This document shows positions 1-64,000 of a DNA stretch of 64,000 bases, in pieces. Made by a program: the position numbers and the translations under genes. Source of the DNA: Chryseobacterium sp. SC28. GTDB lineage: Bacteria; Bacteroidota; Bacteroidia; Flavobacteriales; Weeksellaceae. Under the pieces are notes generated by a model that saw only the letters and a list, made by a program, of their open reading frames with translations, searched no databases and was not told the DNA's origin. Positions within the stretch are counted from its first letter, which is position 1, and every line of letters starts with the position of its first letter. The stretch lies in contig NZ_QOVY01000004.1 in assembly GCF_003932955.1 (NCBI RefSeq), forward strand, positions 1-64,000, given 5' to 3'.

Positions 1-138
1 TCTGATTTTCAGATAAATATACGAAAAATTATTTGAAAAACCAAATATAAAACCCTGAATTTCAGCAATTTAATGAAAATTATTTGAAATATTTTTTAAT
101 GCGTTTGGCCTGAATTGATGACAAAAATGCATCAAATG

Positions 139-723
139 TTAAATGTTTTTTAAAATCTCTTTGACTAATTCTTCGATGGAAATTTCCGGATTCTGATGCA
201 AAATTCGGTCTGCAATCTTCTCACTCACTTTCCGCGAAATCCCCAAAACTTCTAAAGCAGATAACGCCTCATTCTTTATTTTATTGTTTACAAGATTAGA
301 AAGTTTTTCTTCGGAAAGGCCGAATCCTCCTACCTTGTCGCGCAGATCTACAATTATCCGCTCCGCCGTTTTTACGCCTATTCCCTTGACTTTTTGGATG
401 AGTCCACTATTCCGCGAGAGGATGGCGCTGGCAGTGTCTGACAGACTGAGGGAAGAGAGTAAAATCAGTGCAGAAACCGGCCCCACGCCGTTAACACTTA
501 TTAACAGGTTGAACATTTCCTTTTCTTCTTTCGTAAAAAACCCATACAGCAGATGAGCATCCTCGCGGATGATTTGCTGTATATAAAGAAAAACCTCAGT
601 ATTCAATTTCAACTGGTGCGACGTCTGAAGGCTTAAATTTACATAATACCCGATGCCATTCACCTCAACGACGGCAAATGTTGGTGTCAGCTCCTGAACC
701 AAACCTCTTAAAGAATAAATCAT
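139..723 (-). CDS. ruvA: Holliday junction branch migration protein RuvA
   Basis: RuvA binds four-way Holliday junctions and loads the RuvB motor for branch migration during recombinational repair. The 194-residue product has the usual family length. It has the N-terminal OB-fold (starting MIYSLRGLVQ) and two helix-hairpin-helix motifs, around LISVNGVGPVSA and IQKVKGIGVKTAERII, followed by the flexible linker and small C-terminal domain III. I chose the ATG at 723 because the family begins MI(Y/F)SL; an upstream TTG at 732 would only add three residues. It lies 102 bases downstream of maeB on the same strand, separated by a hairpin at 770-801, so it may have its own promoter. ruvB is not in the window. 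Confidence 0.95.
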   Translation of the reverse strand: MIYSLRGLVQELTPTFAVVEVNGIGYYVNLSLQTSHQLKLNTEVFLYIQQIIREDAHLLYGFFTKEEKEMFNLLISVNGVGPVSALILLSSLSLSDTASAILSRNSGLIQKVKGIGVKTAERIIVDLRDKVGGFGLSEEKLSNLVNNKIKNEALSALEVLGISRKVSEKIADRILHQNPEISIEELVKEILKNI

Positions 724-769
724 TAAAATCAAAAATTGGATTTTGCGAAGATATAAATTAACTTAATGA

Positions 770-801
770 TAAAAGCCATCTTAGTAACTAAAATGGCTTT
801 T
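770..801 (-). terminator. Hairpin after maeB
   Basis: Arms AAAAGCCAT (771-779) and ATGGCTTTT (793-801) pair perfectly, and the 13-base loop can pair further (TTAGT with ACTAA). It lies 25 bases after the maeB stop codon. The T-tract on the minus strand is short, so it may terminate only partly and let some transcription through to ruvA. Confidence 0.55.
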
Positions 802-825
802 TATCTCTGTTGTAATTAACGGAAA

Positions 826-3108
826 CTACTTTTTCTCTTTCATCTGTGCATCCAAAACGGCAATTGTGGCAAGATTGACGATTTCGTCTACGCTGGATCG
901 CATCTGCAAAACGTGAACCGGATGATCCAGTCCCATCAAGATTGGACCAATGGTTTGTGCCGCTTTTATCCCTCTAATGATCTTATAAGAAAGATTGGCA
1001 CTTTCGAGATTGGGAAAAACCAGAACGTTCGCGGGATTGGTTCCCAATTTCGAGAAAGGATAATCGGCCAGATGATCGCTGTTTAGCGCAAAATCCGGCT
1101 GGATCTCGCCATCTACGATCATTTCGGGATATTTTTGATGAAGGATTTTCACCGCCTCCGCTACTTTTTTGGAAGAATCTGCTTTGGCGGAAAAATTCTC
1201 GTAGCCCAGCATTGCAATCCGTGGTTCGATGGCAAAAGATTTCACAGCTATTTCAGCCATTTTTGCAATTTCCACAAGATCTTCAACAGAAGGATTTTTA
1301 TTAATGGAGGTATCTGCGAAGAAAAGCGGTTTCTTTGCCGTAAGAATCATCATCATCGCCGCTGCTTTTTTTACCCCAGGTTTTTTAGGAATAATTTCCA
1401 AAATAGGTTTCAAAATCGAGGAATAGCTTTTGGAAAATCCTACAATCAGAGCGTCGGTGTCGCCGTGCTCCAACATCAAGGGCCCGAAGTAGTCGCGCTG
1501 GCGGACGTATCTTTTTGCCTTGTACTCGTTGACCCCTTTGCGATTTCTTTTATTCAAAAGTGTTTCGCGGTATTTTTTGCGGGTTTCTTTCTGTTCGTCA
1601 TCATTAGGATCAATAATGGGAATATCAAAATCCATCCCGTACTGCGTCATTCTTTCTTTGATGAGTCTCTTGCTGCCCAGCAAACTTGGATAGGCGATGC
1701 CTTCTTCCAGCAAGATTTGCGCGGCTTTCAGAATATTGTATTCTTCTCCGTTTCCGAGGGTCACTCTTTTCGGATTGGCTTTGGCGCGGTTTTGCATCAT
1801 TCGTACGAGTTTCTCGTCGCGTCCCATCCTGTCCAGCAGTTGCGTTTCGTATGCTTCGAAATCTTCAATCGGTTTTGCGGCAATGCCACTTTCCATCGCT
1901 GCTTTTGCAACAGCGATAGAAACTTTGGTGATCAATCGGTTATCAAAAGGTTTCGGGATGAAATAGTCTTTCCCGAAGCTTATATTGGTTACATTATACG
2001 CCAATTTTACCATTTCAGGAACGGGCTCTTTTGCCAATTCTGCCAAAGCATAGACCGATGCTACTTTCATTGCTTCGTTGATCCCTTTGGCCTGAACGTC
2101 TAGTGCGCCGCGGAAAATATACGGGAAACCCAAAACATTATTCACTTGGTTGGGAAAATCGCTTCTTCCGGTTGCCATCATCACATCCGGTCGGGTAGCG
2201 ATTGCGAGGTCATAGCTAATCTCCGGATCCGGATTGGCCAATGCAAATACGATCGGATTTTCTGCCATCGAAAGCAGCATCTCGGCGGTCATCACATTTC
2301 CTTTGGACAAACCGATGAAAACATCGGCACCTTTTAAGGCTTCTGCTAAAGTTTCTTTATCAGTTTGCGCTACAAAATTTAACTTTTCCGGAGTCAGGTT
2401 TTCTCTTCTGTGATGGATGACGCCTTTGCTATCGCACATCAAAATATTATTTTTGTCAAGCCCCAACGAAATATATAATTTTCCACAAGCCACTGCAGCT
2501 GCGCCGGCGCCGTTGATCACCATCTTCACTTCCCCGATTTTTTTGCCGGCAATCTCCAAAGCGTTGATCAAAGCAGCCGCAGAGATAATGGCGGTACCGT
2601 GCTGATCATCGTGCATCAACGGAATATCCAATTCCTCCTTCAACCTTTGTTCTATGTAAAAGGCTTCTGGTGCTTTGATGTCTTCCAGATTAATCCCACC
2701 AAATGTTGGTGCAATGGCTTTAACGGTCTCGATGAATTTATCCGGATCTTTCTCGTTGATTTCGATATCGAAAACATTGATGCCCGCAAATATTTTGAAG
2801 AGCAAACCTTTGCCTTCCATCACCGGTTTGGACGCTTCGGGACCGATATCTCCTAAACCTAAAACAGCGGTTCCGTTGGAGATTACGGCCACCAGATTTC
2901 CTTTGGATGTGTAGTCATAAACTTTCTGAGGATCGTCGTGGATTGCCATGCAAGGCACCGCAACGCCAGGCGAATATGCTAAAGAAAGGTCTCTTTGCGA
3001 CGAATGCGGTTTGGATGGAATGACCTCGGTTTTGCCTTTCGGTTCCTGACTGTGATAGTCTAAAGCGGCTTTATCGAACGCGATCTGATCTCTTGAAGTA
3101 GTTGACAT
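826..3108 (-). CDS. maeB: NADP-dependent malic enzyme with phosphotransacetylase-like domain
   Basis: This enzyme decarboxylates malate to pyruvate with NADP reduction, feeding gluconeogenesis and NADPH supply. The 760-residue length matches the long MaeB class. The malic enzyme domain covers about residues 1-430, with the typical [12 protein letters not shown] segment and the Rossmann stretch [16 protein letters not shown] phosphate acetyl/butyryltransferase-like domain covers about 435-760. In characterised long MaeB proteins that domain is regulatory, binding acetyl-CoA, rather than catalytic. It stands alone between a sugar kinase and ruvA. A TAnnTTTG box at 3240-3247 overlaps the stop codon of the kinase gene and would give a leader of roughly 125 bases. 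Confidence 0.95.
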
Positions 3109-3239
3109 TTTTTAATTTCTTTTGCGTGAATCAATTTCAGAAATAATGATCCACAGGTTTTACTTTACAAGCCTCATAAAGTTGAAAAGTATGAGGTTAA
3201 AATTTCAGGAATAACAACGGAAATCCTTGAAATATTCTG

Positions 3240-3247
3240 CAAAGTTA
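3240..3247 (-). promoter_or_regulatory. Possible maeB promoter, -7 box TAACTTTG
   Basis: The minus strand reads TAACTTTG, a match to the Bacteroidota -7 element TAnnTTTG. It overlaps the last codon and stop codon of the upstream kinase gene. No TTG is seen at the expected -33 distance, so support is partial. Confidence 0.35.
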
Positions 3248-4105
3248 AAGTTTTGGAATGATATACTCGCGGTGATAATTTACCAGACTTTCGATCGGTT
3301 TCTGGACAACGGTGCCGATTTTGAAATGAAAATCTGAGGCTGCCGCCCGAAGTGTGTCTTCGAAGAAATACGCAATCGAGCCAATAAAATTGACCTCAGC
3401 CTGGCGGCACTCCTCGTACGGCATCACCTGAAACCCGAGGAAATTCTTGAGTTCTTTGTAGATGAAATTTTGAAAATAGGGATGCGTCTTTCTGTCCACA
3501 ATGAAGCGCGTAAAATCCGCCATGTAAGCATTTGCCCGCGGATTGTGATACATATTTTTGAGAAGATCATCAATATTAAGCTGATAAATCTCAGTAAACT
3601 GCTGGTGAAGATCCGGCGGCAGCTTTTTCATAAAATAATGGCGCACCAGCTGCTTGCCCATCGCGCTACCACTGCCCTCGTCGCCAATTAGGAAACCCAA
3701 AGAAGGCAGCTCGGTTTTTACGTTTTCCCCATCGAAATAGCATGCGTTGGAACCTGTGCCGAGAATGCAGACGATAGCCGGGACGCCCCGGTACGCCGCA
3801 TAAGCAGCAGCCAAAAGATCTTCTTTGACCCGAATTTGTGCTTTGGTGAAAACCTTTTGAATTTCCCGTTCTACGATGAGGCTGTTTTCTGAAGTGCCAC
3901 AGCCGGAGCCGTAAAAAAATATATTTTCCAGATAATCCCGAAACTTCGTTAGCGCCTGATTTTTTTCTAATTCCGGTGCTATCAGTTCGCCCTTGATGAT
4001 ATTGGGATTGAAGCCGATGGTCTCGGTCTTGAGCACTTCCGTACCATCATTTTCCAAGATAACCCAGTCGCATTTGGAAGATCCTCCGTCAACAATAGCA
4101 ATCAT
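3245..4105 (-). CDS. BadF/BadG/BcrA/BcrD-family ATPase, probable N-acetylhexosamine kinase
   Basis: The 286-residue protein belongs to the ASKHA kinase fold. The N-terminal phosphate-1 motif IVDGGSSKCDW includes Asp6 and the Gly pair. A second nucleotide-binding segment reads CILGTGSNACYF, and the adenosine segment reads GFLIGDEGSGSAMG. This pattern is typical of the N-acetylglucosamine kinase branch of the family, so it probably phosphorylates an amino sugar such as one released during murein or chitin turnover. The precise substrate cannot be read from sequence. It is followed by maeB after 136 bases and preceded by a small unknown gene. Related proteins in the family activate benzoyl-CoA or 2-hydroxyacyl-CoA enzymes, but no partner genes are present here. 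Confidence 0.85.
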   Translation of the reverse strand: MIAIVDGGSSKCDWVILENDGTEVLKTETIGFNPNIIKGELIAPELEKNQALTKFRDYLENIFFYGSGCGTSENSLIVEREIQKVFTKAQIRVKEDLLAAAYAAYRGVPAIVCILGTGSNACYFDGENVKTELPSLGFLIGDEGSGSAMGKQLVRHYFMKKLPPDLHQQFTEIYQLNIDDLLKNMYHNPRANAYMADFTRFIVDRKTHPYFQNFIYKELKNFLGFQVMPYEECRQAEVNFIGSIAYFFEDTLRAAASDFHFKIGTVVQKPIESLVNYHREYIIPKL

Positions 4106-4164
4106 ATAATATCTTTTTTAAAATGCTAAAGTAATGTTTTTTGCGAAGATTCTCTCTATTTTGG

Positions 4165-4413
4165 TTACTGCGGATCTTTGATGAGCCAGTCCTGTATCTC
4201 CTCTTCTAAGCAGGAGGTTTGCAGCTTTATGGCATTTATAAAATCGTCGGGGATGCTTTCGGAGGTTTGGTTGCTTTCCATATCCCAGAGTTCATCGGAC
4301 ATAAACTCGTATTCCGAATAGATTCTTTTGAACCTGGCGCTACTCTTTTCCAGCTCCTCAATTTTCTTTTGCTGAGGCTGAAATTTTCTGTACGGTCTGT
4401 TAGAATTTTTCAT
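4165..4413 (-). CDS. Small charged protein of unknown function
   Basis: I do not recognise this 82-residue protein. It starts with a basic stretch (MKNSNRPYRKFQPQQKK), is then mostly acidic and probably helical, and ends in the acidic EEEIQDWLIKDPQ. There is no signal peptide, membrane segment or cysteine motif beyond a single Cys. It lies 59 bases upstream of the BadF-type kinase on the same strand and could share its transcript. The codon pattern resembles the neighbours, which favours a real gene. No function is proposed. Confidence 0.6.
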   Translation of the reverse strand: MKNSNRPYRKFQPQQKKIEELEKSSARFKRIYSEYEFMSDELWDMESNQTSESIPDDFINAIKLQTSCLEEEIQDWLIKDPQ

Positions 4414-4472
4414 TGTTTTGTACTAATATTTTGTGGTGTGTGGTGTCTAAGCATACGATGAAAAAACGTCCC

Positions 4473-4490
4473 GGCTAAAATTTTAGAGCC
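4473..4490. repeat. 18-base palindrome in the divergent intergenic region
   Basis: GGCT and AGCC flank AAAATTTTAG, so the central 12 bases CTAAAATTTTAG form a perfect palindrome. It lies between the divergent starts at 4413 and 4676. It could be an operator or a small hairpin; nothing decides between these. Confidence 0.4.
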
Positions 4491-4659
4491 AGGATTCACT
4501 TAAAACATCGATAGGTATTAGGATTTTGACAATTATCGGCTTCAAAAGCAAACAATTATTCAATCAAATTGCTCGAATCATTAATAAAATAAAAGTAAAA
4601 ATATTTTTGATATAAAAAAATTATTTAACTATTATTTTAAAAACATTTAACTATTCGTA

Positions 4660-4667
4660 TAAATTTG
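4660..4667 (+). promoter_or_regulatory. -7 box TAAATTTG upstream of the GtrA gene
   Basis: TAAATTTG matches TAnnTTTG. Transcription should begin only a few bases before the ATG at 4676, implying an almost leaderless mRNA. A second match, TATTTTTG, occurs at 4602-4609 and would give a leader of about 60 bases. Neither has a TTG at the usual -33 spacing. Confidence 0.5.
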
Positions 4668-4675
4668 CAAGCGAA

Positions 4676-5134
4676 ATGAGACATCTAATCCTTCGCCATA
4701 AGCAAATTTTATTTTTCACCATTGCCGGTGGAATCAGTGCTGTCGTGGAGATCGGTAGTTTCAAGATTTTGAGCGTTTATCTTCCCAGAATTTTCATCGC
4801 CGAATATAATCTGTATGGCATCAAATATCCCTTCAGTAATATCTTGTCCACCAGTTGTGGCATCCTCACCAATTATTTCCTCAGCATTTGGTTTGTTTTT
4901 ACAAGAGGAAGATATTCTAAGCGCAGAGAATTTGCTTATTTTGTTTGTCTTTCTTTTGTTTCTACGTTTATCGGTTTGTTCCTATTCCAAATTCTTTATC
5001 ATTTTATTTTCAGAGATGCATTGGATTTGGGTATTTTTGTTGTGTCTCGCGAAATGATGAGTAAAATTGTTTCTATTGTGATAGTATCGCTGCTGAATTA
5101 TTCTATTAAGAAAAAAATGATATTTAACGGATAA
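4676..5134 (+). CDS. GtrA family membrane protein
   Basis: The 152-residue protein has four predicted membrane segments and the family's typical start, a short basic tail followed by FFTIAGGISAVVEIGSF. GtrA proteins are thought to assist transfer of lipid-linked sugars across the inner membrane in O-antigen glucosylation and arabinogalactan or teichoic acid decoration. No partner glycosyltransferase lies beside it. A PlsC-type acyltransferase follows after 21 bases, so the two probably share a transcript and may both serve envelope lipid or glycan synthesis. The ATG at 4676 is the only methionine before the first membrane segment. It lies 8 bases after a -7 box. Confidence 0.85.
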   Translation: MRHLILRHKQILFFTIAGGISAVVEIGSFKILSVYLPRIFIAEYNLYGIKYPFSNILSTSCGILTNYFLSIWFVFTRGRYSKRREFAYFVCLSFVSTFIGLFLFQILYHFIFRDALDLGIFVVSREMMSKIVSIVIVSLLNYSIKKKMIFNG

Positions 5135-5155
5135 AAATCTTATGTTGAAGTTGAT

Positions 5156-5893
5156 ATGAATTTGATCAAAGTTTTCTTGGTCTATCTCTGGCGCTTTTGG
5201 ATGATGGTCCTTGCCACCGTGCTGACCCTTATTTTCTTTTTGCCGGTCTATCTCCTATCCATCCGAAAGTCGCATTACAAAACCTGCTACTTCTTCATCC
5301 GGCTATGGGCCATGGGCATTTTCTATGGAACCGGTTTCCGGTATCGGATTATCAACAAAACCAATAAAAAAATCGATAAAAACCAAGCTTACGTCATCAT
5401 TAGCAACCACACTTCTCTGATGGATGTGATGCTGCCCTGCATCCTATTTCCCAATCATCCGCTTTGCTACGTTGGGAAAAAGGAATTGGAAAAAATCCCT
5501 GTCTTCGGAACAGTTTATAAACGTGTCTGCGTGATGGTCGACAGAAAAAGTGTTCGAAGCCGCGCCGAAGTTTACAGAAGATGTGCCGAGAGGATGCGAG
5601 AGGGACAAAGCATTGTTATCTTTCCCGAGGGCGGCGTGCCGGATGATCCCGCTGTAATACTCGACGATTTTAAAGATGGTGCCTTCATCCTTTCCACAAA
5701 ACATAAATTCCCGATTGCCGTCTATACCTTTGTAGGATTGAAAGAGATGTTTCCTTTTGACTACAAAAAAGGCTATCCCGGCAGAGTAGATGTCTATTTC
5801 AATGATATTCTGTGGCCCGAAGCGCCGCTGAAACAATTGAAAGAAAAAGCGCACGAGGAAATGCGACTGGCTCTCCTCGAGAAATTAAAATAA
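5156..5893 (+). CDS. Lysophospholipid acyltransferase family protein (PlsC-like)
   Basis: This is a likely 1-acyl-sn-glycerol-3-phosphate acyltransferase, which makes phosphatidic acid at the cytoplasmic membrane. The 245-residue protein has an N-terminal membrane hairpin (about residues 8-35). The catalytic motif I is NHTSLMD, with His85 and Asp90, and motif III is IFPEGG at about 155-160, where many homologues have FPEGTRS. The G-G variant and the following VPDD suggest a flavobacterial subfamily that might acylate a different lysolipid. It follows the GtrA gene by 21 bases. Substrate assignment is by family only. Confidence 0.85.
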   Translation: MNLIKVFLVYLWRFWMMVLATVLTLIFFLPVYLLSIRKSHYKTCYFFIRLWAMGIFYGTGFRYRIINKTNKKIDKNQAYVIISNHTSLMDVMLPCILFPNHPLCYVGKKELEKIPVFGTVYKRVCVMVDRKSVRSRAEVYRRCAERMREGQSIVIFPEGGVPDDPAVILDDFKDGAFILSTKHKFPIAVYTFVGLKEMFPFDYKKGYPGRVDVYFNDILWPEAPLKQLKEKAHEEMRLALLEKLK

Positions 5894-5928
5894 TTATTGT
5901 TAAATTAATTTAAAGTAGGGTTTTTGTT

Positions 5929-5936
5929 TATATTTG
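5929..5936 (+). promoter_or_regulatory. -7 box TATATTTG for the sugar transporter operon
   Basis: TATATTTG matches TAnnTTTG and lies 58 bases before the ATG at 5995. No TTG lies at the expected -33 distance. Confidence 0.45.
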
Positions 5937-5994
5937 TTAATCTTGAAATATTGTTAAAACACCAAAAAACAACACAACTAAAAATAATTGTAAT

Positions 5995-7275
5995 ATGACT
6001 ACTCAAACGAAAAGCCAAAGCTATGCTTTGCCAATTGCAATGATGTTTGCACTCTTTTTTATGATTGCCTTTGTGACCGGTTTGCAGAACCCAATGGGTG
6101 TAATTGTGAAAAACCAGTTTCACGCGAGCAATTTCTTGTCACAACTGGGGAATTTTGCCAATTTTATTGCGTACGCCTTTATGGGGATTCCGGCGGGAAT
6201 GATGCTTCAAAAAATTGGTTATAAAAAAACGGCACTTACTGCTATTTTAGTTGGGATTGCCGGTGTCGGCATTACTTATCTTTCCGGCCAATCGGGGAGT
6301 TTTCCGGTGTATCTTATCGGTGCATTTATTTCAGGTTTTTCGATGTGTATGTTGAATACAGTTGTGAACCCGATGCTCAATACGCTGGGCGGCGAGGGAA
6401 AAAAGGGAAATCAGCTTTTACAGTTTGGGGGAGCGCTCAATTCTATGGGTGCTACTATTGTTCCCGTCTTGGTGGGCTATCTTATGGGCGATGTCACCAG
6501 AGCCACTATTTCGGATGCAAATCCTGCGATATTTCTTGCCATCGGAATTTTTATTTTGGCGTTCTTAGTGCTATATCTGATGAAGATTCCGGAACCTCAC
6601 ATCATCAGAGAAAAGTCCTTAGAAAAAAATGCGCACAGCCCTCTATCTTTCAGACATTTCACTTTAGGAGCTTTAGCCATATTCGTCTATGTGGGAACCG
6701 AAGTGGGCATCCCCAATATCGCCAATCTCTACATGACCGGCGATTTAAAAATAAATGCCACCACAGCAGGTACGGTAGTAGGTACCTATTGGTTTTTGAT
6801 GCTCATAGGCAGACTGATCGGCGGCTTGCTTGGTGCCAAATTCTCCAGCAAGGCGATGCTTACGTTTGTCTCCCTATTAGCTCTATTAATGGTGACTTTG
6901 GCGATTCTCTTGCCCAAAGACCAAGTGGTGAGTATGCCGGTTTTTCGATCTGATATTTCTTTTGGACTTGCAGAGGTACCATTGAGCGTTACGTTGCTCG
7001 TGCTGTGTGGACTGTGTACCTCGGTAATGTGGGGCGGGATTTTCAATCTTGCAACTGCCGGACTCGGCAAATACACGGCTTCCGCATCCGGAATTTTTAT
7101 GGTGATGGTTTGCGGCGGTGGTATCATCCCGGCCATTCAAGGCTGGGCCGCAGATTTATTCGGCTACATAGAAAGCTATTGGGTCATTGTCATCTGCCTG
7201 CTGTATATTTTATTCTATGCCCTCGCCGGCAGTAAAAATGTTAACCCCGATATCCCTGTACAACAATTATTATGA
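5995..7275 (+). CDS. MFS sugar transporter (FucP/GluP-like)
   Basis: The 426-residue protein has 12 hydrophobic segments. Its layout resembles the fucose/glucose-galactose:proton symporter branch of the major facilitator family, with MIAFVTGLQNPMG in helix 1 and GIPAGMMLQKIGYKK at the helix 2-3 loop. It probably imports a hexose across the inner membrane. The next gene, a ROK kinase, overlaps it by four bases (ATGA), so uptake and phosphorylation are translationally coupled. This pairing supports a free-sugar substrate such as glucose, although the exact sugar is not decided by sequence. Confidence 0.85.
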   Translation: MTTQTKSQSYALPIAMMFALFFMIAFVTGLQNPMGVIVKNQFHASNFLSQLGNFANFIAYAFMGIPAGMMLQKIGYKKTALTAILVGIAGVGITYLSGQSGSFPVYLIGAFISGFSMCMLNTVVNPMLNTLGGEGKKGNQLLQFGGALNSMGATIVPVLVGYLMGDVTRATISDANPAIFLAIGIFILAFLVLYLMKIPEPHIIREKSLEKNAHSPLSFRHFTLGALAIFVYVGTEVGIPNIANLYMTGDLKINATTAGTVVGTYWFLMLIGRLIGGLLGAKFSSKAMLTFVSLLALLMVTLAILLPKDQVVSMPVFRSDISFGLAEVPLSVTLLVLCGLCTSVMWGGIFNLATAGLGKYTASASGIFMVMVCGGGIIPAIQGWAADLFGYIESYWVIVICLLYILFYALAGSKNVNPDIPVQQLL

Positions 7276-8225
7276 AAGAGACATTTGCAATAGGAATAGA
7301 CGTAGGCGGCACCAACACGAAGTTTGGCGTCGTGAACAAAAAAGGTCAAATTCTTGTCCAAGACCGGATAAAAACCAACGAAAAAGAGAATGTGGAGGGC
7401 TTCATCGAAGATCTTGCGGAAAAACTGCAACCTATGATTGACCAATACGGCGGCAAAGAAAACTTCGTCGGCATCGGTATGGGCGCTCCCAATGCCAATT
7501 ATTACAAAGGAACCATAGAATATGCCGCAAATCTGAAATGGAAAGGCATTATCCCAATGGCTGAAATCTTGGAGAAGAAATTCGGGATCGTCGCAAGACT
7601 CACCAATGATGCCAATGCAGCAGCAGTGGGAGAAATGAAGTACGGCGCGGCTAAAAACATGAAAGATTTTATCACCATCACCCTGGGAACCGGCGTGGGA
7701 AGCGGCATCATCATCGACGGAAAAATTGTGCTGGGTCACAATGGTTTTGCAGGCGAATTGGGACACGTCATCGTACGATACAACGGAAGACTGCACAAAG
7801 GAACAGGCCTGAAGGGCTCGCTGGAATCCTATGCGTCTGCCAGCGGACTGAGAGATACCGCCATAGAACTTCTGCAACGCAATCCCGAAACGCCCAGTCT
7901 CCTGAGAAATTACTCGATCGATGAGTTGACCAGCGAAACCGTCTTCCTGTGCGCTAAACAAGGTGACAAACTGGCAAACAACATTTTTGAATTTACCGGT
8001 AAGATTTTGGGCGAAGCCTTGGCTACCTTTGTGCTGTTTTCTGCCCCGGAAGCCATCGTCCTTTTTGGAGGACTTACCAAAGCCGGAGATCTCATTATGA
8101 AACCCACCCGCCAAGCTATGGAAGCCAACCTGCTCCAGGTATTTAAAAACCAGGTGAAGATTCTTTACAGCGATTTGAAAGAAGCCGATGCGGCTATTTT
8201 GGGCGCAAGTGCTTTGGTATGGTAA
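7272..8225 (+). CDS. ROK family sugar kinase, probable glucokinase, without the zinc-cysteine motif
   Basis: The 317-residue protein is a ROK kinase. The phosphate motif GIDVGGTNTKF is at residues 8-18, the catalytic Asp lies in LTNDANAAAVGE, and the substrate motif GELGHVIV is present. It probably phosphorylates the sugar delivered by the preceding transporter, with which it overlaps by four bases. It is unusual that the ROK zinc motif CxCGxxGCxE is replaced by LHKGTGLKGSLE: all the cysteines are gone, while the Gly framework and the final Glu remain. The kinase may therefore hold its substrate loop without zinc. The next gene starts inside its last codons. Confidence 0.85.
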   Translation: MKETFAIGIDVGGTNTKFGVVNKKGQILVQDRIKTNEKENVEGFIEDLAEKLQPMIDQYGGKENFVGIGMGAPNANYYKGTIEYAANLKWKGIIPMAEILEKKFGIVARLTNDANAAAVGEMKYGAAKNMKDFITITLGTGVGSGIIIDGKIVLGHNGFAGELGHVIVRYNGRLHKGTGLKGSLESYASASGLRDTAIELLQRNPETPSLLRNYSIDELTSETVFLCAKQGDKLANNIFEFTGKILGEALATFVLFSAPEAIVLFGGLTKAGDLIMKPTRQAMEANLLQVFKNQVKILYSDLKEADAAILGASALVW

Positions 8226-9262
8226 ATAAAATTCCACATAAAATCACATATTGGGCAATCATTTTGGTTGTCCAATTTTTGTTGTTCTACATCCTGTCGA
8301 AAACAGATTTTGCTGTCGCATTCTTCTCAAGGCTTTTTGAATGGAAAAAGAACTTGCACATCTTACTATTTTCCAAATTCGGGTTCTCTGCCGGCGACAT
8401 CCTCTATGCGGTTATTTCGCTCTATTCGATCTATGCCCTCATCAGTTTGATTCGGAAAAAGAAAAGCAAAATAGGGGTGCAATTACTAATTTTCATTAAT
8501 TTTTCATTCTTCGTCTATCAATGCTTCTGGGGAATGCTATACTTCCAACCTCCGATGATAGAAAAACTGCCAAAGAAAGAAATTTCGGACATCCAATTAA
8601 AAAACTTAGCCCTCCGATATCTTGATCTCTGCAAAGCAACAAGGGAAAGAACTTCCGAAGACCAAAACGGAATTTTCGTCATCAATGACCCGCGAGCTAT
8701 CTGCACAGAAATATTATTGCAACAAAAGAAATTACCTCGCGCATTGAGTGACAAAAGTCCTGTAGAGCATTTGTCGGTAAAGCCGAGTCTGTATAGCGGC
8801 TTAATGGATTATAGCGGGCTATTGGGCTACTACAATCCTTTCACTGCGGAGGCGCAATACAACCCGCACCTGCCATCTACCCAGCTTCCGTTTACCTTGG
8901 CGCACGAGATGTCTCACCAGCTTGGCTATGCGCGGGAGCAGGAAGCAAGCTTTGTGGCCTATTTGTGCGCAAAAGACTCCGACAATGTGGAATTGAAATA
9001 CTGCGCGCAACTGTATGTGCTTAAAAGTCTTCTAAGAAATCTGTCGGAAAATAATAAAGCATTTGTAAAAGATATTCTCTCGAAATATTCTGCGAAGATG
9101 AAGAGAGACCGGGCGAACGAGCTGCAGTTTTTTGAGAAACACGACAGTTTCTTGAATACGGTATTTGGATTTACAAACGATTTATTTTTAAAATCGAACC
9201 GGCAGGATGGGAGCATTACCTATTCTTATTTCATCGCTCTGCTGGTACGATATGAAGCATAA
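8219..9262 (+). CDS. DUF3810 family membrane protein with HExxH motif
   Basis: The 347-residue protein begins with two to three membrane segments (residues about 13-110). It continues with a soluble domain containing LAHEMSHQLGYAREQEASFVAYL. HEMSH fits the HExxH zinc-metallopeptidase motif, and the later EQEAS could supply the third ligand. It resembles the DUF3810 family of Bacteroidota, whose role is not established; an integral-membrane protease is an inference from the motif. It overlaps the ROK kinase gene by seven bases, so it is translationally coupled to the sugar operon without an obvious metabolic link. Confidence 0.8.
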   Translation: MVNKIPHKITYWAIILVVQFLLFYILSKTDFAVAFFSRLFEWKKNLHILLFSKFGFSAGDILYAVISLYSIYALISLIRKKKSKIGVQLLIFINFSFFVYQCFWGMLYFQPPMIEKLPKKEISDIQLKNLALRYLDLCKATRERTSEDQNGIFVINDPRAICTEILLQQKKLPRALSDKSPVEHLSVKPSLYSGLMDYSGLLGYYNPFTAEAQYNPHLPSTQLPFTLAHEMSHQLGYAREQEASFVAYLCAKDSDNVELKYCAQLYVLKSLLRNLSENNKAFVKDILSKYSAKMKRDRANELQFFEKHDSFLNTVFGFTNDLFLKSNRQDGSITYSYFIALLVRYEA

Positions 9263-9291
9263 AAAAAGAATCGCACACGAGGTACGATTCT
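9261..9291 (-). terminator. Hairpin followed by a T-run on the minus strand
   Basis: Arms AGAATCG (9267-9273) and CGATTCT (9285-9291) pair perfectly. On the minus strand the hairpin is followed directly by seven T residues, which is the form of an intrinsic terminator. No minus-strand gene precedes it, so it points to an unannotated minus-strand transcript. On the plus strand it lies just after the DUF3810 stop codon but lacks a T-run. Confidence 0.5.
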
Positions 9292-9366
9292 AAAAACACA
9301 AATGATGAAAAAAAATTTATTGCTCCTCAGTGATTCACTCAAAAGCCCCGTAAAAGTACAAATTGA
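9292..9366 (-). ncRNA. Candidate small RNA antisense in the gap before pstS
   Basis: The minus strand from about 9355 to the terminator at 9261-9291 would make an RNA of roughly 95 bases. The box TCAATTTG at 9359-9366 differs from TAnnTTTG at one base, and no -33 TTG is visible. The body holds a small palindrome (AGTGATTCACT on the plus strand) and a long U-stretch. This is inference from a terminator without a gene. The same DNA on the plus strand encodes a 27-residue open frame at 9302-9385 with a run of four leucines. Confidence 0.3.
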
Positions 9367-9456
9367 TCTTCAAACCGCCAAATAATTTTTGCTTTTATTA
9401 GAATATTTTAAATTTAATATACGGATAAAGAATTATATGGCTAATTTAGAAGCAGT

Positions 9457-9464
9457 TAGATTTG
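9457..9464 (+). promoter_or_regulatory. -7 box TAGATTTG upstream of pstS
   Basis: TAGATTTG matches TAnnTTTG and lies 85 bases before the pstS ATG. No clear -33 element or Pho-box-like direct repeat was seen. Confidence 0.45.
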
Positions 9465-9548
9465 TACTTTTTTCGTACACATAAAGTTAACTGAATCTTA
9501 ACTTGTTTTTAAAAATTAAACCACTTCAAGGAAGTATATTTGGAAGCA

Positions 9549-10403
9549 ATGAAAACTTCTGCCCATCAAATCAATTGGTTCCTGTTTTTAAGCTTTATCA
9601 TTTTGTGCTCTTGTAATCAAAATGATAAAACAATCAAAATAAAAGGCTCGGATACGGAAGTGAACTTGGCGGTCAACTTGGCCGAACAGTTTTATAAAAC
9701 CAATCAACACTACAGCATTTCCGTTTCGGGCGGCGGCTCAGGCTTGGGAATCACTTCTCTTTTGAACGGACAAGCCGATATTGCCAACTCATCTCGACCA
9801 CTCACCGATGAGGAAGAACGGATGTTTAAGGATAAAAAAATCGAACTGAAAACCGTGGTTTTTGCTGAGGATGCCACGGCATTCGTGGTACACGAAGAAA
9901 ATCCGATTGAGGAAATTGATGTACAGACTTTGAGCGAGATTATGAGTGGGAAAATCCAGACGTGGAAATCGGTTTCAGGATTGGATTTGCCGATTAATAT
10001 ATACGGAAGGCAGAGCAGCTCCGGCACGCACTCTTTCATCAAGAAAAAATTAGGAATTCAATACAGCCCGAAAGCCAAAGAAATGACGGGAAACGCCCAA
10101 ATATTGGAAGGGATTAAGATTGATAAATCGGGCATCGGATATGTGGGCGCAGGATATATTTCCAAAAATCCGCACCAAAACAAAGGCATAAAAGTATTGA
10201 AAATCAAAGCCAACGCCAACGCCGTAGCCGTTTCTCCTCTGAATCCGGAGTCTATAAAAAATAGAAAATACTTTTTCCAACGGCCTTTGTATCAGTTTAT
10301 TCCCGTTGAATCTTGGGAAAAGGTAAAACCCTTTATCGATTTTGAAACCAAAGGAATGGGGCGGCATATTATTGAAAATTCCGGATATTATCTCATCAAT
10401 TAA
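9549..10403 (+). CDS. pstS: Phosphate ABC transporter, substrate-binding lipoprotein PstS
   Basis: PstS captures phosphate in the periplasm for the PstCAB importer. The 284-residue product begins with a lipoprotein signal whose hydrophobic core ends FIILCSC, with the last Cys as the probable lipidation site. The mature part starts with the family pattern IKIKGSDTEVNLAVNLAE and has phosphate-loop features SGGGSGLG, ANSSRPL and GRQSSSGTHSF. I chose the ATG at 9549 over the TTG at 9542-region frame start (9540) because it places the signal peptide normally. It is the first gene of pstSCAB, and pstC starts 5 bases after its stop. Phosphate-starvation control is expected from the family, but no operator is visible. 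Confidence 0.93.
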   Translation: MKTSAHQINWFLFLSFIILCSCNQNDKTIKIKGSDTEVNLAVNLAEQFYKTNQHYSISVSGGGSGLGITSLLNGQADIANSSRPLTDEEERMFKDKKIELKTVVFAEDATAFVVHEENPIEEIDVQTLSEIMSGKIQTWKSVSGLDLPINIYGRQSSSGTHSFIKKKLGIQYSPKAKEMTGNAQILEGIKIDKSGIGYVGAGYISKNPHQNKGIKVLKIKANANAVAVSPLNPESIKNRKYFFQRPLYQFIPVESWEKVKPFIDFETKGMGRHIIENSGYYLIN

Positions 10404-10408
10404 ATCTT

Positions 10409-11299
10409 ATGCAATACAAAAAAAGAATCGTCATCGATAATGTGGCCAAAGTCCTCTTCAAATCTACTGGTTTGCTGGTTTTGGCTTTGCTGGGAGGCAT
10501 TTTTTTTATGCTTTTGTACAATTCACTTTCATTCTTTTTCAAAGTCTCTCCTTTAGACTTTATCACGGGAATGGAGTGGAATCCCACAGCTCCGACACCC
10601 GTTTACGGCTTGTTGCCCCTCATTGCTAGCACCACCTTGGTTTCCTTTGGTGCGATGCTCATTGCCATTCCTTTGGGGATAGGAACTGCCGCTTTTATAT
10701 CGGAGTATGCCAGTCCGAAATTGAAGGCATTTTTGAAACCCGCCATCGAGATGCTGGCTGCCGTGCCATCGGTGGTCATCGGATTTTTGGGAATAGTTCT
10801 TTTGGGGCCTCACATTGCCGAAATGAGCAATTTGCCCAATGGTTTAAATGCACTGAACGGCGCAATTCTTTTGGCAATTATGGCCTTGCCTACGATAATC
10901 ACCATTTCGGAAGATGCCATCAATTCGGTACCGCAAACCTATCGCGAAGCGAGTTACGGATTAGGCGCTTCCCAATGGCAGACCTTGAGAAAAGTCACCA
11001 TTCCGGCAGCCAGTCCGGGGATTATCGCGGCCATTATGCTGGGATTGGGAAGGGCGATTGGCGAAACGATGACCGTGCTGATGGCAACGGGTAATGCCGC
11101 CATTTTTCCGAAAGGATTTTTTGATTCTGTAAAAACGATTACCGCCACGATTGCCATCGAGATGGGCGAAGTTCCTTACCAAACTACCCATTACTACGCG
11201 CTGTTCGCCATTGCCATCGTGCTGTTTTTTATGACCTTGATTGCCAATTTGACGGGTGAATATTTTATTAACAAATTTAGAAAATTCCATGCCGTCTAA
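10409..11299 (+). CDS. pstC: Phosphate ABC transporter permease PstC
   Basis: PstC is one of the two inner-membrane subunits of the high-affinity phosphate importer. The 296-residue protein has six membrane segments and the binding-protein-dependent permease loop SYGLGASQWQTLRKVTIPAA, which contacts PstB. The segment LAAVPSVVIGFLG is typical of PstC. Its 3' end overlaps the start of pstA by 11 bases, and it follows pstS by five bases, so the genes are expressed together. Confidence 0.93.
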   Translation: MQYKKRIVIDNVAKVLFKSTGLLVLALLGGIFFMLLYNSLSFFFKVSPLDFITGMEWNPTAPTPVYGLLPLIASTTLVSFGAMLIAIPLGIGTAAFISEYASPKLKAFLKPAIEMLAAVPSVVIGFLGIVLLGPHIAEMSNLPNGLNALNGAILLAIMALPTIITISEDAINSVPQTYREASYGLGASQWQTLRKVTIPAASPGIIAAIMLGLGRAIGETMTVLMATGNAAIFPKGFFDSVKTITATIAIEMGEVPYQTTHYYALFAIAIVLFFMTLIANLTGEYFINKFRKFHAV

Positions 11300-12146
11300 A
11301 CTAAAAAAAATAACCCCGATCATAGAATGGGGAAGCTTGCTGTTCTGCACCATCTCGGTGTGTGTTTTCCTGATTGTCATTTTGTACGACATTTTCAGCA
11401 AGGGAATTTCGGTGATTTCTTGGGATTTTATTTCCCAATTTCCCACAGACGGAATGACGAAAGGCGGAATCCTGACGCCGATAATCGGAACGGTGGTTTT
11501 AACCTTCATCGCAGCACTTTTTTCCATTCCTTTTGGAATATGCTGCGCCATTTACCTCAATGAATATGCCGAAAATACTTGGCTTACGAGGACCATTCGT
11601 GCTTCTATCCGAAATCTTTCGGGAGTTCCTTCCATCATTTACGGGCTTTTTGGATTGGCATTGTTCGTTCAGGCTTTGCATTTTGGAACATCTATTTTGT
11701 CGGCAGGTTTAACCCTTGGTTTATTGTCGCTCCCCTACATCATCACTACCACCGAAGAAGCTTTGCTGAGAATCCCCGCGAGTATGCGCGAGGCCGCTTT
11801 GGGAGTAGGCGCTACCAAATACGAGTCCATCAGAGATGTGGTGTTGCCCTCGTCGATGTCCGGAATTTTAACGGGCGTGGTTTTGACCTTGTCGCGGGCT
11901 GCTGGAGAAACGGCTCCCATTCTGTTTACTGGCGCCGCATTTTACATTACCACGGCTTTGGGTACGCCCAATCAGGAATTTATGGCTTTGCCTTACCATT
12001 TATATATGCTGTCCACCCAGCATCAATCCATTGAGGAGGTTCGTCCTATTGCTTACGGGACTGCTCTTGTGCTGATAGTGGTGGTATTTCTGATGAATTT
12101 GACCGCATTTTATATCCGATATAAATATAGAAAAGATGAAAAGTAA
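11289..12146 (+). CDS. pstA: Phosphate ABC transporter permease PstA
   Basis: PstA pairs with PstC to form the membrane channel of the phosphate importer. The 285-residue product has six membrane segments, the typical [12 protein letters not shown] segment and the coupling loop [20 protein letters not shown] chose the ATG at 11289 (start [10 protein letters not shown]), which overlaps the end of pstC by 11 bases. An in-frame GTG at 11256 would extend 11 residues into pstC and is less likely. The same 11-base ATG-to-TAA overlap recurs between pstA and pstB, which supports this choice. Confidence 0.9.
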
Positions 12147-12882
12147 ACTAACTGCGGAAAACCTGAATCTATCTTTCGGGGACAAACTTATTTTAAAAAA
12201 TATCTCTGTAGAATTTCCGGAAAAGCAAGTCACGGCATTGATAGGGCCTTCGGGCTGTGGGAAAAGCACGCTGCTCCGCTGTTTCAACAGGATGCACGAT
12301 TTGTACCCCGATGCCAAAATCGATGGAAAAATTGCTTTGGAAGGGCAAGATCTTTATCAGAAAGGAATCGAGGTGACCAGTGTCCGCAGGAGAATAGGAA
12401 TGGTGTTTCAAAAAGCCAATCCTTTTCCCAAAAGCATTTACGAAAACATCGCTTATGGATTAAAAATCAACAACTTGCCAGCCGATTCGGCTACGGTACA
12501 AAAAGCCTTGGAAGAAGCCTATCTTTGGGACGAAGTAAAAGACGACCTGAAAAAACCGGCTACCAGACTCTCGGGAGGGCAGCAACAGCGGCTTTGCATT
12601 GCCAGAACCGTGGCGCTGCGCCCGGAAGTAATCCTGATGGACGAGCCGTGCTCTGCGTTGGACCCGATAAGTACCTCCAAAATCGAAAATCTAATTCATA
12701 AACTGAAAGAGCAATATACGATTGTAATAGTCACCCACAATATGCAGCAAGCGCAGCGCGTAGCGGACAAAACGGTTTTTATGTATCTCGGCGAAATTAT
12801 AGAGGAAGGCGAAACCAGCCAGATCTTCAACAATCCAAAGTTGGAAACCACCAAAAGCTACATCAGCGGGCATTTCGGTTAG
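12136..12882 (+). CDS. pstB: Phosphate ABC transporter ATP-binding protein PstB
   Basis: PstB is the cytoplasmic ATPase that powers phosphate import. The 248-residue protein has Walker [10 protein letters not shown], the PstB-type segment [10 protein letters not shown], the Q-loop [12 protein letters not shown], the signature LSGGQQQR, Walker [14 protein letters not shown] and the switch His in VTHNM. It starts inside the last 11 bases of pstA. It is the last gene of the operon. phoU, which often follows pstB, is absent; the next 406 bases hold no gene. Confidence 0.95.
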
Positions 12883-13288
12883 GCATTTTCCTTCTGATTT
12901 TTTCTGAATAACGCTAACATTTCGAAAAAAAATCCTGAAATTTTCATAGAAATAGATTTTTTCGGAGGGGTTGTATATTTTTGTATATTTGGATGTTGCC
13001 TCCCATTGAATAAAGTGGAAAAAAAGCAGCGTCGTTAAAATTATCGGCTCTGAACGTTAATAAAATCAACATTATTGAGACATTAGTTTCAACAATTGAG
13101 AATATTTTGGGCAGGCAAAATCCCAGGTGACTCAGATGATTTTCAGTTGCGTGCAACTCACGGACGATGAAAACCCTGTTGAACGGAAACTTCCGAAACT
13201 TTTATTCAGCCCGCATCAAAACAAAAAATCTAAATTCTTGCCCGCAGTTTCTCGCATCTTCCTTACTTTTGTCTAAAATTATTCAGAA
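12883..13288. other. 406-base gene-free region between pstB and the Mur ligase
   Basis: No convincing coding frame is seen on either strand. It holds two abutting -7-like boxes on the plus strand, TATTTTTG (12976-12983) and TATATTTG (12984-12991), and a small palindrome of AGTTGC and GCAACT around GT (13145-13158). The boxes could start a short transcript of unknown purpose or be chance in AT-rich DNA. The 3' part contains the likely promoter of the next gene. Confidence 0.5.
13238..13271 (+). promoter_or_regulatory. Promoter of the Mur ligase gene
   Basis: TACTTTTG at 13264-13271 matches TAnnTTTG, with TTG at 13238-13240 and a 23-base spacer, slightly longer than the usual 19-21. The TTG start codon is at 13289, so the leader would be about 12 bases. 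Confidence 0.5.
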
Positions 13289-14626
13289 TTGAAAACCCAT
13301 TTCATTGCTATCGGCGGTTCTGCGATGCACAATCTTGCCATCGCACTCAAAGACAAAGGCTATCAGGTAAGCGGCTCCGATGATGCCATCTTCGAACCTT
13401 CCAGATCGCGCTTGGATAGAAAAGGAATTCTTCCCGAGCAGTTGGGATGGTTCCCGGAAAAAATAACTCCAGATATCGATGCCGTCATCCTCGGGATGCA
13501 CGCCCACGCCGACAATCCTGAGCTGGCAAAAGCCAAAGAATTAGGCCTAAAAATCTATTCCTATCCGGAATTTCTCTACGAGCAATCCAAAGAAAAAACC
13601 CGAGTGGTCATTGGCGGTTCGCACGGGAAAACGACGATTACATCGATGATTCTTCACGTTCTCAACTTTCATCACAAAGATATCGATTATATGGTCGGCG
13701 CCCAGTTGGAAGGCTTCGATTGTATGGTGAAAATCACCGAGGACAATGATTTTATGATCTTGGAAGGCGACGAATATCTGTCTTCGCCGATAGATCTACG
13801 TTCCAAATTTTTACTGTATCAACCCAATATCGCCCTGCTGTCCGGAATTGCCTGGGATCACATCAACGTTTTCAAAACCTTCGACGACTATATCGATCAG
13901 TTTCGGAAATTTGTCGCAACCATCACACCCGGCGGCGTTTTGGTTTACAACGAGGAAGATGCAGAAGTGGTAAAAGTGGTTGAAAATGCCGATAATTATT
14001 TCCGAAAAATCCCATACAAAACACCCGATTACAAAATAGAAAACGGCATCGTAAGCCTGAAAACCAATATGGGCGATGTTCCATTGTCGGTTTTCGGAAA
14101 GCACAATCTCCTGAATATGGAAGGGGCGAGAATAATCTGTTCGCAACTGGGGATTATGGAAGAGGATTTTTACGAAGCGATTATGAGTTTCAAAGGCGCT
14201 TCCAAACGTCTGGAAAAAGTGGAAAGAGCCGATGGTGGCTTGCTCTACAAAGATTTTGCGCACGCACCAAGTAAAGTGAAAGCGACGGTTGCCGCATTTG
14301 CAGAGCAATTTCCTGATACCGAAACTTTTGGATTTTTGGAGTTGCATACTTATTCCAGCCTCAATCCTATTTTTTTAGAACAGTATGATCACGCTTTGGA
14401 TGGCTTGAATAATGCCGTCGTTTTCTATTCAGAAGAGGCGTTGAAAATCAAAAGAATGGATCCGATTTCGCCGGATTTAATTAAAGAAAAATTCAAAAAT
14501 GAGAATTTGAAAGTCTTTACCAATGCAGAAGATCTTCACGCTTATTGGGAAACTTTGGACAAGACCAAAGGCGCTTTTTTGATGATGAGTTCCGGAAATT
14601 TCGGAGGCTTGGATCTGACTAAATAA
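13289..14626 (+). CDS. mpl: Mur ligase family protein (UDP-N-acetylmuramate peptide ligase, Mpl-like)
   Basis: The 445-residue protein has the Mur ligase layout: an N-terminal UDP-binding Rossmann domain (IAIGGSAMHNLAIALKDKGYQVSGSD), a central ATPase with GGSHGKTTITSM and the Mg-binding EGDEY segment, and a C-terminal ligase domain. The form most resembles Mpl, which reattaches recycled murein tripeptide to UDP-MurNAc. MurC, which adds L-alanine in de novo synthesis, is the alternative. It stands alone rather than in the mur/fts cluster, which favours recycling. The start is a TTG at 13289, because no in-frame ATG precedes the conserved IAIGGSAMH. A strong terminator follows. Confidence 0.8.
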   Translation: MKTHFIAIGGSAMHNLAIALKDKGYQVSGSDDAIFEPSRSRLDRKGILPEQLGWFPEKITPDIDAVILGMHAHADNPELAKAKELGLKIYSYPEFLYEQSKEKTRVVIGGSHGKTTITSMILHVLNFHHKDIDYMVGAQLEGFDCMVKITEDNDFMILEGDEYLSSPIDLRSKFLLYQPNIALLSGIAWDHINVFKTFDDYIDQFRKFVATITPGGVLVYNEEDAEVVKVVENADNYFRKIPYKTPDYKIENGIVSLKTNMGDVPLSVFGKHNLLNMEGARIICSQLGIMEEDFYEAIMSFKGASKRLEKVERADGGLLYKDFAHAPSKVKATVAAFAEQFPDTETFGFLELHTYSSLNPIFLEQYDHALDGLNNAVVFYSEEALKIKRMDPISPDLIKEKFKNENLKVFTNAEDLHAYWETLDKTKGAFLMMSSGNFGGLDLTK

Positions 14627-14650
14627 TTTTATAATAAAAATAGACAATCC

Positions 14651-14684
14651 ACCTTCCGGAACAATTTTCGGGAGGTTTTTTTTT
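14651..14684 (+). terminator. Intrinsic terminator after the Mur ligase gene
   Basis: Arms ACCTTCCG (14651-14658) and CGGGAGGT (14669-14676) pair with one G-T, followed by a run of T residues. It lies 24 bases after the stop codon. Confidence 0.8.
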
Positions 14685-14788
14685 GACAATCCTACTAAAC
14701 TTGTGGTTTTTTTAATTTTTAAAAACCAATAAAATCCCGGAAAAAATGGCGCTTTCCATCAATAAATCCAAGTGTCATAAAAAAATAT

Positions 14789-14796
14789 TACATTTG
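14789..14796 (+). promoter_or_regulatory. -7 box TACATTTG upstream of hmgA
   Basis: TACATTTG matches TAnnTTTG and lies 21 bases before the ATG at 14818. It falls inside an upstream extension of the frame (to 14746), so it also argues that translation begins at 14818. Confidence 0.55.
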
Positions 14797-14817
14797 AGAA
14801 AAGCCAAATCTAATAAA

Positions 14818-15975
14818 ATGAGATACGTTCAGCTGGGTAAGATTCCGCCAAAAAGACATACGATTTTCAAATCCGAAGACGGCAACTTTTATTACGAGCA
14901 ACTCTTTGGAACTGAAGGTTTCCACGGGATTTCGTCGTTGCTTTATCACACACATCGCCCAACTCAGATTAAATCTATCGGCGAAGCAAAAGACGTGACA
15001 CCGAAAATTGCAGTCGAGAAAAACGTAACGCCAAGAATGATAAAAGGCGCAAAAGTGACCGCCGAAGACGATTTTTTGGACAGCCGAAAGGTTTTGATGC
15101 TAAACAACGATTTGAAAATGGGCTTGGCAAAACCACGAAAATCTACCGACTATTTCTATAAAAATGCAGAATGCGACGAGCTGTTTTTTGTTCACGCCGG
15201 AAAAGGAATTCTGAGAACAATGCTCGGTAACATCGATTTTTCAGTCGGCGATTATCTCATCATTCCGAGAGGAACTATTTATCAGCTGGAATTGGAATCT
15301 GAAGACAATGTTTTCTTTTTCATAGAAGCGCATTCCCCGATTTACACGCCAAAACGTTACCGAAATGAGTTCGGGCAGTTGCTGGAACATTCGCCGTTTT
15401 GCGAGAGAGATATTGTTCCGCCCACTTTCGTAGAGCCAAAAAACGAGAAAGGCGATTTTCTCATCAAAGTGAAAAAAGAAAACCAAATTACCGATTTTAT
15501 TTACGCCACGCATCCGTTTGATGTTGTGGGTTGGGATGGTTATTTTTATCCTTACAAATTCAATATCAAAAACTTCGAACCGATTACGGGGCGGATTCAT
15601 CAGCCGCCTCCGGTTCATCAGAATTTCGAAGGTCACAATTTTGTCGTTTGTTCGTTTGTGGCGAGGATGTACGATTATCATCCTCAGGCCATTCCGGCAC
15701 CTTACAACCATTCAAACATCGATTCAGACGAGGTTTTATTTTATACAGAAGGCGATTTTATGAGCAGAAACCACGTGGATTTGATGGATTTTTCACTTCA
15801 TCCCGGCGGAATTGTTCACGGTCCGCATCCCGGCGCAATGGAACGAAGCATCGGAAAAAAATCTACCGATGAATACGCGGTGATGGTTGACCCATTCCGA
15901 CCTTTGAAACTGACGGAAGAAGCAATAAAAGTGGAAGATTCCGGTTACAAAACCAGTTGGCTGGAGTCAAATTAG
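14818..15975 (+). CDS. hmgA: Homogentisate 1,2-dioxygenase
   Basis: This iron enzyme opens the ring of homogentisate to maleylacetoacetate in tyrosine degradation. The 385-residue product starts MRYVQLGKIPPKRH. It has the cupin core around DELFFVHAGKGILRT and the C-terminal metal and active-site region (EGDFMSRN, HPGGIVHGPHPGAMERS) rich in His and Glu ligands. I chose the ATG at 14818 because the family begins near here and a promoter box lies at 14789-14796. An in-frame ATG at 14746 would add 24 residues upstream of that box. It leads a set of tyrosine-catabolic genes on the plus strand. A clear promoter of its own suggests a separate transcript from the CoA-transferase gene. Confidence 0.9.
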   Translation: MRYVQLGKIPPKRHTIFKSEDGNFYYEQLFGTEGFHGISSLLYHTHRPTQIKSIGEAKDVTPKIAVEKNVTPRMIKGAKVTAEDDFLDSRKVLMLNNDLKMGLAKPRKSTDYFYKNAECDELFFVHAGKGILRTMLGNIDFSVGDYLIIPRGTIYQLELESEDNVFFFIEAHSPIYTPKRYRNEFGQLLEHSPFCERDIVPPTFVEPKNEKGDFLIKVKKENQITDFIYATHPFDVVGWDGYFYPYKFNIKNFEPITGRIHQPPPVHQNFEGHNFVVCSFVARMYDYHPQAIPAPYNHSNIDSDEVLFYTEGDFMSRNHVDLMDFSLHPGGIVHGPHPGAMERSIGKKSTDEYAVMVDPFRPLKLTEEAIKVEDSGYKTSWLESN

Positions 15976-16070
15976 CTGTGTTCTAAATTATAATATAGCG
16001 ACCGGAATATTTTAAAATATGACTTTTTACCAAACTGATAACGCTCATTTTTTAATGATGTTCTAAGGTT

Positions 16071-16078
16071 TATTTTTG
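16071..16078 (+). promoter_or_regulatory. -7 box TATTTTTG upstream of the CoA-transferase gene
   Basis: TATTTTTG matches TAnnTTTG and ends 17 bases before the ATG at 16096. TTT rather than TTG is found at the -33 position. Confidence 0.5.
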
Positions 16079-16095
16079 CTTAAAAATTAAAAATA

Positions 16096-17367
16096 ATGAT
16101 CAATTACGTAAGCGCAGAAGAAGCAGTTTCAATCATTAAAAGCGGTGACCGAATTTTCGGACACGGCAGTGCTTGTACACCAAATTTGTTATACAATGAG
16201 TTGGCAAAGCAAGCCTCCAGATTGCAAAATGTGGAAATGGTTTCCATCACGCAACAGGGAAATGTAGAAATTGCAAAACCTCAGTATAAAGACAGTTTTT
16301 ATATTAATTCCTTATTCACTTCAGGGCCGGTTCGTGAGGCTGTAAACGGTGAAAATGGCGATTACGTTCCGATTTTCCTAAGCGAAATTCCCATTCTTTT
16401 CAAAAACGGAATTCTGCCAATTGATGTCGCTTTGATCACGGTTTCGCCACCAGACGCTCACGGCTATTGCACGCTGGGAACTTCAGTAGATGTTGCTCGC
16501 AGTGCAATTGATACTGCAAAAAGAATCATCGCCATCGTCAACCCAAAGATGCCAAGAACCCACGGCGACGGGATGATTCACATCAAAAGAATCGAAAAAA
16601 TGGTTTGGAGCGAGGAAGAACTTTTGACCATCAACTACGGCGAAAAAGTGGGCGAAGAAGAAATGAAAATCGGAAGGAATGTGGCTGAACTGATCGATGA
16701 CAAAGCGACGATCCAAATGGGAATCGGGACTATCCCTGATGCCGTTTTGCGATGTCTTAATAATCATAAAGATCTGGGTGTCCATACCGAAATGCTGAGC
16801 GACGGCGTTATTGATTTAATAAAAAATGAGGTTGTTAATAACAAATATAAAGGCACGCACGCCAACAGAACGATCACGAGTTTCTGCTTCGGAACCAGAC
16901 GATTGTACGATTTTGTGGATGATAATCCGGCCGTCTCGTTTATGGATGTTCAGCACGTTAATTTCCCGATTAATATTATGAAAAACAAGAAAATGCACGC
17001 CATCAATTCGGCCATCGAAATCGATTTGACCGGTCAGGTTTGTGCAGATTCTATCGGAACCTATCAATTCAGTGGTATTGGCGGGCAGATGGATTTTATG
17101 CGTGGTGCTGCTCTCAGCGAAGGCGGAAAACCCATTATGGCTTTGTCTTCCCGAACCAAAAAAGGCGTTCCAAGAATCGTTCCTTTCTTGAAGCAAGGTG
17201 CAGGTGTCGTGACGACGCGGGGTCATATTCATTATGTCGTGACGGAGTACGGCACGGCTTATCTCTATGGCAAAAATCTTCGTCAGAGAGCAAAAGCTTT
17301 GATCGAAATTTCTCATCCCGACGACAGAGAAATGCTGGAAAAAGCTGCTTTTGAGAGGTTCAAATAA
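16096..17367 (+). CDS. Acetyl-CoA hydrolase/transferase family protein
   Basis: The 423-residue protein belongs to the class I CoA-transferase/acetyl-CoA hydrolase family, near 4-hydroxybutyrate CoA-transferase. It has both Rossmann-like halves, the acyl-binding ITVSPPDAHGYCTLG segment, the active-site Glu in VHTEMLSDGVIDL and the C-terminal TEYGTAYLYGK region. It probably moves CoA between acetate or acetoacetate-type acids. It sits between the homogentisate and hydroxyphenylpyruvate dioxygenase genes. The pathway end products are fumarate and acetoacetate, so a role in activating acetoacetate is reasonable, but that is an inference from position. It has its own -7 box at 16071. Confidence 0.85.
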   Translation: MINYVSAEEAVSIIKSGDRIFGHGSACTPNLLYNELAKQASRLQNVEMVSITQQGNVEIAKPQYKDSFYINSLFTSGPVREAVNGENGDYVPIFLSEIPILFKNGILPIDVALITVSPPDAHGYCTLGTSVDVARSAIDTAKRIIAIVNPKMPRTHGDGMIHIKRIEKMVWSEEELLTINYGEKVGEEEMKIGRNVAELIDDKATIQMGIGTIPDAVLRCLNNHKDLGVHTEMLSDGVIDLIKNEVVNNKYKGTHANRTITSFCFGTRRLYDFVDDNPAVSFMDVQHVNFPINIMKNKKMHAINSAIEIDLTGQVCADSIGTYQFSGIGGQMDFMRGAALSEGGKPIMALSSRTKKGVPRIVPFLKQGAGVVTTRGHIHYVVTEYGTAYLYGKNLRQRAKALIEISHPDDREMLEKAAFERFK

Positions 17368-17442
17368 GAAAATTAATCCTTCTTAGCTTCTCACCGAAAA
17401 ATTCTTATCTTGGTCTCGTCAGATATTAAATTTAAAAGAAAA

Positions 17443-18573
17443 ATGTCAACACTTACTTTTTCCGAGAAAATCGCACAAGCCGAGAATTTTCTCCCGATCA
17501 ACGGAACAGATTATTTAGAATTTTATGTGGGAAATGCCAAGCAAGCGGCTCATTTTTACAAAACAGCTTTCGGCTTTCAATCCGTGGCGTATGCTGGTCC
17601 CGAAACCGGCGTCCGGGATCGGGCGTCCTATGTCCTCCAACAGGGAAAAATACGCTTGGTTCTCACCTCCGGACTCCAATCCGATTCTCCAATTTGTGAA
17701 CACCAAAAAAAACACGGCGATGGTGTTAAAATCCTTGCACTTTGGGTAGATGATGCCGAAAAAGCCTTCGAAGAAACCACCAAACGGGGCGGCAAACCTT
17801 ATCTGGAACCACAAACTTTAACGGACGACTTTGGCGAAGTCAAAATGTCCGGCATCTACACCTACGGCGAAACCGTTCATATGTTCGTCGAGCGCAAGAA
17901 CTACAGTGGCGCTTTTATGCCAGGTTACGAACCTTGGACAAGCGATTATAATCCGTCGGAAGTCGGTCTTCTGTACGTCGATCATTGCGTCGGAAACGTC
18001 GGGTGGAACAGGATGATCCCCACAGTCAAATGGTACGAGAAAGTGATGGGATTTGTGAATATTCTGTCCTTTGACGACAAACAAATCAACACAGAATATT
18101 CCGCTTTGATGAGCAAAGTGATGTCCAACGGAAATGGTTTTGCCAAGTTTCCCATCAACGAACCCGCTGAAGGCAAAAGAAAATCTCAGGTCGAGGAATA
18201 TCTGGATTTCTACGAAGGCGAAGGTGTGCAGCACATTGCCGTCGCCACCAAAGATATCGTGAAAACTGTGACAGAACTCAAAAATAGAGGCGTAGAATTT
18301 CTCTCGGCTCCGCCCGAAGCTTATTACAATATGATCCCGGACAGAGTGGGGAACATCGATGAAGACATCAAAAAACTTCAGGATCTGGGCATTCTCGTAG
18401 ATTGCGATGAAGAAGGATATCTGCTGCAGATTTTCACCAAACCCGTGGAGGACCGGCCAACGCTTTTCTATGAAATCATCCAAAGACACGGTGCGCAAAG
18501 TTTTGGAGCAGGAAATTTCAAAGCACTTTTCGAAGCCTTGGAAAGAGAGCAGGAAAAACGCGGCAATTTATAA
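17443..18573 (+). CDS. hppD: 4-hydroxyphenylpyruvate dioxygenase
   Basis: This Fe(II) enzyme converts 4-hydroxyphenylpyruvate to homogentisate, the substrate of the hmgA product. The 376-residue protein has two vicinal-oxygen-chelate domains. The iron ligands are visible as the His in VDHCVGNVGWNRM, the His in GVQHIAVAT and the Glu in LFYEIIQRHG. I chose the ATG at 17443 (start MSTLTFSEKI). A TTG at 17410 would add 11 residues and overlap the likely promoter. A near-consensus TATCTTGG lies at 17407-17414. A perfect terminator follows, so the gene ends its transcript. Confidence 0.93.
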   Translation: MSTLTFSEKIAQAENFLPINGTDYLEFYVGNAKQAAHFYKTAFGFQSVAYAGPETGVRDRASYVLQQGKIRLVLTSGLQSDSPICEHQKKHGDGVKILALWVDDAEKAFEETTKRGGKPYLEPQTLTDDFGEVKMSGIYTYGETVHMFVERKNYSGAFMPGYEPWTSDYNPSEVGLLYVDHCVGNVGWNRMIPTVKWYEKVMGFVNILSFDDKQINTEYSALMSKVMSNGNGFAKFPINEPAEGKRKSQVEEYLDFYEGEGVQHIAVATKDIVKTVTELKNRGVEFLSAPPEAYYNMIPDRVGNIDEDIKKLQDLGILVDCDEEGYLLQIFTKPVEDRPTLFYEIIQRHGAQSFGAGNFKALFEALEREQEKRGNL

Positions 18574-18592
18574 AACAAATCGTTCAAGATTC

Positions 18593-18626
18593 AATTAAAG
18601 CATTATTTTTAATGCTTTAATTTTTT
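18593..18626 (+). terminator. Strong intrinsic terminator after hppD
   Basis: Arms AATTAAAGCATTA (18593-18605) and TAATGCTTTAATT (18610-18622) are perfectly complementary around a TTTT loop, and the stem runs into a TTTTTT tract (18621-18626). Confidence 0.85.
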
Positions 18627-18659
18627 ATCTAATTCTAACATCTAAACTCTAAATTCTTA

Positions 18660-19913
18660 ATGAAATCTTTCATAGAATATCCCGCAAACTCCGATTTTTC
18701 CATTCACAATATCCCGTTTGGGGTCTGTGTTTTCAACAAAGAATTTATCGCCTGCGCCACAAGAATTGGCGACATCGTGATCGATCTGGCCACGCTGTAC
18801 GACCTTGGTTTTTTCGATGACATCAAAGGCTTGGAAGAAAACGTTTTCGAAGCTTATACGCTCAACGAATTCATCGAACTCGGAAAACCGATTACAAACG
18901 CAGTCCGTGAAAAAATACAGCAGCTTTTGCTCGAAGATTCGCTCTTGTCCAAAGACGAAAGATCCATTGAGGATTGTTTTTACGATCTGGATGAGGTTCA
19001 AATGATGATGCCTTTGCACATCCCCAATTACACCGATTTTTACAGCAGCATCCAGCACGCCACCAATGTCGGCACGCTCTTCCGCGATCCCGCAAATGCG
19101 CTGCTTCCCAATTGGAAACATCTTCCGGTGGCCTATCACGGTCGCGCTTCGTCAATCGTTTTATCGGGAATAGACATTGTTAGACCGTGCGGACAAATCA
19201 AACCGGCGGATTCTGACAAACCGATTTTCAGTCCTTCGAAACAACTCGATTTTGAGCTGGAAATGGCTTTCGTTGTTAACAAAAATACCGATTTGGGTGA
19301 AAGAATTTCGGTTGCGGAAGCCGAAGATGCGATTTTTGGAATGGTGATTTTCAACGATTGGTCGGCAAGAGATATTCAGAGTTGGGAATATGTGCCGCTT
19401 GGGCCATTTTTAGGAAAGAATTTCGGTTCTTCTATTTCGCCTTGGATCGTGACTTTGGAAGCTTTAAACCCATTCAAGACTGAATCTCCGAAGCAGGAGC
19501 CGGAAGTTTTGGATTATCTGAAATTTGATGGTGACAAAAATTACGACATCCATCTTGAAGTTTATTTGAAACCGGAAAATTCTGAAGAAAACCTGATTTC
19601 GCAAAGCAATTACAAATGCATGTACTGGAATATGTGCCAGCAATTGGCACATCACACCGTGAATGGTTGCAATGTGGAAGTGGGCGACGTTTACGCCAGC
19701 GGAACGATCTCCGGAGAAGAAGAAACATCCTACGGATCCTTGCTGGAATTGGCTTGGAAAGGAACGAAACCGTTGCAACTGAAAAACGGAATCGAAAGAA
19801 AATTTTTGGAAGATGGCGATACGGTAACGATGAGAGCGTGGTCTGAAAAAGACGGAATCCGCGTTGGTTTTGGAGAAGTTTCCGGAAAAATTTTGCCTGC
19901 CATTTTACCATAA
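18660..19913 (+). CDS. fahA: Fumarylacetoacetase
   Basis: This hydrolase cleaves fumarylacetoacetate to fumarate and acetoacetate, the last step of tyrosine breakdown. The 417-residue product matches the family. It has the N-terminal SH3-like domain (NIPFGVCVF), the metal and catalytic segment YTDFYSSIQHATNVG, the catalytic His in YHGRASSIV, the metal ligands in DFELEMAFVV and the loop WSARDIQSWEYVPLGPF. The maleylacetoacetate isomerase needed between hmgA and this enzyme is not in the window. It is followed after 23 bases by a flavin reductase gene. Confidence 0.93.
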   Translation: MKSFIEYPANSDFSIHNIPFGVCVFNKEFIACATRIGDIVIDLATLYDLGFFDDIKGLEENVFEAYTLNEFIELGKPITNAVREKIQQLLLEDSLLSKDERSIEDCFYDLDEVQMMMPLHIPNYTDFYSSIQHATNVGTLFRDPANALLPNWKHLPVAYHGRASSIVLSGIDIVRPCGQIKPADSDKPIFSPSKQLDFELEMAFVVNKNTDLGERISVAEAEDAIFGMVIFNDWSARDIQSWEYVPLGPFLGKNFGSSISPWIVTLEALNPFKTESPKQEPEVLDYLKFDGDKNYDIHLEVYLKPENSEENLISQSNYKCMYWNMCQQLAHHTVNGCNVEVGDVYASGTISGEEETSYGSLLELAWKGTKPLQLKNGIERKFLEDGDTVTMRAWSEKDGIRVGFGEVSGKILPAILP

Positions 19914-19936
19914 AATAGAATCAAATTAATAAGTCA

Positions 19937-20761
19937 TTGAAAACAATCATCCCTTCCGATATTTCCGCATTGCAGCTCCAGCAAGTGATGCAGACAGCCA
20001 TCGCGCCCCGGCCGATTGCCTTGGCAAGCACCATTAATGCAAAAGGAGAAGTCAATCTTTCGCCGTTCAGTTTTTTCAATATGTTCAGCACGGTTCCGCC
20101 CGTGGTCATCATTTCACCTTCTACCCGAGTCCGTGATAATACGACCAAACATACTTTGGAGAATCTGAAAGAAGTGCCGGAATTGGTCATCGGAAATGTC
20201 AATTTCGAAATGGTGCAGCAGGTTTCCTTAGCCAGTACAGAATACGAAAAAGGCGTAAATGAATTCATCAAATCGGGATTGACGATGAAGCCAGCCGACA
20301 TTGTAAAACCACCTTTGATTGCAGAATCGCCGGTTAATTTTGAGTGCAAAGTGATGGAAATTAAATCTTTGGGGAATCTGGGAGGCGCGGGAAATCTCGT
20401 GATTGCAGAAATTGTAAAAATTCATATCAAGGAAAAATATCTCGACGAAGCTGGAAATCTGGACCAAAAAAAATTGGATTTGGTTGCGAGATTGGGAAGT
20501 AATTTCTATTCCCGAAACAACGAAAATAATATCTTCGAAGTTCCAAAACCGCTGGTTACAAAAGGAATTGGCTACGATCGGCTTCCAAATGAGATCAAAC
20601 AAAGTCATATTTTCACAGGCAACGATTTGGGAATGCTTGCCAATATTGAAATTTTACCAACCGGAAGTTTTTGTTCGGAAAAAGAGGTACATTTATTAGC
20701 TCAGAATTATTTAAAAAACAATGAAATCGAAAATGCATGGAAGGTTTTAAAATCTGATTAA
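19937..20761 (+). CDS. Flavin reductase family protein
   Basis: The 274-residue protein has the FMN-binding split-barrel of the flavin reductase-like family, with IAPRPIALASTINAKGEVNLSPFSFFNMFS near the start and SPSTRVRD in the FMN-binding region. Family members bind FMN and often reduce it with NAD(P)H for a partner monooxygenase. No partner oxygenase is present here apart from the two iron dioxygenases, which do not need flavin. It follows fumarylacetoacetase by 23 bases and is probably cotranscribed. The start is a TTG at 19937; no ATG precedes it in frame before a stop. Its role in the tyrosine pathway is unproven. Confidence 0.8.
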   Translation: MKTIIPSDISALQLQQVMQTAIAPRPIALASTINAKGEVNLSPFSFFNMFSTVPPVVIISPSTRVRDNTTKHTLENLKEVPELVIGNVNFEMVQQVSLASTEYEKGVNEFIKSGLTMKPADIVKPPLIAESPVNFECKVMEIKSLGNLGGAGNLVIAEIVKIHIKEKYLDEAGNLDQKKLDLVARLGSNFYSRNNENNIFEVPKPLVTKGIGYDRLPNEIKQSHIFTGNDLGMLANIEILPTGSFCSEKEVHLLAQNYLKNNEIENAWKVLKSD

Positions 20762-20965
20762 AAGGCTATTAAAAACTAAAACCATCAAATGAACTATGAG
20801 AACGGAACGCTGAGTTTTAGGGGCAAAATTGTGAAGAATTGAATCTAATTTCGCATCATAAAAGCCTGAAAAAATCCTATTTTTCTCGTTTCGATGTTCT
20901 TTTTCAAAAGGTTTAAATCAAAATTACAAATATTTTCAACTAAAATAATAAAGCAGATTCAATGA

Positions 20966-22714
20966 TTAAATCAGCGTATCTGCATCCGGAGAAACTACCT
21001 GAGCCTTGTAAAGCAAAGAATAGTATCCATTTTTCGCAAGCAATTCCTGATGTGTGCCTTCTTCCACAATCAATCCGTGATCCATCACGATGATTTTGTC
21101 CGCTTTTTCAATGGTTGAAAGTCGGTGAGCAATCAGAATTGAAGTTCTGTTTTTCGTGATTTTTTCCGTCGCCCTTTGGATTAACTTTTCACTTTCGTGA
21201 TCGATGGATGAAGTGGCTTCATCTAAAATTAAAATTTTCGGGTCAGAAAGATAAGCTCTCAAAAACGATAATAATTGTCTTTGTCCGAGGGAAATCGACG
21301 ATCCTCTTTCGCTCACCACATAATCGTAACCGCCCGGCAGTTGCTCGATAAATTCGTCCACCTCGATTTCTTTTGCCGCTTTTTTTATTTGTTCCAAAGT
21401 GATGCTTTCGTCGCCCAAAGTCAGGTTTTCAAAAATACTGCCGTGGAACAGGAAAACATCCTGCAGCACCACGCCGATGTGACTTCTGAGATTATACAGT
21501 TCGTAATCTCGAATGTCGATCCCGTCCAGCAATATTTTGCCCGAGTTAATATCATATAGTCTGGTAATCAAGCTGATAATCGTAGATTTTCCAGCGCCGG
21601 TTGCGCCCACGATCGCGACCGTTTCTCCTGGATTCACTTGGAAATTGATGCCTTTCAAAACCAATTGCTTTTCGTCATAAGCAAAATGGACGTTTTGAAA
21701 TTCAATCTTTCCGTCAAAATGATTTCGTACCACCGTCCCGTTATTCGGCATTGCCTGATCTTCGTCCATGATGCCAAACACCCGCTCTGCACCCACGATT
21801 CCGCGCTGTATATTATTAAATCGGTCCGCAATCTGCCTTAGTGGCCGGATCAGCATATTGATAAACTGGATAAAAGCAATGATGACGCCCGGCGAAGAGT
21901 GGATAAAACCGCCATAAAAGAGGATGAATCCAATGAAAAGTGAAGAAATCAGCTCTACTACCGGAAAAAACAATGAGAAGATGAAAACTGTTCTCAACAG
22001 TGCCTTCTTCAACTCGGTATTGATCTTGTCGAATTTTTTAAATTCCGCTTCCTCTCTGTTGAACACTTGGATCAGGGGCATCCCCGCCAAGCGCTCCTGT
22101 ACAAAGCTGTTCTGCGTAGAAGTCCAGCTTCTCTCCAAGGCGAAAGCTGTTTTCAGCCGTTTCTGAAAAGCTCTCGTGATGATGAGCATAAGCGGCAGAA
22201 TCGCCAAAGAAATAAAGCTGAGCTGTGTATCGACCTGAAACATCGCAAATAAAACCATCACAATCCTGAGAATATCTCCGAAAATCATCAGAAACCCGTC
22301 TGTGTAAACGGTTGCAATGGTTTCTACGTCACCAACTGCTCTGGTGACCAAACTGCCAATGGGCGTTCTGTCAAAAAATGCCGTTCGGAAATAGATTAAT
22401 TTGTGATAAAGCCTTTCGCGAATATCCCGAATGACGTTTTGCGAAATATAATTCGATAGAAAAACCAGAAAGAAATTCAAAATAGTCTCTGCAATCACCA
22501 AGCCGATGAGCAAATAAATGTGCTTCATCAGCTGCGCCTTGTCCTTGAGCTGAACGATGTCGATATCCACAACATTCTTGGTCAGTATGGGTCTGTACGT
22601 AGAAACTATCGCAAGGAATATCGAAATAATCAGTGTGATGATGAACCACGAGCGAAATTTCATTCCAATCAGAAAAAGCCTCTTTATAACCTCCCAAGTT
22701 GTCTGTTTCTTCAT
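20966..22714 (-). CDS. ABC transporter, fused permease and ATPase (MsbA/MdlB-like exporter)
   Basis: The 582-residue protein is a half-size exporter. It has six membrane segments in the first 320 residues, then an ATPase domain with Walker A VGATGAGKST (about 370), signature ISLGQRQ (about 478), Walker B LILDEATSSID (about 500) and switch His in IAHRLST. It would work as a homodimer, or with another half-transporter, to export lipid, drug or peptide. The domain is close to the multidrug/lipid group of the family; the substrate is not known. It is convergent with the tyrosine cluster and stands alone. A -7 box lies at 22759. Confidence 0.9.
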   Translation of the reverse strand: MKKQTTWEVIKRLFLIGMKFRSWFIITLIISIFLAIVSTYRPILTKNVVDIDIVQLKDKAQLMKHIYLLIGLVIAETILNFFLVFLSNYISQNVIRDIRERLYHKLIYFRTAFFDRTPIGSLVTRAVGDVETIATVYTDGFLMIFGDILRIVMVLFAMFQVDTQLSFISLAILPLMLIITRAFQKRLKTAFALERSWTSTQNSFVQERLAGMPLIQVFNREEAEFKKFDKINTELKKALLRTVFIFSLFFPVVELISSLFIGFILFYGGFIHSSPGVIIAFIQFINMLIRPLRQIADRFNNIQRGIVGAERVFGIMDEDQAMPNNGTVVRNHFDGKIEFQNVHFAYDEKQLVLKGINFQVNPGETVAIVGATGAGKSTIISLITRLYDINSGKILLDGIDIRDYELYNLRSHIGVVLQDVFLFHGSIFENLTLGDESITLEQIKKAAKEIEVDEFIEQLPGGYDYVVSERGSSISLGQRQLLSFLRAYLSDPKILILDEATSSIDHESEKLIQRATEKITKNRTSILIAHRLSTIEKADKIIVMDHGLIVEEGTHQELLAKNGYYSLLYKAQVVSPDADTLI

Positions 22715-22758
22715 TTTTTCTTTTAATTCCGGAAATTTTGATTCCGCAAAAATCCTTG

Positions 22759-22766
22759 CAAAAATA
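22759..22766 (-). promoter_or_regulatory. -7 box TATTTTTG for the ABC exporter
   Basis: The minus strand reads TATTTTTG, a match to TAnnTTTG, about 45 bases before the ATG at 22714. No TTG is found at -33. Confidence 0.4.
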
Positions 22767-22810
22767 GGACTTTAAAATTTTAAACTTTCAGATCTTCATC
22801 GAAATCTGTA

Positions 22811-23545
22811 TTAAAAATCATAGCCTACATCTACCAAAAAAAGACCTTGCGCCGGCGCAGAAACGCCGGCTGAATTTCGGGATTGATCTTCAATGATTTT
22901 TCGCAAATCGTTTGGCTGCAGTTTTCCGGTTCCGATTTCGACCATCGTTCCGACAATTGCCCGAACCATATTGCGTAGAAAACGGTCCGCAGAAATCGTA
23001 AATTTCAAATGACTACCAATCTGTTCCCATTCGGCTTTGTAGATCTTGCAAATATTGGTTTTGTTGTCGGTATGGAGTTTGGCAAAACTGGTAAAATCCT
23101 CGTATTCCAACAGAATTTTGCAGGCATAGTTCATTGCGTCGATATTCAATGGCTTCTGACGCCAAGTTTGCCACGACGAATGCGCCGAAAATGGATCTTT
23201 TTTTTGAGAAATATAATATTCGTATGTTCGAAAAGTGGCGCTGAATCTGGCGTGCATATCACCGGACACGGGGAAAATCCGCTTGATCGCGATGCTTTCA
23301 GGCAAAAAAGAATTGAGCTGATAAACCAAATTTTCTCCAAAATTTTGATCGGTCTCGAAATGGGCAAACATTTTCTTGGCGTGTACGCCCGTATCCGTTC
23401 GGCCGGCTCCTGTGGTTTTTATCGGTTCACGAAGAATGGTTGACAATGCTTTTTCCAATTCTTCCTGTACAGAAATCTGATTGGGCTGGATTTGGTAGCC
23501 AAAAAAAGACGAACCATCGTAAGCAAATTCTATAAAATATCTCAT
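22811..23545 (-). CDS. truA: tRNA pseudouridine synthase A
   Basis: TruA converts uridines 38-40 of the tRNA anticodon stem to pseudouridine. The 244-residue protein has the family start RYFIEFAYDGSSFFGYQ and the catalytic Asp in the AGRTDTGVHA motif. It ends with the usual FLRNMVRAIVGTMVEIGTG segment. It is transcribed toward the ABC exporter after a 96-base gap. It is divergent from the small membrane protein gene at 23630. Confidence 0.95.
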   Translation of the reverse strand: MRYFIEFAYDGSSFFGYQIQPNQISVQEELEKALSTILREPIKTTGAGRTDTGVHAKKMFAHFETDQNFGENLVYQLNSFLPESIAIKRIFPVSGDMHARFSATFRTYEYYISQKKDPFSAHSSWQTWRQKPLNIDAMNYACKILLEYEDFTSFAKLHTDNKTNICKIYKAEWEQIGSHLKFTISADRFLRNMVRAIVGTMVEIGTGKLQPNDLRKIIEDQSRNSAGVSAPAQGLFLVDVGYDF

Positions 23546-23598
23546 CTCGGGTGTAAATTTCCTGCTTTTTTTTTAATTATCAAGAAATTCTTAATTCG

Positions 23599-23606
23599 TA
23601 ATTTTG
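23599..23606 (+). promoter_or_regulatory. -7 box TAATTTTG upstream of the small membrane protein
   Basis: TAATTTTG matches TAnnTTTG and ends 23 bases before the ATG at 23630. No -33 TTG is seen. Confidence 0.45.
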
Positions 23607-23629
23607 TAGTTCGAAAATCTTAAAAGAAA

Positions 23630-23932
23630 ATGAAACCGATCAAAAAGAACAGGCTTTCCGATCCGGCAGAATTCATCAAACTGATGGTCGTCATCTTTGT
23701 GTTGGTATCGGTTTTCTTGTTTAGTCAAGACCGGTCGGATGTGCAGATTATGATCAACTTTTTGGTTTTGGTCATTCTTTTTTTTCTTTTGCAATTGGTT
23801 TTTGTGATAATCTACAAAAAGGGCGTCAAAACGCTGGCTTTTTGGCTTTTGATTTTGATGGGATTAATTGGCATTTTGGTCGGCAGTGTCTTTTGGTATT
23901 ATTTAAAATATGGCATCATCTTTCGGCTGTAA
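23630..23932 (+). CDS. Small three-helix membrane protein of unknown function
   Basis: I do not recognise this 100-residue protein. After a basic start (MKPIKKNRLSDPAEF) it has three hydrophobic segments, at about residues 17-31, 40-60 and 68-90, and a short basic loop between the second and third. It lies between divergent truA and a phosphodiesterase gene that starts 20 bases after its stop, so these two are probably cotranscribed. A -7 box precedes it. No function is proposed. Confidence 0.75.
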   Translation: MKPIKKNRLSDPAEFIKLMVVIFVLVSVFLFSQDRSDVQIMINFLVLVILFFLLQLVFVIIYKKGVKTLAFWLLILMGLIGILVGSVFWYYLKYGIIFRL

Positions 23933-23952
23933 ACAATTTCAAACTTTTAGAA

Positions 23953-24447
23953 ATGAAACGCATTCTTCTTTTATCCGACACGCATTCTTACATCGACGAC
24001 AGGATTCTCGATTATGCGTCTGATGCCGATGAAATCTGGCATTGCGGAGATTTTGGAAGTATGGAAGTCGTTGAAGCTCTGGAAAAAATCAAACCACTGC
24101 GCGGCGTTTTCGGAAATATTGACGAAGCCAAAATCAGAACAGTTTTTCCCAAAGTTCTAAGTTTCCGATGCGAAGATGTAGCGGTTTTGATGATTCATAT
24201 TGGCGGTTATCCCGGCAGATATTCTGCTTTGGCGAAGCAGGAAATTGCCGACAAAAAGCCGAAATTATTCATTTCCGGTCATTCCCACATTCTGAAAGCG
24301 ATGTACGACAAGAAGAACAATCTGCTGCACCTTAATCCCGGCGCTTGCGGCAAAGCGGGCTGGCACAAAGTGAGAACGATGATGCGGTTTACCATTCATA
24401 AAGACGAAATCAAAGATCTGGAAGTGATCGAGCTGGGAAGCACGTAG
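23953..24447 (+). CDS. YfcE-type metallophosphoesterase
   Basis: The 164-residue protein has the full calcineurin-like set of metal ligands: LLSDTHSY near the start, WHCGDFGS, VFGNIDEA, the His in MIHIGGYPGRY and SGHSHI. This is the YfcE/MJ0936 phosphodiesterase group, whose members cleave phosphodiesters such as cyclic nucleotides in vitro; the natural substrate is unknown. I chose the ATG at 23953 because an upstream in-frame start would read through the preceding membrane protein gene in another frame. An Smr-domain gene follows after 58 bases. Confidence 0.88.
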   Translation: MKRILLLSDTHSYIDDRILDYASDADEIWHCGDFGSMEVVEALEKIKPLRGVFGNIDEAKIRTVFPKVLSFRCEDVAVLMIHIGGYPGRYSALAKQEIADKKPKLFISGHSHILKAMYDKKNNLLHLNPGACGKAGWHKVRTMMRFTIHKDEIKDLEVIELGST

Positions 24448-24505
24448 ATGTGGAGCGCTTTTGGGTTGGAGATTTTTTTTAAGAATCATCATTAATATTA
24501 TAAAC

Positions 24506-25000
24506 ATGAAAGTAGGAGACAAAGTTTCTCTCATCGATGATGATCTGAGAGGAACCATTTTGAAAATCATCGCAGACCAGGTGAAAATCCAAGATGAGCA
24601 CGGCTTCACGTATGATTTTCCTAAAAACAAGTTAACCCTCGTCGACGCCAAATTGTATGAAAATTCGCCAATTGTCAAGAAAAATGAAAGTTCCAAAAAC
24701 GTTTCTAAAAAGCACAACAAAACGCCTCTGAAGGTAGATCTTCATTTTCAAACTCTCGTAAAAAATCCCGCAGAATATGACGCTTTCGAAAGATTGATGA
24801 TTCAGAAGGAAAAGCTACTGGAAAGCATAGATTTCTGCAGGAAAAATCACATCAAAAATCTGGAAATCATCCACGGCATCGGCGATGGCGTTTTGCAGAA
24901 AATGGTCTATGATGTTTTGGAAGGCCTATCGAATGTGGAATACGATGAACACGGCTTTTTCTATCACGAATCGGGCAAAGTAGAAGTTAAATTTTTATAA
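24506..25000 (+). CDS. Smr domain-containing protein
   Basis: The 164-residue protein has a short N-terminal barrel-like domain (KVGDKVSLIDDDLRGTILKI), a lysine-rich linker around residue 75, and a C-terminal Smr domain (about 82-164). Smr motifs are visible as VDLHFQTL and IIHGIGDGVLQ. Smr domains are nucleic-acid endonuclease-like modules found alone or at the end of MutS2. The arrangement matches the free-standing DUF2027/Smr type common in Bacteroidota. The ATG at 24506 begins the conserved barrel; an upstream start at 24461 adds an unconserved hydrophobic stretch. Its target is unknown. Confidence 0.85.
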   Translation: MKVGDKVSLIDDDLRGTILKIIADQVKIQDEHGFTYDFPKNKLTLVDAKLYENSPIVKKNESSKNVSKKHNKTPLKVDLHFQTLVKNPAEYDAFERLMIQKEKLLESIDFCRKNHIKNLEIIHGIGDGVLQKMVYDVLEGLSNVEYDEHGFFYHESGKVEVKFL

Positions 25001-25010
25001 AAAAAACACA

Positions 25011-25844
25011 ATGCTAAGAAAACATTTGAGCCTTATTTTAATTCTTGTATTTGCATTAGCATTTACTCAGACAGAATATAGAACAGAGAACAATATTGCC
25101 TATTACCCTGAAAATATTTCGCAAAAAGATGCTTATATCAATTCTCAATGCAAGCTGAATTTCTATTATCCCACCAATGTCAAAAACTTCTCAACCGTCA
25201 TCTGGTTTCACGGTGGCGGATTGACCGGCGGCAGCAATGAGCTGCCAAAGGAACTACTAAATGAAAATATCGCTGTAGTAAGTGTGGCATATCGGCTTGC
25301 TCCCAAAGTGAAGGCGCCGGCTTACATCGAGGATGCAGCCGCAGCCACGGCCTGGGTTTTTGGCAATATCGAAAAATATGGTGGCAGCAAAAATCTTATC
25401 TTCCAGTCCGGACATTCCGCGGGCGGATATTTAGCCATGATGATTACATTGGACAAAAAATATTTGGCCAAATATAAAATCGATGCCGATCAGATTGCGG
25501 GGTTGGTGCCTTTCAGCGGCCAGGCCATCACACATTTTCAAATCAGAAAAGAACAAGGAATCCCGGAATTGCAGCCTACGATTGATGAATATGCCCCATT
25601 ATTTCATATCCGGAGAGAAGCGCCCCCGATCGTACTAATCACCGGAGACCGAGAACTGGAGCTGTTCGGACGCTATGAAGAAAACGCCTATTTGGCAAGA
25701 ATGTTGGAGTTGGTAAAGCATCCTTCGGTCAAATTGCTGGAAGAAGATGGGTTTGACCACGTGGGTATGGCAAAGCCGGGTTTCCAGTTGCTGCTAAAGG
25801 AAATCCGAGAAATTTCAAAAAAGACAAAGACCAATCAAAACTGA
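25011..25844 (+). CDS. Secreted alpha/beta hydrolase (esterase/lipase family)
   Basis: The 277-residue protein starts with a signal peptide (MLRKHLSLILILVFALAF, cleavage near TQT). It has the oxyanion motif WFHGGGLTGG and the nucleophile elbow QSGHSAGGYLA, with the likely acid Asp in ITGDRE and the catalytic His in GFDHVGM. This is the hormone-sensitive-lipase-like carboxylesterase group, acting in the periplasm or outside. The substrate is unknown. It lies 10 bases after the Smr gene and is followed after 3 bases by a DUF1398 gene, so all are probably in one transcript. Confidence 0.85.
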   Translation: MLRKHLSLILILVFALAFTQTEYRTENNIAYYPENISQKDAYINSQCKLNFYYPTNVKNFSTVIWFHGGGLTGGSNELPKELLNENIAVVSVAYRLAPKVKAPAYIEDAAAATAWVFGNIEKYGGSKNLIFQSGHSAGGYLAMMITLDKKYLAKYKIDADQIAGLVPFSGQAITHFQIRKEQGIPELQPTIDEYAPLFHIRREAPPIVLITGDRELELFGRYEENAYLARMLELVKHPSVKLLEEDGFDHVGMAKPGFQLLLKEIREISKKTKTNQN

Positions 25845-25847
25845 CCA

Positions 25848-26246
25848 ATGATGTTCACATTAGCCGAAATAGAAACTGCGCATTCTGAAATAGAAAGCGG
25901 AAAAGACTTCCCAAAATTTGCCGCCAAAATCAAAGAATTGGGCGTTTGCACCATTGAGACTTTCGTAGAAGACGGCTCTACAATTTATAAAGGCGAGGAC
26001 GATTCGCAAGTTACTGCTGCACAGCAGTATGCACCATTGCTGATCTACGGCATCGTCAATCCGCCAAAATTTTTGGAAGCGCTCCGCCATTACCGGCAAG
26101 GCCATATAGACTTCTTCCAATTCTGCAAAGATTGCGCAGACAGTGGCATTTTCAAATGGATCGTGGATTTGAACGCCGACACCTGCACGTATTACGACCG
26201 TGAAGGAGCCGTTGTTTTTCAAGAACAGATCTCCCATTCAAACTGA
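25848..26246 (+). CDS. DUF1398 family protein
   Basis: The 132-residue protein resembles the DUF1398 family (E. coli YbcV-like). It has the typical start FTLAEIETAHSEIESGKDFP, a middle ETFVEDGSTIYKG segment, and a C-terminal NADTCTYYDREG segment. It is predicted cytoplasmic, without signal or membrane segments. The family has no settled function. Two adjacent ATG codons (25848 and 25851) could serve as start. It follows the esterase gene by three bases and is the last gene of that run, facing convergent dapA. Confidence 0.75.
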   Translation: MMFTLAEIETAHSEIESGKDFPKFAAKIKELGVCTIETFVEDGSTIYKGEDDSQVTAAQQYAPLLIYGIVNPPKFLEALRHYRQGHIDFFQFCKDCADSGIFKWIVDLNADTCTYYDREGAVVFQEQISHSN

Positions 26247-26294
26247 GATGAATTGGGCATAAGTTTTAGAAAAAAAACAGCCTGATTTTTTATT

Positions 26295-27170
26295 TTACGC
26301 AAGTTTTTGCATTTCGGCTTTTATTTTTTCGTGCAATCCTGCCGAAGCCTTTACAAGAGGAAGTCTTAGATGGTTTTTGATCAGTCCTTTTTCTGCCAAG
26401 ATGGTCTTCACGCCGCACGGATTTCCTTCGGCAAAGATGAGCCTGGTGATTTCTACCAGCGAGTTATGGATTTTGTAAGCCTCGTCCACTTCGCGGTTCA
26501 GCGCCAGTTTTACCATTGTAGAAAACTCTTTGGGATAGGCTTGCCCGATGACGGATATCACGCCATCGCCGCCGGCTAAAGTCACGGGCAAAGTGAACTC
26601 GTCATCGCCGGACATCAGCGAAAAATGCTTTGGCTTCTGTCTCAGAATGTCAAAATATTGCAGGATATTTGGTGAGGCTTCTTTCACCATAATCAGATTT
26701 GGGAAATCGTTTGCCAATCGCAAAGTTGTCGCGGCTTCCACATTTTGACCCGTTCTTCCGGGAACATTGTAAATGATAATTTTTGCGCCGGTCTCCGCCA
26801 AGGCTTTGAAATGCTGATAAAGCCCTTCCTGATTGGGTTTGTTGTAGTACGGCGAAACCGACAAGACGGCCTCAAAATCGGAAAGATCGGCATCCAGAAT
26901 CTGCTGTTTCACTTCTGCCGTATTGTTTCCGCCAATTCCCAACACCAGCGGCAATCTGTTGTTGTTGATCTTGACGACGTGCGCAATGACCTGCTCCTTT
27001 TCTTCCTTAGAAAGCGTTGCAGCTTCGGCTGTGGTTCCCAAAACCACCAGAAAATTGATTCCGTTGTCTATATTAAAATCGATTAGCTTGGTAAGAGCAT
27101 CAAAATCTACGGAGAGATCTTCGTTGAAAGGTGTTACCAAAGCGACACCAACGCCTTTTAAATGACCCAT
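26295..27170 (-). CDS. dapA: 4-hydroxy-tetrahydrodipicolinate synthase
   Basis: DapA condenses pyruvate and aspartate semialdehyde, the first committed step to diaminopimelate and lysine. The 291-residue TIM barrel has the loop GTTAEAATLSKEEK, the catalytic Tyr in YNVPGRTG and the Schiff-base Lys in MVKEAS, followed by SGDDEFTL. All catalytic positions are intact. It is a single-gene unit with a consensus promoter at 27195-27224 and a leader of about 20 bases. Confidence 0.95.
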   Translation of the reverse strand: MGHLKGVGVALVTPFNEDLSVDFDALTKLIDFNIDNGINFLVVLGTTAEAATLSKEEKEQVIAHVVKINNNRLPLVLGIGGNNTAEVKQQILDADLSDFEAVLSVSPYYNKPNQEGLYQHFKALAETGAKIIIYNVPGRTGQNVEAATTLRLANDFPNLIMVKEASPNILQYFDILRQKPKHFSLMSGDDEFTLPVTLAGGDGVISVIGQAYPKEFSTMVKLALNREVDEAYKIHNSLVEITRLIFAEGNPCGVKTILAEKGLIKNHLRLPLVKASAGLHEKIKAEMQKLA

Positions 27171-27194
27171 TTTTTACTAGTACTTTAATTTTCT

Positions 27195-27224
27195 CAAATT
27201 TAATCTATTTTCGTAAAAGGACAA
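27195..27224 (-). promoter_or_regulatory. Consensus promoter of dapA
   Basis: On the minus strand TTG (27222-27224), a 19-base spacer and TAAATTTG (27195-27202) form a full Bacteroidota promoter. The expected start point lies about 20 bases before the dapA ATG. Confidence 0.75.
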
Positions 27225-27228
27225 ACAT

Positions 27229-27236
27229 TATATTTG
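27229..27236 (+). promoter_or_regulatory. -7 box TATATTTG for the methyltransferase gene
   Basis: TATATTTG matches TAnnTTTG and lies 41 bases before the ATG at 27278. It stands back to back with the dapA promoter. No -33 TTG is present. Confidence 0.45.
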
Positions 27237-27277
27237 TGTTTATCTAAAAAGCAAATTCCCATCCTGAAAATCTAAAA

Positions 27278-28006
27278 ATGCCCTATAACACGCTGAAAAA
27301 ATTAGTCCCGAAAAATATTTTAATCAAAAATGAACAATTCTTCAGGAGATTTATCTATATTTTTTATCGAGGCAACAGCCATCAATGCCCCATTTGCGAA
27401 AAGAAATTTCGGAAATTTTTGATGAATCAGCGTGGCGAAAAGCTGTGTCCAAGTTGCGGAAGTATGCCCCGAGACAGGCGCTTGTTTATCGAATTTCAAA
27501 AGGAATTTTCGGGAAAAGAAAAAGTCAGGTTGTTGGATTTTTCGCCGTCCAGATCTTTGTACAGAAAATTAAAATCGATCAAGAACATAGAATATTATCC
27601 CACCGATTTGTCCACCGACTTCATTTCTGAATATCAATATGACATAACCGACCTTGCCGTCGATGAACGGTTTTTTGATTTCATCTTTTGCTATCATATT
27701 TTGGAACATATTGACGACGATGCCAAAGCCATGAAAGAATTGTACAGAGTTTTGAAATCTGAAGGAAAAATATTTGTGCAGACGCCCTTCAAAGAAGGCG
27801 AAATCTATGAAGATCCGGAAGTGAAAACCGATGAAGACCGGCTGAAATACTTTGGACAAAAAGATCACGTGAGAATCTATTCGGTAAATGGATTGGCGAA
27901 ACGGCTCGCAAATGCGGGATTCCAAGTTCAAATCAAAACTTTTGGTCAAGATATCTTTTTCGGTCTTCGCAAAGACGAAACCTTGCTGCTGCTCTCCAAG
28001 AATTAA
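27278..28006 (+). CDS. Class I SAM-dependent methyltransferase with N-terminal zinc ribbon
   Basis: The 242-residue protein has a four-cysteine zinc ribbon at about residues 38-66 (CPICEKKF and CPSCGSMPRDRR), then a methyltransferase domain. The SAM-binding region is around VRLLDFSPS, and the post-motif FDFIFCYHILEHIDDD is typical of small-molecule or lipid-glycan methyltransferases. It ends with GLAKRLANAGFQV. The zinc ribbon may position a substrate. Similar proteins occur in cell-surface glycan loci, but this one is isolated, so no substrate is assigned. Confidence 0.8.
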   Translation: MPYNTLKKLVPKNILIKNEQFFRRFIYIFYRGNSHQCPICEKKFRKFLMNQRGEKLCPSCGSMPRDRRLFIEFQKEFSGKEKVRLLDFSPSRSLYRKLKSIKNIEYYPTDLSTDFISEYQYDITDLAVDERFFDFIFCYHILEHIDDDAKAMKELYRVLKSEGKIFVQTPFKEGEIYEDPEVKTDEDRLKYFGQKDHVRIYSVNGLAKRLANAGFQVQIKTFGQDIFFGLRKDETLLLLSKN

Positions 28007-28061
28007 TGATTCGGCAACGAAGATGCTAATTAAACAGTTAGTTTTCAAAATCTAAAATCAT

Positions 28062-28069
28062 TAGATTTG
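28062..28069 (+). promoter_or_regulatory. -7 box TAGATTTG for the nucleotidase-porZ-recO operon
   Basis: TAGATTTG matches TAnnTTTG and ends 17 bases before the ATG at 28087. No -33 TTG is seen. It is the only likely promoter for the four tightly packed genes that follow. Confidence 0.5.
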
Positions 28070-28086
28070 TAGTCATATATTTCTCG

Positions 28087-28848
28087 ATGAAAAACAGACT
28101 TTTGGGATTCGGAATCGTCGGATTGCTGATGATAAGCTGCAAAACGCCGCTTAATGTCGCAAACATCCATACCGAAAAGAATATTTACATTACCGATCAG
28201 CTCAAAGAAAATGAAGCGATGAATGCGGCAATCCAGCCCTACAAGCAAGAGCTGGAAGGCAAGATGAACACCGTCATCTCCCACACGAATGTAGAACTGA
28301 CGAAAGCCGGAGACAACAGCAATCTTGGGAATCTGCTGGCAGATTACACCTTTGAAGGTGCCGATGAATGGGCAAAGAAAAACAATCGGCCGCCGGTAGA
28401 TGCGGCCGTCATCAACATCGGCGGCATCCGGACGATCATCCCGAAAGGTGACATCCAAACCAAACAGATTTACGAAGTAATGCCTTTTGAAAACGAAATC
28501 GTGATCGTGAAAATGAGCGGTAAAGGTATGGAAGGACTGTTTGATTATTATTTGAAAACCCAAAAGAATAATCCGGTATCGCACCTCATCATCGAAACGG
28601 AAAATGGAAAACTTTCTCAGAAGCTAATCAACGGAAAAGCCATAGATTACAACAAAACATACTACATTGCTACTTCGGATTATCTGGCTTTGGGCGGTGA
28701 TAATATGTTGTTTTTTGGCAAAGGCGAACTGATCTCAACCGGAATCAAAATGCGTGATCTTTTTTTGGAAAAGTTCCAGCAAAATCCCGAAATTTCTGCA
28801 CCCAATGATGTGCGATTGATTTTCAAAAATAAAAAATCCGAAGAATAA
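28087..28848 (+). CDS. 5'-nucleotidase C-terminal domain lipoprotein
   Basis: The 253-residue protein has a lipoprotein signal ending LLMISC, then only the C-terminal substrate-binding domain of UshA-type 5'-nucleotidases. Visible motifs are NLGNLLADY, AAVINIGGIRT (the substrate-stacking and Arg region), YEVMPFENEI and ATSDYLALGGD. The catalytic metallophosphatase half is encoded by the next gene, whose ATG overlaps the stop of this one by one base. The two products presumably work together in the periplasm to dephosphorylate nucleotides. Splitting the enzyme and placing the C-terminal part first is the notable point. Confidence 0.88.
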   Translation: MKNRLLGFGIVGLLMISCKTPLNVANIHTEKNIYITDQLKENEAMNAAIQPYKQELEGKMNTVISHTNVELTKAGDNSNLGNLLADYTFEGADEWAKKNNRPPVDAAVINIGGIRTIIPKGDIQTKQIYEVMPFENEIVIVKMSGKGMEGLFDYYLKTQKNNPVSHLIIETENGKLSQKLINGKAIDYNKTYYIATSDYLALGGDNMLFFGKGELISTGIKMRDLFLEKFQQNPEISAPNDVRLIFKNKKSEE

Positions 28849-29798
28849 TGCAACGAAAGGAATTTCTAAAATATGTTGGCGCCGGAAGCCTTGCTTTAAC
28901 ATTGGCTCCCAATCTTCTGTTGGCCGATCAACTGGATTCTATCAATAAAAAATCGGCTTACAAACTGACCATCTTGCATACCAACGATCAGCACAGCAGG
29001 ATTGAGCCATTTGACTCGTCTTACACCAAGAACCCTAACCAAGGCGGATTTGCAAGGCGCGCCTCATTAATACAACAAATCCGCTCCGAAGAAAAAAATG
29101 TTTTGTTGCTGGACTCGGGCGATATTTTCCAGGGAACGCCTTATTTCAATTTTTTCGGTGGCGAGCTGGAGTTCAAGCTGATGAGTATGATGAAGTACGA
29201 CGCTTCTACAATGGGAAACCACGATTTCGACAACGGTTTGGAAGGTTTTCTGAAAGTCTTGCCCAATGCCAGGTTCCCCTTCATCTGCTCCAATTATGAT
29301 TTTAAAAATACCCTATTAGACGGCAAAACGGAGGCTTACAAAATCTTCTGCAAAGACGGGATCAAAGTGGGCGTTTTTGCGGTGGGGATTGAATTGAATG
29401 GCTTGGTGAGTAAGAAGAATTATGCCGAAACGATTTATCAAAACCCGATCGAAATTGCGCAGCACTATGCAGATTTTCTTCGGAAAGATAAAAAATGTGA
29501 TCTCGTGATCTGCCTGTCCCACATTGGATTTGATTATAAAGATGATCCTGCGAAAATATCGGACAAGCATCTGGCTGCCAAAACCTCGGGGATAGATTTG
29601 ATTTTGGGCGGTCACACCCATACTTTTTTGAAGGAGCCTTTGACTTTTCAAAATAAAGCGGGGAAGAATGTGATTGTCAATCAGGTAGGTTGGGCCGGGA
29701 TCTTACTGGGAAGACTGGATTTTTATTTCGATAATCAAAAGGATTTGAAAAATATTTCGTGGAATAATCAGTTAATAGATGGAAACATCATTGTTTAG
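28848..29798 (+). CDS. 5'-nucleotidase N-terminal metallophosphatase domain protein
   Basis: The 316-residue protein carries the catalytic half of a UshA-like 5'-nucleotidase. Metal-ligand motifs are complete: LHTNDQHSRIEP, LDSGDIFQG, MGNHDFDNG, LSHIGFDYK and GGHTHTFL. The N-terminus (MQRKEFLKYVGAGSLALTLAP) looks like an export signal, similar to Tat-type signals but without a clear twin arginine. It overlaps the C-terminal-domain gene by one base and ends one base before porZ. It likely assembles with the neighbouring lipoprotein in the periplasm. Confidence 0.88.
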   Translation: MQRKEFLKYVGAGSLALTLAPNLLLADQLDSINKKSAYKLTILHTNDQHSRIEPFDSSYTKNPNQGGFARRASLIQQIRSEEKNVLLLDSGDIFQGTPYFNFFGGELEFKLMSMMKYDASTMGNHDFDNGLEGFLKVLPNARFPFICSNYDFKNTLLDGKTEAYKIFCKDGIKVGVFAVGIELNGLVSKKNYAETIYQNPIEIAQHYADFLRKDKKCDLVICLSHIGFDYKDDPAKISDKHLAAKTSGIDLILGGHTHTFLKEPLTFQNKAGKNVIVNQVGWAGILLGRLDFYFDNQKDLKNISWNNQLIDGNIIV

Positions 29799-29799
29799 A

Positions 29800-32082
29800 A
29801 TGAAGAAAATTTTATTATTGATATCGTTTGGCATTGCGCTGCTTTGCCAAGCTCAGACTTCCACCAAATGGAGCGACCTGTTCTCCTACAACAATGTTTT
29901 GACTATTCGGGAAGATGGCGACCGATTGATAGCGGCTACGGAAAACGGTATTTTCTACTATAATCCATCGACGGGGGAGATCAAAAAACTCTCTAAAGCC
30001 AATGGTCTGCACGAGGTGAAAATTTCCGCCTTTGATTACAATTCGGCTACGAAGATGGGAATCGTAGGCTATCAAAACGGCTCGATGGATGTCATCACGC
30101 CCGAGGGTATTTTCCTGATCGTCGATATTCCTTTGGCCACCGGCTACAACGGCAGCAAGAGAATCAATCATATCTCCATTAATGGCGACCGGGCTGTGAT
30201 CTCGGTGGGCTATGGCGTTTCTATCTTCAATATTGGCAGAAGAGAATTTGGAGACACGGCTTTTTTTGCAACCGGCGGAACATATTTGGCTGCCAATGCC
30301 GCAGTCTTGAAAGACAATACGATATACGCCGCAACCAGTTCCGGCATCAAGTCCCACGAAGTGGACGCGACTTTCCCTGTATTTTCCAGCTGGGCAACGC
30401 CTCTCGGCGGAACTTTTAAAAAAGTAGATGCCAACAGTACAATTGCTTTTGCCACGAGCACACAAGTGAGCTATGGCACCGGCCCCACTTATTCTAACCT
30501 TAGCAAAACGTTTACAAATATTCAGGATTTGAGAGTGACGGAGAACCAAATCATCGTGACAGATCAGAGCCAAGTTTATATCTACAGCACGGCGGGTGCG
30601 CTTCAGAAAACCTTTGATGCGGGAGAAATAGTCAATACTGCATTGGTCTATAACAATACTTTGTTTACAGGAACAAAATTTTCGGGAATCTATAATGAGC
30701 AAAAAAACAGTTTCCGACCCGATGGTCCCTACAACAACAGAGCTTATAAGCTTAGCTTACTCAATAACGAAATATGGGTGGCCTCGGGCAATAGAAATTC
30801 TGATCCTGTAGCCACTGCCGGCAATCCCAACGAAGACAAAATCGGCTATTACCATTTCGACGGCACCAAATGGAACTATCCAACCTATTTTTTAAACAAT
30901 ACCTCCGTCAAATTCAATATTTTGGATGTGGTTCCCGATCCGTCCAATCCCACAGAGATCTATTTTACCAATTTTTATTCCAACGGATTTTCGCCAACCG
31001 ACAAAGGCGTTTATAAGATGCGGAATAATGAATTTGTCAAAAGATATTCTTTCAATAGTGATGAAAGGGCGTATTGGTACAAGCCTGTGGGATTAGTTTT
31101 CGACAGTCAGAATAATCTTTTCTGCACCGTCCAGTCCACTTGTCCGGCTTTTAATGATCCTTGTCCTACCTCCAGCTTTTATTTATTCAATAAGTCCAAC
31201 GATGCATTTGGGGTCAATCCCTTTACGACTTTTAATATCGGAGGCATCCAAAAGCCGGTTACCAAAGACGGCGTCCTGTATATTCCGGCACCCTACACGA
31301 GTGACGGCGGACTGATGATTTATGATTACAACAACACCGCGAGTTCCACTTCCGATGACAGATTCAAGGTGTTGAAAAAAGGTAATAATCTACCCATCGA
31401 CGGTACTACATCTGTAAGCATCGACAACAATGATGATGTTTGGATTGGCAACAACGAAGGTCTGCGCATATTGTCGAATCCGAAAGCTGCCATTTTGGAA
31501 GATAATCCGCAGACCGATCCCATTATCATCGAAGAGAATGGCCTGGCAGAAGAACTTTTCAGGGATGCAAAGCTTTTGCAAATCAGGACAGACTCCGGAA
31601 ATCAAAAATGGATCTCCATCGATGGCGGCGGTGTTTTCTACATCAGTTCCAATGGCGACAAAACCATCTATAAATTTACAAAATCCAACTCCCCTTTGCC
31701 CAATGACAGCGTTACCGATATCGAAATCGACAGCAAAACCGGGAAAGTCTATTTCGTAACCTTGGACGGCATCGTGGTTTACCAGGGCGACGTCGCAGAA
31801 GTGACTTCCAACTTTGGCGACGTTCTGGTTTACCCCAATCCGGTGGTCTATGCCCAATACAAAGGCAACGTGAGAATACGCGGGCTGGCCGCAAAAACCA
31901 ATATCCGGATCACCGATGCGGCGGGAAATCTGGTACATTCTGCGGTGGCAACGGGCGGGTATTTCGAGTGGAATTTGGCAAATCAGCGTGGCGTGCGGGT
32001 GGCCTCCGGAATCTATTTTGTGCTGATGACCAACGAAGACGGAACCGATACGGCCACGGCCAAGATTGCGGTCGTGAATTAA
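29800..32082 (+). CDS. porZ: T9SS component PorZ-like beta-propeller protein
   Basis: PorZ is part of the type IX secretion attachment complex, where it delivers anionic lipopolysaccharide to the PorU sortase in Porphyromonas. The 760-residue product has a signal peptide (MKKILLLISFGIALLCQAQ), a first propeller starting TKWSDLFSYNNVLTIREDGD, a second with two-component-regulator-type repeats (DDVWIGNNEGLRIL), and a T9SS type A C-terminal domain (VYPNPV to KIAVV). I chose the ATG at 29800, one base after the upstream stop, because it gives a normal signal peptide; an ATG at 29779 would add seven residues. recO follows after three bases. Confidence 0.8.
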   Translation: MKKILLLISFGIALLCQAQTSTKWSDLFSYNNVLTIREDGDRLIAATENGIFYYNPSTGEIKKLSKANGLHEVKISAFDYNSATKMGIVGYQNGSMDVITPEGIFLIVDIPLATGYNGSKRINHISINGDRAVISVGYGVSIFNIGRREFGDTAFFATGGTYLAANAAVLKDNTIYAATSSGIKSHEVDATFPVFSSWATPLGGTFKKVDANSTIAFATSTQVSYGTGPTYSNLSKTFTNIQDLRVTENQIIVTDQSQVYIYSTAGALQKTFDAGEIVNTALVYNNTLFTGTKFSGIYNEQKNSFRPDGPYNNRAYKLSLLNNEIWVASGNRNSDPVATAGNPNEDKIGYYHFDGTKWNYPTYFLNNTSVKFNILDVVPDPSNPTEIYFTNFYSNGFSPTDKGVYKMRNNEFVKRYSFNSDERAYWYKPVGLVFDSQNNLFCTVQSTCPAFNDPCPTSSFYLFNKSNDAFGVNPFTTFNIGGIQKPVTKDGVLYIPAPYTSDGGLMIYDYNNTASSTSDDRFKVLKKGNNLPIDGTTSVSIDNNDDVWIGNNEGLRILSNPKAAILEDNPQTDPIIIEENGLAEELFRDAKLLQIRTDSGNQKWISIDGGGVFYISSNGDKTIYKFTKSNSPLPNDSVTDIEIDSKTGKVYFVTLDGIVVYQGDVAEVTSNFGDVLVYPNPVVYAQYKGNVRIRGLAAKTNIRITDAAGNLVHSAVATGGYFEWNLANQRGVRVASGIYFVLMTNEDGTDTATAKIAVVN

Positions 32083-32085
32083 CCG

Positions 32086-32763
32086 ATGACACAGGAAGTT
32101 TTTCTACTGTCTTATACCAAATATGGAGATCAGGATGCGGTTCTCCATTGTTTTTGCAAAGAAAATGGCTTCGAAAGTTTCTTTGCCAAAGGAATATACG
32201 CGCCCAAAAATAATAAGAAGGCTTTTCTTTTTCCGTTGAATGAGCTCGTACTGTACACTTCGGACAAGAAAAAAAATATTCCGAACGTCCTGAAAATGGA
32301 GCAAAAAAATGTCGATTTTTTCAGTACAGACATTCGGAAAAGTTCCATTTTGTTTTTTATATCAGATTTGCTCAATCAGGTTTTGAGGAATGAGCATCGA
32401 AATGTGGGCATCTATTCCGAAATTTCTATTTTCTTAAGTCAGTTGCAGATTAATAATTTCCAGTCGCATTTGATTTTTATTTTCAGGCTTCTCAAGCAAC
32501 AAGGCTTGCAGCCGCTCTTCTCGGAGAAAACGTTTTTGAATCCCGAGACCGGACATTTCGAAGATGCAGAAGTTCATCCTTTGTTTGGCAAAGAAGTTTC
32601 GGGGGTTTGGAGGAATCTTATTACTTCCCACGATCCTTATTCCATAAAACTGAGCAGAGCCGAAAAACAGAATTTCCTCGATTCTATTTTGGTCTATTTC
32701 CATTGCCATTTTTCAGACTTCCGCGAGCCAAAATCTTTGGAGATTATTAAGGAAATATTTTAG
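32086..32763 (+). CDS. recO: DNA repair protein RecO
   Basis: RecO binds single-stranded DNA and SSB and helps RecR load RecA at gaps. The 225-residue protein has the N-terminal OB-fold typical of RecO (TQEVFLLSYTKYGDQDAVLHCF, then GFESFFAKGIYAPK), followed by a helical domain. The zinc-finger cysteines of many Firmicute RecO proteins are absent, as is common in Bacteroidota. It lies three bases after porZ and ends the four-gene operon that begins at 28087. Confidence 0.9.
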   Translation: MTQEVFLLSYTKYGDQDAVLHCFCKENGFESFFAKGIYAPKNNKKAFLFPLNELVLYTSDKKKNIPNVLKMEQKNVDFFSTDIRKSSILFFISDLLNQVLRNEHRNVGIYSEISIFLSQLQINNFQSHLIFIFRLLKQQGLQPLFSEKTFLNPETGHFEDAEVHPLFGKEVSGVWRNLITSHDPYSIKLSRAEKQNFLDSILVYFHCHFSDFREPKSLEIIKEIF

Positions 32764-32815
32764 CAGAAAAATCGGAGCGAACAACTATTTGATTTTAGAA
32801 CAACTGTAATGTAAT

Positions 32816-32855
32816 AAAAAAACCCTAAAACATTATTAAAATGAATTGGGGTTTT
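32816..32855 (-). terminator. Terminator of the tRNA-Cys gene
   Basis: On the minus strand AAAACCC pairs with GGGTTTT around a loop of about 22 bases, followed by further T residues. It lies just after the 3' end of tRNA-Cys and does not have a T-run on the recO strand. Confidence 0.5.
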
Positions 32856-32861
32856 CGGATG

Positions 32862-32932
32862 AGGTGCCTAGCGGATTCGAACCGCTGTAGATGGTGTTGC
32901 AGACCACTGCCTAACCACTCGGCCAAAGCACC
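32862..32932 (-). tRNA. tRNA-Cys (anticodon GCA)
   Basis: The minus strand folds into a full cloverleaf: acceptor GGTGCTT with AGGCACC, D-stem GCC/GGC, anticodon loop CTGCAAC with anticodon GCA, and T-arm AGCGG/CCGCT around TTCGAAT. The discriminator base is U73, the expected identity base for CysRS. CCA is not encoded. It is a single tRNA gene between recO and the ribBA-like gene. Confidence 0.95.
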
Positions 32933-33040
32933 ATTTTTCTTGGCTTGCAAATTTAGTGTTTTTTTTCAAATTTCAAATTTAAAAAGTTTCTAATTTCAGA
33001 AATAAGTTTGAAAGGATTCTAAACAGACTTTGAAGACCAA

Positions 33041-33158
33041 GCGTTACTAGCCCTGATGGTAACGGCTATCCTTTTTGTTTTTTCGGCCACGCCGTGTGAG
33101 GATCACCAAGCCTTCTGAAAAACAAAAAGATAATAGTGGACAGCAGGTTCCCGGCTCC
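33041..33158. ncRNA. Structured intergenic element, possibly a flavobacterial RNA or repeat family
   Basis: About 118 bases fold into nested helices. A long stem pairs ATCCTTTTTGTTTTTTC (33068-33084) with GAAAAACAAAAAGAT (33117-33131) apart from small bulges. It is capped by a GC-rich hairpin, CGGC with GCCG (33084-33094). Outer segments AGCC (33049-33052) and GGCT (33153-33156), and CCTG (33052-33055) and CAGG (33144-33147), can close the structure. At the 5' end GTTAC/GTAAC and TAGCC/GGCTA form two mutually exclusive hairpins. It does not match the FMN riboswitch expected before rib genes. It resembles intergenic stem-loop elements I associate with flavobacterial genomes, but the family and function are not known to me. 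Strand is undecided. Confidence 0.5.
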
Positions 33159-33221
33159 AAATGATGGATGTTTTCCACATCTTTAAAGGTGTTGCCATCT
33201 GTTTTTTAGGTTCGAAATCAG

Positions 33222-33229
33222 TATCTTTG
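33222..33229 (+). promoter_or_regulatory. -7 box TATCTTTG for the ribBA-like gene
   Basis: TATCTTTG matches TAnnTTTG and ends 17 bases before the ATG at 33247. A start here would exclude the structured element at 33041-33158 from the mRNA. Confidence 0.5.
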
Positions 33230-33246
33230 CAGAAATTTTAGAATAA

Positions 33247-34371
33247 ATGGACAAGATCCAACTCAATACGATTCCGGAGGCACTGGCCGATCTCAAAAAA
33301 GGTAAAATGATCATCGTAGTAGATGATGAGGACCGAGAAAATGAAGGCGATCTGCTGGCTGCGGCGGAGATGGTGACGACGGAGATGATCAACTTTATGA
33401 CGATCCACGCCAGAGGTTTGATCTGCATGCCGTTGACCGAAAAAAGATGCGACGAACTGGAACTTAATACGATGGTCGTCAATTCTACCGACCCCAAGGA
33501 AACTGCTTTTACGGTATCGGTAGATCTTCTGGGGAAAGGCACTACCACCGGAATCTCGGCCGGCGACCGTGCGAAAACCATCCAAGCCATCATGGATCCG
33601 GCGACCAAACCCGGTGATTTGATGAGGCCGGGACACATCTTCCCACTGCGGGCAAAGGAAGGCGGCGTGCTGAAGAGAGCCGGACATACGGAAGCGGCAA
33701 TCGATCTGACGCGGTTGGCGGGGCTGAAAGAAGGTGGCGTGATCTGCGAAATTATGAATGAAGACGGAAGCATGGCGAGACTGCCGGATCTGATGGAATT
33801 TGCCAAAAAGCACGATCTGAAAATCGTATCGATAGAAGATTTGATTCAGTATCGGTTAAGGCAAGGCGATCTGGTAGAAAGAATCGAAGAGCGCGATATC
33901 CAGACCTATTATGGAAATTTTAAATTTTATGTCTTTGAGGAAAAACCGACGGAGCAGATCCATTTTGCGTTGACCAAGGGAACTTGGGCGCCGGATGAGC
34001 CTGTGCTGGTGCGGGTGCAATCTTCCGGTTCTTATTTTGATGTCTTGAGCAGGCTTGCCAACGGGGAGCATCCATTGATGCAGCGGGTGGTAGATCTTAT
34101 CAATGCTGAGGGAAAAGGAGCCATCGTCTTTATCAACAATGTTTCTACGAAAGAAAACACGCTGAGCAAAGTGCAGCAATTTCTTAATTATCAGGCTAAA
34201 GGCGTGCGTCCTCCTGTGGCTCCCAACTTTCGGGATTACGGAATCGGAACCCAGATTCTGAAAGATCTTGGCATTCACAAATTCAAGATTATCACTCAGA
34301 ATCCGAATATCAGACCAGTTATTTCAGGCTACGATATTGAGATCACGGAAATGGTTGGATTGTCGAAATAG
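33247..34371 (+). CDS. ribB: 3,4-dihydroxy-2-butanone 4-phosphate synthase with degenerate GTP cyclohydrolase II domain
   Basis: The N-terminal half (about residues 1-205) is an intact RibB that makes the four-carbon unit of riboflavin from ribulose 5-phosphate. It has the acidic motif DDEDRENEGDL, the HARGLICMP segment and the AGHTEAAIDL segment. The C-terminal half (about 210-374) has the fold and length of GTP cyclohydrolase II, but the zinc cysteines (C-x10-C-x-C) are missing: the region reads VRVQSSGSYFDVLSRL. The catalytic RQEGR segment is replaced by NVSTKENT. Only the 3' substrate region NFRDYGIGTQIL remains recognisable. So this half is probably non-catalytic, and a separate RibA should exist elsewhere. 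No FMN riboswitch precedes the gene. Confidence 0.88.
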   Translation: MDKIQLNTIPEALADLKKGKMIIVVDDEDRENEGDLLAAAEMVTTEMINFMTIHARGLICMPLTEKRCDELELNTMVVNSTDPKETAFTVSVDLLGKGTTTGISAGDRAKTIQAIMDPATKPGDLMRPGHIFPLRAKEGGVLKRAGHTEAAIDLTRLAGLKEGGVICEIMNEDGSMARLPDLMEFAKKHDLKIVSIEDLIQYRLRQGDLVERIEERDIQTYYGNFKFYVFEEKPTEQIHFALTKGTWAPDEPVLVRVQSSGSYFDVLSRLANGEHPLMQRVVDLINAEGKGAIVFINNVSTKENTLSKVQQFLNYQAKGVRPPVAPNFRDYGIGTQILKDLGIHKFKIITQNPNIRPVISGYDIEITEMVGLSK

Positions 34372-34431
34372 AGTTTGAATTAAAAAAAGAGTCTGCTACA
34401 ATTTCAAGTATATTTACGGAGAAGATTACCA

Positions 34432-34461
34432 TAAAAAAACCATCCCGAAATGAGATGGTTT
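34432..34461 (-). terminator. Terminator of the S10-spc-alpha operon
   Basis: On the minus strand AAACCATC pairs perfectly with GATGGTTT around a nine-base loop and runs into seven T residues. It lies 23 bases after the rplQ stop codon. The plus strand lacks a T-run, so it does not serve the ribBA-like gene well. Confidence 0.85.
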
Positions 34462-34483
34462 ATTGTATAAAAACGGAGAATGT

Positions 34484-35002
34484 TTATTCTTCGGTTTTTT
34501 CTTCTGAAGAAGTTTCTGAAGCAGGCGTTTCTTCCGCTTTAGCTTCAGTAGCTTCGAACACTGCAACTTCCTTTTTAGGAGCTGAACCGGATCTTCTGCT
34601 TCTTCTGGTGGCTTTCTTCTCTTCTGCGTTGGGGTTGTAGATCTCGTTGAAATCTACCAACTCGATCATTGCCATATCGGCTGCATCGCCCAGTCTGAAA
34701 CCGGTTTTGATGATCCGTGTGTAGCCACCGTTTCTTTCTGCAATTTTCGGAGCCACAGTTCTGAACAATTCGGTCACGGCTTCTTTACTTTGCAGGTAGG
34801 AGAAAACGGTTCTTCTGTTGTGTGTGGTATCTTCTTTAGCTTTTGTGAGGATGGGTTCCACGTAAACTCTCAAAGCTTTGGCTTTGGCCACTGTGGTGTT
34901 GATTCTTTTATGTTCAATTAGCGAACAGGCCATATTGGCAAGCATTGCTTTTCTATGCGGGGCTGTTCTGCCTAAGTGATTGATTTTCTTTCCGTGTCTC
35001 AT
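34484..35002 (-). CDS. rplQ: Large ribosomal subunit protein bL17, with acidic tail
   Basis: bL17 sits near the polypeptide exit tunnel. The 172-residue product has the normal core ([21 protein letters not shown] to [12 protein letters not shown]) and then about 48 extra residues. These run from a basic patch ([11 protein letters not shown]) into an alanine- and glutamate-rich tail ([13 protein letters not shown]). Tails of this kind are common in Bacteroidota bL17 and absent from E. coli. It is the last gene of the large ribosomal operon, directly after rpoA, with a strong terminator downstream. Confidence 0.95.
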
Positions 35003-35010
35003 TGTAAGGA

Positions 35011-36006
35011 TTATTTATCAGCGTCTAACTTATATTTTGCAACATCAAACCCGAAATTAAGTCCTTTTGAGTGAACCAATTCTTCAAGTTCTGTTAACGA
35101 TTTTTTACCAAAATTTCTGAATTTCATCAAATCAGATTTACTGAAAGAGACCAATTCTCCAAGGGTTTCTACTTCAGCGGCTTTCAGGCAGTTGAGGGCT
35201 CTTACGGAAAGATCCATATCTGCTAATTTTGACTTTAGTAGTTGTCTGGTGTGAAGGGTTTCCTCATCGTATTGGATGGAAGCTTTTACGGCTTCGGTTT
35301 CTAATGTGATTCTCTCATCGGAGAACAGCATAAAGTGATAGATCAATATTTTGGAAGCTTCTGTCAAAGCGTTCTGTGGCGTGATAGATCCATCGGTTTC
35401 TATATCCAACACCAATTTTTCGTAATCTGTTTTTTGCTCTACACGATAATTTTCTATGCTGTACTGCACTTTCTTGATTGGGGTGAAGATGGAGTCGATC
35501 GCAATAGTTCCGACGGGTGCATTGCTGGATTTGTTCTGATCAGACGGCACATATCCTCTTCCTTTTTCTATGTTGAAAGTGATTTCGAACGTTACGCCTT
35601 TGGCGAGGGTTGCGATCACCAAATCCGGATTTAGAACCTCGAAATTGGTAATGGAGGCGCCCAAATCTCCGGCGGTCACAACATCTTTGTTCGATATTTT
35701 TGCAGTGAACTGCTCGGCTCCCGGGTTTTCTGTCTTCGCTTTGAGGCGTAGTTGTTTCAGATTAAGAATGATTTCCGTAACATCTTCGATTACTCCCGGT
35801 ATCGTGGAAAATTCGTGCTCTACGCCTTCTATTTTGATAGAAGTAATAGCATATCCTTCCAGAGAAGAAAGCAAAACTCTTCTCAATGCATTACCGATAG
35901 TAAGCCCAAAACCTGATTCCAAAGGTCTGAATTCGAATTGTCCTTTAAAGTCTGTGGAGTTTAAAAGGATTACTTTATCGGGTTTTATAAATGTTAAAAT
36001 TGCCAT
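35011..36006 (-). CDS. rpoA: DNA-directed RNA polymerase subunit alpha
   Basis: RpoA forms the dimer that starts RNA polymerase assembly and contacts promoters and activators. The 331-residue product has the N-terminal assembly domain ([22 protein letters not shown]) and the C-terminal helix-hairpin-helix domain ([22 protein letters not shown] to [10 protein letters not shown]). I chose the ATG at 36006 (start [12 protein letters not shown]), the family start; a TTG at 36021 would add five residues. It sits between rpsD and rplQ in the alpha part of the operon. Confidence 0.96.
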
Positions 36007-36037
36007 AGTCTGGTTGAGCAAAAATTTGAAAAAATTA

Positions 36038-36646
36038 TTATTTAGAGTATAATTCGACGATCAACTGTTCTTTGATATCCTCAGGAATTTGAATTCTCTC
36101 AGGAGCAGTCGTGAAAGTGCCAGTTTTCTTTTCGTCATTGAATTGTAACCACTCATAATTTGCTTTGTAAGCGAGAGCGTCTGCAATGACTTCGAGGGAT
36201 TTTGACTTCTCTCGCACTGCAATCACGTCGCCGGCTTTCAGCAAATAAGAAGGGATGTTTACCAATTCCCCATTCACAGTGATGTGCCTGTGGGAAACCA
36301 GTTGTCTGGCTGCAGATCTTGTTTTTGCAAAGCCAAGTCTGTAAACCACGTTATCCAATCTCGATTCGCAAAGTTGCAACAGGACTTCTCCGGTTACGCC
36401 TTTGCTTCTATGCGCTTTTTCGAAAAGGTTAGCAAATTGTTTCTCGAGGATGCCGTAGGTGTACTTAGCTTTTTGTTTTTCTGCCAACTGTACGGCATAT
36501 TCCGATTTCTTTGCGCCTCTTCTTTTGTTGACGCCGTGCTGTCCCGGTGGTTGATTTTTTCTTTTCTCGAAGTTTTTGTCATCTCCGAAAATTGCTTGAC
36601 CAAATTTTCTAGCAATTTTTGTTTTTGGGCCAATATATCTTGCCAT
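36038..36646 (-). CDS. rpsD: Small ribosomal subunit protein uS4
   Basis: uS4 is a primary 16S rRNA binder that nucleates the small subunit. The 202-residue protein has the expected start [20 protein letters not shown] and the S4 RNA-binding domain ([29 protein letters not shown]). The N-terminal zinc cysteines found in some lineages are absent. In many bacteria uS4 represses the alpha operon; no matching leader structure was identified here. A 77-base AT-rich spacer with short direct repeats separates it from rpsK. Confidence 0.96.
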
Positions 36647-36723
36647 GTTTTGTAGGATTTTAGGATTTTAGATTTTAGATTAAAAATGAATGCATTTAAA
36701 ATTTAAAATTCAAAACTTTCGGG

Positions 36724-37113
36724 TTATACTCTTCTTCTTTTAGGTGGTCTGCATCCGTTGTGTGGCAGCGGCGTCACGTCCACGATTTCGCTTACTTCGA
36801 TCCCTGAGTTGTGCAGCGTTCTGATGGCAGATTCTCTACCGGCGCCGGGACCTTTTACAAAAACCTTCACTCTTCTGAGGCCTGCTTCGAAAGCGACTTG
36901 CGAACAGTTTTCGGCAGCCATCTGCGCTGCGAACGGCGTATTCTTTTTAGAACCTCTGAAACCCATTTTGCCGGCAGAAGCCCAAGAGATTACCTCTCCT
37001 GCTTTATTGGTTAAAGAAATGATGATGTTATTGAAGGAAGCCTGGATATGCGCTTCGCCGATAGCATCAACTTTTACTTTTCTTTTCTTAACTACTTTGG
37101 TTTGTTTTGCCAT
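36724..37113 (-). CDS. rpsK: Small ribosomal subunit protein uS11
   Basis: uS11 lies on the platform of the 30S subunit near the E site. The 129-residue protein has the basic start ([12 protein letters not shown]) and the family core [20 protein letters not shown] and [13 protein letters not shown]. It ends with the usual [15 protein letters not shown]. It lies 12 bases after rpsM in the alpha section of the operon. Confidence 0.96.
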
Positions 37114-37125
37114 AATTCCTAACGA

Positions 37126-37503
37126 TTATTTACTTGCTTTTTTCTTGTTAGCAACTGTTTTTCTCTTTCCTTTTCGGGTTCTGGAGTTGTTTTTCGTTCT
37201 CTGGCCTCTTAAAGGTAATCCTAGTCTGTGACGTATTCCTCGTTGGCATCCTATGTCCATCAATCGCTTGATGTTCAATTGCACTTCAGAACGCAATTCA
37301 CCTTCTACTTTGATATTTTCGGTGATGTAGTTTCTGATTGCGGCCAATTCATCGTCATTCCATTCGTTGACTTTCTTGTCTTCGCTGATTCCAGCGTTTT
37401 TCAAAATTTCTGAAGCCGTTCTTCTTCCGATACCGTAGATGTAAGTAAGCCCGATAACGCCTCTTTTGTTTTTTGGTAAATCAATACCTGAAATTCTCGC
37501 CAT
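37126..37503 (-). CDS. rpsM: Small ribosomal subunit protein uS13
   Basis: uS13 forms part of the 30S head and an inter-subunit bridge. The 125-residue protein has the start [20 protein letters not shown], the helix-two-turn-helix region ([11 protein letters not shown]) and the C-terminal [16 protein letters not shown] tail that reaches toward the P site tRNA. It follows rpmJ by 16 bases. Confidence 0.96.
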
Positions 37504-37519
37504 AATTTAATTGTGGTTC

Positions 37520-37636
37520 TTAACCTTGTCTTTGTTTAAATTTAGGGTTCTTTTTGTTGATTACGAAAAGCACACCTTTTCTGCGTACAATTTTGCAATC
37601 AGCACTTCGTTTTTTGATAGATGCTCTAACCTTCAT
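37520..37636 (-). CDS. rpmJ: Large ribosomal subunit protein bL36, zinc-free form
   Basis: This 38-residue protein reads [16 protein letters not shown] at the start and ends NPKFKQRQG. bL36 stabilises 23S rRNA late in 50S assembly. The usual zinc ribbon (three Cys and one His) is reduced to one Cys; the other positions carry Arg, Asn and Phe. This is the C-minus form, which works without zinc. It lies between infA and rpsM, the standard place. Confidence 0.92.
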
Positions 37637-37646
37637 TTTGTTGTTT

Positions 37647-37862
37647 TTAATATCTAAAAGTTATTCTCCCTTTAGTTAAGTCATAAGGAGAGAGTTCGAG
37701 TCTTACCTTGTCTCCGGGTAAGAGTTTAATATAATGCATTCTCATTTTACCGGAAATATGGGCTATCAACACGTGTCCATTTTCCAGTTCTACGCGGAAC
37801 TGCGCGTTCGAAAGTGCTTCGGTAATCACGCCGTCCTGTTCTATATGTTTCTGTTTAGCCAT
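37647..37862 (-). CDS. infA: Translation initiation factor IF-1
   Basis: IF-1 binds the 30S A site and assists IF-2 and IF-3 in initiation. The 71-residue OB-fold protein has the conserved segments [37 protein letters not shown] and [12 protein letters not shown]. It lies between secY and rpmJ, 8 bases after secY. Confidence 0.96.
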
Positions 37863-37870
37863 TGACTTTT

Positions 37871-39250
37871 TTAATAGTTTGATGATCTTGATAATTTAGA
37901 TTGCATCAACCCATCATAGTGATGGTTCAGCAGATACGTATTGATTTGCTGCACGGTATCTAAGATAACGCCCACCATAATCAGCAACGATGTACCTCCA
38001 AAAAACAAGGCAAACCGATCTGTCTGAACAAACGTTCCATGCACTACCGCCGGAAGGACTGCAAAGATAGACAAAAATATTGCTCCCGGCAAGGTAATCT
38101 TGGACAAAATATCATCCAGATAATCAGCCGTTTCCTTCCCGGGTCTTACCTTCGGAATCAATCCTCCATTGCGCTTTAAATCATCAGCCATCTGATTTAC
38201 AGGAATGGTGATTGCCGTATAGAAAAACGAGAAAATTATAATTAATAAGGCAAACAATACATTGTACTGCCAGCTAAATACATTTTTGAATCCTGCCAAA
38301 AAGGTATTGGATTCGTCAACTTTTGTAAGCAATCCCGGGACGAACATTAATGCCTGTGCAAAGATGATGGGCATTACGCCCGCTGCATTTACCTTCAGGG
38401 GAATCCACTGCCTGGCACCTTCCATTAGATTTCTGCTCACGCCACCTCTTGCTTGGGCTCTGCTTACATACTGGATGGGGATTTTTCGTACGGCAACCGA
38501 TAATATGATTGCTAACAGAACGACCACAAGCCAGAAAATAATTTCTATCAAAATCATAATGCTGCCAAAACCACCTTTACCGTTCTGAGTAATTACCTCT
38601 TGATAAAAAGCTGTCGGCAGATCTGCAAGGATTCCTACCATAATAAGAATAGAAATACCATTGCCAATTCCTTTATCCGTAATCTTCTCGCCCAGCCACA
38701 TTGCAAAAACCGAGCCAGCCACCAGAATAATGATGCTTGGCAGCCAGAACATTACAGATGCGGGATCTATATAGTACGCCGACTGGAACTGCGAGTAAGG
38801 CAGGAAAAATTGTGTTACCGATGTGAGGTAAGAAGGCGCCTGTACAAGACAGACTCCGATGGTTAGCCAGCGCGTGATTTGGTTGAGCGTGTTTCTGCCG
38901 CTTTCGCCGTCTTTTTGCAACTTCTGCAGATAAGGGATTGCCATACCCATCAGTTGTACAATAATAGAAGCAGAAATGTAGGGCATAATTCCCAACGCCA
39001 TAATAGAAGCACGGCTGAATGCGCCTCCGGTGAAAGAAGACAATAAACCCAAAAGACCCGCACCCTGCTGGTTTCCGCCTTGGTTTTGGTAGTGTTGCAG
39101 TAAGTTTCCTACTTCTGCAGTATTGATCGCCGGAAGTGAAATATACGATGCGAATCTATACACAAGGACCAGCAAAAGCGTCAGGATTATTTTATCTCTC
39201 AGCTCTTTCAGGCTCCAAATGTTTTTAAGTGTTTGTATAAATTCTTTCAT
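37871..39250 (-). CDS. secY: Preprotein translocase subunit SecY
   Basis: SecY forms the protein-conducting channel of the inner membrane with SecE and SecG. The 459-residue protein has ten membrane segments. It has the plug region after helix 1, the [15 protein letters not shown] segment and the cytoplasmic loops that contact SecA and the ribosome ([16 protein letters not shown] and the [10 protein letters not shown] segment). It is slightly longer than E. coli SecY. It lies 10 bases after rplO within the spc section. Confidence 0.96.
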
Positions 39251-39260
39251 TAGTCAATGA

Positions 39261-39710
39261 TTAAAGAGTAATGGCTTTACCTCCTGCTTTGTTGATGGCT
39301 TCTTCAGCAGATTTAGTGAATTTATCCGCAGCGATCGAAACATTGGCTTTCCAATCTCCTCTGCCTAGGATTTTTACTAATTCGTTTTTAGATGCAAGAC
39401 CGTTTTCTACCAAGACGTCTCGGGTGATATCACCGGTGATGTTCTTGGTATCGATCAAAGTTTGGATGGTATCGAGATTGATGGCTCTGAACTCTTTTCT
39501 ATTAACGTTTTTGAAACCAAATTTTGGCAATCTTCTTTGCAAAGGCATCTGCCCGCCTTCGAAACCGATTTTCTGAGAATATCCGGCTCTGGCTTTTTGA
39601 CCTTTGTGACCTTTGGTTGAAGTACCACCGTAGCCGCTTCCCTGCCCTCTGCCGATTCTTTTTGTGCTGAATGTGGAACCAGCTGATGGTTTTAAGTTAT
39701 TTAAATTCAT
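39261..39710 (-). CDS. rplO: Large ribosomal subunit protein uL15
   Basis: uL15 helps organise 23S rRNA late in 50S assembly. The 149-residue product begins MNLNNLKPSAGST and has the glycine-rich basic stretch RIGRGQGSGYGGTSTKGHKGQKARAGY. I chose the ATG at 39710 because the conserved core begins there; a longer frame to 39770 adds unconserved residues. It lies 74 bases after rpmD. Confidence 0.95.
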   Translation of the reverse strand: MNLNNLKPSAGSTFSTKRIGRGQGSGYGGTSTKGHKGQKARAGYSQKIGFEGGQMPLQRRLPKFGFKNVNRKEFRAINLDTIQTLIDTKNITGDITRDVLVENGLASKNELVKILGRGDWKANVSIAADKFTKSAEEAINKAGGKAITL

Positions 39711-39784
39711 TGTCTTATTGAATATTTGAGATATAGATGCGAGACCGAAGAGAACTCTCCCATCTTGCATCTCTTGATCTGTTA

Positions 39785-39961
39785 TTATTTTTGAACTTCT
39801 AATAGGTGACTCACAGAAGCGATCATTCCTAAGATGGAAGGTGTTGCTTCGTGCTCGATCACTTGGTGCAATTTTTTAAATCCTAAAGCTTCCAGCGTTC
39901 TTTTTTGGGTTTTGGATCTATTAATAGCGCTTCGAACTTGTTTTACTTTGATTGTTGCCAT
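39785..39961 (-). CDS. rpmD: Large ribosomal subunit protein uL30
   Basis: This 58-residue protein starts MATIKVKQVRSAINRSKTQ and ends SHLLEVQK. uL30 binds 23S rRNA domain II. The conserved pattern VRSAINRSKTQKRTLEALGF is clear. It lies between rpsE and rplO, as in other bacteria, 11 bases after rpsE. Confidence 0.92.
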   Translation of the reverse strand: MATIKVKQVRSAINRSKTQKRTLEALGFKKLHQVIEHEATPSILGMIASVSHLLEVQK

Positions 39962-39972
39962 TATGATATTGA

Positions 39973-40491
39973 TTAACCGTTAAACACTTTATCTAAAGAA
40001 ACTCCCCTCATTCTTGCGATCTCCTCTGGTCTTCTGATGTCGAGCAATGCGTTGAAAGTCGCTTTCACCACATTATGTGGGTTAGAAGAACCTTTAGATT
40101 TCGACAATACATCGTGTACACCTGCAGATTCCAATACTGCACGAACGGCGCCCCCCGCGATGAGCCCTGTACCGTGAGACGCTGGTCTCAAGAAGATATC
40201 GGCACCGCCGTATCTTGCAGAAGTCTGGTGCGGGATGGTGTGGTTGATGACAGGAACTTTTACCAAGTTTTTCTTAGCATCTTCAACGGCTTTTGCGATG
40301 GCAGAAGCCACTTCTTTGGATTTACCGAGTCCGTACCCGATGATTCCGTCTTCGTTTCCTACCACAACAATTGCAGAAAACCCGAAAGCTCTACCTCCTT
40401 TGGTAACTTTGGTTACTCTGTTGACATCTACCAGGCGATCTTTTAATTCTAATCCTCCAGGTTTTACTCTTTCTATACTACTATCTACCAT
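39973..40491 (-). CDS. rpsE: Small ribosomal subunit protein uS5
   Basis: uS5 contributes to decoding accuracy and the mRNA entry helicase. The 172-residue protein has the double-stranded RNA-binding-like region ([23 protein letters not shown]) and the loop [15 protein letters not shown]. It has the C-terminal segment [20 protein letters not shown]. It lies 21 bases after rplR. Confidence 0.96.
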
Positions 40492-40512
40492 TTTTTTTCC
40501 GAATTTTTAAGA

Positions 40513-40866
40513 TTAGAATTTAAGACCCCCTTCTCTGGCGCCATCTGCAAGAGCTTTCACTCGGCCGTGGTACACGAAACCATTTCTGTCAAAAACGATA
40601 TTCTCGATACCGGCGGCTTTGGCTTTTTCGGCAATTGCCTTACCTACGGCTGCAGCTACTTCTGTTTTTGTGCCTTTAGCATCCACTCCCTTTTCTCTGG
40701 AGGAGGCCGATACCAAGGTTTTTCCTTCTTTATCATCTACCAACTGTGCGTAGATTTCTTTATTGCTTTTGAATACAGACAATCTTGGTAAGGTTGCAGA
40801 TCCTGAGATCTTACCCCTTACTCTTCTTTTGATTCTGTTTCTTTTCTCAACTTTTGTTAATGCCAT
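40513..40866 (-). CDS. rplR: Large ribosomal subunit protein uL18
   Basis: uL18 carries 5S rRNA into the 50S subunit. The 117-residue protein has the basic N-terminus ([20 protein letters not shown]), the [14 protein letters not shown] segment and the [24 protein letters not shown] end. It lies 11 bases after rplF. Confidence 0.96.
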
Positions 40867-40877
40867 TTTCTTAATTT

Positions 40878-41423
40878 TTATGCAGATTTACCGGCTTTTC
40901 TTCTAATGATTTCACCTACGAATCTCACACCTTTACCTTTGTAAGGCTCTGGTTTTCTGAAAGATCTGATCTTTGCAGCCACCATTCCCAGCAGTTGATT
41001 ATCGTAAGAAGATAGCGTAACGATCGGGTTTTTCCCTTTTTCAGTCAATGTATCCAAGGTCACTTCTTTTGGAAGTTCCAAGACGATAGCGTGGGAAAAT
41101 CCGAGAGCCAATTCTAATCTTTGGCCGCTGTGGGATGCTCTGTATCCAACGCCTACCAATTCTAATTGCTTGGTGAATCCTGTCGTTGTCCCCACAATCA
41201 TATTGTGGATAAGCGCGCGGTACAAGCCGTGAAGCGCTTTGTGTTCTTTTGAGTCGGACGGTCGGCTGAACGTCAGTACGCCGTCTTCCTGAGTGAAGGT
41301 AATTCCTCCTGTAAGTTCCTGAACCAATTCGCCCTTTGGACCTTTCACTGTTACCACATTATCTTTTTGAGAAATTGTAACACCAGCAGGAACTTCTATA
41401 ATTGCTTTACCAATTCTTGACAT
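40878..41423 (-). CDS. rplF: Large ribosomal subunit protein uL6
   Basis: uL6 lies near the factor-binding site and the sarcin-ricin loop. The 181-residue protein has the tandem uL6 domains starting [16 protein letters not shown] and ends with the conserved [21 protein letters not shown]. It lies 19 bases after rpsH. Confidence 0.96.
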
Positions 41424-41442
41424 TTTCCTTTGTTTTAAAAAA

Positions 41443-41841
41443 TTAATATACGTAGCAAATGACTTCGCCTCCTACTTTCTCTTGTCTTGCTTTTTTGTCG
41501 GTCATCACTCCTCTGGAAGTAGAGATAATAGCGATGCCCAAGCCATTGAGCACTCTTGGCAGTTCGGCCGAACCCTTGTACTGTCTCAGTCCCGGTCTCG
41601 AAGCCCTTTGGATAGACTTGATCGCCGGCTTATTAGTTTGCTTGTCGTACTTAAGAGCGATTTTGATTGTTCCCTGAACCGTGTTGTCATCGAATTTGTA
41701 ATTCAAGATGTAACCTTGGTCGAAAAGAATTTTCGTAAGCTCTTTTTTGATTTTCGATGCAGGAATTTCCACCACTTTGTGGCCTGCGCTTTGTGCGTTC
41801 CTTACTCTGGTCAGGAAATCTGAAATTGGATCTGTTACCAT
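41443..41841 (-). CDS. rpsH: Small ribosomal subunit protein uS8
   Basis: uS8 is a primary binder of 16S rRNA helix 21 and represses the spc operon in E. coli. The 132-residue protein has the start TDPISDFLTRVRNAQ and the RNA-binding end STSRGVMTDKKARQEKVGGE. A 149-base spacer with a long inverted repeat (41893-41955) separates it from rpsN, unlike the tight spacing elsewhere. Confidence 0.96.
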   Translation of the reverse strand: MVTDPISDFLTRVRNAQSAGHKVVEIPASKIKKELTKILFDQGYILNYKFDDNTVQGTIKIALKYDKQTNKPAIKSIQRASRPGLRQYKGSAELPRVLNGLGIAIISTSRGVMTDKKARQEKVGGEVICYVY

Positions 41842-41892
41842 TTCTTTGTTTTAAATTATTGGTTTATGACAACCAGTTTTGAAAAAGAATCA

Positions 41893-41955
41893 AGATAAAA
41901 GAACAAAGAGCCAAGACCTTAAAATCTTTTCTCTTTATACTTTTTTCTTTTATCT
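41893..41955. repeat. 63-base inverted repeat inside the spc operon
   Basis: Outer arms AGATAAAAGAA (41893-41903) and TTCTTTTATCT (41945-41955) are perfectly complementary. Further pairing is seen between AAAGAG (41905-41910) and CTCTTT (41931-41936). The whole can form a long hairpin in the mRNA between rpsN and rpsH. It looks like a miniature inverted-repeat insertion or an mRNA processing or attenuation hairpin. No T-run follows, so full termination is not expected. Confidence 0.6.
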
Positions 41956-41990
41956 ACAATCAACTTAATTGCCTCGATTGTTCTTGTTGC

Positions 41991-42260
41991 TTACCAACTA
42001 GCTTTTTTCACGCCGGGGATTAGGCCGTTGTTCGCCATTTCTCTGAAAGTTACTCTGGAAATGCCGAATGTTCTCATATATCCTCGAGGTCTGCCTGTCA
42101 ATTTACATCTGTTGTGTAATCTCACGGGGGAGGCATTTTTGGGCAACTTCTGCAATGCTTCGTAATCTCCGGCTTCTTTCAGAGCTTTTCTTTTCTCAGC
42201 ATATTTCGCTACAGTAGCTTCTCTTTTGCGCTCGCGCGCTTTCATTGATTCTTTAGCCAT
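41991..42260 (-). CDS. rpsN: Small ribosomal subunit protein uS14, zinc-free form
   Basis: uS14 is part of the 30S head. At 89 residues this is the long form without the four-cysteine zinc motif; the only Cys is in [11 protein letters not shown]. It ends with the conserved [11 protein letters not shown]. It lies three bases after rplE and before the unusually long spacer with the inverted repeat. Confidence 0.96.
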
Positions 42261-42263
42261 TTC

Positions 42264-42815
42264 TTAATTCTTTTTGAAAGGTAACCCGAAGTGAGTTAAT
42301 AATGATTTTGCTTCTTTGTCAGTCTTTGCAGTTGTCACGAAAGTAATGTCCATCCCTTGGATTTTTTTCACTTTGTCTATGACGATCTCCGGGAAGATGA
42401 TTTGCTCGGTGATTCCTAAGTTGTAGTTGCCTCTTCCGTCGAAACCGTCAGCTTTGATACCGGAAAAATCTCTAATTCTTGGTAGCGCAGAGGACGTCAA
42501 TCGGTCTAGGAATTCGTACATTTTATCTGCTCTAAGTGTCACCCTCGCCCCGATTGGCATTCCTTTTCTTAGTTTGAAGGCTGCTTCATCTTTTTTGGAT
42601 AGGGTACCTACCGCTTTTTGTCCTGTGATTGCCGTCAACTCTTCGATAGCGTAATCCACGATTTTTTTATCCTGAACCGCCGATCCCAGTCCTTGGCTTA
42701 CAACGATTTTCAATAATTTAGGCACCTGCATTACAGATTTGTACCCAAATTCTTCCATCATTGCAGGAACGATCTTGTCTTTATATTGTTGTTTTGGTCT
42801 TGCTATATATTCCAT
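42264..42815 (-). CDS. rplE: Large ribosomal subunit protein uL5
   Basis: uL5 binds 5S rRNA and forms an inter-subunit bridge near the P site. The 183-residue protein has the conserved segments [20 protein letters not shown] and [22 protein letters not shown], and ends with the [15 protein letters not shown] segment. It lies 11 bases after rplX. Confidence 0.96.
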
Positions 42816-42826
42816 CGTAAATCTAA

Positions 42827-43147
42827 TTATAAAGTTTCGCCGGTAGTTTTCGCTACTCTTACTTTTTTGTCTCCGTCTATTTTGATTCCCACTTTGGTAG
42901 CTTTCCCGTTTTTATCGATGAGTGCCACGTTTGAGATGTGTATAGAAGCTTCTTTTTCAACAATTCCTCCTTGAGGGTTAGCGGCGGATGGTTTCATGTG
43001 TTTCTTCACGATATTCAGTCCTGCAACGATGACCCTTGGATCTTTACCTTCTTTTCTGATGACTTGTAGGACTTCGCCTTTCTTACCTTTATTTTTTCCG
43101 GTAGTTACAAGTACATTGTCTCCTCTTTTTATTTTAACTTTTGTCAT
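42827..43147 (-). CDS. rplX: Large ribosomal subunit protein uL24
   Basis: uL24 starts 50S assembly and lies beside the exit tunnel. The 106-residue protein has the KOW motif ([23 protein letters not shown]) and the conserved [22 protein letters not shown]. It lies 20 bases after rplN. Confidence 0.96.
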
Positions 43148-43167
43148 TTTTTTGTAAAATTTTAAAA

Positions 43168-43536
43168 TTAAAGTACTTCAGGAGCTAATGAAATAACCTT
43201 CATATATTCTTTATCTCTCAATTCGCGCGCCACAGGCCCGAAAACACGGGTTCCTCTCATTTCTCCGGCAGCGTTGAGCAACACACAAGCGTTGTCTTCA
43301 AATTTGATGTACGAACCATCTTTTCTTCGCACGGCTTTTTTTGTTCGTACGACCACCGCTTTGGATACCTGACCTTTTTTTGCGTTTCCTGATGGTGTAG
43401 AATCTTTGATAGTCACTACAATTTTATCACCCACAGAAGCATATCTTCTTCTAGTACCTCCTAGAACTCTGATTACCAGTACTTCTTTAGCACCCGTGTT
43501 ATCAGCAACTTTTAATCTTGATTCGGTTTGTAACAT
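43168..43536 (-). CDS. rplN: Large ribosomal subunit protein uL14
   Basis: uL14 lies at the subunit interface and is a contact for silencing factor RsfS. The 122-residue protein starts [20 protein letters not shown] and ends with the typical [12 protein letters not shown]-like segment ([12 protein letters not shown]). Its start codon overlaps the rpsQ stop codon by one base. Confidence 0.96.
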
Positions 43537-43790
43537 TATTTAGCTTTTTCTATGATTCTTACTAATCTCCATCTTTTGTTTTTGCTCAGAGGTCGGGTTT
43601 CAGTGATCAAAACTGTATCGCCTTCTGTGCATTCGTTTTTTTCATCGTGAGCGGTATATTTTTTCGTTTTCAAAACGAATTTGCCGTACATTGGATGTTT
43701 CACTCTCGTAGTTTCGCTAACAACAATAGTCTTTTCCATTTTATTGCTGGAAACTATTCCGATTCTTTCTTTTCTTAAATTTCTGTCCAT
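43536..43790 (-). CDS. rpsQ: Small ribosomal subunit protein uS17
   Basis: uS17 is a primary 16S rRNA binder. The 84-residue OB-fold protein has the family segments [19 protein letters not shown] and [22 protein letters not shown]. It lies 12 bases after rpmC and overlaps the start of rplN by one base. Confidence 0.96.
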
Positions 43791-43802
43791 TGTAAAAAGG
43801 AA

Positions 43803-43988
43803 TTATTGTTTGTTAGTTAACGCGGTATTTAGTCTAGCGATAGATCTTCTCAAATCTCTGATTAAGATCGGATTTTCCAGCGGACTGATTTTGTGGGCTA
43901 ATTTTGTTCTTGTATAATTAGCTTTGGCTTCAGCCAATTGGTTTTGTAAATCCTCTTTGCTTAAATTTTTGATGTCAGCTTTTTTCAT
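43803..43988 (-). CDS. rpmC: Large ribosomal subunit protein uL29
   Basis: uL29 lies at the exit tunnel and helps dock SRP and trigger factor. The 61-residue helical protein shows the usual pattern of a first helix (LSKEDLQNQLAEAKANY) and a second with the RDLRRSIARLNT motif. It lies 11 bases after rplP. Confidence 0.95.
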   Translation of the reverse strand: MKKADIKNLSKEDLQNQLAEAKANYTRTKLAHKISPLENPILIRDLRRSIARLNTALTNKQ

Positions 43989-43999
43989 TTTAATAGAGA

Positions 44000-44425
44000 T
44001 TATAGCGGTTTAACAAAATCGTTTGCCACTACGAATTTCGTAACGACCGGCAACTTCTGAGCTGCAAGCCTAAGGGCTTCTTTGGCAACATCGTAAGGTA
44101 CGCCACCAACTTCGAACATAATTTTACCGGGTTTCACTACGGCTACCCAATATTCTACGGCACCTTTACCTTTACCCATCCTTACTTCGGCCGGTTTCTT
44201 GGTAATCGGCTTGTCCGGGAATATTTTGATCCATAGCTGGCCTTCTCTTTTCATATATCTTGTCGCAGCGATACGGGCTGCTTCAATTTGTCTTGCAGTA
44301 ATCCAAGCTCCCTCTGTAGCTTTGATTCCGAAGGTTCCGTAAGCGAGTTGATTCCCTCTTTGGGCAATCCCCTTCATCTTCATCTTGTGAACTCTGCGGA
44401 ATTTGGTTCTTTTTGGTTGTAACAT
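44000..44425 (-). CDS. rplP: Large ribosomal subunit protein uL16
   Basis: uL16 binds near the A-site tRNA elbow and the central protuberance. The 141-residue protein starts [19 protein letters not shown] and includes the conserved [20 protein letters not shown], with the Arg that is hydroxylated in E. coli uL16 nearby. It follows rpsC after a 76-base AT-rich spacer. Confidence 0.96.
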
Positions 44426-44501
44426 AATTTTAAATTTTAGATTTTAGAATTTAGATTTTAAAAAAGTAACGGTCATTTAAAAACTATCCTCTAAAATTTT
44501 A

Positions 44502-45254
44502 TTAATTATTTCTTCTTGGTTTTCTCTCGCCACCTCGGTTCTCTCTGTCTCCGCCTCTTTCATTTCTGTCGCTGCGTCCTCCGGAAGGTGCTTTTTTCTG
44601 TTGTCCTACGAGTGGCGTAAGCTCTCTCTTGCCGTACACTTCTCCTTTCATAATCCAAACTTTGACGCCTAATTTACCATACTGCGTCAATGCTTCACCG
44701 ATGTGATAATCGATATCTGCACGGAAAGTCGATAAAGGAATTCGTCCTTCTTTGAAGTTTTCGGAACGTGCCATTTCAGCGCCGTTCAATCTTCCGGAAA
44801 TTTGCACTTTGATCCCTTCTGCACCCATTCTCATCGTAGAAGCGATGGCCATTTTCACAGCTCTTCTGTAGGAGATACGGTTTTCAATTTGCTTAGCAAT
44901 GCTGTCGGCAACGAGCACGGCATCCAGCTCGGGTCTTTTGATTTCGAAGATATTGATCTGAATATCTTTACCGGTCAATTTTTTCAACTCTTCTTTTAGT
45001 TTGTCCACTTCTTGTCCGCCTTTTCCGATGATAAGTCCCGGTCTGGCAGTCGTGATCGTCACAGTTACTAATTTCAGGGTTCTCTCAATATAGATTTTTG
45101 AAATTCCGCCTTTGGATAATCTTGCTTCAAGGTATCTTCTGATTTTGTAATCTTCAGCGATTCTGTCGCCGTAGTTTTTACCACCAAACCAGTTAGAATC
45201 CCATCCTCTGATGATTCCTAATCTGTTACCAATTGGATTTGTCTTCTGTCCCAT
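44502..45254 (-). CDS. rpsC: Small ribosomal subunit protein uS3, with basic C-terminal tail
   Basis: uS3 forms part of the mRNA entry channel. The 250-residue protein has the KH domain ([25 protein letters not shown]) and the RNA-binding C-terminal domain (WIMKGEVYG). The last 30 or so residues form a Gly-Arg-Asn-rich tail ([18 protein letters not shown]), longer than in E. coli. It overlaps nothing and lies eight bases after rplV. Confidence 0.96.
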
Positions 45255-45262
45255 ACCTTGAA

Positions 45263-45658
45263 TTAATTTTTAGTACCTAAGATTAATGTAATGTGGTTAG
45301 ATCTTTTTCTGATTCTGTAGCCGCGTCCTTGCGGAGCCGGTCTCAGTCTCTTCAGTTGTCTTGCGCTATCCACGAATACTTCTTTTACAACCAGGTTTGC
45401 TTCCTCTATGTCGGCACCTTCGTTTTTGGATTGCCAGTTGGCAATGGCAGAAAGGAGTACTTTTTCCAATTTCTCGGAAGCCCCTTTCTTAGAATATTTT
45501 AAGATGGACAAAGCTTTCTCTACCTCTACTCCTCTGATGATATCAGCTACTAATCTCATTTTTCTTGGAGAAGATGGGCAGTCGTTGTACAACGCTTTTG
45601 CCACATCTTGGTTTGCTACTTTACGTGCTAATGCACTTTCTCTTTTTCTTGATCCCAT
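45263..45658 (-). CDS. rplV: Large ribosomal subunit protein uL22
   Basis: uL22 reaches into the exit tunnel, where its beta-hairpin affects macrolide sensitivity. The 131-residue protein has the conserved [14 protein letters not shown] and the hairpin segment [20 protein letters not shown]. It lies two bases after rpsS. Confidence 0.96.
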
Positions 45659-45660
45659 GA

Positions 45661-45939
45661 TTATCTACCTCCTTTATTTTTGTTACCACCGTGACCTCTG
45701 AAAGATCTTGTCGGAGAAAATTCGCCTAGCTTGTGTCCTACCATGTTTTCTGTAACATAAACGGGGATAAAAGATTTCCCGTTGTGTACTGCGATAGTTT
45801 GACCTACGAAATCCGGAGAGATCATAGACGCTCTGGACCAAGTTTTGATGACTGTCTTTTTATTAGACTGTATATTTGTCTGAACCTTCTTATCTAAAGT
45901 ATGATGAATAAAAGGTCCTTTTTTAAGTGATCTTGACAT
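45661..45939 (-). CDS. rpsS: Small ribosomal subunit protein uS19
   Basis: uS19 sits in the 30S head with uS13. The 92-residue protein begins [19 protein letters not shown] and has the core [22 protein letters not shown] and the end [12 protein letters not shown]. It lies two bases after rplB. Confidence 0.96.
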
Positions 45940-45941
45940 AT

Positions 45942-46763
45942 TTATTTTCTTTTAGATATGATGTGACGGTTAGACGCTTTGTTTTTCTTTCTAGTTTTGT
46001 AACCTTTGGCCGGCATACCGTTTCTAGATCTTGGGTGTCCTCCGGACGAACGTCCTTCGCCACCACCCATCGGGTGATCTACTGGGTTCATTACGACGGC
46101 TCTCGTTCTAGGTCTTCTCCCAAGCCATCTGCTTCTACCGGCTTTTCCCGATACAGTCAACTGATGGTCTGAGTTGGAAACAGATCCAATCATTGCATAG
46201 CACTCGGTGAGGATCATTCTGGATTCTCCTGAAGGCAATTTCACGATGGCATATTTCCCGTCTCTTGAAGTTAATTGAGCCGATGATCCGGCACTTCTGG
46301 CAAGGATAGCACCTTGCCCGGGTTTCATTTCGATGCAAGAGATCACAGTTCCCAGCGGGATATTTTTCAGCTTCATAGCGTTGCCAACATTTGGTTCTAC
46401 GCTTTCTCCTGAAACTATTTTTTGATCTACTTTGATTCCGTTTGGAGCGATGATGTATCTTTTCTCGCCGTCTGCATATTCCACCAAAGCGATGAAAGCA
46501 GTTCTATTGGGATCATATTCTACAGTTTTTACCGTGGCTTCTACGTCGTGCTTATTTCTTTTGAAGTCGATAATTCTGTATTTCTTTTTGTGTCCACCGC
46601 CGGTGTAACGCATGGTCATCTTACCAGTTTGGTTACGTCCACCTGACTTACTAATACCAACGGTAAGAGATTTCTCTGGTTTGTTGGTAGTAATTTCCTC
46701 AAAATTGTTTACAATTCTGAATCTCTGTCCCGGGGTGATAGGTTTTAATTTTCTAACAGACAT
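45942..46763 (-). CDS. rplB: Large ribosomal subunit protein uL2
   Basis: uL2 is needed for subunit joining and peptidyl transfer. The 273-residue protein has the typical [20 protein letters not shown] start region, the LPSGESRMI segment and the C-terminal [19 protein letters not shown] motif, which carries the highly conserved His. It lies 19 bases after rplW. Confidence 0.97.
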
Positions 46764-46782
46764 TACTATTATTTATAATTAA

Positions 46783-47073
46783 TTAATTCGTTGCGAAAAT
46801 ATCAATAACATCTCCGGCGGCCAGTGTTACAACCGCTTTTTTCAATTTATTGGTTTTCCCAACCTGGAGTCCTTGTTTGGTGTTTTTTGTAGAAACTTTA
46901 GGCGCATAAATCATCGTTCTAACGTCTGCTACTTTTACACCATAATGTGCTTCTATTGCACCTTTGATCTGGATCTTGTTTGCTTTGGGAGCAACTAAGA
47001 AAGAATAAGCACCTCTCAACTCTGTAAGATAGTTTGCTTTTTCTGAAATGATTGGTTTAATAATAACTGACAT
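46783..47073 (-). CDS. rplW: Large ribosomal subunit protein uL23
   Basis: uL23 lies at the exit tunnel and is the docking site for trigger factor and SRP. The 96-residue protein has the start IIKPIISEKANYLTELRGAY and the segment NKIQIKGAIEAHYGVKVADVRTM. It lies three bases after rplD. Confidence 0.95.
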   Translation of the reverse strand: MSVIIKPIISEKANYLTELRGAYSFLVAPKANKIQIKGAIEAHYGVKVADVRTMIYAPKVSTKNTKQGLQVGKTNKLKKAVVTLAAGDVIDIFATN

Positions 47074-47076
47074 GAT

Positions 47077-47706
47077 TTATTTCTTTAGATTTTCCTGAAA
47101 TTTTTCTACGGCATCTTCCAAGAAGATAATCTCACCGGCGTTGATCAAATCATAAGAAGAGATCTCGTTATAATTCAAAACTTTTGTTTTGGGCAAGTTT
47201 CTTGAAGATAAATATACATTCTTGTTAGACTCAGGAAGGACGAATAATGATTTTTTACCCGTAAGCGTCAAAGCATCCAACAATTTGATGAATTCTTTGG
47301 TCTTAGGCGCATCAAAACTGAAATTTTCCAAAACCCTAACGCTGTTGTCTTTCAATTTTTGAGAAAGCACAGATTTCTTGGCTAATCTTTTCAAAGATTT
47401 GTTCAATTTGAAACGGTAATCTCTCGGTTTCGGGCCAAAAACTCTACCCCCACCTTTGAAAGTTGGCGACTTGATATCACCATATCTTGCAGATCCGGAA
47501 CCTTTTTGCTTTTTAAGCTTTCGGGTAGATCCTGTGATCTCGCTTCTTTCTTTTGATTTATGAGTCCCTTGTCGCTGAGCGGCAAGATATTGTTTAACTT
47601 CTAAGTAAACCGCGTGCTGATTGGGCTCTATTCCGAAAACTGATTCGTCAAGAGATACTTTTCTTCCGGTTTCTTTTCCTGATGTATTTAATACTACTAA
47701 TTCCAT
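47077..47706 (-). CDS. rplD: Large ribosomal subunit protein uL4
   Basis: uL4 lines the exit tunnel and in E. coli represses the S10 operon. The 209-residue protein has the tunnel loop [20 protein letters not shown] and the segment [19 protein letters not shown]. Its start lies inside the last codons of rplC (10-base overlap), so the two are translationally coupled. Autoregulation by uL4 through the leader at 48324-48420 is possible but unproven in this phylum. Confidence 0.96.
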
Positions 47707-48323
47707 TTTCTGACAATTACATAAGAATTTTTTGCTCCCGGAATAGCACCTTTTACAACTAAAAGATTTTGTTCCTCATCTACTTTCAAAACCTGAAGGT
47801 TTTGCACGGTGACCTGCTTACCTCCCATTCTGCCTGCCATTCTCATCCCCTTGAATACTCTTGAGGGATCTGAACCCGCACCGATAGAACCGGGGGCTCT
47901 AAGTCTGTTGTGCTGTCCGTGAGTAGCCTGCATCACACCTCCAAAGCCGTGTCTTTTCACCACACCTTGGAAACCTTTACCTTTGGAAGTACCTGTTACA
48001 TCCACGAATTCTCCTTCGCCGAATAATTTTACAGTTACCTCTTCTCCTACCGTCACTTGGTCTACAAATTCTCTGTAGAACTCTACCAACTTTGCTTTAG
48101 GAGTAGAACCCGCCTTTTTGAAATGGCCGGCCAACGCTTTACCAACGTTCTTCTCACTCTTGTCATCGAAACCCAACTGAACAGCTTTGTAGCCGTCTTT
48201 CTCTTCGGTTCTGACCTGTAAAACCGTACATGGACCAGCCTGGATAACGGTACAAGGCAAGTTTTTGCCGTTCTCGTCAAACAGAGATGTCATCCCGATT
48301 TTTTTTCCAATAATACCTGACAT
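47697..48323 (-). CDS. rplC: Large ribosomal subunit protein uL3
   Basis: uL3 is one of the first 50S assembly proteins and approaches the peptidyl transferase centre. The 208-residue protein has the start [20 protein letters not shown], the [16 protein letters not shown] loop and the segment [27 protein letters not shown], where the methylated Gln of E. coli is nearby. It is the first gene of this operon, with a promoter at 48426-48454. rpsJ, the usual first gene, is in the preceding unit. Confidence 0.97.
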
Positions 48324-48359
48324 TATTTATTATATATCTACTATATTCAAAAAATACAA

Positions 48360-48419
48360 CATTTTAGCGGTGTTCGTAATGTACTATGTTTGAAATAGGC
48401 ATACTCCTTCCCTAAAATG
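48360..48419 (-). promoter_or_regulatory. Foldable leader of the S10-spc-alpha operon
   Basis: The mRNA leader (about 97 bases) begins almost exactly with CATTTTAG (48412-48419 on the plus strand as CTAAAATG). It ends its fold with CTAAAATG (48360-48367), giving a perfect eight-base closing stem around 44 bases. Inside, CTAT and ATAG (around TTCAAAC) add a small hairpin. This is the position where ribosomal protein autoregulatory RNAs are found. No known leader family is recognised. Confidence 0.4.
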
Positions 48420-48425
48420 AGTGTG

Positions 48426-48454
48426 CAAATGTAGGAATATTTTTTATAATGACA
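48426..48454 (-). promoter_or_regulatory. Consensus promoter of the rplC operon
   Basis: On the minus strand TTG (48452-48454, part of TTTG), an 18-base spacer and TACATTTG (48426-48433) form a full promoter. The start point is expected near 48420, about 97 bases before the rplC ATG. Confidence 0.75.
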
Positions 48455-48603
48455 AATAAATATTTGGAAATTATTTGATAATTTGTGAGTTACGGAATTG
48501 TGAAACATCACCATTTAATTTACCCATTCGAACAGCCGAAAATATTTACTAATGCCCGCTTATGTGAGAAATTCTCGCCATCATCAAATCCATCAGTAAA
48601 AGC

Positions 48604-48633
48604 AAAAAATCCCCAATCTTTCGAAAGGGGATT
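48604..48633 (-). terminator. Terminator after rpsJ
   Basis: On the minus strand AATCCCC pairs with GGGGATT, with an inner palindrome CTTTCGAAAG, and runs into a T-tract. It lies about 22 bases after the rpsJ stop and ends the str operon. Confidence 0.8.
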
Positions 48634-48655
48634 ATATTCATGATAATTTGAATCA

Positions 48656-48961
48656 TCACACTTTAATTTCTACGTCTACACCGCTCGGCAATTCAAGTTT
48701 CATCAAGGCATCCACAGTTTTGGAAGAAGAAGAGTAGATATCCATCAATCTCTTGTGCGATGATAATTGGAACTGCTCTCTGGCTTTCTTGTTCACGTGC
48801 GGAGATCTCAACACCGTGAAGATTCTCTTATTGGTTGGCAAAGGAATGGGTCCGTTTACAACAGCACCTGTAGATTTTACCGTTTTTACGATTTTCTCGG
48901 CAGACTTGTCCACCAAGTTGTAATCGTAAGATTTTAATTTTATTCTGATTCTTTGTGACAT
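48656..48961 (-). CDS. rpsJ: Small ribosomal subunit protein uS10
   Basis: uS10 is part of the 30S head and also acts in antitermination as NusE. The 101-residue protein has the start [22 protein letters not shown], the segment [23 protein letters not shown] and the end [11 protein letters not shown]. It lies 17 bases after fusA and is cut off from rplC by a terminator, so it belongs to the str transcript. In E. coli it leads the S10 operon. Confidence 0.96.
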
Positions 48962-48978
48962 TTTTTTAATTTAAAAAA

Positions 48979-51096
48979 TTAACCTTTAGCTTTAGCAATG
49001 ATTTCTTCGGCAATGTTTTGTGGCGCCGGTTCGTATTTCTCGAATTCCATCGAAGAAGTAGCTCTTCCGGAGGACAAGGTTCTGAGCGAAGTAACATAAC
49101 CAAACATTTCAGATAGTGGCACGAAAGCTTTAATGACCTTGGCATTATTTCTATCGTCCATACCGTTTATCGTACCTCTTCTGCGGTTGAGGTCTCCTAC
49201 GATGTCGCCCATATATTCTTCCGGAGTTACCACTTCCAATTTCATGATAGGCTCCATGATCACAGGTTTTGCTTTTTTACCGGCCTCTTTGAATCCCATT
49301 TTGGCAGCTAATTCGAATGATAACTGATCGGAGTCAACGGCGTGGAAAGATCCATCTTTGAGCACGATCTTCATCGATTCGACTTCGAAACCTGCTAAAG
49401 GTCCATTTTTCATGGCTTCTTTGAAACCCTTTTCTACGGAAGGGATAAATTCTCTCGGGATGTTACCGCCTTTGATTTCGTTGACGAATTCCAGACCAGT
49501 TTTACCTTCGTCCGCTGGACCTATGTCGAAAACGATATCTGCAAATTTACCTCTACCACCGGTTTGTTTTTTGTAAACTTCCCTATGGCTGGCCACTTGC
49601 GTGAGTGCTTCTTTGTATTCCACTTGAGGCTGCCCTTGGTTGACTTCTACTTTGAATTCTCTCCGCATACGATCGACGATGATATCCAAGTGAAGCTCAC
49701 CCATCCCGGAGATAATGGTCTGGCCGGATGCCTCATCTGTTCGTACCGTAAAAGTGGGATCTTCTTCTGCCAGTTTAGACAGGGCATTACCCATTTTATC
49801 CTGATCCGCTTTGGTCTTAGGCTCAACGGCAATACCGATCACGGGCTCCGGGAAAACCATCGATTCTAGAACGATTGGGTTTTTCTCGTCGCACATAGTA
49901 TCACCGGTCTTGATAGATTTGAAACCTACTGCTGCGCCAATATCTCCCGCTTCAATATAATCTACGGGGTTTTGCTTGTTGGCGTGCATCTGATAGATTC
50001 TCGAGATTCTTTCTTTGTCTCCCGAACGGCTGTTCAAAATATAAGAACCCGCATCAAGTCTTCCTGAATAGGCTCTGAAGAACGCCAATCTTCCCACGAA
50101 AGGATCGGTAGCTATTTTAAAGGCCAAAGCTGCGAAAGGCTCTTTCACGTCTGGCTTCCTGGCGATTTCGGCGCCGGTTCTCGGGTCTGTGCCTCTGATA
50201 TCATCTTTATCCAATGGAGACGGCAGATATTTGCAAACGGCATCCAACATAAACTGTACACCTTTATTCTTGAACGACGAACCACAAGTCATCGGGATTA
50301 TAGAAAGATCGATCGTCGCTTTTCTAAGGGCTTCGTTGATTTCGTCTTCGGAAATAGAATCCGGATCTTCGAAGAATTTTTCCATCAAAGAGTCATCATA
50401 ATCCGCAACAGCTTCGACTAATTTTTCGCGATATTCCAAAACTTCGTCTTTCATATCTTCGGGGATCGGAACCACTTCAAAAGTAGCGCCTTGCCCTTCT
50501 TCGTCCCAAACGATGGCTCTGTTTTTTATTAAATCCACCACGCCTTTGAAATCTTCTTCGGCACCGATGGGTAAAACAATCGGGACAGCGTTTGATCCCA
50601 ACATGGTCTTAACTTGGTTTACCACATTAAGAAAGTCGGCACCTTGACGGTCCATTTTGTTTACGAATCCCATTCTTGCAACTTTGTAATTATCGGCCAA
50701 TCTCCAGTTGGTTTCAGACTGAGGCTCGACTCCATCTACTGCAGAGAAAAGGAATACCAATCCGTCCAATACTCTCAACGACCGGTTAACTTCTACTGTG
50801 AAATCAACGTGTCCCGGCGTATCGATGATATTGAAATGGTAGGATTTGGTTTCCGGAAGCGGTCTTCCCTGATCGGTCGGGAAGTTCCAATTGCAAGTTG
50901 TAGCGGCAGAAGTAATGGTGATGCCTCTTTCTGCTTCCTGCTCCATCCAGTCCATTGTAGAAGCCCCATCGTGAACTTCTCCAATCTTGTGGTTGACCCC
51001 GGTATAGAATAAGATTCTTTCGGTTGTAGTGGTTTTACCGGCATCGATGTGCGCGGCAATTCCTATATTTCTTGTGTATTTAAGATCTCTACTCAT
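48979..51096 (-). CDS. fusA: Elongation factor G
   Basis: EF-G drives translocation and, with RRF, ribosome recycling. The 705-residue GTPase has G1 [10 protein letters not shown], the switch region [18 protein letters not shown] and NKMDRQGAD. The C-terminal domains contain the [10 protein letters not shown] loop region and GRRGTI(NG)M-type tip (RRGTINGMD). It lies 6 bases after rpsG. The tuf gene that often follows fusA is absent here. Confidence 0.97.
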
Positions 51097-51102
51097 TTAT
51101 AA

Positions 51103-51579
51103 TTAGAATTTGAAGTGTGAGAAAGCTTTGTTAGCTTCCGCCATTTTGTGAGTATCAGATTTTTTCTTGTAAGCGGCTCCTTCTTCTCTGGAGGCTGCTA
51201 TCACTTCGTTGGCCAATTTCAAAGCCATAGATTTATCATTTCTAGCTTTAGAATATTTGATTAGCCATTTCATGGCCATAGAAATTTTTCTATCGGCTCT
51301 GATGGGCATCGGAATTTGGAAGTTGGCGCCTCCTACTCTTCGGGAACGTACTTCTACGTGAGGCATCACGTTGGTCAATGCATCTTTCCAGATTTCAAGG
51401 GCGGTTTTTTCGGTTTCTCCTTTTTTGGTTTCTACGATGTCTAGTGCGTCATAGAATATTTTGAATGCGATAGATTTTTTACCATCCAGCATCAAGTTGT
51501 TTACGAATCTCGTTACCAATTGATCATTAAATTTCGGATCTGGTAACAACGGTCTTTTTTTCGCTTTTGTCTTTCTCAT
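51103..51579 (-). CDS. rpsG: Small ribosomal subunit protein uS7
   Basis: uS7 nucleates the 30S head and in E. coli represses the str operon. The 158-residue protein has the start [21 protein letters not shown] and the region [21 protein letters not shown]. It ends with the segment [11 protein letters not shown]. It follows rpsL by 24 bases. Confidence 0.96.
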
Positions 51580-51603
51580 TGTTTCTGTACCTTTATTTAA
51601 TGA

Positions 51604-52017
51604 TTATTTTTTCTTTCCTTTAGCTGGCGCTGCAGCTGCCTGACCTGGTTTTGGTCTCTTGGCTCCATACTTAGATCGTCTTTGAGTTCTTCCGTTGACA
51701 CCTGCCGTGTCCAGTGCTCCTCTTACGATATGATAACGTACTCCCGGTAGGTCTTTCACCCTTCCGCCGCGTACCAATACTATCGAGTGCTCTTGAAGAT
51801 TATGTCCTTCGCCCGGGATGTAGGCGTTGATCTCTTTACCGTTGGAAAGTCTTACCCTTGCAACTTTTCTCAGTGCAGAGTTAGGTTTCTTAGGAGTGGT
51901 GGTATATACTCTCGTACATACACCTCGTCTTTGTGGACAAGAATCAAGGGCAGCCGATTTACTCTTCTTGGTGAGTGCGACTCTTCCTTTTCTTACTAAT
52001 TGTTGAATAGTAGGCAT
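51604..52017 (-). CDS. rpsL: Small ribosomal subunit protein uS12
   Basis: uS12 sits in the decoding centre and is the streptomycin target protein. The 137-residue protein has both decoding loops, [15 protein letters not shown] and [14 protein letters not shown], with Lys at both positions where resistance changes are usually found, so the sequence looks wild type. A Lys/Ala-rich tail ([14 protein letters not shown]) extends the C-terminus. It is the first gene of the str operon, about 19 bases downstream of the expected start point. Confidence 0.96.
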
Positions 52018-52041
52018 TTAATTGCTTTTTATTTTAGGGTG

Positions 52042-52071
52042 CAAAAATATGAATAATTTTGTAATCTACAA
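52042..52071 (-). promoter_or_regulatory. Consensus promoter of the str operon
   Basis: On the minus strand TTG (52069-52071), a 19-base spacer and TATTTTTG (52042-52049) form a perfect Bacteroidota promoter just upstream of rpsL. Confidence 0.8.
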
Positions 52072-52154
52072 GTAGTTGGAACAAAAATAATTAGCGATTG
52101 AAATTTTCAATAAGACATTTGTCCAATTTTCATCAGCATCTCTCCGGAAATGAT

Positions 52155-52162
52155 TAATTTTG
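52155..52162 (+). promoter_or_regulatory. -7 box TAATTTTG upstream of dps
   Basis: TAATTTTG matches TAnnTTTG and would give a leader of about 70 bases before the ATG at 52238. A weaker box TATCTTTA lies at 52225-52232, closer to the start codon. The choice is open. Confidence 0.35.
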
Positions 52163-52237
52163 GAAAGATTATTGCTTACAAATAGGCGATTTTCCATTAA
52201 TCAAAATTTAAACAATAAATCCAATATCTTTAACATA

Positions 52238-52714
52238 ATGAAAAATGCAACTTTAATCGGCCTCAAAGAAACCGATTGCAAAACCATCGCAGACAAACTT
52301 AATGTCTTATTAGCCAATTACTCGGTTTTTTACCAAAACACCAGAGGTTCTCACTGGAACATCAAAGGCGAGCAATTCTTCACGCTTCATCCGAAATTCG
52401 AAGAACTTTACAATAGTTTGGTTTTAAAAATTGATGAAATTGCCGAAAGAATCTTAACTCTGGGAGCTACTCCGGCTCATAACTATTCGGACTATTTGCA
52501 AATATCGACCATCAAAGAAAGCAAAGAAGTTTCTGACGGAAACAAAAGCGTCGAACTCATTCTTAATTCTTTCAAGGTAGTGATTGAGCTGCAAAGAGAG
52601 CTTCTCGAAATCACAGAAAAAGCGGGCGACGAAGGCACCAACTCCCAAATGAGCGACTACATTACGGAACAAGAAAAAGAGGTCTGGATGTACAGTTCCT
52701 ACCTTGGCAAATAA
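52238..52714 (+). CDS. dps: Dps family ferritin-like DNA-protection protein
   Basis: Dps forms a 12-subunit shell that oxidises and stores iron and shields DNA under oxidative stress. The 158-residue product has the inter-subunit ferroxidase motif with His in GSHWNIKG and the acidic ligands in KIDEIAERILTLG. It ends in a four-helix pattern. I chose the ATG at 52238 (start MKNATLIGLKE); an in-frame TTG at 52160 would add 26 unconserved residues. It stands alone, divergent from rpsL, with a strong terminator downstream. Peroxide or iron control is expected but no operator was seen. Confidence 0.9.
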   Translation: MKNATLIGLKETDCKTIADKLNVLLANYSVFYQNTRGSHWNIKGEQFFTLHPKFEELYNSLVLKIDEIAERILTLGATPAHNYSDYLQISTIKESKEVSDGNKSVELILNSFKVVIELQRELLEITEKAGDEGTNSQMSDYITEQEKEVWMYSSYLGK

Positions 52715-52736
52715 AAGTTAAAATTTTTAAAATTAG

Positions 52737-52766
52737 AATCCGGCTCCTTACAAAGCTGGATTTTTT
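52737..52766 (+). terminator. Terminator after dps
   Basis: Arms AATCCGGCT (52737-52745) and AGCTGGATT (52754-52762) pair with one G-T, followed by six T residues. It overlaps the last base of the convergent membrane protein gene. Confidence 0.8.
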
Positions 52767-54352
52767 CATTTATTGATAAAATAATATGCAGTCACATTTT
52801 TATTGAGATCAAATTGTGCCAGATTGCGCCTCAAAATTACTGCATCGCTGTTATTGAAGGCATACCAAACCACCCGGTTCTGAGCCGTTCCAATATTGTT
52901 TTCTATCCTCCACGATGCCACAGGAATCCAGCTTTTCGGGACTTGCCCGGGAAACCATTTGGGATAGATGACCGCCACTTTGTATCCGTTTCTCGAAATA
53001 TAATCTGCTAAAAATTGATGGTATTTTTTATTAAAATCAGATTCCGGCAAAGATCTATTCTCGATATAAAACCTTGCAACATCGGTGGATCCCAACCCCA
53101 CGATGTCTAAAAGCTGCGTTTCTCCAAAATACGCAATGGCACCAATATCGTTTGCAACGGCTTTTTGTCCTTTGTAAAATTGATGAAGAAACCCGGCCAT
53201 CTCAATTTGTTGTGCCTCGATGTTTTTAGACGAATTTTTTAGCACAGGATGCGCCGCCGCAAAGCGGTAAAAACCTACAAGACCAAAGCCTACAAACGAG
53301 ATGGCAAATAAAAAATATCCGGCCTTTTTCTTTTCTGTAACTAAATATTCTACCGCCATTGGGATCAGAACCAACACCAGCATCGCCATAAGATAGTTCT
53401 CGTACCGAAATTTGATGACCGCGAAAAAACTTTGGAAAAGCGCTGTGCCAAGAATGATTATCAGCAATGATTCATTTTGAATCAATTCTTTAAAGCTTTT
53501 TTTTCGGTAGTTTTTGATGAGATAGAGAAAAATGCAGATCAGCGGAAAAAGAAACAATTTGTAGAAACTCTTATTCAATAAAATTCCATTTTCGAACATT
53601 ATCCAAGTGCTTCTCAGCAGATTACCGGTGGGATAATTTCCTTTGATAATGACCGAATTGGGAAAAAAGAAGCCGCCGTTTGCGATTGAAATCAAACCAA
53701 AAATAACCATCGGCGCCAGACCTACCAGCAAAATCAACAGCATTTCTTCGAATTTTTTAGCGATGATCAAAATGATGCTCAGCCAAAAAACAAAAAACAT
53801 ACTTTCGAACCGCACCATTCCTAAAAAGAAAACGGTGATCAGGAGTTTTGCTAAATCGCGCCGCTGAAAATGATTGTTAAAATTTTTCTTGATAAAATAA
53901 ACCGCCATCACCGATAACATCATATGCAGCGTCTGCTCCATACCCAAGATAACCATCATATATAATAAAGAAACCGGCAAAAAAAGGATGAGTCCCACTT
54001 TCAGCTCTTTCTCCGAATAAAAATCCCGAAAAAATCTGTAGATCCAATAAGTCGCAACATATCCGGCCATAATGTTGACAATCATCGGATAATAAACGTT
54101 ATCGCCAAAAATGCGGATCAACGCACTTAATATCAAGGTGTAAAGAATCGATGAAGAGGCACTGTCAAAACTATTCAAATTGACAGACCAAAATCCACTT
54201 TCGCCAAAATGTTTCGCAATGGCCAGATGGATGTAGGCATCGTCTATCGGATAGACAAACTGATTGCCCGATAACTGTAGGTAAGAGTAAGCATAATAAA
54301 AGCCGGTAACAATGGTAAAAAGCAGAATATAGTAAATCAGATATTTCCTCAT
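52766..54352 (-). CDS. Polytopic membrane protein, GT-C glycosyltransferase-like
   Basis: The 528-residue protein has about ten to twelve membrane segments. After the first segment it has a periplasmic loop with YPIDDAYIHLAIAKHF, where the paired Asp matches the catalytic DD/DE position of GT-C enzymes that use polyprenyl-phosphate sugars. The C-terminal part is soluble (GYKVAVIYPKWFPG) and ends with a W-rich stretch. I infer a role in envelope glycan transfer, but the family assignment rests on topology and one motif. It stands alone, convergent with dps and divergent from the leucine-rich-repeat gene. Confidence 0.65.
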   Translation of the reverse strand: MRKYLIYYILLFTIVTGFYYAYSYLQLSGNQFVYPIDDAYIHLAIAKHFGESGFWSVNLNSFDSASSSILYTLILSALIRIFGDNVYYPMIVNIMAGYVATYWIYRFFRDFYSEKELKVGLILFLPVSLLYMMVILGMEQTLHMMLSVMAVYFIKKNFNNHFQRRDLAKLLITVFFLGMVRFESMFFVFWLSIILIIAKKFEEMLLILLVGLAPMVIFGLISIANGGFFFPNSVIIKGNYPTGNLLRSTWIMFENGILLNKSFYKLFLFPLICIFLYLIKNYRKKSFKELIQNESLLIIILGTALFQSFFAVIKFRYENYLMAMLVLVLIPMAVEYLVTEKKKAGYFLFAISFVGFGLVGFYRFAAAHPVLKNSSKNIEAQQIEMAGFLHQFYKGQKAVANDIGAIAYFGETQLLDIVGLGSTDVARFYIENRSLPESDFNKKYHQFLADYISRNGYKVAVIYPKWFPGQVPKSWIPVASWRIENNIGTAQNRVVWYAFNNSDAVILRRNLAQFDLNKNVTAYYFINK

Positions 54353-54424
54353 AAAAAAATCACATCACGTGCGAAAATAATCATTAATTTTCTTACAAAC
54401 AGATTATTTAATTTGTTTATACAT

Positions 54425-54432
54425 TATATTTG
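54425..54432 (+). promoter_or_regulatory. -7 box TATATTTG for the LRR gene
   Basis: TATATTTG matches TAnnTTTG and ends 20 bases before the TTG start codon at 54453. No -33 TTG is seen at the expected distance. Confidence 0.5.
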
Positions 54433-54452
54433 CGCTTTAATTTTACACAAAC

Positions 54453-56090
54453 TTGCGAAAAATTCTATTTTTTTTACTGATTTCCAATTTTTTCTATGCG
54501 CAATGGAGCATTTCCAATGCCGACCGTGCTTTGCTGATCAATATTTATGATGCAACCGACGGCGAAAATTGGAATAGGACTTGGAACTTGGAGGAAGATC
54601 CACGCAATTGGTTTGGCGTCGTTGTAAAAAATGGTTTGGTTGCGGAACTTAACCTTTCCGGAAACGCCTTGCGTGGGGTTTTCCCTGCAACTATCACTTC
54701 TCTCACAAAACTCACAAAATTAGACCTCAGCAACAATCAGCTCACGGGCGAATTGGCGATGGGCGTTTCTTCCCTCAGCTTATTGACCAAACTCGATATC
54801 AGCAACAACAGATTGACGGGCGATCCATCTGCTGCTCTGGGCGGGCTTTTCAATGTCGAGGATCTTGGCTTGGGTGGTAATATGTTCACCATTGCAGACG
54901 CCAACGGAATGCTTCAGAATTTCAACAATCTCAAATTTCTGAATATCGCAGATCTTGGTTTGACTACCGTTCCGGCAAAAATTGCGACATTCCCCAACCT
55001 CGAAACCTTGATTTTGGACAATAATCCAATCGTGGCAAATGGCTACGGAAATCTCGCGGGTCTATCAAAACTGAAAACGCTTTCGCTCTCGGGAACCAAT
55101 CTTGCTCAAATCCCCACGCAGGTTTCGCAACTGACACAACTCACGAGTCTCGACCTTAGTAATAATCATTTGACAGAGCAAAATGCCGCCGGGCTCGCTT
55201 CGCTCATCAATCTGGAGTGGCTGTCTTTGGAAAGCAATCAACTTGCTGAGGTTCCAGCGCAAATTGCTCAGCTTAAAAATTTGCAGAATCTGAACCTCGG
55301 CCGAAATAAAATCAGCGGGAATCTCGCCGTCGTTGCAGCATTGCCCAATCTGCAGCAGCTGTTTCTCCACAACAATTTGATTGAGGGAAATTTTCCTTCG
55401 CTATTATTAGGAATGCCAAAACTACTGATGGTCAATTTGAATAGCAATCAACTTTCAGGCGAATTGCCCGATCAGCTGCCTCCGATTACGCACCTGAGCA
55501 ACAACCGATTTTCCAAAACCGATTTGTCAAATTATATCACAGACTTTGCCGAGCAGACCGATTTCGATTATTCGCCACAGCGTTATGATGACATCAAAAC
55601 TGTTTTAGCCATCGTTGGTCAGTCCGCAAAACTGGAGCAGTCGCTTTCGGGAGATTACAGCTTTAGTTGGTTCAAAAACTTGGATCAAAAACTCAATACC
55701 AGCGCAGAACACCTCAGCTTCAATAGTGTAGAAAACCCGGATTTTGCCACCTACACCGCAGAAGCCTACTCTTATGGCGTGCTGGGCAATAATATTTTGT
55801 TGGAGCTCTCTCTTTTCCGCGAACCGATTACTTTGACAGATGCTTTATCAACATCAGAAAATCCCGAGCTAAAAGGAATCAGCATCTACCCCAACCCGAC
55901 AAAGGAGTTCATTAATATTATAAATGTAAAAACCAAAATCGAAAAAATCGTCATTTACGATCTTAGCGGTAAGCAGATGCTCACTGAAAACAGCGCAAAA
56001 ATCAACGTTTCCAAATTGCCGTCGGGAGTTTACTTATTATCTTTGAAAACCGACTCCGGTGTAAAAAGTTTCAAATTTATAAAGCAGTAA
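54453..56090 (+). CDS. Secreted leucine-rich-repeat protein with T9SS sorting domain
   Basis: The 545-residue protein begins with a signal peptide (MRKILFFLLISNFFYAQ) and a capping segment with DGENWNRTWN. About a dozen leucine-rich repeats follow (residues about 65-345), for example LTKLDLSNNQLTGEL and LTSLDLSNNHLTEQ. The C-terminal 75 residues are a T9SS type A sorting domain (SIYPNPTKEFINI to GVYLLSLKTDSGVKSF), so the protein is exported across the outer membrane and probably anchored or released. LRR surfaces usually bind proteins or glycans; the ligand is unknown. The start is a TTG at 54453, chosen because it gives a complete signal peptide directly after the promoter box. Confidence 0.88.
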   Translation: MRKILFFLLISNFFYAQWSISNADRALLINIYDATDGENWNRTWNLEEDPRNWFGVVVKNGLVAELNLSGNALRGVFPATITSLTKLTKLDLSNNQLTGELAMGVSSLSLLTKLDISNNRLTGDPSAALGGLFNVEDLGLGGNMFTIADANGMLQNFNNLKFLNIADLGLTTVPAKIATFPNLETLILDNNPIVANGYGNLAGLSKLKTLSLSGTNLAQIPTQVSQLTQLTSLDLSNNHLTEQNAAGLASLINLEWLSLESNQLAEVPAQIAQLKNLQNLNLGRNKISGNLAVVAALPNLQQLFLHNNLIEGNFPSLLLGMPKLLMVNLNSNQLSGELPDQLPPITHLSNNRFSKTDLSNYITDFAEQTDFDYSPQRYDDIKTVLAIVGQSAKLEQSLSGDYSFSWFKNLDQKLNTSAEHLSFNSVENPDFATYTAEAYSYGVLGNNILLELSLFREPITLTDALSTSENPELKGISIYPNPTKEFINIINVKTKIEKIVIYDLSGKQMLTENSAKINVSKLPSGVYLLSLKTDSGVKSFKFIKQ

Positions 56091-56171
56091 AAATCAGTGG
56101 ACTGATATCTGAATTATGCATTGTATTTTTTCCCTTTTTTAATTCACCCGATTCCATTTCCCAAAAAATAT

Positions 56172-56179
56172 TATCTTTG
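56172..56179 (+). promoter_or_regulatory. -7 box TATCTTTG for icmF
   Basis: TATCTTTG matches TAnnTTTG and ends 20 bases before the ATG at 56200. No -33 TTG is seen. Confidence 0.5.
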
Positions 56180-56199
56180 GAAACAATCGATAATAAGAA

Positions 56200-59100
56200 A
56201 TGGAAACCCAACCATATACTCCAAAAAACAAAGTAAGAATCGTAACCGCAGCCGCATTATTCGACGGTCACGATGCTGCCATCAACATTATGCGCCGCGT
56301 GATCCAAGCAACAGGTTGCGAAGTCATCCACCTGGGACACGACAAATCTGCTGAAGAAGTAGTGAACACAGCCATCCAAGAAGATGCCAACGCGATTGCA
56401 CTGACTTCCTATCAAGGCGGACACAACGAATATTTCAAATACATCTATGATCTCCTGAGAGAGAAAAACGCGCCGCAAATAAGGATTTTCGGAGGCGGCG
56501 GCGGCGTCATTCTTCCGGAAGAAATCGACGATCTGATGCGTTACGGAATCGATAGAATCTATTCTCCGGACGATGGGCGCGAGCTCGGATTGCAAGGGAT
56601 GATCAACGATTTGGTGAAAAAATCTGATTTCCCCACGGGCAAGGAAGTTGCCGTAGCGGATTTGGATACCATCAGTTTTGAAAATCCTTCAAGCATTGCC
56701 AAAATCATTTCTGCAGTAGAAAACTTCTCCGAAGAAAAACCGGATTTAGTAAAAGCAATCGACGAAAAATCAAAAAATTCCAATATTCCAATTGTCGGGA
56801 TCACGGGAACTGGCGGTGCCGGAAAATCTTCTTTGATCGATGAATTGGTAAGACGATTCTTGCGATCCAATCCCGATAAAAAAATGGCCATTATCTCTAT
56901 CGATCCTTCGAAAAAGAAAACCGGAGGGGCGCTTTTGGGAGACAGAATCCGTATGAACGCCATCAACGATCCACGAGTTTATATGCGCTCAATGGCGACG
57001 CGAGAAAACAACGTTTCGGTTTCGCCTTTTATTCATTCAGCATTAAATGTGTTGAAATTGGCTGACCCTGATATTATCATTTTGGAAACTTCTGGAATCG
57101 GACAATCCGGCTCGGAAGTTTCGGATTTTGCGGATATTTCTATGTACGTGATGACGCCAGAATACGGCGCATCGACTCAGTTGGAAAAAATCGATATGCT
57201 GGACTATGCAGATTTGGTTGCATTAAATAAATCCGACAAGCGCGGCGCTCTGGATGCGCTTCAGGCCGTGAAAAAACAGTTCCAACGAAACCACCTGTTG
57301 TGGGAAAGTCCGTTGGACGATATGCCCGTTTATGCAACAAAAGCTTCTCAGTTCAATGACCACGGTACCACTGAGTTATACAATCGATTAGTTGAGAAAG
57401 TTAATGAGAAATATTCTGATTTAAATTTGCGAGCTTTTGTGGAACAGGAAATTACCGAAGAAGTAACCATCATTCCTCCAAAAAGAGTTCGTTACCTTTC
57501 TGAAATTGTTGAAAACAACAAACAATACGACGCCAATGTTGAAAAACAGGCTGAGTTAGCCAGAAAAATGTATCACATAGAAGGAGTGAAAAAATTCCTT
57601 TCCAGTGAAACGTTGGATGCCGAATATCAAAAGGCTGAAAAAGAACTTCATCAAGACAATATCGACTTCCTGAAAACTTGGGATGATACGAAACAGGCTT
57701 TCCATAAAGAATTTTATTCTTATTTCGTTCGTGGAAAAGAAATCAAAGTCGAAACCTCAACGGAATCTTTATCTCATTTAAAAATCCCGAAAATCGCTTT
57801 ACCAAAATATACCGATTGGGGCGATTTGATTAAGTGGAAGGGTCAGGAAAATCTTCCGGGCGGATTTCCTTACACCGCCGGAATTTATCCGTTCAAAAGA
57901 ACCGGAGAAGACCCAACGCGAATGTTTGCTGGGGAAGGCGGCCCGGAAAGAACCAACAGAAGATTCCACTATGTTTCTGCGGAAATGGAGGCAAAACGGC
58001 TTTCGACAGCTTTTGATTCTGTCACTTTATACGGTCAAGATCCCGCTCTGCCACCCGATATTTATGGTAAAATCGGGAATGCGGGAGTTTCTATCGCCAC
58101 TTTGGATGATGCCAAAAAACTGTATTCCGGATTTGATTTGGTGAATCCAATGACGTCGGTTTCGATGACCATCAACGGACCTGCGCCAATGCTGCTGGCT
58201 TTTTTTATGAATGTGGCCATCGACCAAAATGTTGAAAAATATATTGCTGAACACAAGCTTGAAGCGAATGTTGAGAAAGCTTTAAAAGCGAAATTCGATG
58301 ACAAAGGTTTGGAAAGACCAAAATATAACGGCGAATTACCGCCGACGAACAACGGCTTGGGTTTAAAATTATTGGGACTGACCGGAGACGAAGTCATTCC
58401 GGCGGAAGCGTACGCAAAAATTAAAGATAAAACCATCGCGACCGTTCGAGGTACCGTTCAGGCGGATATTTTAAAAGAAGATCAGGCTCAGAATACTTGT
58501 ATTTTTTCCACAGAATTTGCCTTGAGATTGATGGGCGACGTTCAGGAATATTTTATCCAAGAAAAAGTCCGAAACTTCTACTCGGTTTCGATTTCCGGTT
58601 ATCACATTGCGGAAGCGGGTGCCAATCCGGTTTCTCAGTTGGCTTTTACGCTCGCAAATGGTTTCACTTACGTTGAATATTATCTGTCCAGAGGAATGGA
58701 CATCAACGATTTTGCCCCCAATTTATCATTTTTCTTTTCCAACGGAATCGACCCCGAATATTCGGTAATCGGCCGCGTGGCGAGGAAAATCTGGGCCAAA
58801 GCTATGAAATTCAAATATGGCGCAGACGAAAGAAGCCAGATGCTGAAATACCACATTCAAACTTCCGGCCGCTCGCTTCACGCTCAGGAAATTGATTTTA
58901 ATGATATCCGGACAACGCTTCAGGCGCTTTATGCCATCTATGACAATTGTAATTCACTCCACACGAATGCTTATGACGAAGCGATTACGACGCCGACTGA
59001 GCAATCCGTACGAAGAGCGATGGCAATCCAATTAATTATCAATAAAGAATTGGGTTTAGCGAAAAATGAAAATCCGCTTCAAGGTTCATTTATTATTGAG

Positions 59101-59547
59101 GAATTGACGGATTTGGTGGAAGAAGCGGTTTACGCAGAATTCGACAGAATCACAGAAAGAGGTGGCGTTTTGGGTGCGATGGAAACGATGTATCAACGTT
59201 CAAAAATTCAGGAAGAATCGATGCATTACGAGTGGTTGAAGCACACCGGAGAATATCCGATCATCGGCGTGAATACTTTCCTGGGAAAAGATGGGTCGCC
59301 CACGGTTCGTCCGGGAGAAGTGATCCGTTCGACTGAGGAAGAAAAGCAGGTTCAAATCAAAACGCTTCACAACTTCCAAGAAGCTAATGAAGACAAATCT
59401 GAAGCCGCTCTGAAAACCTTGCAACACGCTGCCATCAATCAGCAGAATCTGTTCAATGTGATGATGGATGCCGTGAAATACTGTTCGCTTGGGCAGATCA
59501 CCAATGCTTTGTTCGAAGTGGGTGGGAAGTATAGAAGGAACATGTAG
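56200..59547 (+). CDS. icmF: Fused isobutyryl-CoA mutase (IcmF-type: B12 domain, G-protein chaperone, mutase)
   Basis: IcmF isomerises acyl-CoAs such as isobutyryl-CoA and n-butyryl-CoA with adenosylcobalamin, and carries its own GTPase chaperone. The 1115-residue protein shows the full order. The B12-binding domain has FDGHDAAIN (residues 21-29, His24 as cobalt ligand) and GGGGG near 100. The G domain has P-loop GTGGAGKSS (about 203-211) and a NKSDKRG segment. A linker follows, then the mutase barrel from about 540 ([24 protein letters not shown]). The PFKR version of the active-site strand is characteristic of IcmF rather than methylmalonyl-CoA mutase, which has a Tyr-x-x-Met-Tyr type segment there. 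It stands alone, with REP palindromes downstream. Confidence 0.88.
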
Positions 59548-59556
59548 GGTATATTC

Positions 59557-59769
59557 AAACCTTCAAGGTTTTGAAACCTTGATAGCAAACGGTCGAAAAT
59601 TCAAACCTTCAAGGTTTTTGAAACCTTGAAGGTTTAATTGAAAACAAAACACACAGCAAACGATTTCAAACCTTCAAGGTTTTTGAAACCTTGAAGGTTT
59701 AATTAAACGAAACACACAGCAAACGGTCGAAAATTCAAACCTTCAAGGTTTTTGAAACCTTGAAGGTTT
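59557..59769. repeat. Array of four REP-like palindromes
   Basis: Units lie at 59557-59582 (shortened), 59603-59635, 59668-59700 and 59737-59769. Each full 33-base unit has the arm AAACCTTCAAGGTTT, a TTG centre and the perfectly complementary arm AAACCTTGAAGGTTT. Each arm is also nearly self-complementary. The spacers are related: AGCAAACGGTCGAAAATTC occurs before units 2 and 4, and ACACACAGCAAACG before units 3 and 4, so a unit of about 65-69 bases has been duplicated. The array ends 20 bases before a RAYT transposase gene, the usual mobilising partner of REP elements. Confidence 0.9.
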
Positions 59770-59789
59770 AATAAAAAAATAATTGAAAA

Positions 59790-60404
59790 ATGAACAACAA
59801 ACCTCTTCTTGAAGCGGGTAAATATTATCACATTTACAACAGAGGAAATAATGGTCAGGATATTTTTTTTGACATCAAAAATTACACCTTTTTCCTGAAT
59901 AGGTATGACCAATACCTTTCCCCTTTTTGTGATACAATTGCTTGGGTCTTATTAAAAAATCATTTTCATATTTTGGTTTATGTGAAACCTTTCGAAGAGA
60001 TAAATCTCGACAAACTAGAATATACCGCCACCGAATTTCCTAAAAAAATAGATATCCATTTGCAATTTGGACATTTTTTCAATTCTTATGCAAAAGCAAT
60101 TAACAAACGGTACAACAGAACGGGAAGTTTATTTGAAAAAAACTTTGAAAGAAAAGAAGTTCATTCTATAGATTATTTTAAAAAGCTCATCCATTATATT
60201 CATTTCAATCCGGTAAAACATAGTTTTACGCAACAAATTTGGGATTATCCTTGGAGTTCTTATGGAAGTATCATCTCACATAAACCAACAAAATTGAATC
60301 GGAAATTTGTAACAGAACTTTTTAAAAACCAAGAAGAATTTAAACTATATCATTCAGAACCAAAAGATTATGAGGACATCATAGACCTCATTATTGAGTT
60401 TTAA
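59790..60404 (+). CDS. REP-associated tyrosine transposase (RAYT, Y1_Tnp family)
   Basis: The 204-residue protein belongs to the IS200-like single-strand transposases of the REP-associated class. It starts PLLEAGKYYHIYNRGNNGQDIF, has the metal-binding HUH motif as HFHILV (His58 and His60), and has candidate catalytic tyrosines in FFNSYAKAINKRYNR (Tyr100, Tyr108). A RAYT-type end follows with YIHFNPVKHSF. Such proteins bind and cleave REP palindromes and are usually domesticated rather than self-mobile. Four matching palindromes lie directly upstream, and no IS ends are seen. It probably spread or still maintains these repeats. The frame is intact. Confidence 0.9.
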   Translation: MNNKPLLEAGKYYHIYNRGNNGQDIFFDIKNYTFFLNRYDQYLSPFCDTIAWVLLKNHFHILVYVKPFEEINLDKLEYTATEFPKKIDIHLQFGHFFNSYAKAINKRYNRTGSLFEKNFERKEVHSIDYFKKLIHYIHFNPVKHSFTQQIWDYPWSSYGSIISHKPTKLNRKFVTELFKNQEEFKLYHSEPKDYEDIIDLIIEF

Positions 60405-60478
60405 CATCAAAGTTCCAACGGTTTTCCTTAATTTGATCTGGTTTCATTTTTGATTTGTATTCAAGTACAAGACAATTT

Positions 60479-61684
60479 ATGAAACTCAAATCTCCCGAAC
60501 CGTTCTGGCTCGTCAAAGACGGCTTTAAACATTCTTATCCTTCCCTTAGAGCAGACATCCAAACCGAAATCCTCATCATCGGTGGCGGAATCACGGGTTC
60601 TCTTCTGGCGCATCAAATGATCAAAGATGGTTTTAAAACTGTTTTGGTGGATCGGAGAGAAATCGGGAACGGAAGTACGAGCGCCACAACATCAATGCTG
60701 CAGTACGAAATTGATGTTCCGCTTTTCCGACTCTCAGAAATGATCGGGAAAGAAGGCGCGGAAAAAGCGTATTGGGCGTGTTACGATTCTATTGATACTT
60801 TAGGAAAGATTTCAAAACAGATAAAGTCCGAATGCGGTTTCAAGAAAAAGGAATCACTTTATTTTGCGGCTTTCAAAAAAGATGTTCCGGATTTGAAAAA
60901 GGAATTTGAAGCCAGAAACGCAGCGAAGTTTCCTGTAAAATGGCTTTCAGCAGACGAAATTGGCAAGACATTTAAAATCGAAAATACCTTTGGCGGCATT
61001 CTATCGGAACAAGGCGGAAGCATCGACGCATTTTGTCTGGCGCACGATATTCTTCATTACAATTATAAAAAAAGTTTGCAGATTTTCGACAAAACCGATG
61101 TTATCAAATTCGATTATAAAAAAAATGGCGTCATAGCAACCACAGAATTTGGAAACAAAATAAAAGCAAAAAAAGTGATATTCTGTAACGGTTTCGAAAG
61201 TACAGAAATCATCAAAGACAATTTTGTAAAACTCCTTTCCACGTACGCCATCGTGGGCGAACAAAATGAAAAAAATCACAAAGAACTGAATGATCTTTTG
61301 GTCTGGAATACAGCCAAACCTTACATCTATATGCGGACAACCGATGATAACAGAATCCTGATTGGTGGTGAAGATGAAGAGTTCGTGAATGCTGAAAAAC
61401 GGGATTCTTTGCTTCAGGAAAAGGAGCAAAAACTCGTCAAGAAATTAGATAAATATTTACCAAAAAATGATTTCCGAACCGATTTTGTTTGGGCCGGAAC
61501 TTTTGGAGAGACCGACGACGGCTTGCCCTACATCGGCGCGCATCCCGATTTTCCGAGTGCTTATTTTGTCTTGGGATTTGGTGGCAATGGGATTACCTTT
61601 TCGGTGATTGGGATGGAAATGGCTTCTCAGTTTTTGAAAGGTCAAAAGCACGAATTATCGCAATATTTCAGATTCAGAAGATAA
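60479..61684 (+). CDS. FAD-dependent oxidoreductase (DAO family)
   Basis: The 401-residue protein has the N-terminal FAD-binding Rossmann motif EILIIGGGITGSLLAHQM followed by the Asp that binds ribose (VLVDRREIGNGST). Its C-terminal FAD contact segment is GFGGNGITFSVIGMEMA. This is the D-amino-acid oxidase/glycine oxidase-like (DadA) group, oxidising an amine or amino acid with transfer of electrons to oxygen or quinone. The substrate cannot be told. I chose the ATG at 60479; an in-frame TTG-type start at 60455 adds eight residues. No functional neighbours are evident. Confidence 0.85.
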   Translation: MKLKSPEPFWLVKDGFKHSYPSLRADIQTEILIIGGGITGSLLAHQMIKDGFKTVLVDRREIGNGSTSATTSMLQYEIDVPLFRLSEMIGKEGAEKAYWACYDSIDTLGKISKQIKSECGFKKKESLYFAAFKKDVPDLKKEFEARNAAKFPVKWLSADEIGKTFKIENTFGGILSEQGGSIDAFCLAHDILHYNYKKSLQIFDKTDVIKFDYKKNGVIATTEFGNKIKAKKVIFCNGFESTEIIKDNFVKLLSTYAIVGEQNEKNHKELNDLLVWNTAKPYIYMRTTDDNRILIGGEDEEFVNAEKRDSLLQEKEQKLVKKLDKYLPKNDFRTDFVWAGTFGETDDGLPYIGAHPDFPSAYFVLGFGGNGITFSVIGMEMASQFLKGQKHELSQYFRFRR

Positions 61685-61743
61685 TTGATGAGAAAATATA
61701 GCCTATCATTTTAATATTTAACTTTGATAAAAACTTAACTGAT

Positions 61744-62199
61744 ATGAAATCACTTTTCACAATACTTTCTTTAATCATATTTTCCTCTTCTGCGAACGCT
61801 CAGAATAAAAATTTTGACCATAAACTTGCAGATTCTCTCGGTGCGGACCAGTACGGAATGAAAGTCTATTACCTCGTAATTCTCAAAAAAGGGAAAACCG
61901 AGATGACCGACAAGAGCAAAAAATCTGAATTGATGAGAGGGCATATGGACAACATCCGAAAATTGGCTAAAGATGGAAAACTGATCGTCGCGGGTCCAAT
62001 GTTTGAAGAAAATGAAAATCATTACAACGGCATCTTCATTCTGGACGCGAAAACTAAAGCAGAAGCAGAAAGTTTGGTGCTGACAGATCCTTCTGTAAAA
62101 TCCGGAATTTTTGCCGCAGAACTTTATAAATGGTACGGCTCGGCGGCGCTCCCGCTCTATCTAAAGTCGCACGATAAGATTACCAAAAACAGTTTTTAA
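61744..62199 (+). CDS. Secreted YciI-like (YCII-related) domain protein
   Basis: The 151-residue protein begins with a clear signal peptide (MKSLFTILSLIIFSSSANAQ), and the mature part is a YCII-related ferredoxin-like alpha/beta domain (YYLVILKKGK, RGHMDNIRKLAKDGKLIVAGPM, GIFILDAKTKAEAE). Most YciI proteins are cytoplasmic; a periplasmic form is common in Bacteroidota. A conserved His and Asp form a putative active site in the family, and His is present in RGHMDN. The function is unknown. It lies 59 bases after the oxidoreductase gene on the same strand. Confidence 0.8.
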   Translation: MKSLFTILSLIIFSSSANAQNKNFDHKLADSLGADQYGMKVYYLVILKKGKTEMTDKSKKSELMRGHMDNIRKLAKDGKLIVAGPMFEENENHYNGIFILDAKTKAEAESLVLTDPSVKSGIFAAELYKWYGSAALPLYLKSHDKITKNSF

Positions 62200-62261
62200 A
62201 AACCAAAAAATAGTGTCTTCGACATTTAACTTCAATGGATTTTTCTTTGTGCCTTCGTTGA

Positions 62262-63515
62262 TTAATCTCCAGAATTAATATTTGCAGAATCTGTTTCAGC
62301 AGCAACATTTAGGTTCATCGTGCTGTTGAATTTTTCCATCTCGAACGGGAAATCTTCAAACAATCCCGATAGCGCCAAAGCAGAATATACTTTCCCCGAA
62401 TATTTGTTTCCAATAGCAATGATCGTAACCTTGGATTTCAAAAGATGTGCAAAAACCGAATTGGTGCCGTGCCACCAGCCGTTGTGATAAGTGAGTTTTT
62501 CGCCATTGTCGAAATTCTTCATCCTAAATCCCAAACCATAATTGTTGATCCCTTGCTTCTCATTGCTGTAAGGTTCGAAAATCTTAGCTTTCAGTTGCGG
62601 TTTCAGGAAATCTTTGGAATATAATGCGACCGAAAAATTAAGCAAATCTCTTGGCGTGGTGTAAACGTTTTTGTCGCCGTAGATCAAATCGAGATTATCC
62701 AACGGATAAAGTCTATAACCGCTAAAAAATGATTGTGAAGCAGTGGGGATATCTTTCTTTTGGAAAATGAAAGTATGAGCCATCTTCAAAGGTTTGAAAA
62801 GGATTTCCTGCATTGCCTCGGGGAATGGCGTTGCCGTCACTTTTTCTACGATCAAAGCGAGAAGTGCAAAATTGGTATTGCAGTACATAAATCCAGTGTT
62901 GGACGGTCTTGCCAGATCCGGCTTGTACTTGATGAGCATATCCACAACATCTTGGTTGCTGAGAAATTCCTTCTTCAATTCTTCCGGAGCCGGCTTTATG
63001 CTTTGATCAAAATGCTCGTATTTTGGAAGTCCGCTTCTTTGTGATAACAAACTAAAAACGGTAATTTCAGGATAAGGAAATTCTGGGAAAAATTTAGTGA
63101 CGTTATCTTCGAGTTTCAGTTTTCCGGCTTCCACCAATTTTAAAACTGCCATTGCCGTCATTGTTTTGCTGACGGATGCCACGTGAAGTGGTGTCTTCGC
63201 ATCGATTGGCATTCCACCGTTTTCTCTGCCAAATCCGCGGTATTTTTCGAAGATAATTCTATTTCCTTTGGCAACGAGCAGACCACCGCTGAGATCTCCT
63301 TCTACCCATACTTTTTGATAATAATTATTAATCTGTGGCAAAATGGAAGTTTGATTGGGCAGGGTCAAATCCTTTGCCTCAAAAACTTTGTTCAGATCTA
63401 CGTTGCCGTAGTTGGGAAGTTTGGAGGTGTACGATGCTGCAGATTCTTTTTCTTTTTTGCAGGCGAAAACGGCTAACACGGTAAAAACGGGAACTATAAT
63501 TTTTCTAAAATTCAT
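62262..63515 (-). CDS. Serine hydrolase lipoprotein (class C beta-lactamase/PBP-like)
   Basis: The 417-residue product begins with a lipoprotein signal ending VFAC, with Cys19 as the lipid anchor. The catalytic SxxK motif is SVSK at residues 114-117. The YxN motif appears as YCN in GFMYCNTNF, and an HxG-type third motif is in YHNGWWHGTNS. This is the AmpC/esterase/D-aminopeptidase superfamily (COG1680), usually peptidases or esterases rather than true beta-lactamases. I chose the ATG at 63515 because it begins a normal lipoprotein signal; a longer frame start at 63545 is less likely. It is convergent with the YciI gene and stands alone. Confidence 0.87.
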   Translation of the reverse strand: MNFRKIIVPVFTVLAVFACKKEKESAASYTSKLPNYGNVDLNKVFEAKDLTLPNQTSILPQINNYYQKVWVEGDLSGGLLVAKGNRIIFEKYRGFGRENGGMPIDAKTPLHVASVSKTMTAMAVLKLVEAGKLKLEDNVTKFFPEFPYPEITVFSLLSQRSGLPKYEHFDQSIKPAPEELKKEFLSNQDVVDMLIKYKPDLARPSNTGFMYCNTNFALLALIVEKVTATPFPEAMQEILFKPLKMAHTFIFQKKDIPTASQSFFSGYRLYPLDNLDLIYGDKNVYTTPRDLLNFSVALYSKDFLKPQLKAKIFEPYSNEKQGINNYGLGFRMKNFDNGEKLTYHNGWWHGTNSVFAHLLKSKVTIIAIGNKYSGKVYSALALSGLFEDFPFEMEKFNSTMNLNVAAETDSANINSGD

Positions 63516-63605
63516 TAGGATTCCAAACTTCGTTGAGGCACGCAAGTTAACATAAAATGAAATTTTGACCGAGCGGAATTGTCTTAAGATTTGTTAAAAA
63601 TAAAC

Positions 63606-64000
63606 TTAAAAATCGGTTAATATTTTGTCAACGATCACTTGCGCCAACTTGGTCTTACTCTGGTACGTCCAACCAGCAATATGCGGTGTAACAATCACTT
63701 TTTCAGAATCCAAAAGAAATTGCAAATCCTGATTTTCTCCTGTGCTGAGCGAAGTCGAAGTATCGAGGTTTTCAAATGATGACTTTTCATATTCCAAAAC
63801 ATCCAGGCAAGCACCCAAAATTTTTCCAGATTTGATGGCTTCTACCAACGCTTTTGTCTTCACATTTTTCCCTCTCGCCGTATTAATGAAATAAAAATTC
63901 TTATTTATTTTGGAAATAAAATATTCATCAATCAAATAATGTGTTTCGGAAGTCAAAGGAATATGAAGACTCAAAACATCTGATCTTCTTTGAAGTTCTT
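63606..64000 (-). CDS. D-2-hydroxyacid dehydrogenase, partial (3' end only)
   Basis: The window edge cuts the 5' part of this gene; the last 131 residues are visible. The frame reads RSDVLSLHIPLTSETHYLI, then INTARGKNVK and the catalytic-His segment VTPHIAGWT, which identify the NAD-dependent D-isomer 2-hydroxyacid dehydrogenase family (phosphoglycerate dehydrogenase or lactate/glyoxylate reductase type). A variable region between GACLDVLEYEKSSFENL and LQFLLDSEKV contains the residues DTSTSLSTGE, encoded by a repeat-like DNA segment at 63740-63766. The substrate cannot be told from the fragment. Confidence 0.85.
   Translation of the reverse strand, partial: ELQRRSDVLSLHIPLTSETHYLIDEYFISKINKNFYFINTARGKNVKTKALVEAIKSGKILGACLDVLEYEKSSFENLDTSTSLSTGENQDLQFLLDSEKVIVTPHIAGWTYQSKTKLAQVIVDKILTDF
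63740..63766. repeat. Short dispersed-type repeat inside a coding gene
   Basis: The segment CTGTGCTGAGCGAAGTCGAA and the following GTATCGA read DTSTSLSTGE in the frame of the dehydrogenase. This sequence resembles short repeats spread through many flavobacterial genomes, here captured in frame in a surface loop. No second copy was found in the window. Confidence 0.45.

Follow-up and report, generated by a model that had tools for sequence, protein, structure and literature searches.

A REP–RAYT pair of the Bacteroidota type next to icmF in Chryseobacterium sp. SC28

In the REPtrons of E. coli, Stenotrophomonas and Marinomonas, as treated in the covered part of PMC8266576, a chromosomal gene encodes a HuH-Tyr enzyme (TnpA-REP or RAYT), palindromes flank this gene, further copies are dispersed, and enzyme and palindrome co-evolve. 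The locus reported here is alike in each of these respects. Unlike in those REPtrons, its element has no GTAG foot and consists of a strand-symmetric 33 nt with sharp edges; it also differs in the polarity of flanking C and A shown by its own family, and in its few own-type copies per genome (0–16). RAYT-like genes with non-GTAG repeats on their flanks, some of these self-complementary and dispersed, have been described as TIRtrons or TIRYTs, some with double-palindromic terminal repeats (PMC3733652, sections on TIRtrons), and our locus shares these traits. Those sections contain neither a family-wide consensus nor protein–palindrome covariation, and the word 'Bacteroidetes' occurs once in the main text. 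In PMC6006769, TnpAY1 subclass 2.6 corresponds to RAYT group 5 of Bacteroidetes; its genes are described as having, on their flanks, 'atypical secondary structures' that lack GT[AG]G and are found again elsewhere in the genome; the main-text sections covered give no structural consensus for the palindromes of this subclass. Overall, the REP/RAYT literature covered deals mainly with Proteobacteria and GTAG-tagged hairpins, and the Bacteroidota type is poorly described in it.

We analyzed a 64,000-nt stretch of Chryseobacterium sp. SC28 (contig NZ_QOVY01000004.1, positions 1 to 64,000), referred to as the window. Three palindromic units and a remnant take up the space from the icmF stop (59547) to a RAYT ORF (Table 1). 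Units 1–3 are identical, AAACCTTCAAGGTTT-TTG-AAACCTTGAAGGTTT, with perfect 15-nt arms, and each arm is itself a 7+1+7 palindrome. The start-to-start distances of the units are 65 and 69 nt, and the spacers have words in common. The predicted fold of the 33-mer was better than those of 200 out of 200 dinucleotide shuffles (z −6.1). A sequence-only reading of the window had described four related palindromes, three of them identical 33-base units with perfect arms, in an array ending 20 bases before an intact RAYT gene with HFH and a candidate tyrosine; we found the palindromes at 59557–59769, and the coordinates of array and gene agree. A similarity between the spacers and the start of the RAYT gene (repeat family D6, 82% over 17 nt) was too short to claim. 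Rfam matches in the array all scored below the gathering scores, mostly to miRNA models, and were treated as hairpin noise.

Table 1. Positions in the window of the palindrome array, the RAYT gene and their surroundings.
Feature	Position	Strand	Basis or remark
icmF-type fused acyl-CoA mutase	56200..59547	+	B12-binding, MeaB and mutase domains
icmF–oxidoreductase gap, variable in the genus	59548–60478		RAYT and array here; compare L225, L210, L279
Palindrome remnant	59557..59582	.	26 nt; first 15-nt arm intact, second arm truncated; 9 nt past the icmF stop
REP-like palindrome unit 1, 15+3+15	59603..59635	.	Sequence
Spacer, units 1–2	59636..59667	.	AAACRAAACACACAGCAAACG common to it and the next spacer; repeat families D1, D4
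REP-like palindrome unit 2, 15+3+15	59668..59700	.	Sequence
Spacer, units 2–3	59701..59736	.	Repeat families D1, D4
REP-like palindrome unit 3, 15+3+15	59737..59769	.	20 nt upstream of the RAYT ATG (59790)
RAYT (TnpA-REP-like HuH Y1 endonuclease), 204 aa	59790..60404	+	ORF intact; profile, PDB profile match, predicted fold
HuH motif N57-H58-F59-H60	59958..59969	+	Sequence; each residue in 96–99% of 154 homologues
Candidate catalytic Tyr136 in YIHFNP	60195..60197	+	Sequence; in 95% of 154 homologues

One copy of the RAYT gene was found in the 2.74 Mb genome. Its protein matched the NCBIfam profile NF047646 (REP_Tyr_transpos) with 54.9 bits (E 8.8e-15), below the curated cutoff of 80, and is related to this family but divergent. 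The Pfam profile search returned no match at E 0.001; matches to Pfam CRAL_TRIO_2 (E 0.14) and, in PADLOC, to DpdG (E 0.041) were taken as chance. The sole match in a sequence-profile search against the PDB was 4er8, the E. coli TnpA-REP (E 6e-5). An AlphaFold model (pLDDT 88.6) likewise resembled 4ER8 most (Z 16.7, rmsd 2.6 over 159 residues), followed by IS608 (Z 9.4). The REP/RAYT identity proposed by the sequence-only reading is supported by the profile match, though below its cutoff, by the PDB match and by the predicted fold. In 154 homologues, the phenylalanine at the u position of the HuH motif was present in 99%, and S156 and S157 in 92% and 99%, respectively. Tyr136 would, by analogy, be the catalytic residue. 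The Y-motif consensus of the relatives is YIHNNP, compared to YIHFNP in this protein (20 of the 22 named-contig loci; L064, which has a stop, and the partial L083 were left out). The named relatives carrying RAYT homologues belong to the Bacteroidota. Among relatives with unsaturated dS, dN was far below dS (dN/dS pairs 0.050/0.54, 0.050/0.74, 0.085/0.85 and 0.024/0.32), indicating that the gene family is under purifying selection; the gene in the window gave 0.091/2.13, with dS saturated.

Measured against the covered part of PMC6006769, the protein and its palindromes resemble subclass 2.6 in their Bacteroidota origin, the Y-motif YIH[QN]NP of the relatives, an SS motif after the core, and palindromes without GTAG. 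The HuH motif here is NHFH, whereas the table for subclass 2.6 gives NH[LIV]H. A long, less confident stretch of the model (about residues 66–88) lies between strand 3 and helix C, so that the extension appears to precede helix C; the 21-aa insertion given for subclass 2.6 comes after helix C and before strand 4. Because of NHFH and the apparently different placement of the extension, membership in subclass 2.6/group 5 is probable rather than proven. Subclass 2.4 (group 4) is alike in its NH[IFV]H and YIxNNP motifs, an extension after strand 3, and symmetric REPs. However, the 'double foot' REPs of subclass 2.4 carry GT[AG]G and its complement, which the palindromes here do not, and the table of that paper lists no SS motif for subclass 2.4, whereas one is present here.

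Across the element class, the palindromes follow the consensus AAMCCTNNNAGGKTT-YNR-AAMCCTNNNAGGKTT, with 3-nt loops that vary by clade. Comparison of 219 palindromes gave sharp edges to the 33 nt: conservation was 1.6–1.9 bits at the outermost positions and at most 0.32 bits at the next base outside, while positions farther into the A-rich flanks reached at most 0.73 bits. Neither GT[AG]G nor any other conserved tetranucleotide was present at the hairpin foot in the flanks of these 219 palindromes or at 85 dispersed own-type sites.

Judging from covariation, the element forms a hairpin that is the same on both strands, and each of its halves is predicted to be a small hairpin with covarying pairs of its own. 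In 37 chosen sequences, 99.6% of cells were paired in the long hairpin, with a covariation score of 0.84 compared to 0.22 when shuffled; these were hand-picked from 67 distinct arm pairs, leaving out near-duplicates and degenerate ones, which raises the percentage paired. For self-pairing within each half of the same 37 sequences, the values were 88.3% of cells compared to 73.8% when shuffled and at most 66.8% when slid, with a covariation score of 0.47 compared to 0.22 when shuffled. The percentage paired and the covariation score were reached by 0 of 500 shuffles for long and half hairpins alike. The number of pairs with a change on both sides was 13 (long) and 10 (half); of 500 shuffles, 51 and 55, respectively, gave values at least as high. 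When all 76 distinct arms were used, 4.51 of 6 possible half pairs formed, compared to 3.33 ± 0.09 after column shuffling (maximum 3.64 of 2000). The near self-complementarity of the arms, which the sequence-only reading had pointed out, is therefore the local instance of a half-pairing that is conserved throughout the class.

The predicted stability was −14.4 kcal/mol for the long hairpin and −3.1 kcal/mol per half. Of five further halves folded alone, from this or other families, some were weak or did not fold at all (AGCGTTGTTAGGGCT −0.8 and AACCCCTTCAGAGTT 0). Since the halves are weak alone and the long hairpin is more stable, the short hairpins may matter only when bound by protein. The AAACCGTCAAGGTTT units provide a natural example in which one short hairpin is altered and the long hairpin is kept. 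Other palindrome types in the family include AAACCTCATAGGTTT and AACCCTTTCAGAGTT.

Dispersed own-type sites showed a polarity in the bases next to the unit. C-unit-A or T-unit-G occurred at 54 of the 85 sites (29.6 expected), which had been made distinct by flank sequence and not by kinship, while extension of the palindrome by a matching C-G or T-A pair occurred at 3 (29.7 expected). This polarity could lend a strand to the otherwise symmetric element. It was weak or absent in other families (45 observed, 35.7 expected, p 0.054) and is therefore claimed for the own family only.

For the pairing of enzyme and palindrome we used 173 RAYT loci (163 after dropping identical proteins), among the matches listed, from 320 family genomes, a set of 118 relatives searched more widely, and a group of named contigs. 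A flanking palindrome was counted if it was 33 nt long, had at least 13 of 15 pairs, and lay within about 120 nt of the gene. Of the 163 non-duplicate loci, 143 had such a palindrome on one side or both, and 92 of 162 had it on both; the remaining 20 of 163 RAYTs had none. By comparison, a control stretch 650 nt upstream gave 2 of 155 in the same test, and no shuffled flank (single-base shuffle, one per flank) reached the threshold. Of 84 pairs of palindromes flanking one gene, 78 differed at no more than two positions of the arm. The palindrome sequence varies by protein clade, and across 128 RAYTs palindrome distance was correlated with protein distance (Mantel r 0.78, with 0 of 999 permutations as high), shared descent of palindrome and protein being part of this correlation. 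Cognate pairing and co-evolution thus emerge directly from the comparison of genomes.

The palindrome is not confined to this locus. A genome-wide count with at most one mismatch found the own 33-mer in 17 places, representing eight sites, five of which are tandem arrays, and the reversed control pattern was absent from this genome at up to three mismatches. Half-arms occurred 36 times exactly and once with one mismatch per strand; with the same tolerance, the reversed control gave 5 per strand. Across the family, and among the matches listed, the own type averaged 4.71 copies elsewhere in genomes with the cognate RAYT (n = 7) and 0.31 in those without (n = 313), the AAACCTCATAGGTTT type 2.40 (n = 20) and 0.68 (n = 300), and the AACCCYTTCAGAGTT type 4.80 (n = 5) and 0.26 (n = 315); all three differences had p < 1e-8, uncorrected for kinship. 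Within one genus, again among the matches listed, the difference held for the AAACCTCATAGGTTT type (2.59, n = 17, and 1.15, n = 156; p 3e-5) and the own type (2.00, n = 3, and 0.37, n = 170; p 0.005), and was not found for the third type (AACCCYTTCAGAGTT, AACCCY; 5.00, n = 4, and 3.58, n = 19; p 0.33). In all of these counts the palindromes flanking RAYT itself were subtracted, and 'with RAYT' meant an exact palindrome beside a gene among the matches listed, so that the 'without' group may include genomes whose RAYT is unlisted or altered. One genome counted as without (G137) has a broken RAYT homologue. The expectation that palindrome abundance follows the RAYT was thus borne out for the own, AAACCTCATAGGTTT and AACCCYTTCAGAGTT types family-wide and for two of them within a genus; it did not hold for the third in the within-genus comparison, and of the 313 family genomes that were counted as lacking the cognate RAYT, 43 still have exact own-type palindromes.

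That genomes lacking a RAYT showed almost no mutated copies was dropped as evidence, since exact matching had been used to fetch most loci. The AACCCYTTCAGAGTT palindromes occurred in 19 of 23 genomes of the genus to which the genome studied here belongs, 15 of them counted as without cognate RAYT, and not in this genome itself. Mosaic repeats were seen at L299 and L300 (G137) and at L358 (G279), where palindromes of the AAACCTCATAGGTTT, AAACCTTCAAGGTTT and AAACCTAACGGGTTT families alternate in units of ~350 nt, and such mosaics are present at more than one place; own-type copies may be passengers in them. Own-type clusters were placed outside mechanically called ORFs in 83 of 84 cases, and the 83 lay between convergent (29), codirectional (51) or divergent (3) genes (raw counts).

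Taken together, the locus is a well-supported REP–RAYT pair of the Bacteroidota type, and very probably a REPtron in which a chromosomal single-copy RAYT, a HuH/Y1 single-strand endonuclease, recognizes and spreads its own 33-nt palindrome. We infer cleavage, strand transfer and the cut position as follows. The RAYT would recognize the palindrome as folded single-stranded DNA and most likely cut at or near the hairpin foot at moments when the DNA there is single-stranded, as it can be on the lagging-strand template. Rejoining of strands would then spread the palindrome as a non-autonomous element of about 33–34 nt into intergenic sites. In this lineage, a second and less certain step of cutting and rejoining near a resident palindrome would duplicate units of about 49–162 nt, palindrome included, yielding tandem arrays in which the starts of host genes are copied.

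Such copies were observed in three of the five arrays of this genome, where the spacers copy the start of the adjacent gene. Between thrA and thrB (NCBIfam), the spacers of a four-unit array repeat the ~130 nt lying immediately downstream, with the start of thrB among them (ORF at 2757–3692 of L291). The contig 12 array has three units with spacers that copy the start of the gene for a small FeoB-associated protein, and the repeated stretch of the contig 48 array includes the start of a 144-aa ORF. Flanking sequence is repeated in the contig 6 array too, and in the relative G034 one spacer copies the end of icmF. Array copy numbers were read from a 48-contig assembly and are provisional. One intergenic site with an own-type array here (L237, L238 compared to L284, L290) holds a palindrome of the AGCCTTGTCAAGGTT family in G001, while G018 has a degraded one there; the site looks as though it had been hit repeatedly.

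A sister species (G002), whose icmF is 94–95% identical to that of this genome, shares at least five palindrome sites with it and has further palindromes elsewhere than at icmF. At all five shared sites it has single or half units, compared to arrays at three of them in this genome, and no RAYT was detected in G002 at E 1e-10. Among themselves, the copies in the thrB array show differences at 1–9 of 97–127 positions, and relative to G002 at 14–19 of 97–125; they are closer to each other than to the sister, so this array grew after the species split. The copy at contig 12 unit 3 is equally far from its siblings (12–13 of 79) and from G002 (12 of 79) and is too diverged to date. Growth of the array by duplication of units, as the sequence-only reading had suggested, is supported by the spacer homology in the window and by this comparison at other sites. 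At thrA–thrB, the only close unoccupied relative (G020) reads TTCATT/AATTATT, whereas the sister has TTTTCATTC-unit-AACTAAATAC; no target duplication was visible at this one unoccupied site. The two differ by 42 nt, not 33–34, with other small indels present, so the exact ends of the element cannot be read from this one site.

By eye, one breakpoint falls 2–12 nt from a palindrome foot, with 1–5 nt of microhomology, in the arrays of contigs 2, 12 and 6 and at the first of two junctions on contig 48; the second of these is about 27 nt away from the foot. The main rival for array growth is hairpin-induced replication slippage or template switching, with the RAYT spreading single units only, and we give it nearly an even chance. 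Near-foot breakpoints with short microhomology are also expected from hairpin-stalled replication, and two multi-copy clusters occurred in genomes without the cognate RAYT. Against slippage, G002 has the same hairpins at the five shared sites, no detected RAYT, and no array. Multi-copy clusters were also commoner with the cognate RAYT (6 of 35) than without (2 of 56; one-sided p 0.034), in a comparison of 91 clusters from 19 of the 50 genomes holding the exact palindrome; five of the six come from this genome. As this association is weak and mostly from one genome, we propose a role of the enzyme in array growth as a hypothesis, and with considerable doubt: the RAYT itself might make the local tandem duplications, cutting at the foot of a resident palindrome so that the palindrome and up to about 130 nt beside it, such as the thrB start, are copied.

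A different role for the palindromes was considered in view of their position after icmF. The gap downstream of this gene is variable: in G019 it is about 120 nt long and contains a T-tailed hairpin, and in G002 it holds a 409-aa ORF that looks TPR-like. T-tailed hairpins after icmF were seen by eye in three relatives without RAYT at the site (G019, G004 and G002), and the array may have taken over the place of this hairpin. The sequence-only reading had called the array terminator-like, which is only partly right: a simple scan of 59300–60700 found no T-tailed terminator, and no T-tract follows the units. That the palindromes are host-selected bidirectional terminators or mRNA-end stabilizers, with a RAYT near one of them by chance, would suit the T-tailed hairpins of the three relatives at this place, the intergenic position of 83 of 84 clusters with only 3 in divergent context, and the exact arms in genomes without cognate RAYT. 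We nevertheless consider it improbable, as the units lack a T-tract, terminators need no fixed sequence and yet the family-specific arms track RAYT similarity, and a palindrome adjoins the RAYT in 143 of 163 loci. A later host role would be compatible with spread by the RAYT.

Among the matches listed, 15 family genomes have a RAYT homologue of 64% identity or more, and in 9 of these, from four genera, it lies beside icmF, which argues for positional inheritance of the gene. In Chryseobacterium polytrichastri, the icmF-adjacent homologue (L064:4001–4612) has one premature stop, an apparent recent loss. Loss of the RAYT after vertical inheritance would fit the palindromes that, judged by the sequences compared, have no cognate RAYT. 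Transposition of a whole REP–RAYT–REP locus as an IS200-like mobile unit, which would account for palindromes on both sides in 92 of 162 loci and for two copies in one genome (G034), was rejected as having hardly any likelihood, given the one RAYT found in this genome, the recurrent icmF neighbourhood (9 of 15 genomes, four genera, among the matches listed), the G034 copies, which come from an assembly that is 7% contaminated and whose flanks are 97.6% alike across 1347 nt, and searches that gave no DNA match among plasmids and one distant protein match (22.9%) among phages. In the covered part of PMC11194056, RayT orthologues close to abeS, an efflux gene, in Chryseobacterium are taken for a putative insertion; since RAYTs keep their position in the genomes compared here, some of these may instead have been inherited along with their neighbours.

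We found neither this consensus nor host-DNA arrays at REPs in the parts of the literature covered, and we make no claim that they are absent from print. For the very probable reading of the locus as a REPtron, the Bacteroidota type gains a testable anatomy, with a consensus, clade-variable 3-nt loops, many natural enzyme–palindrome pairs, and sharp edges. The sister species share palindrome sites while one has the enzyme and in the other none was detected, a natural experiment that makes the effect of a RAYT on palindromes in vivo directly testable. If the proposed enzymatic duplication is true, a RAYT would be a generator of gene-end duplications and not only a disperser of REPs.
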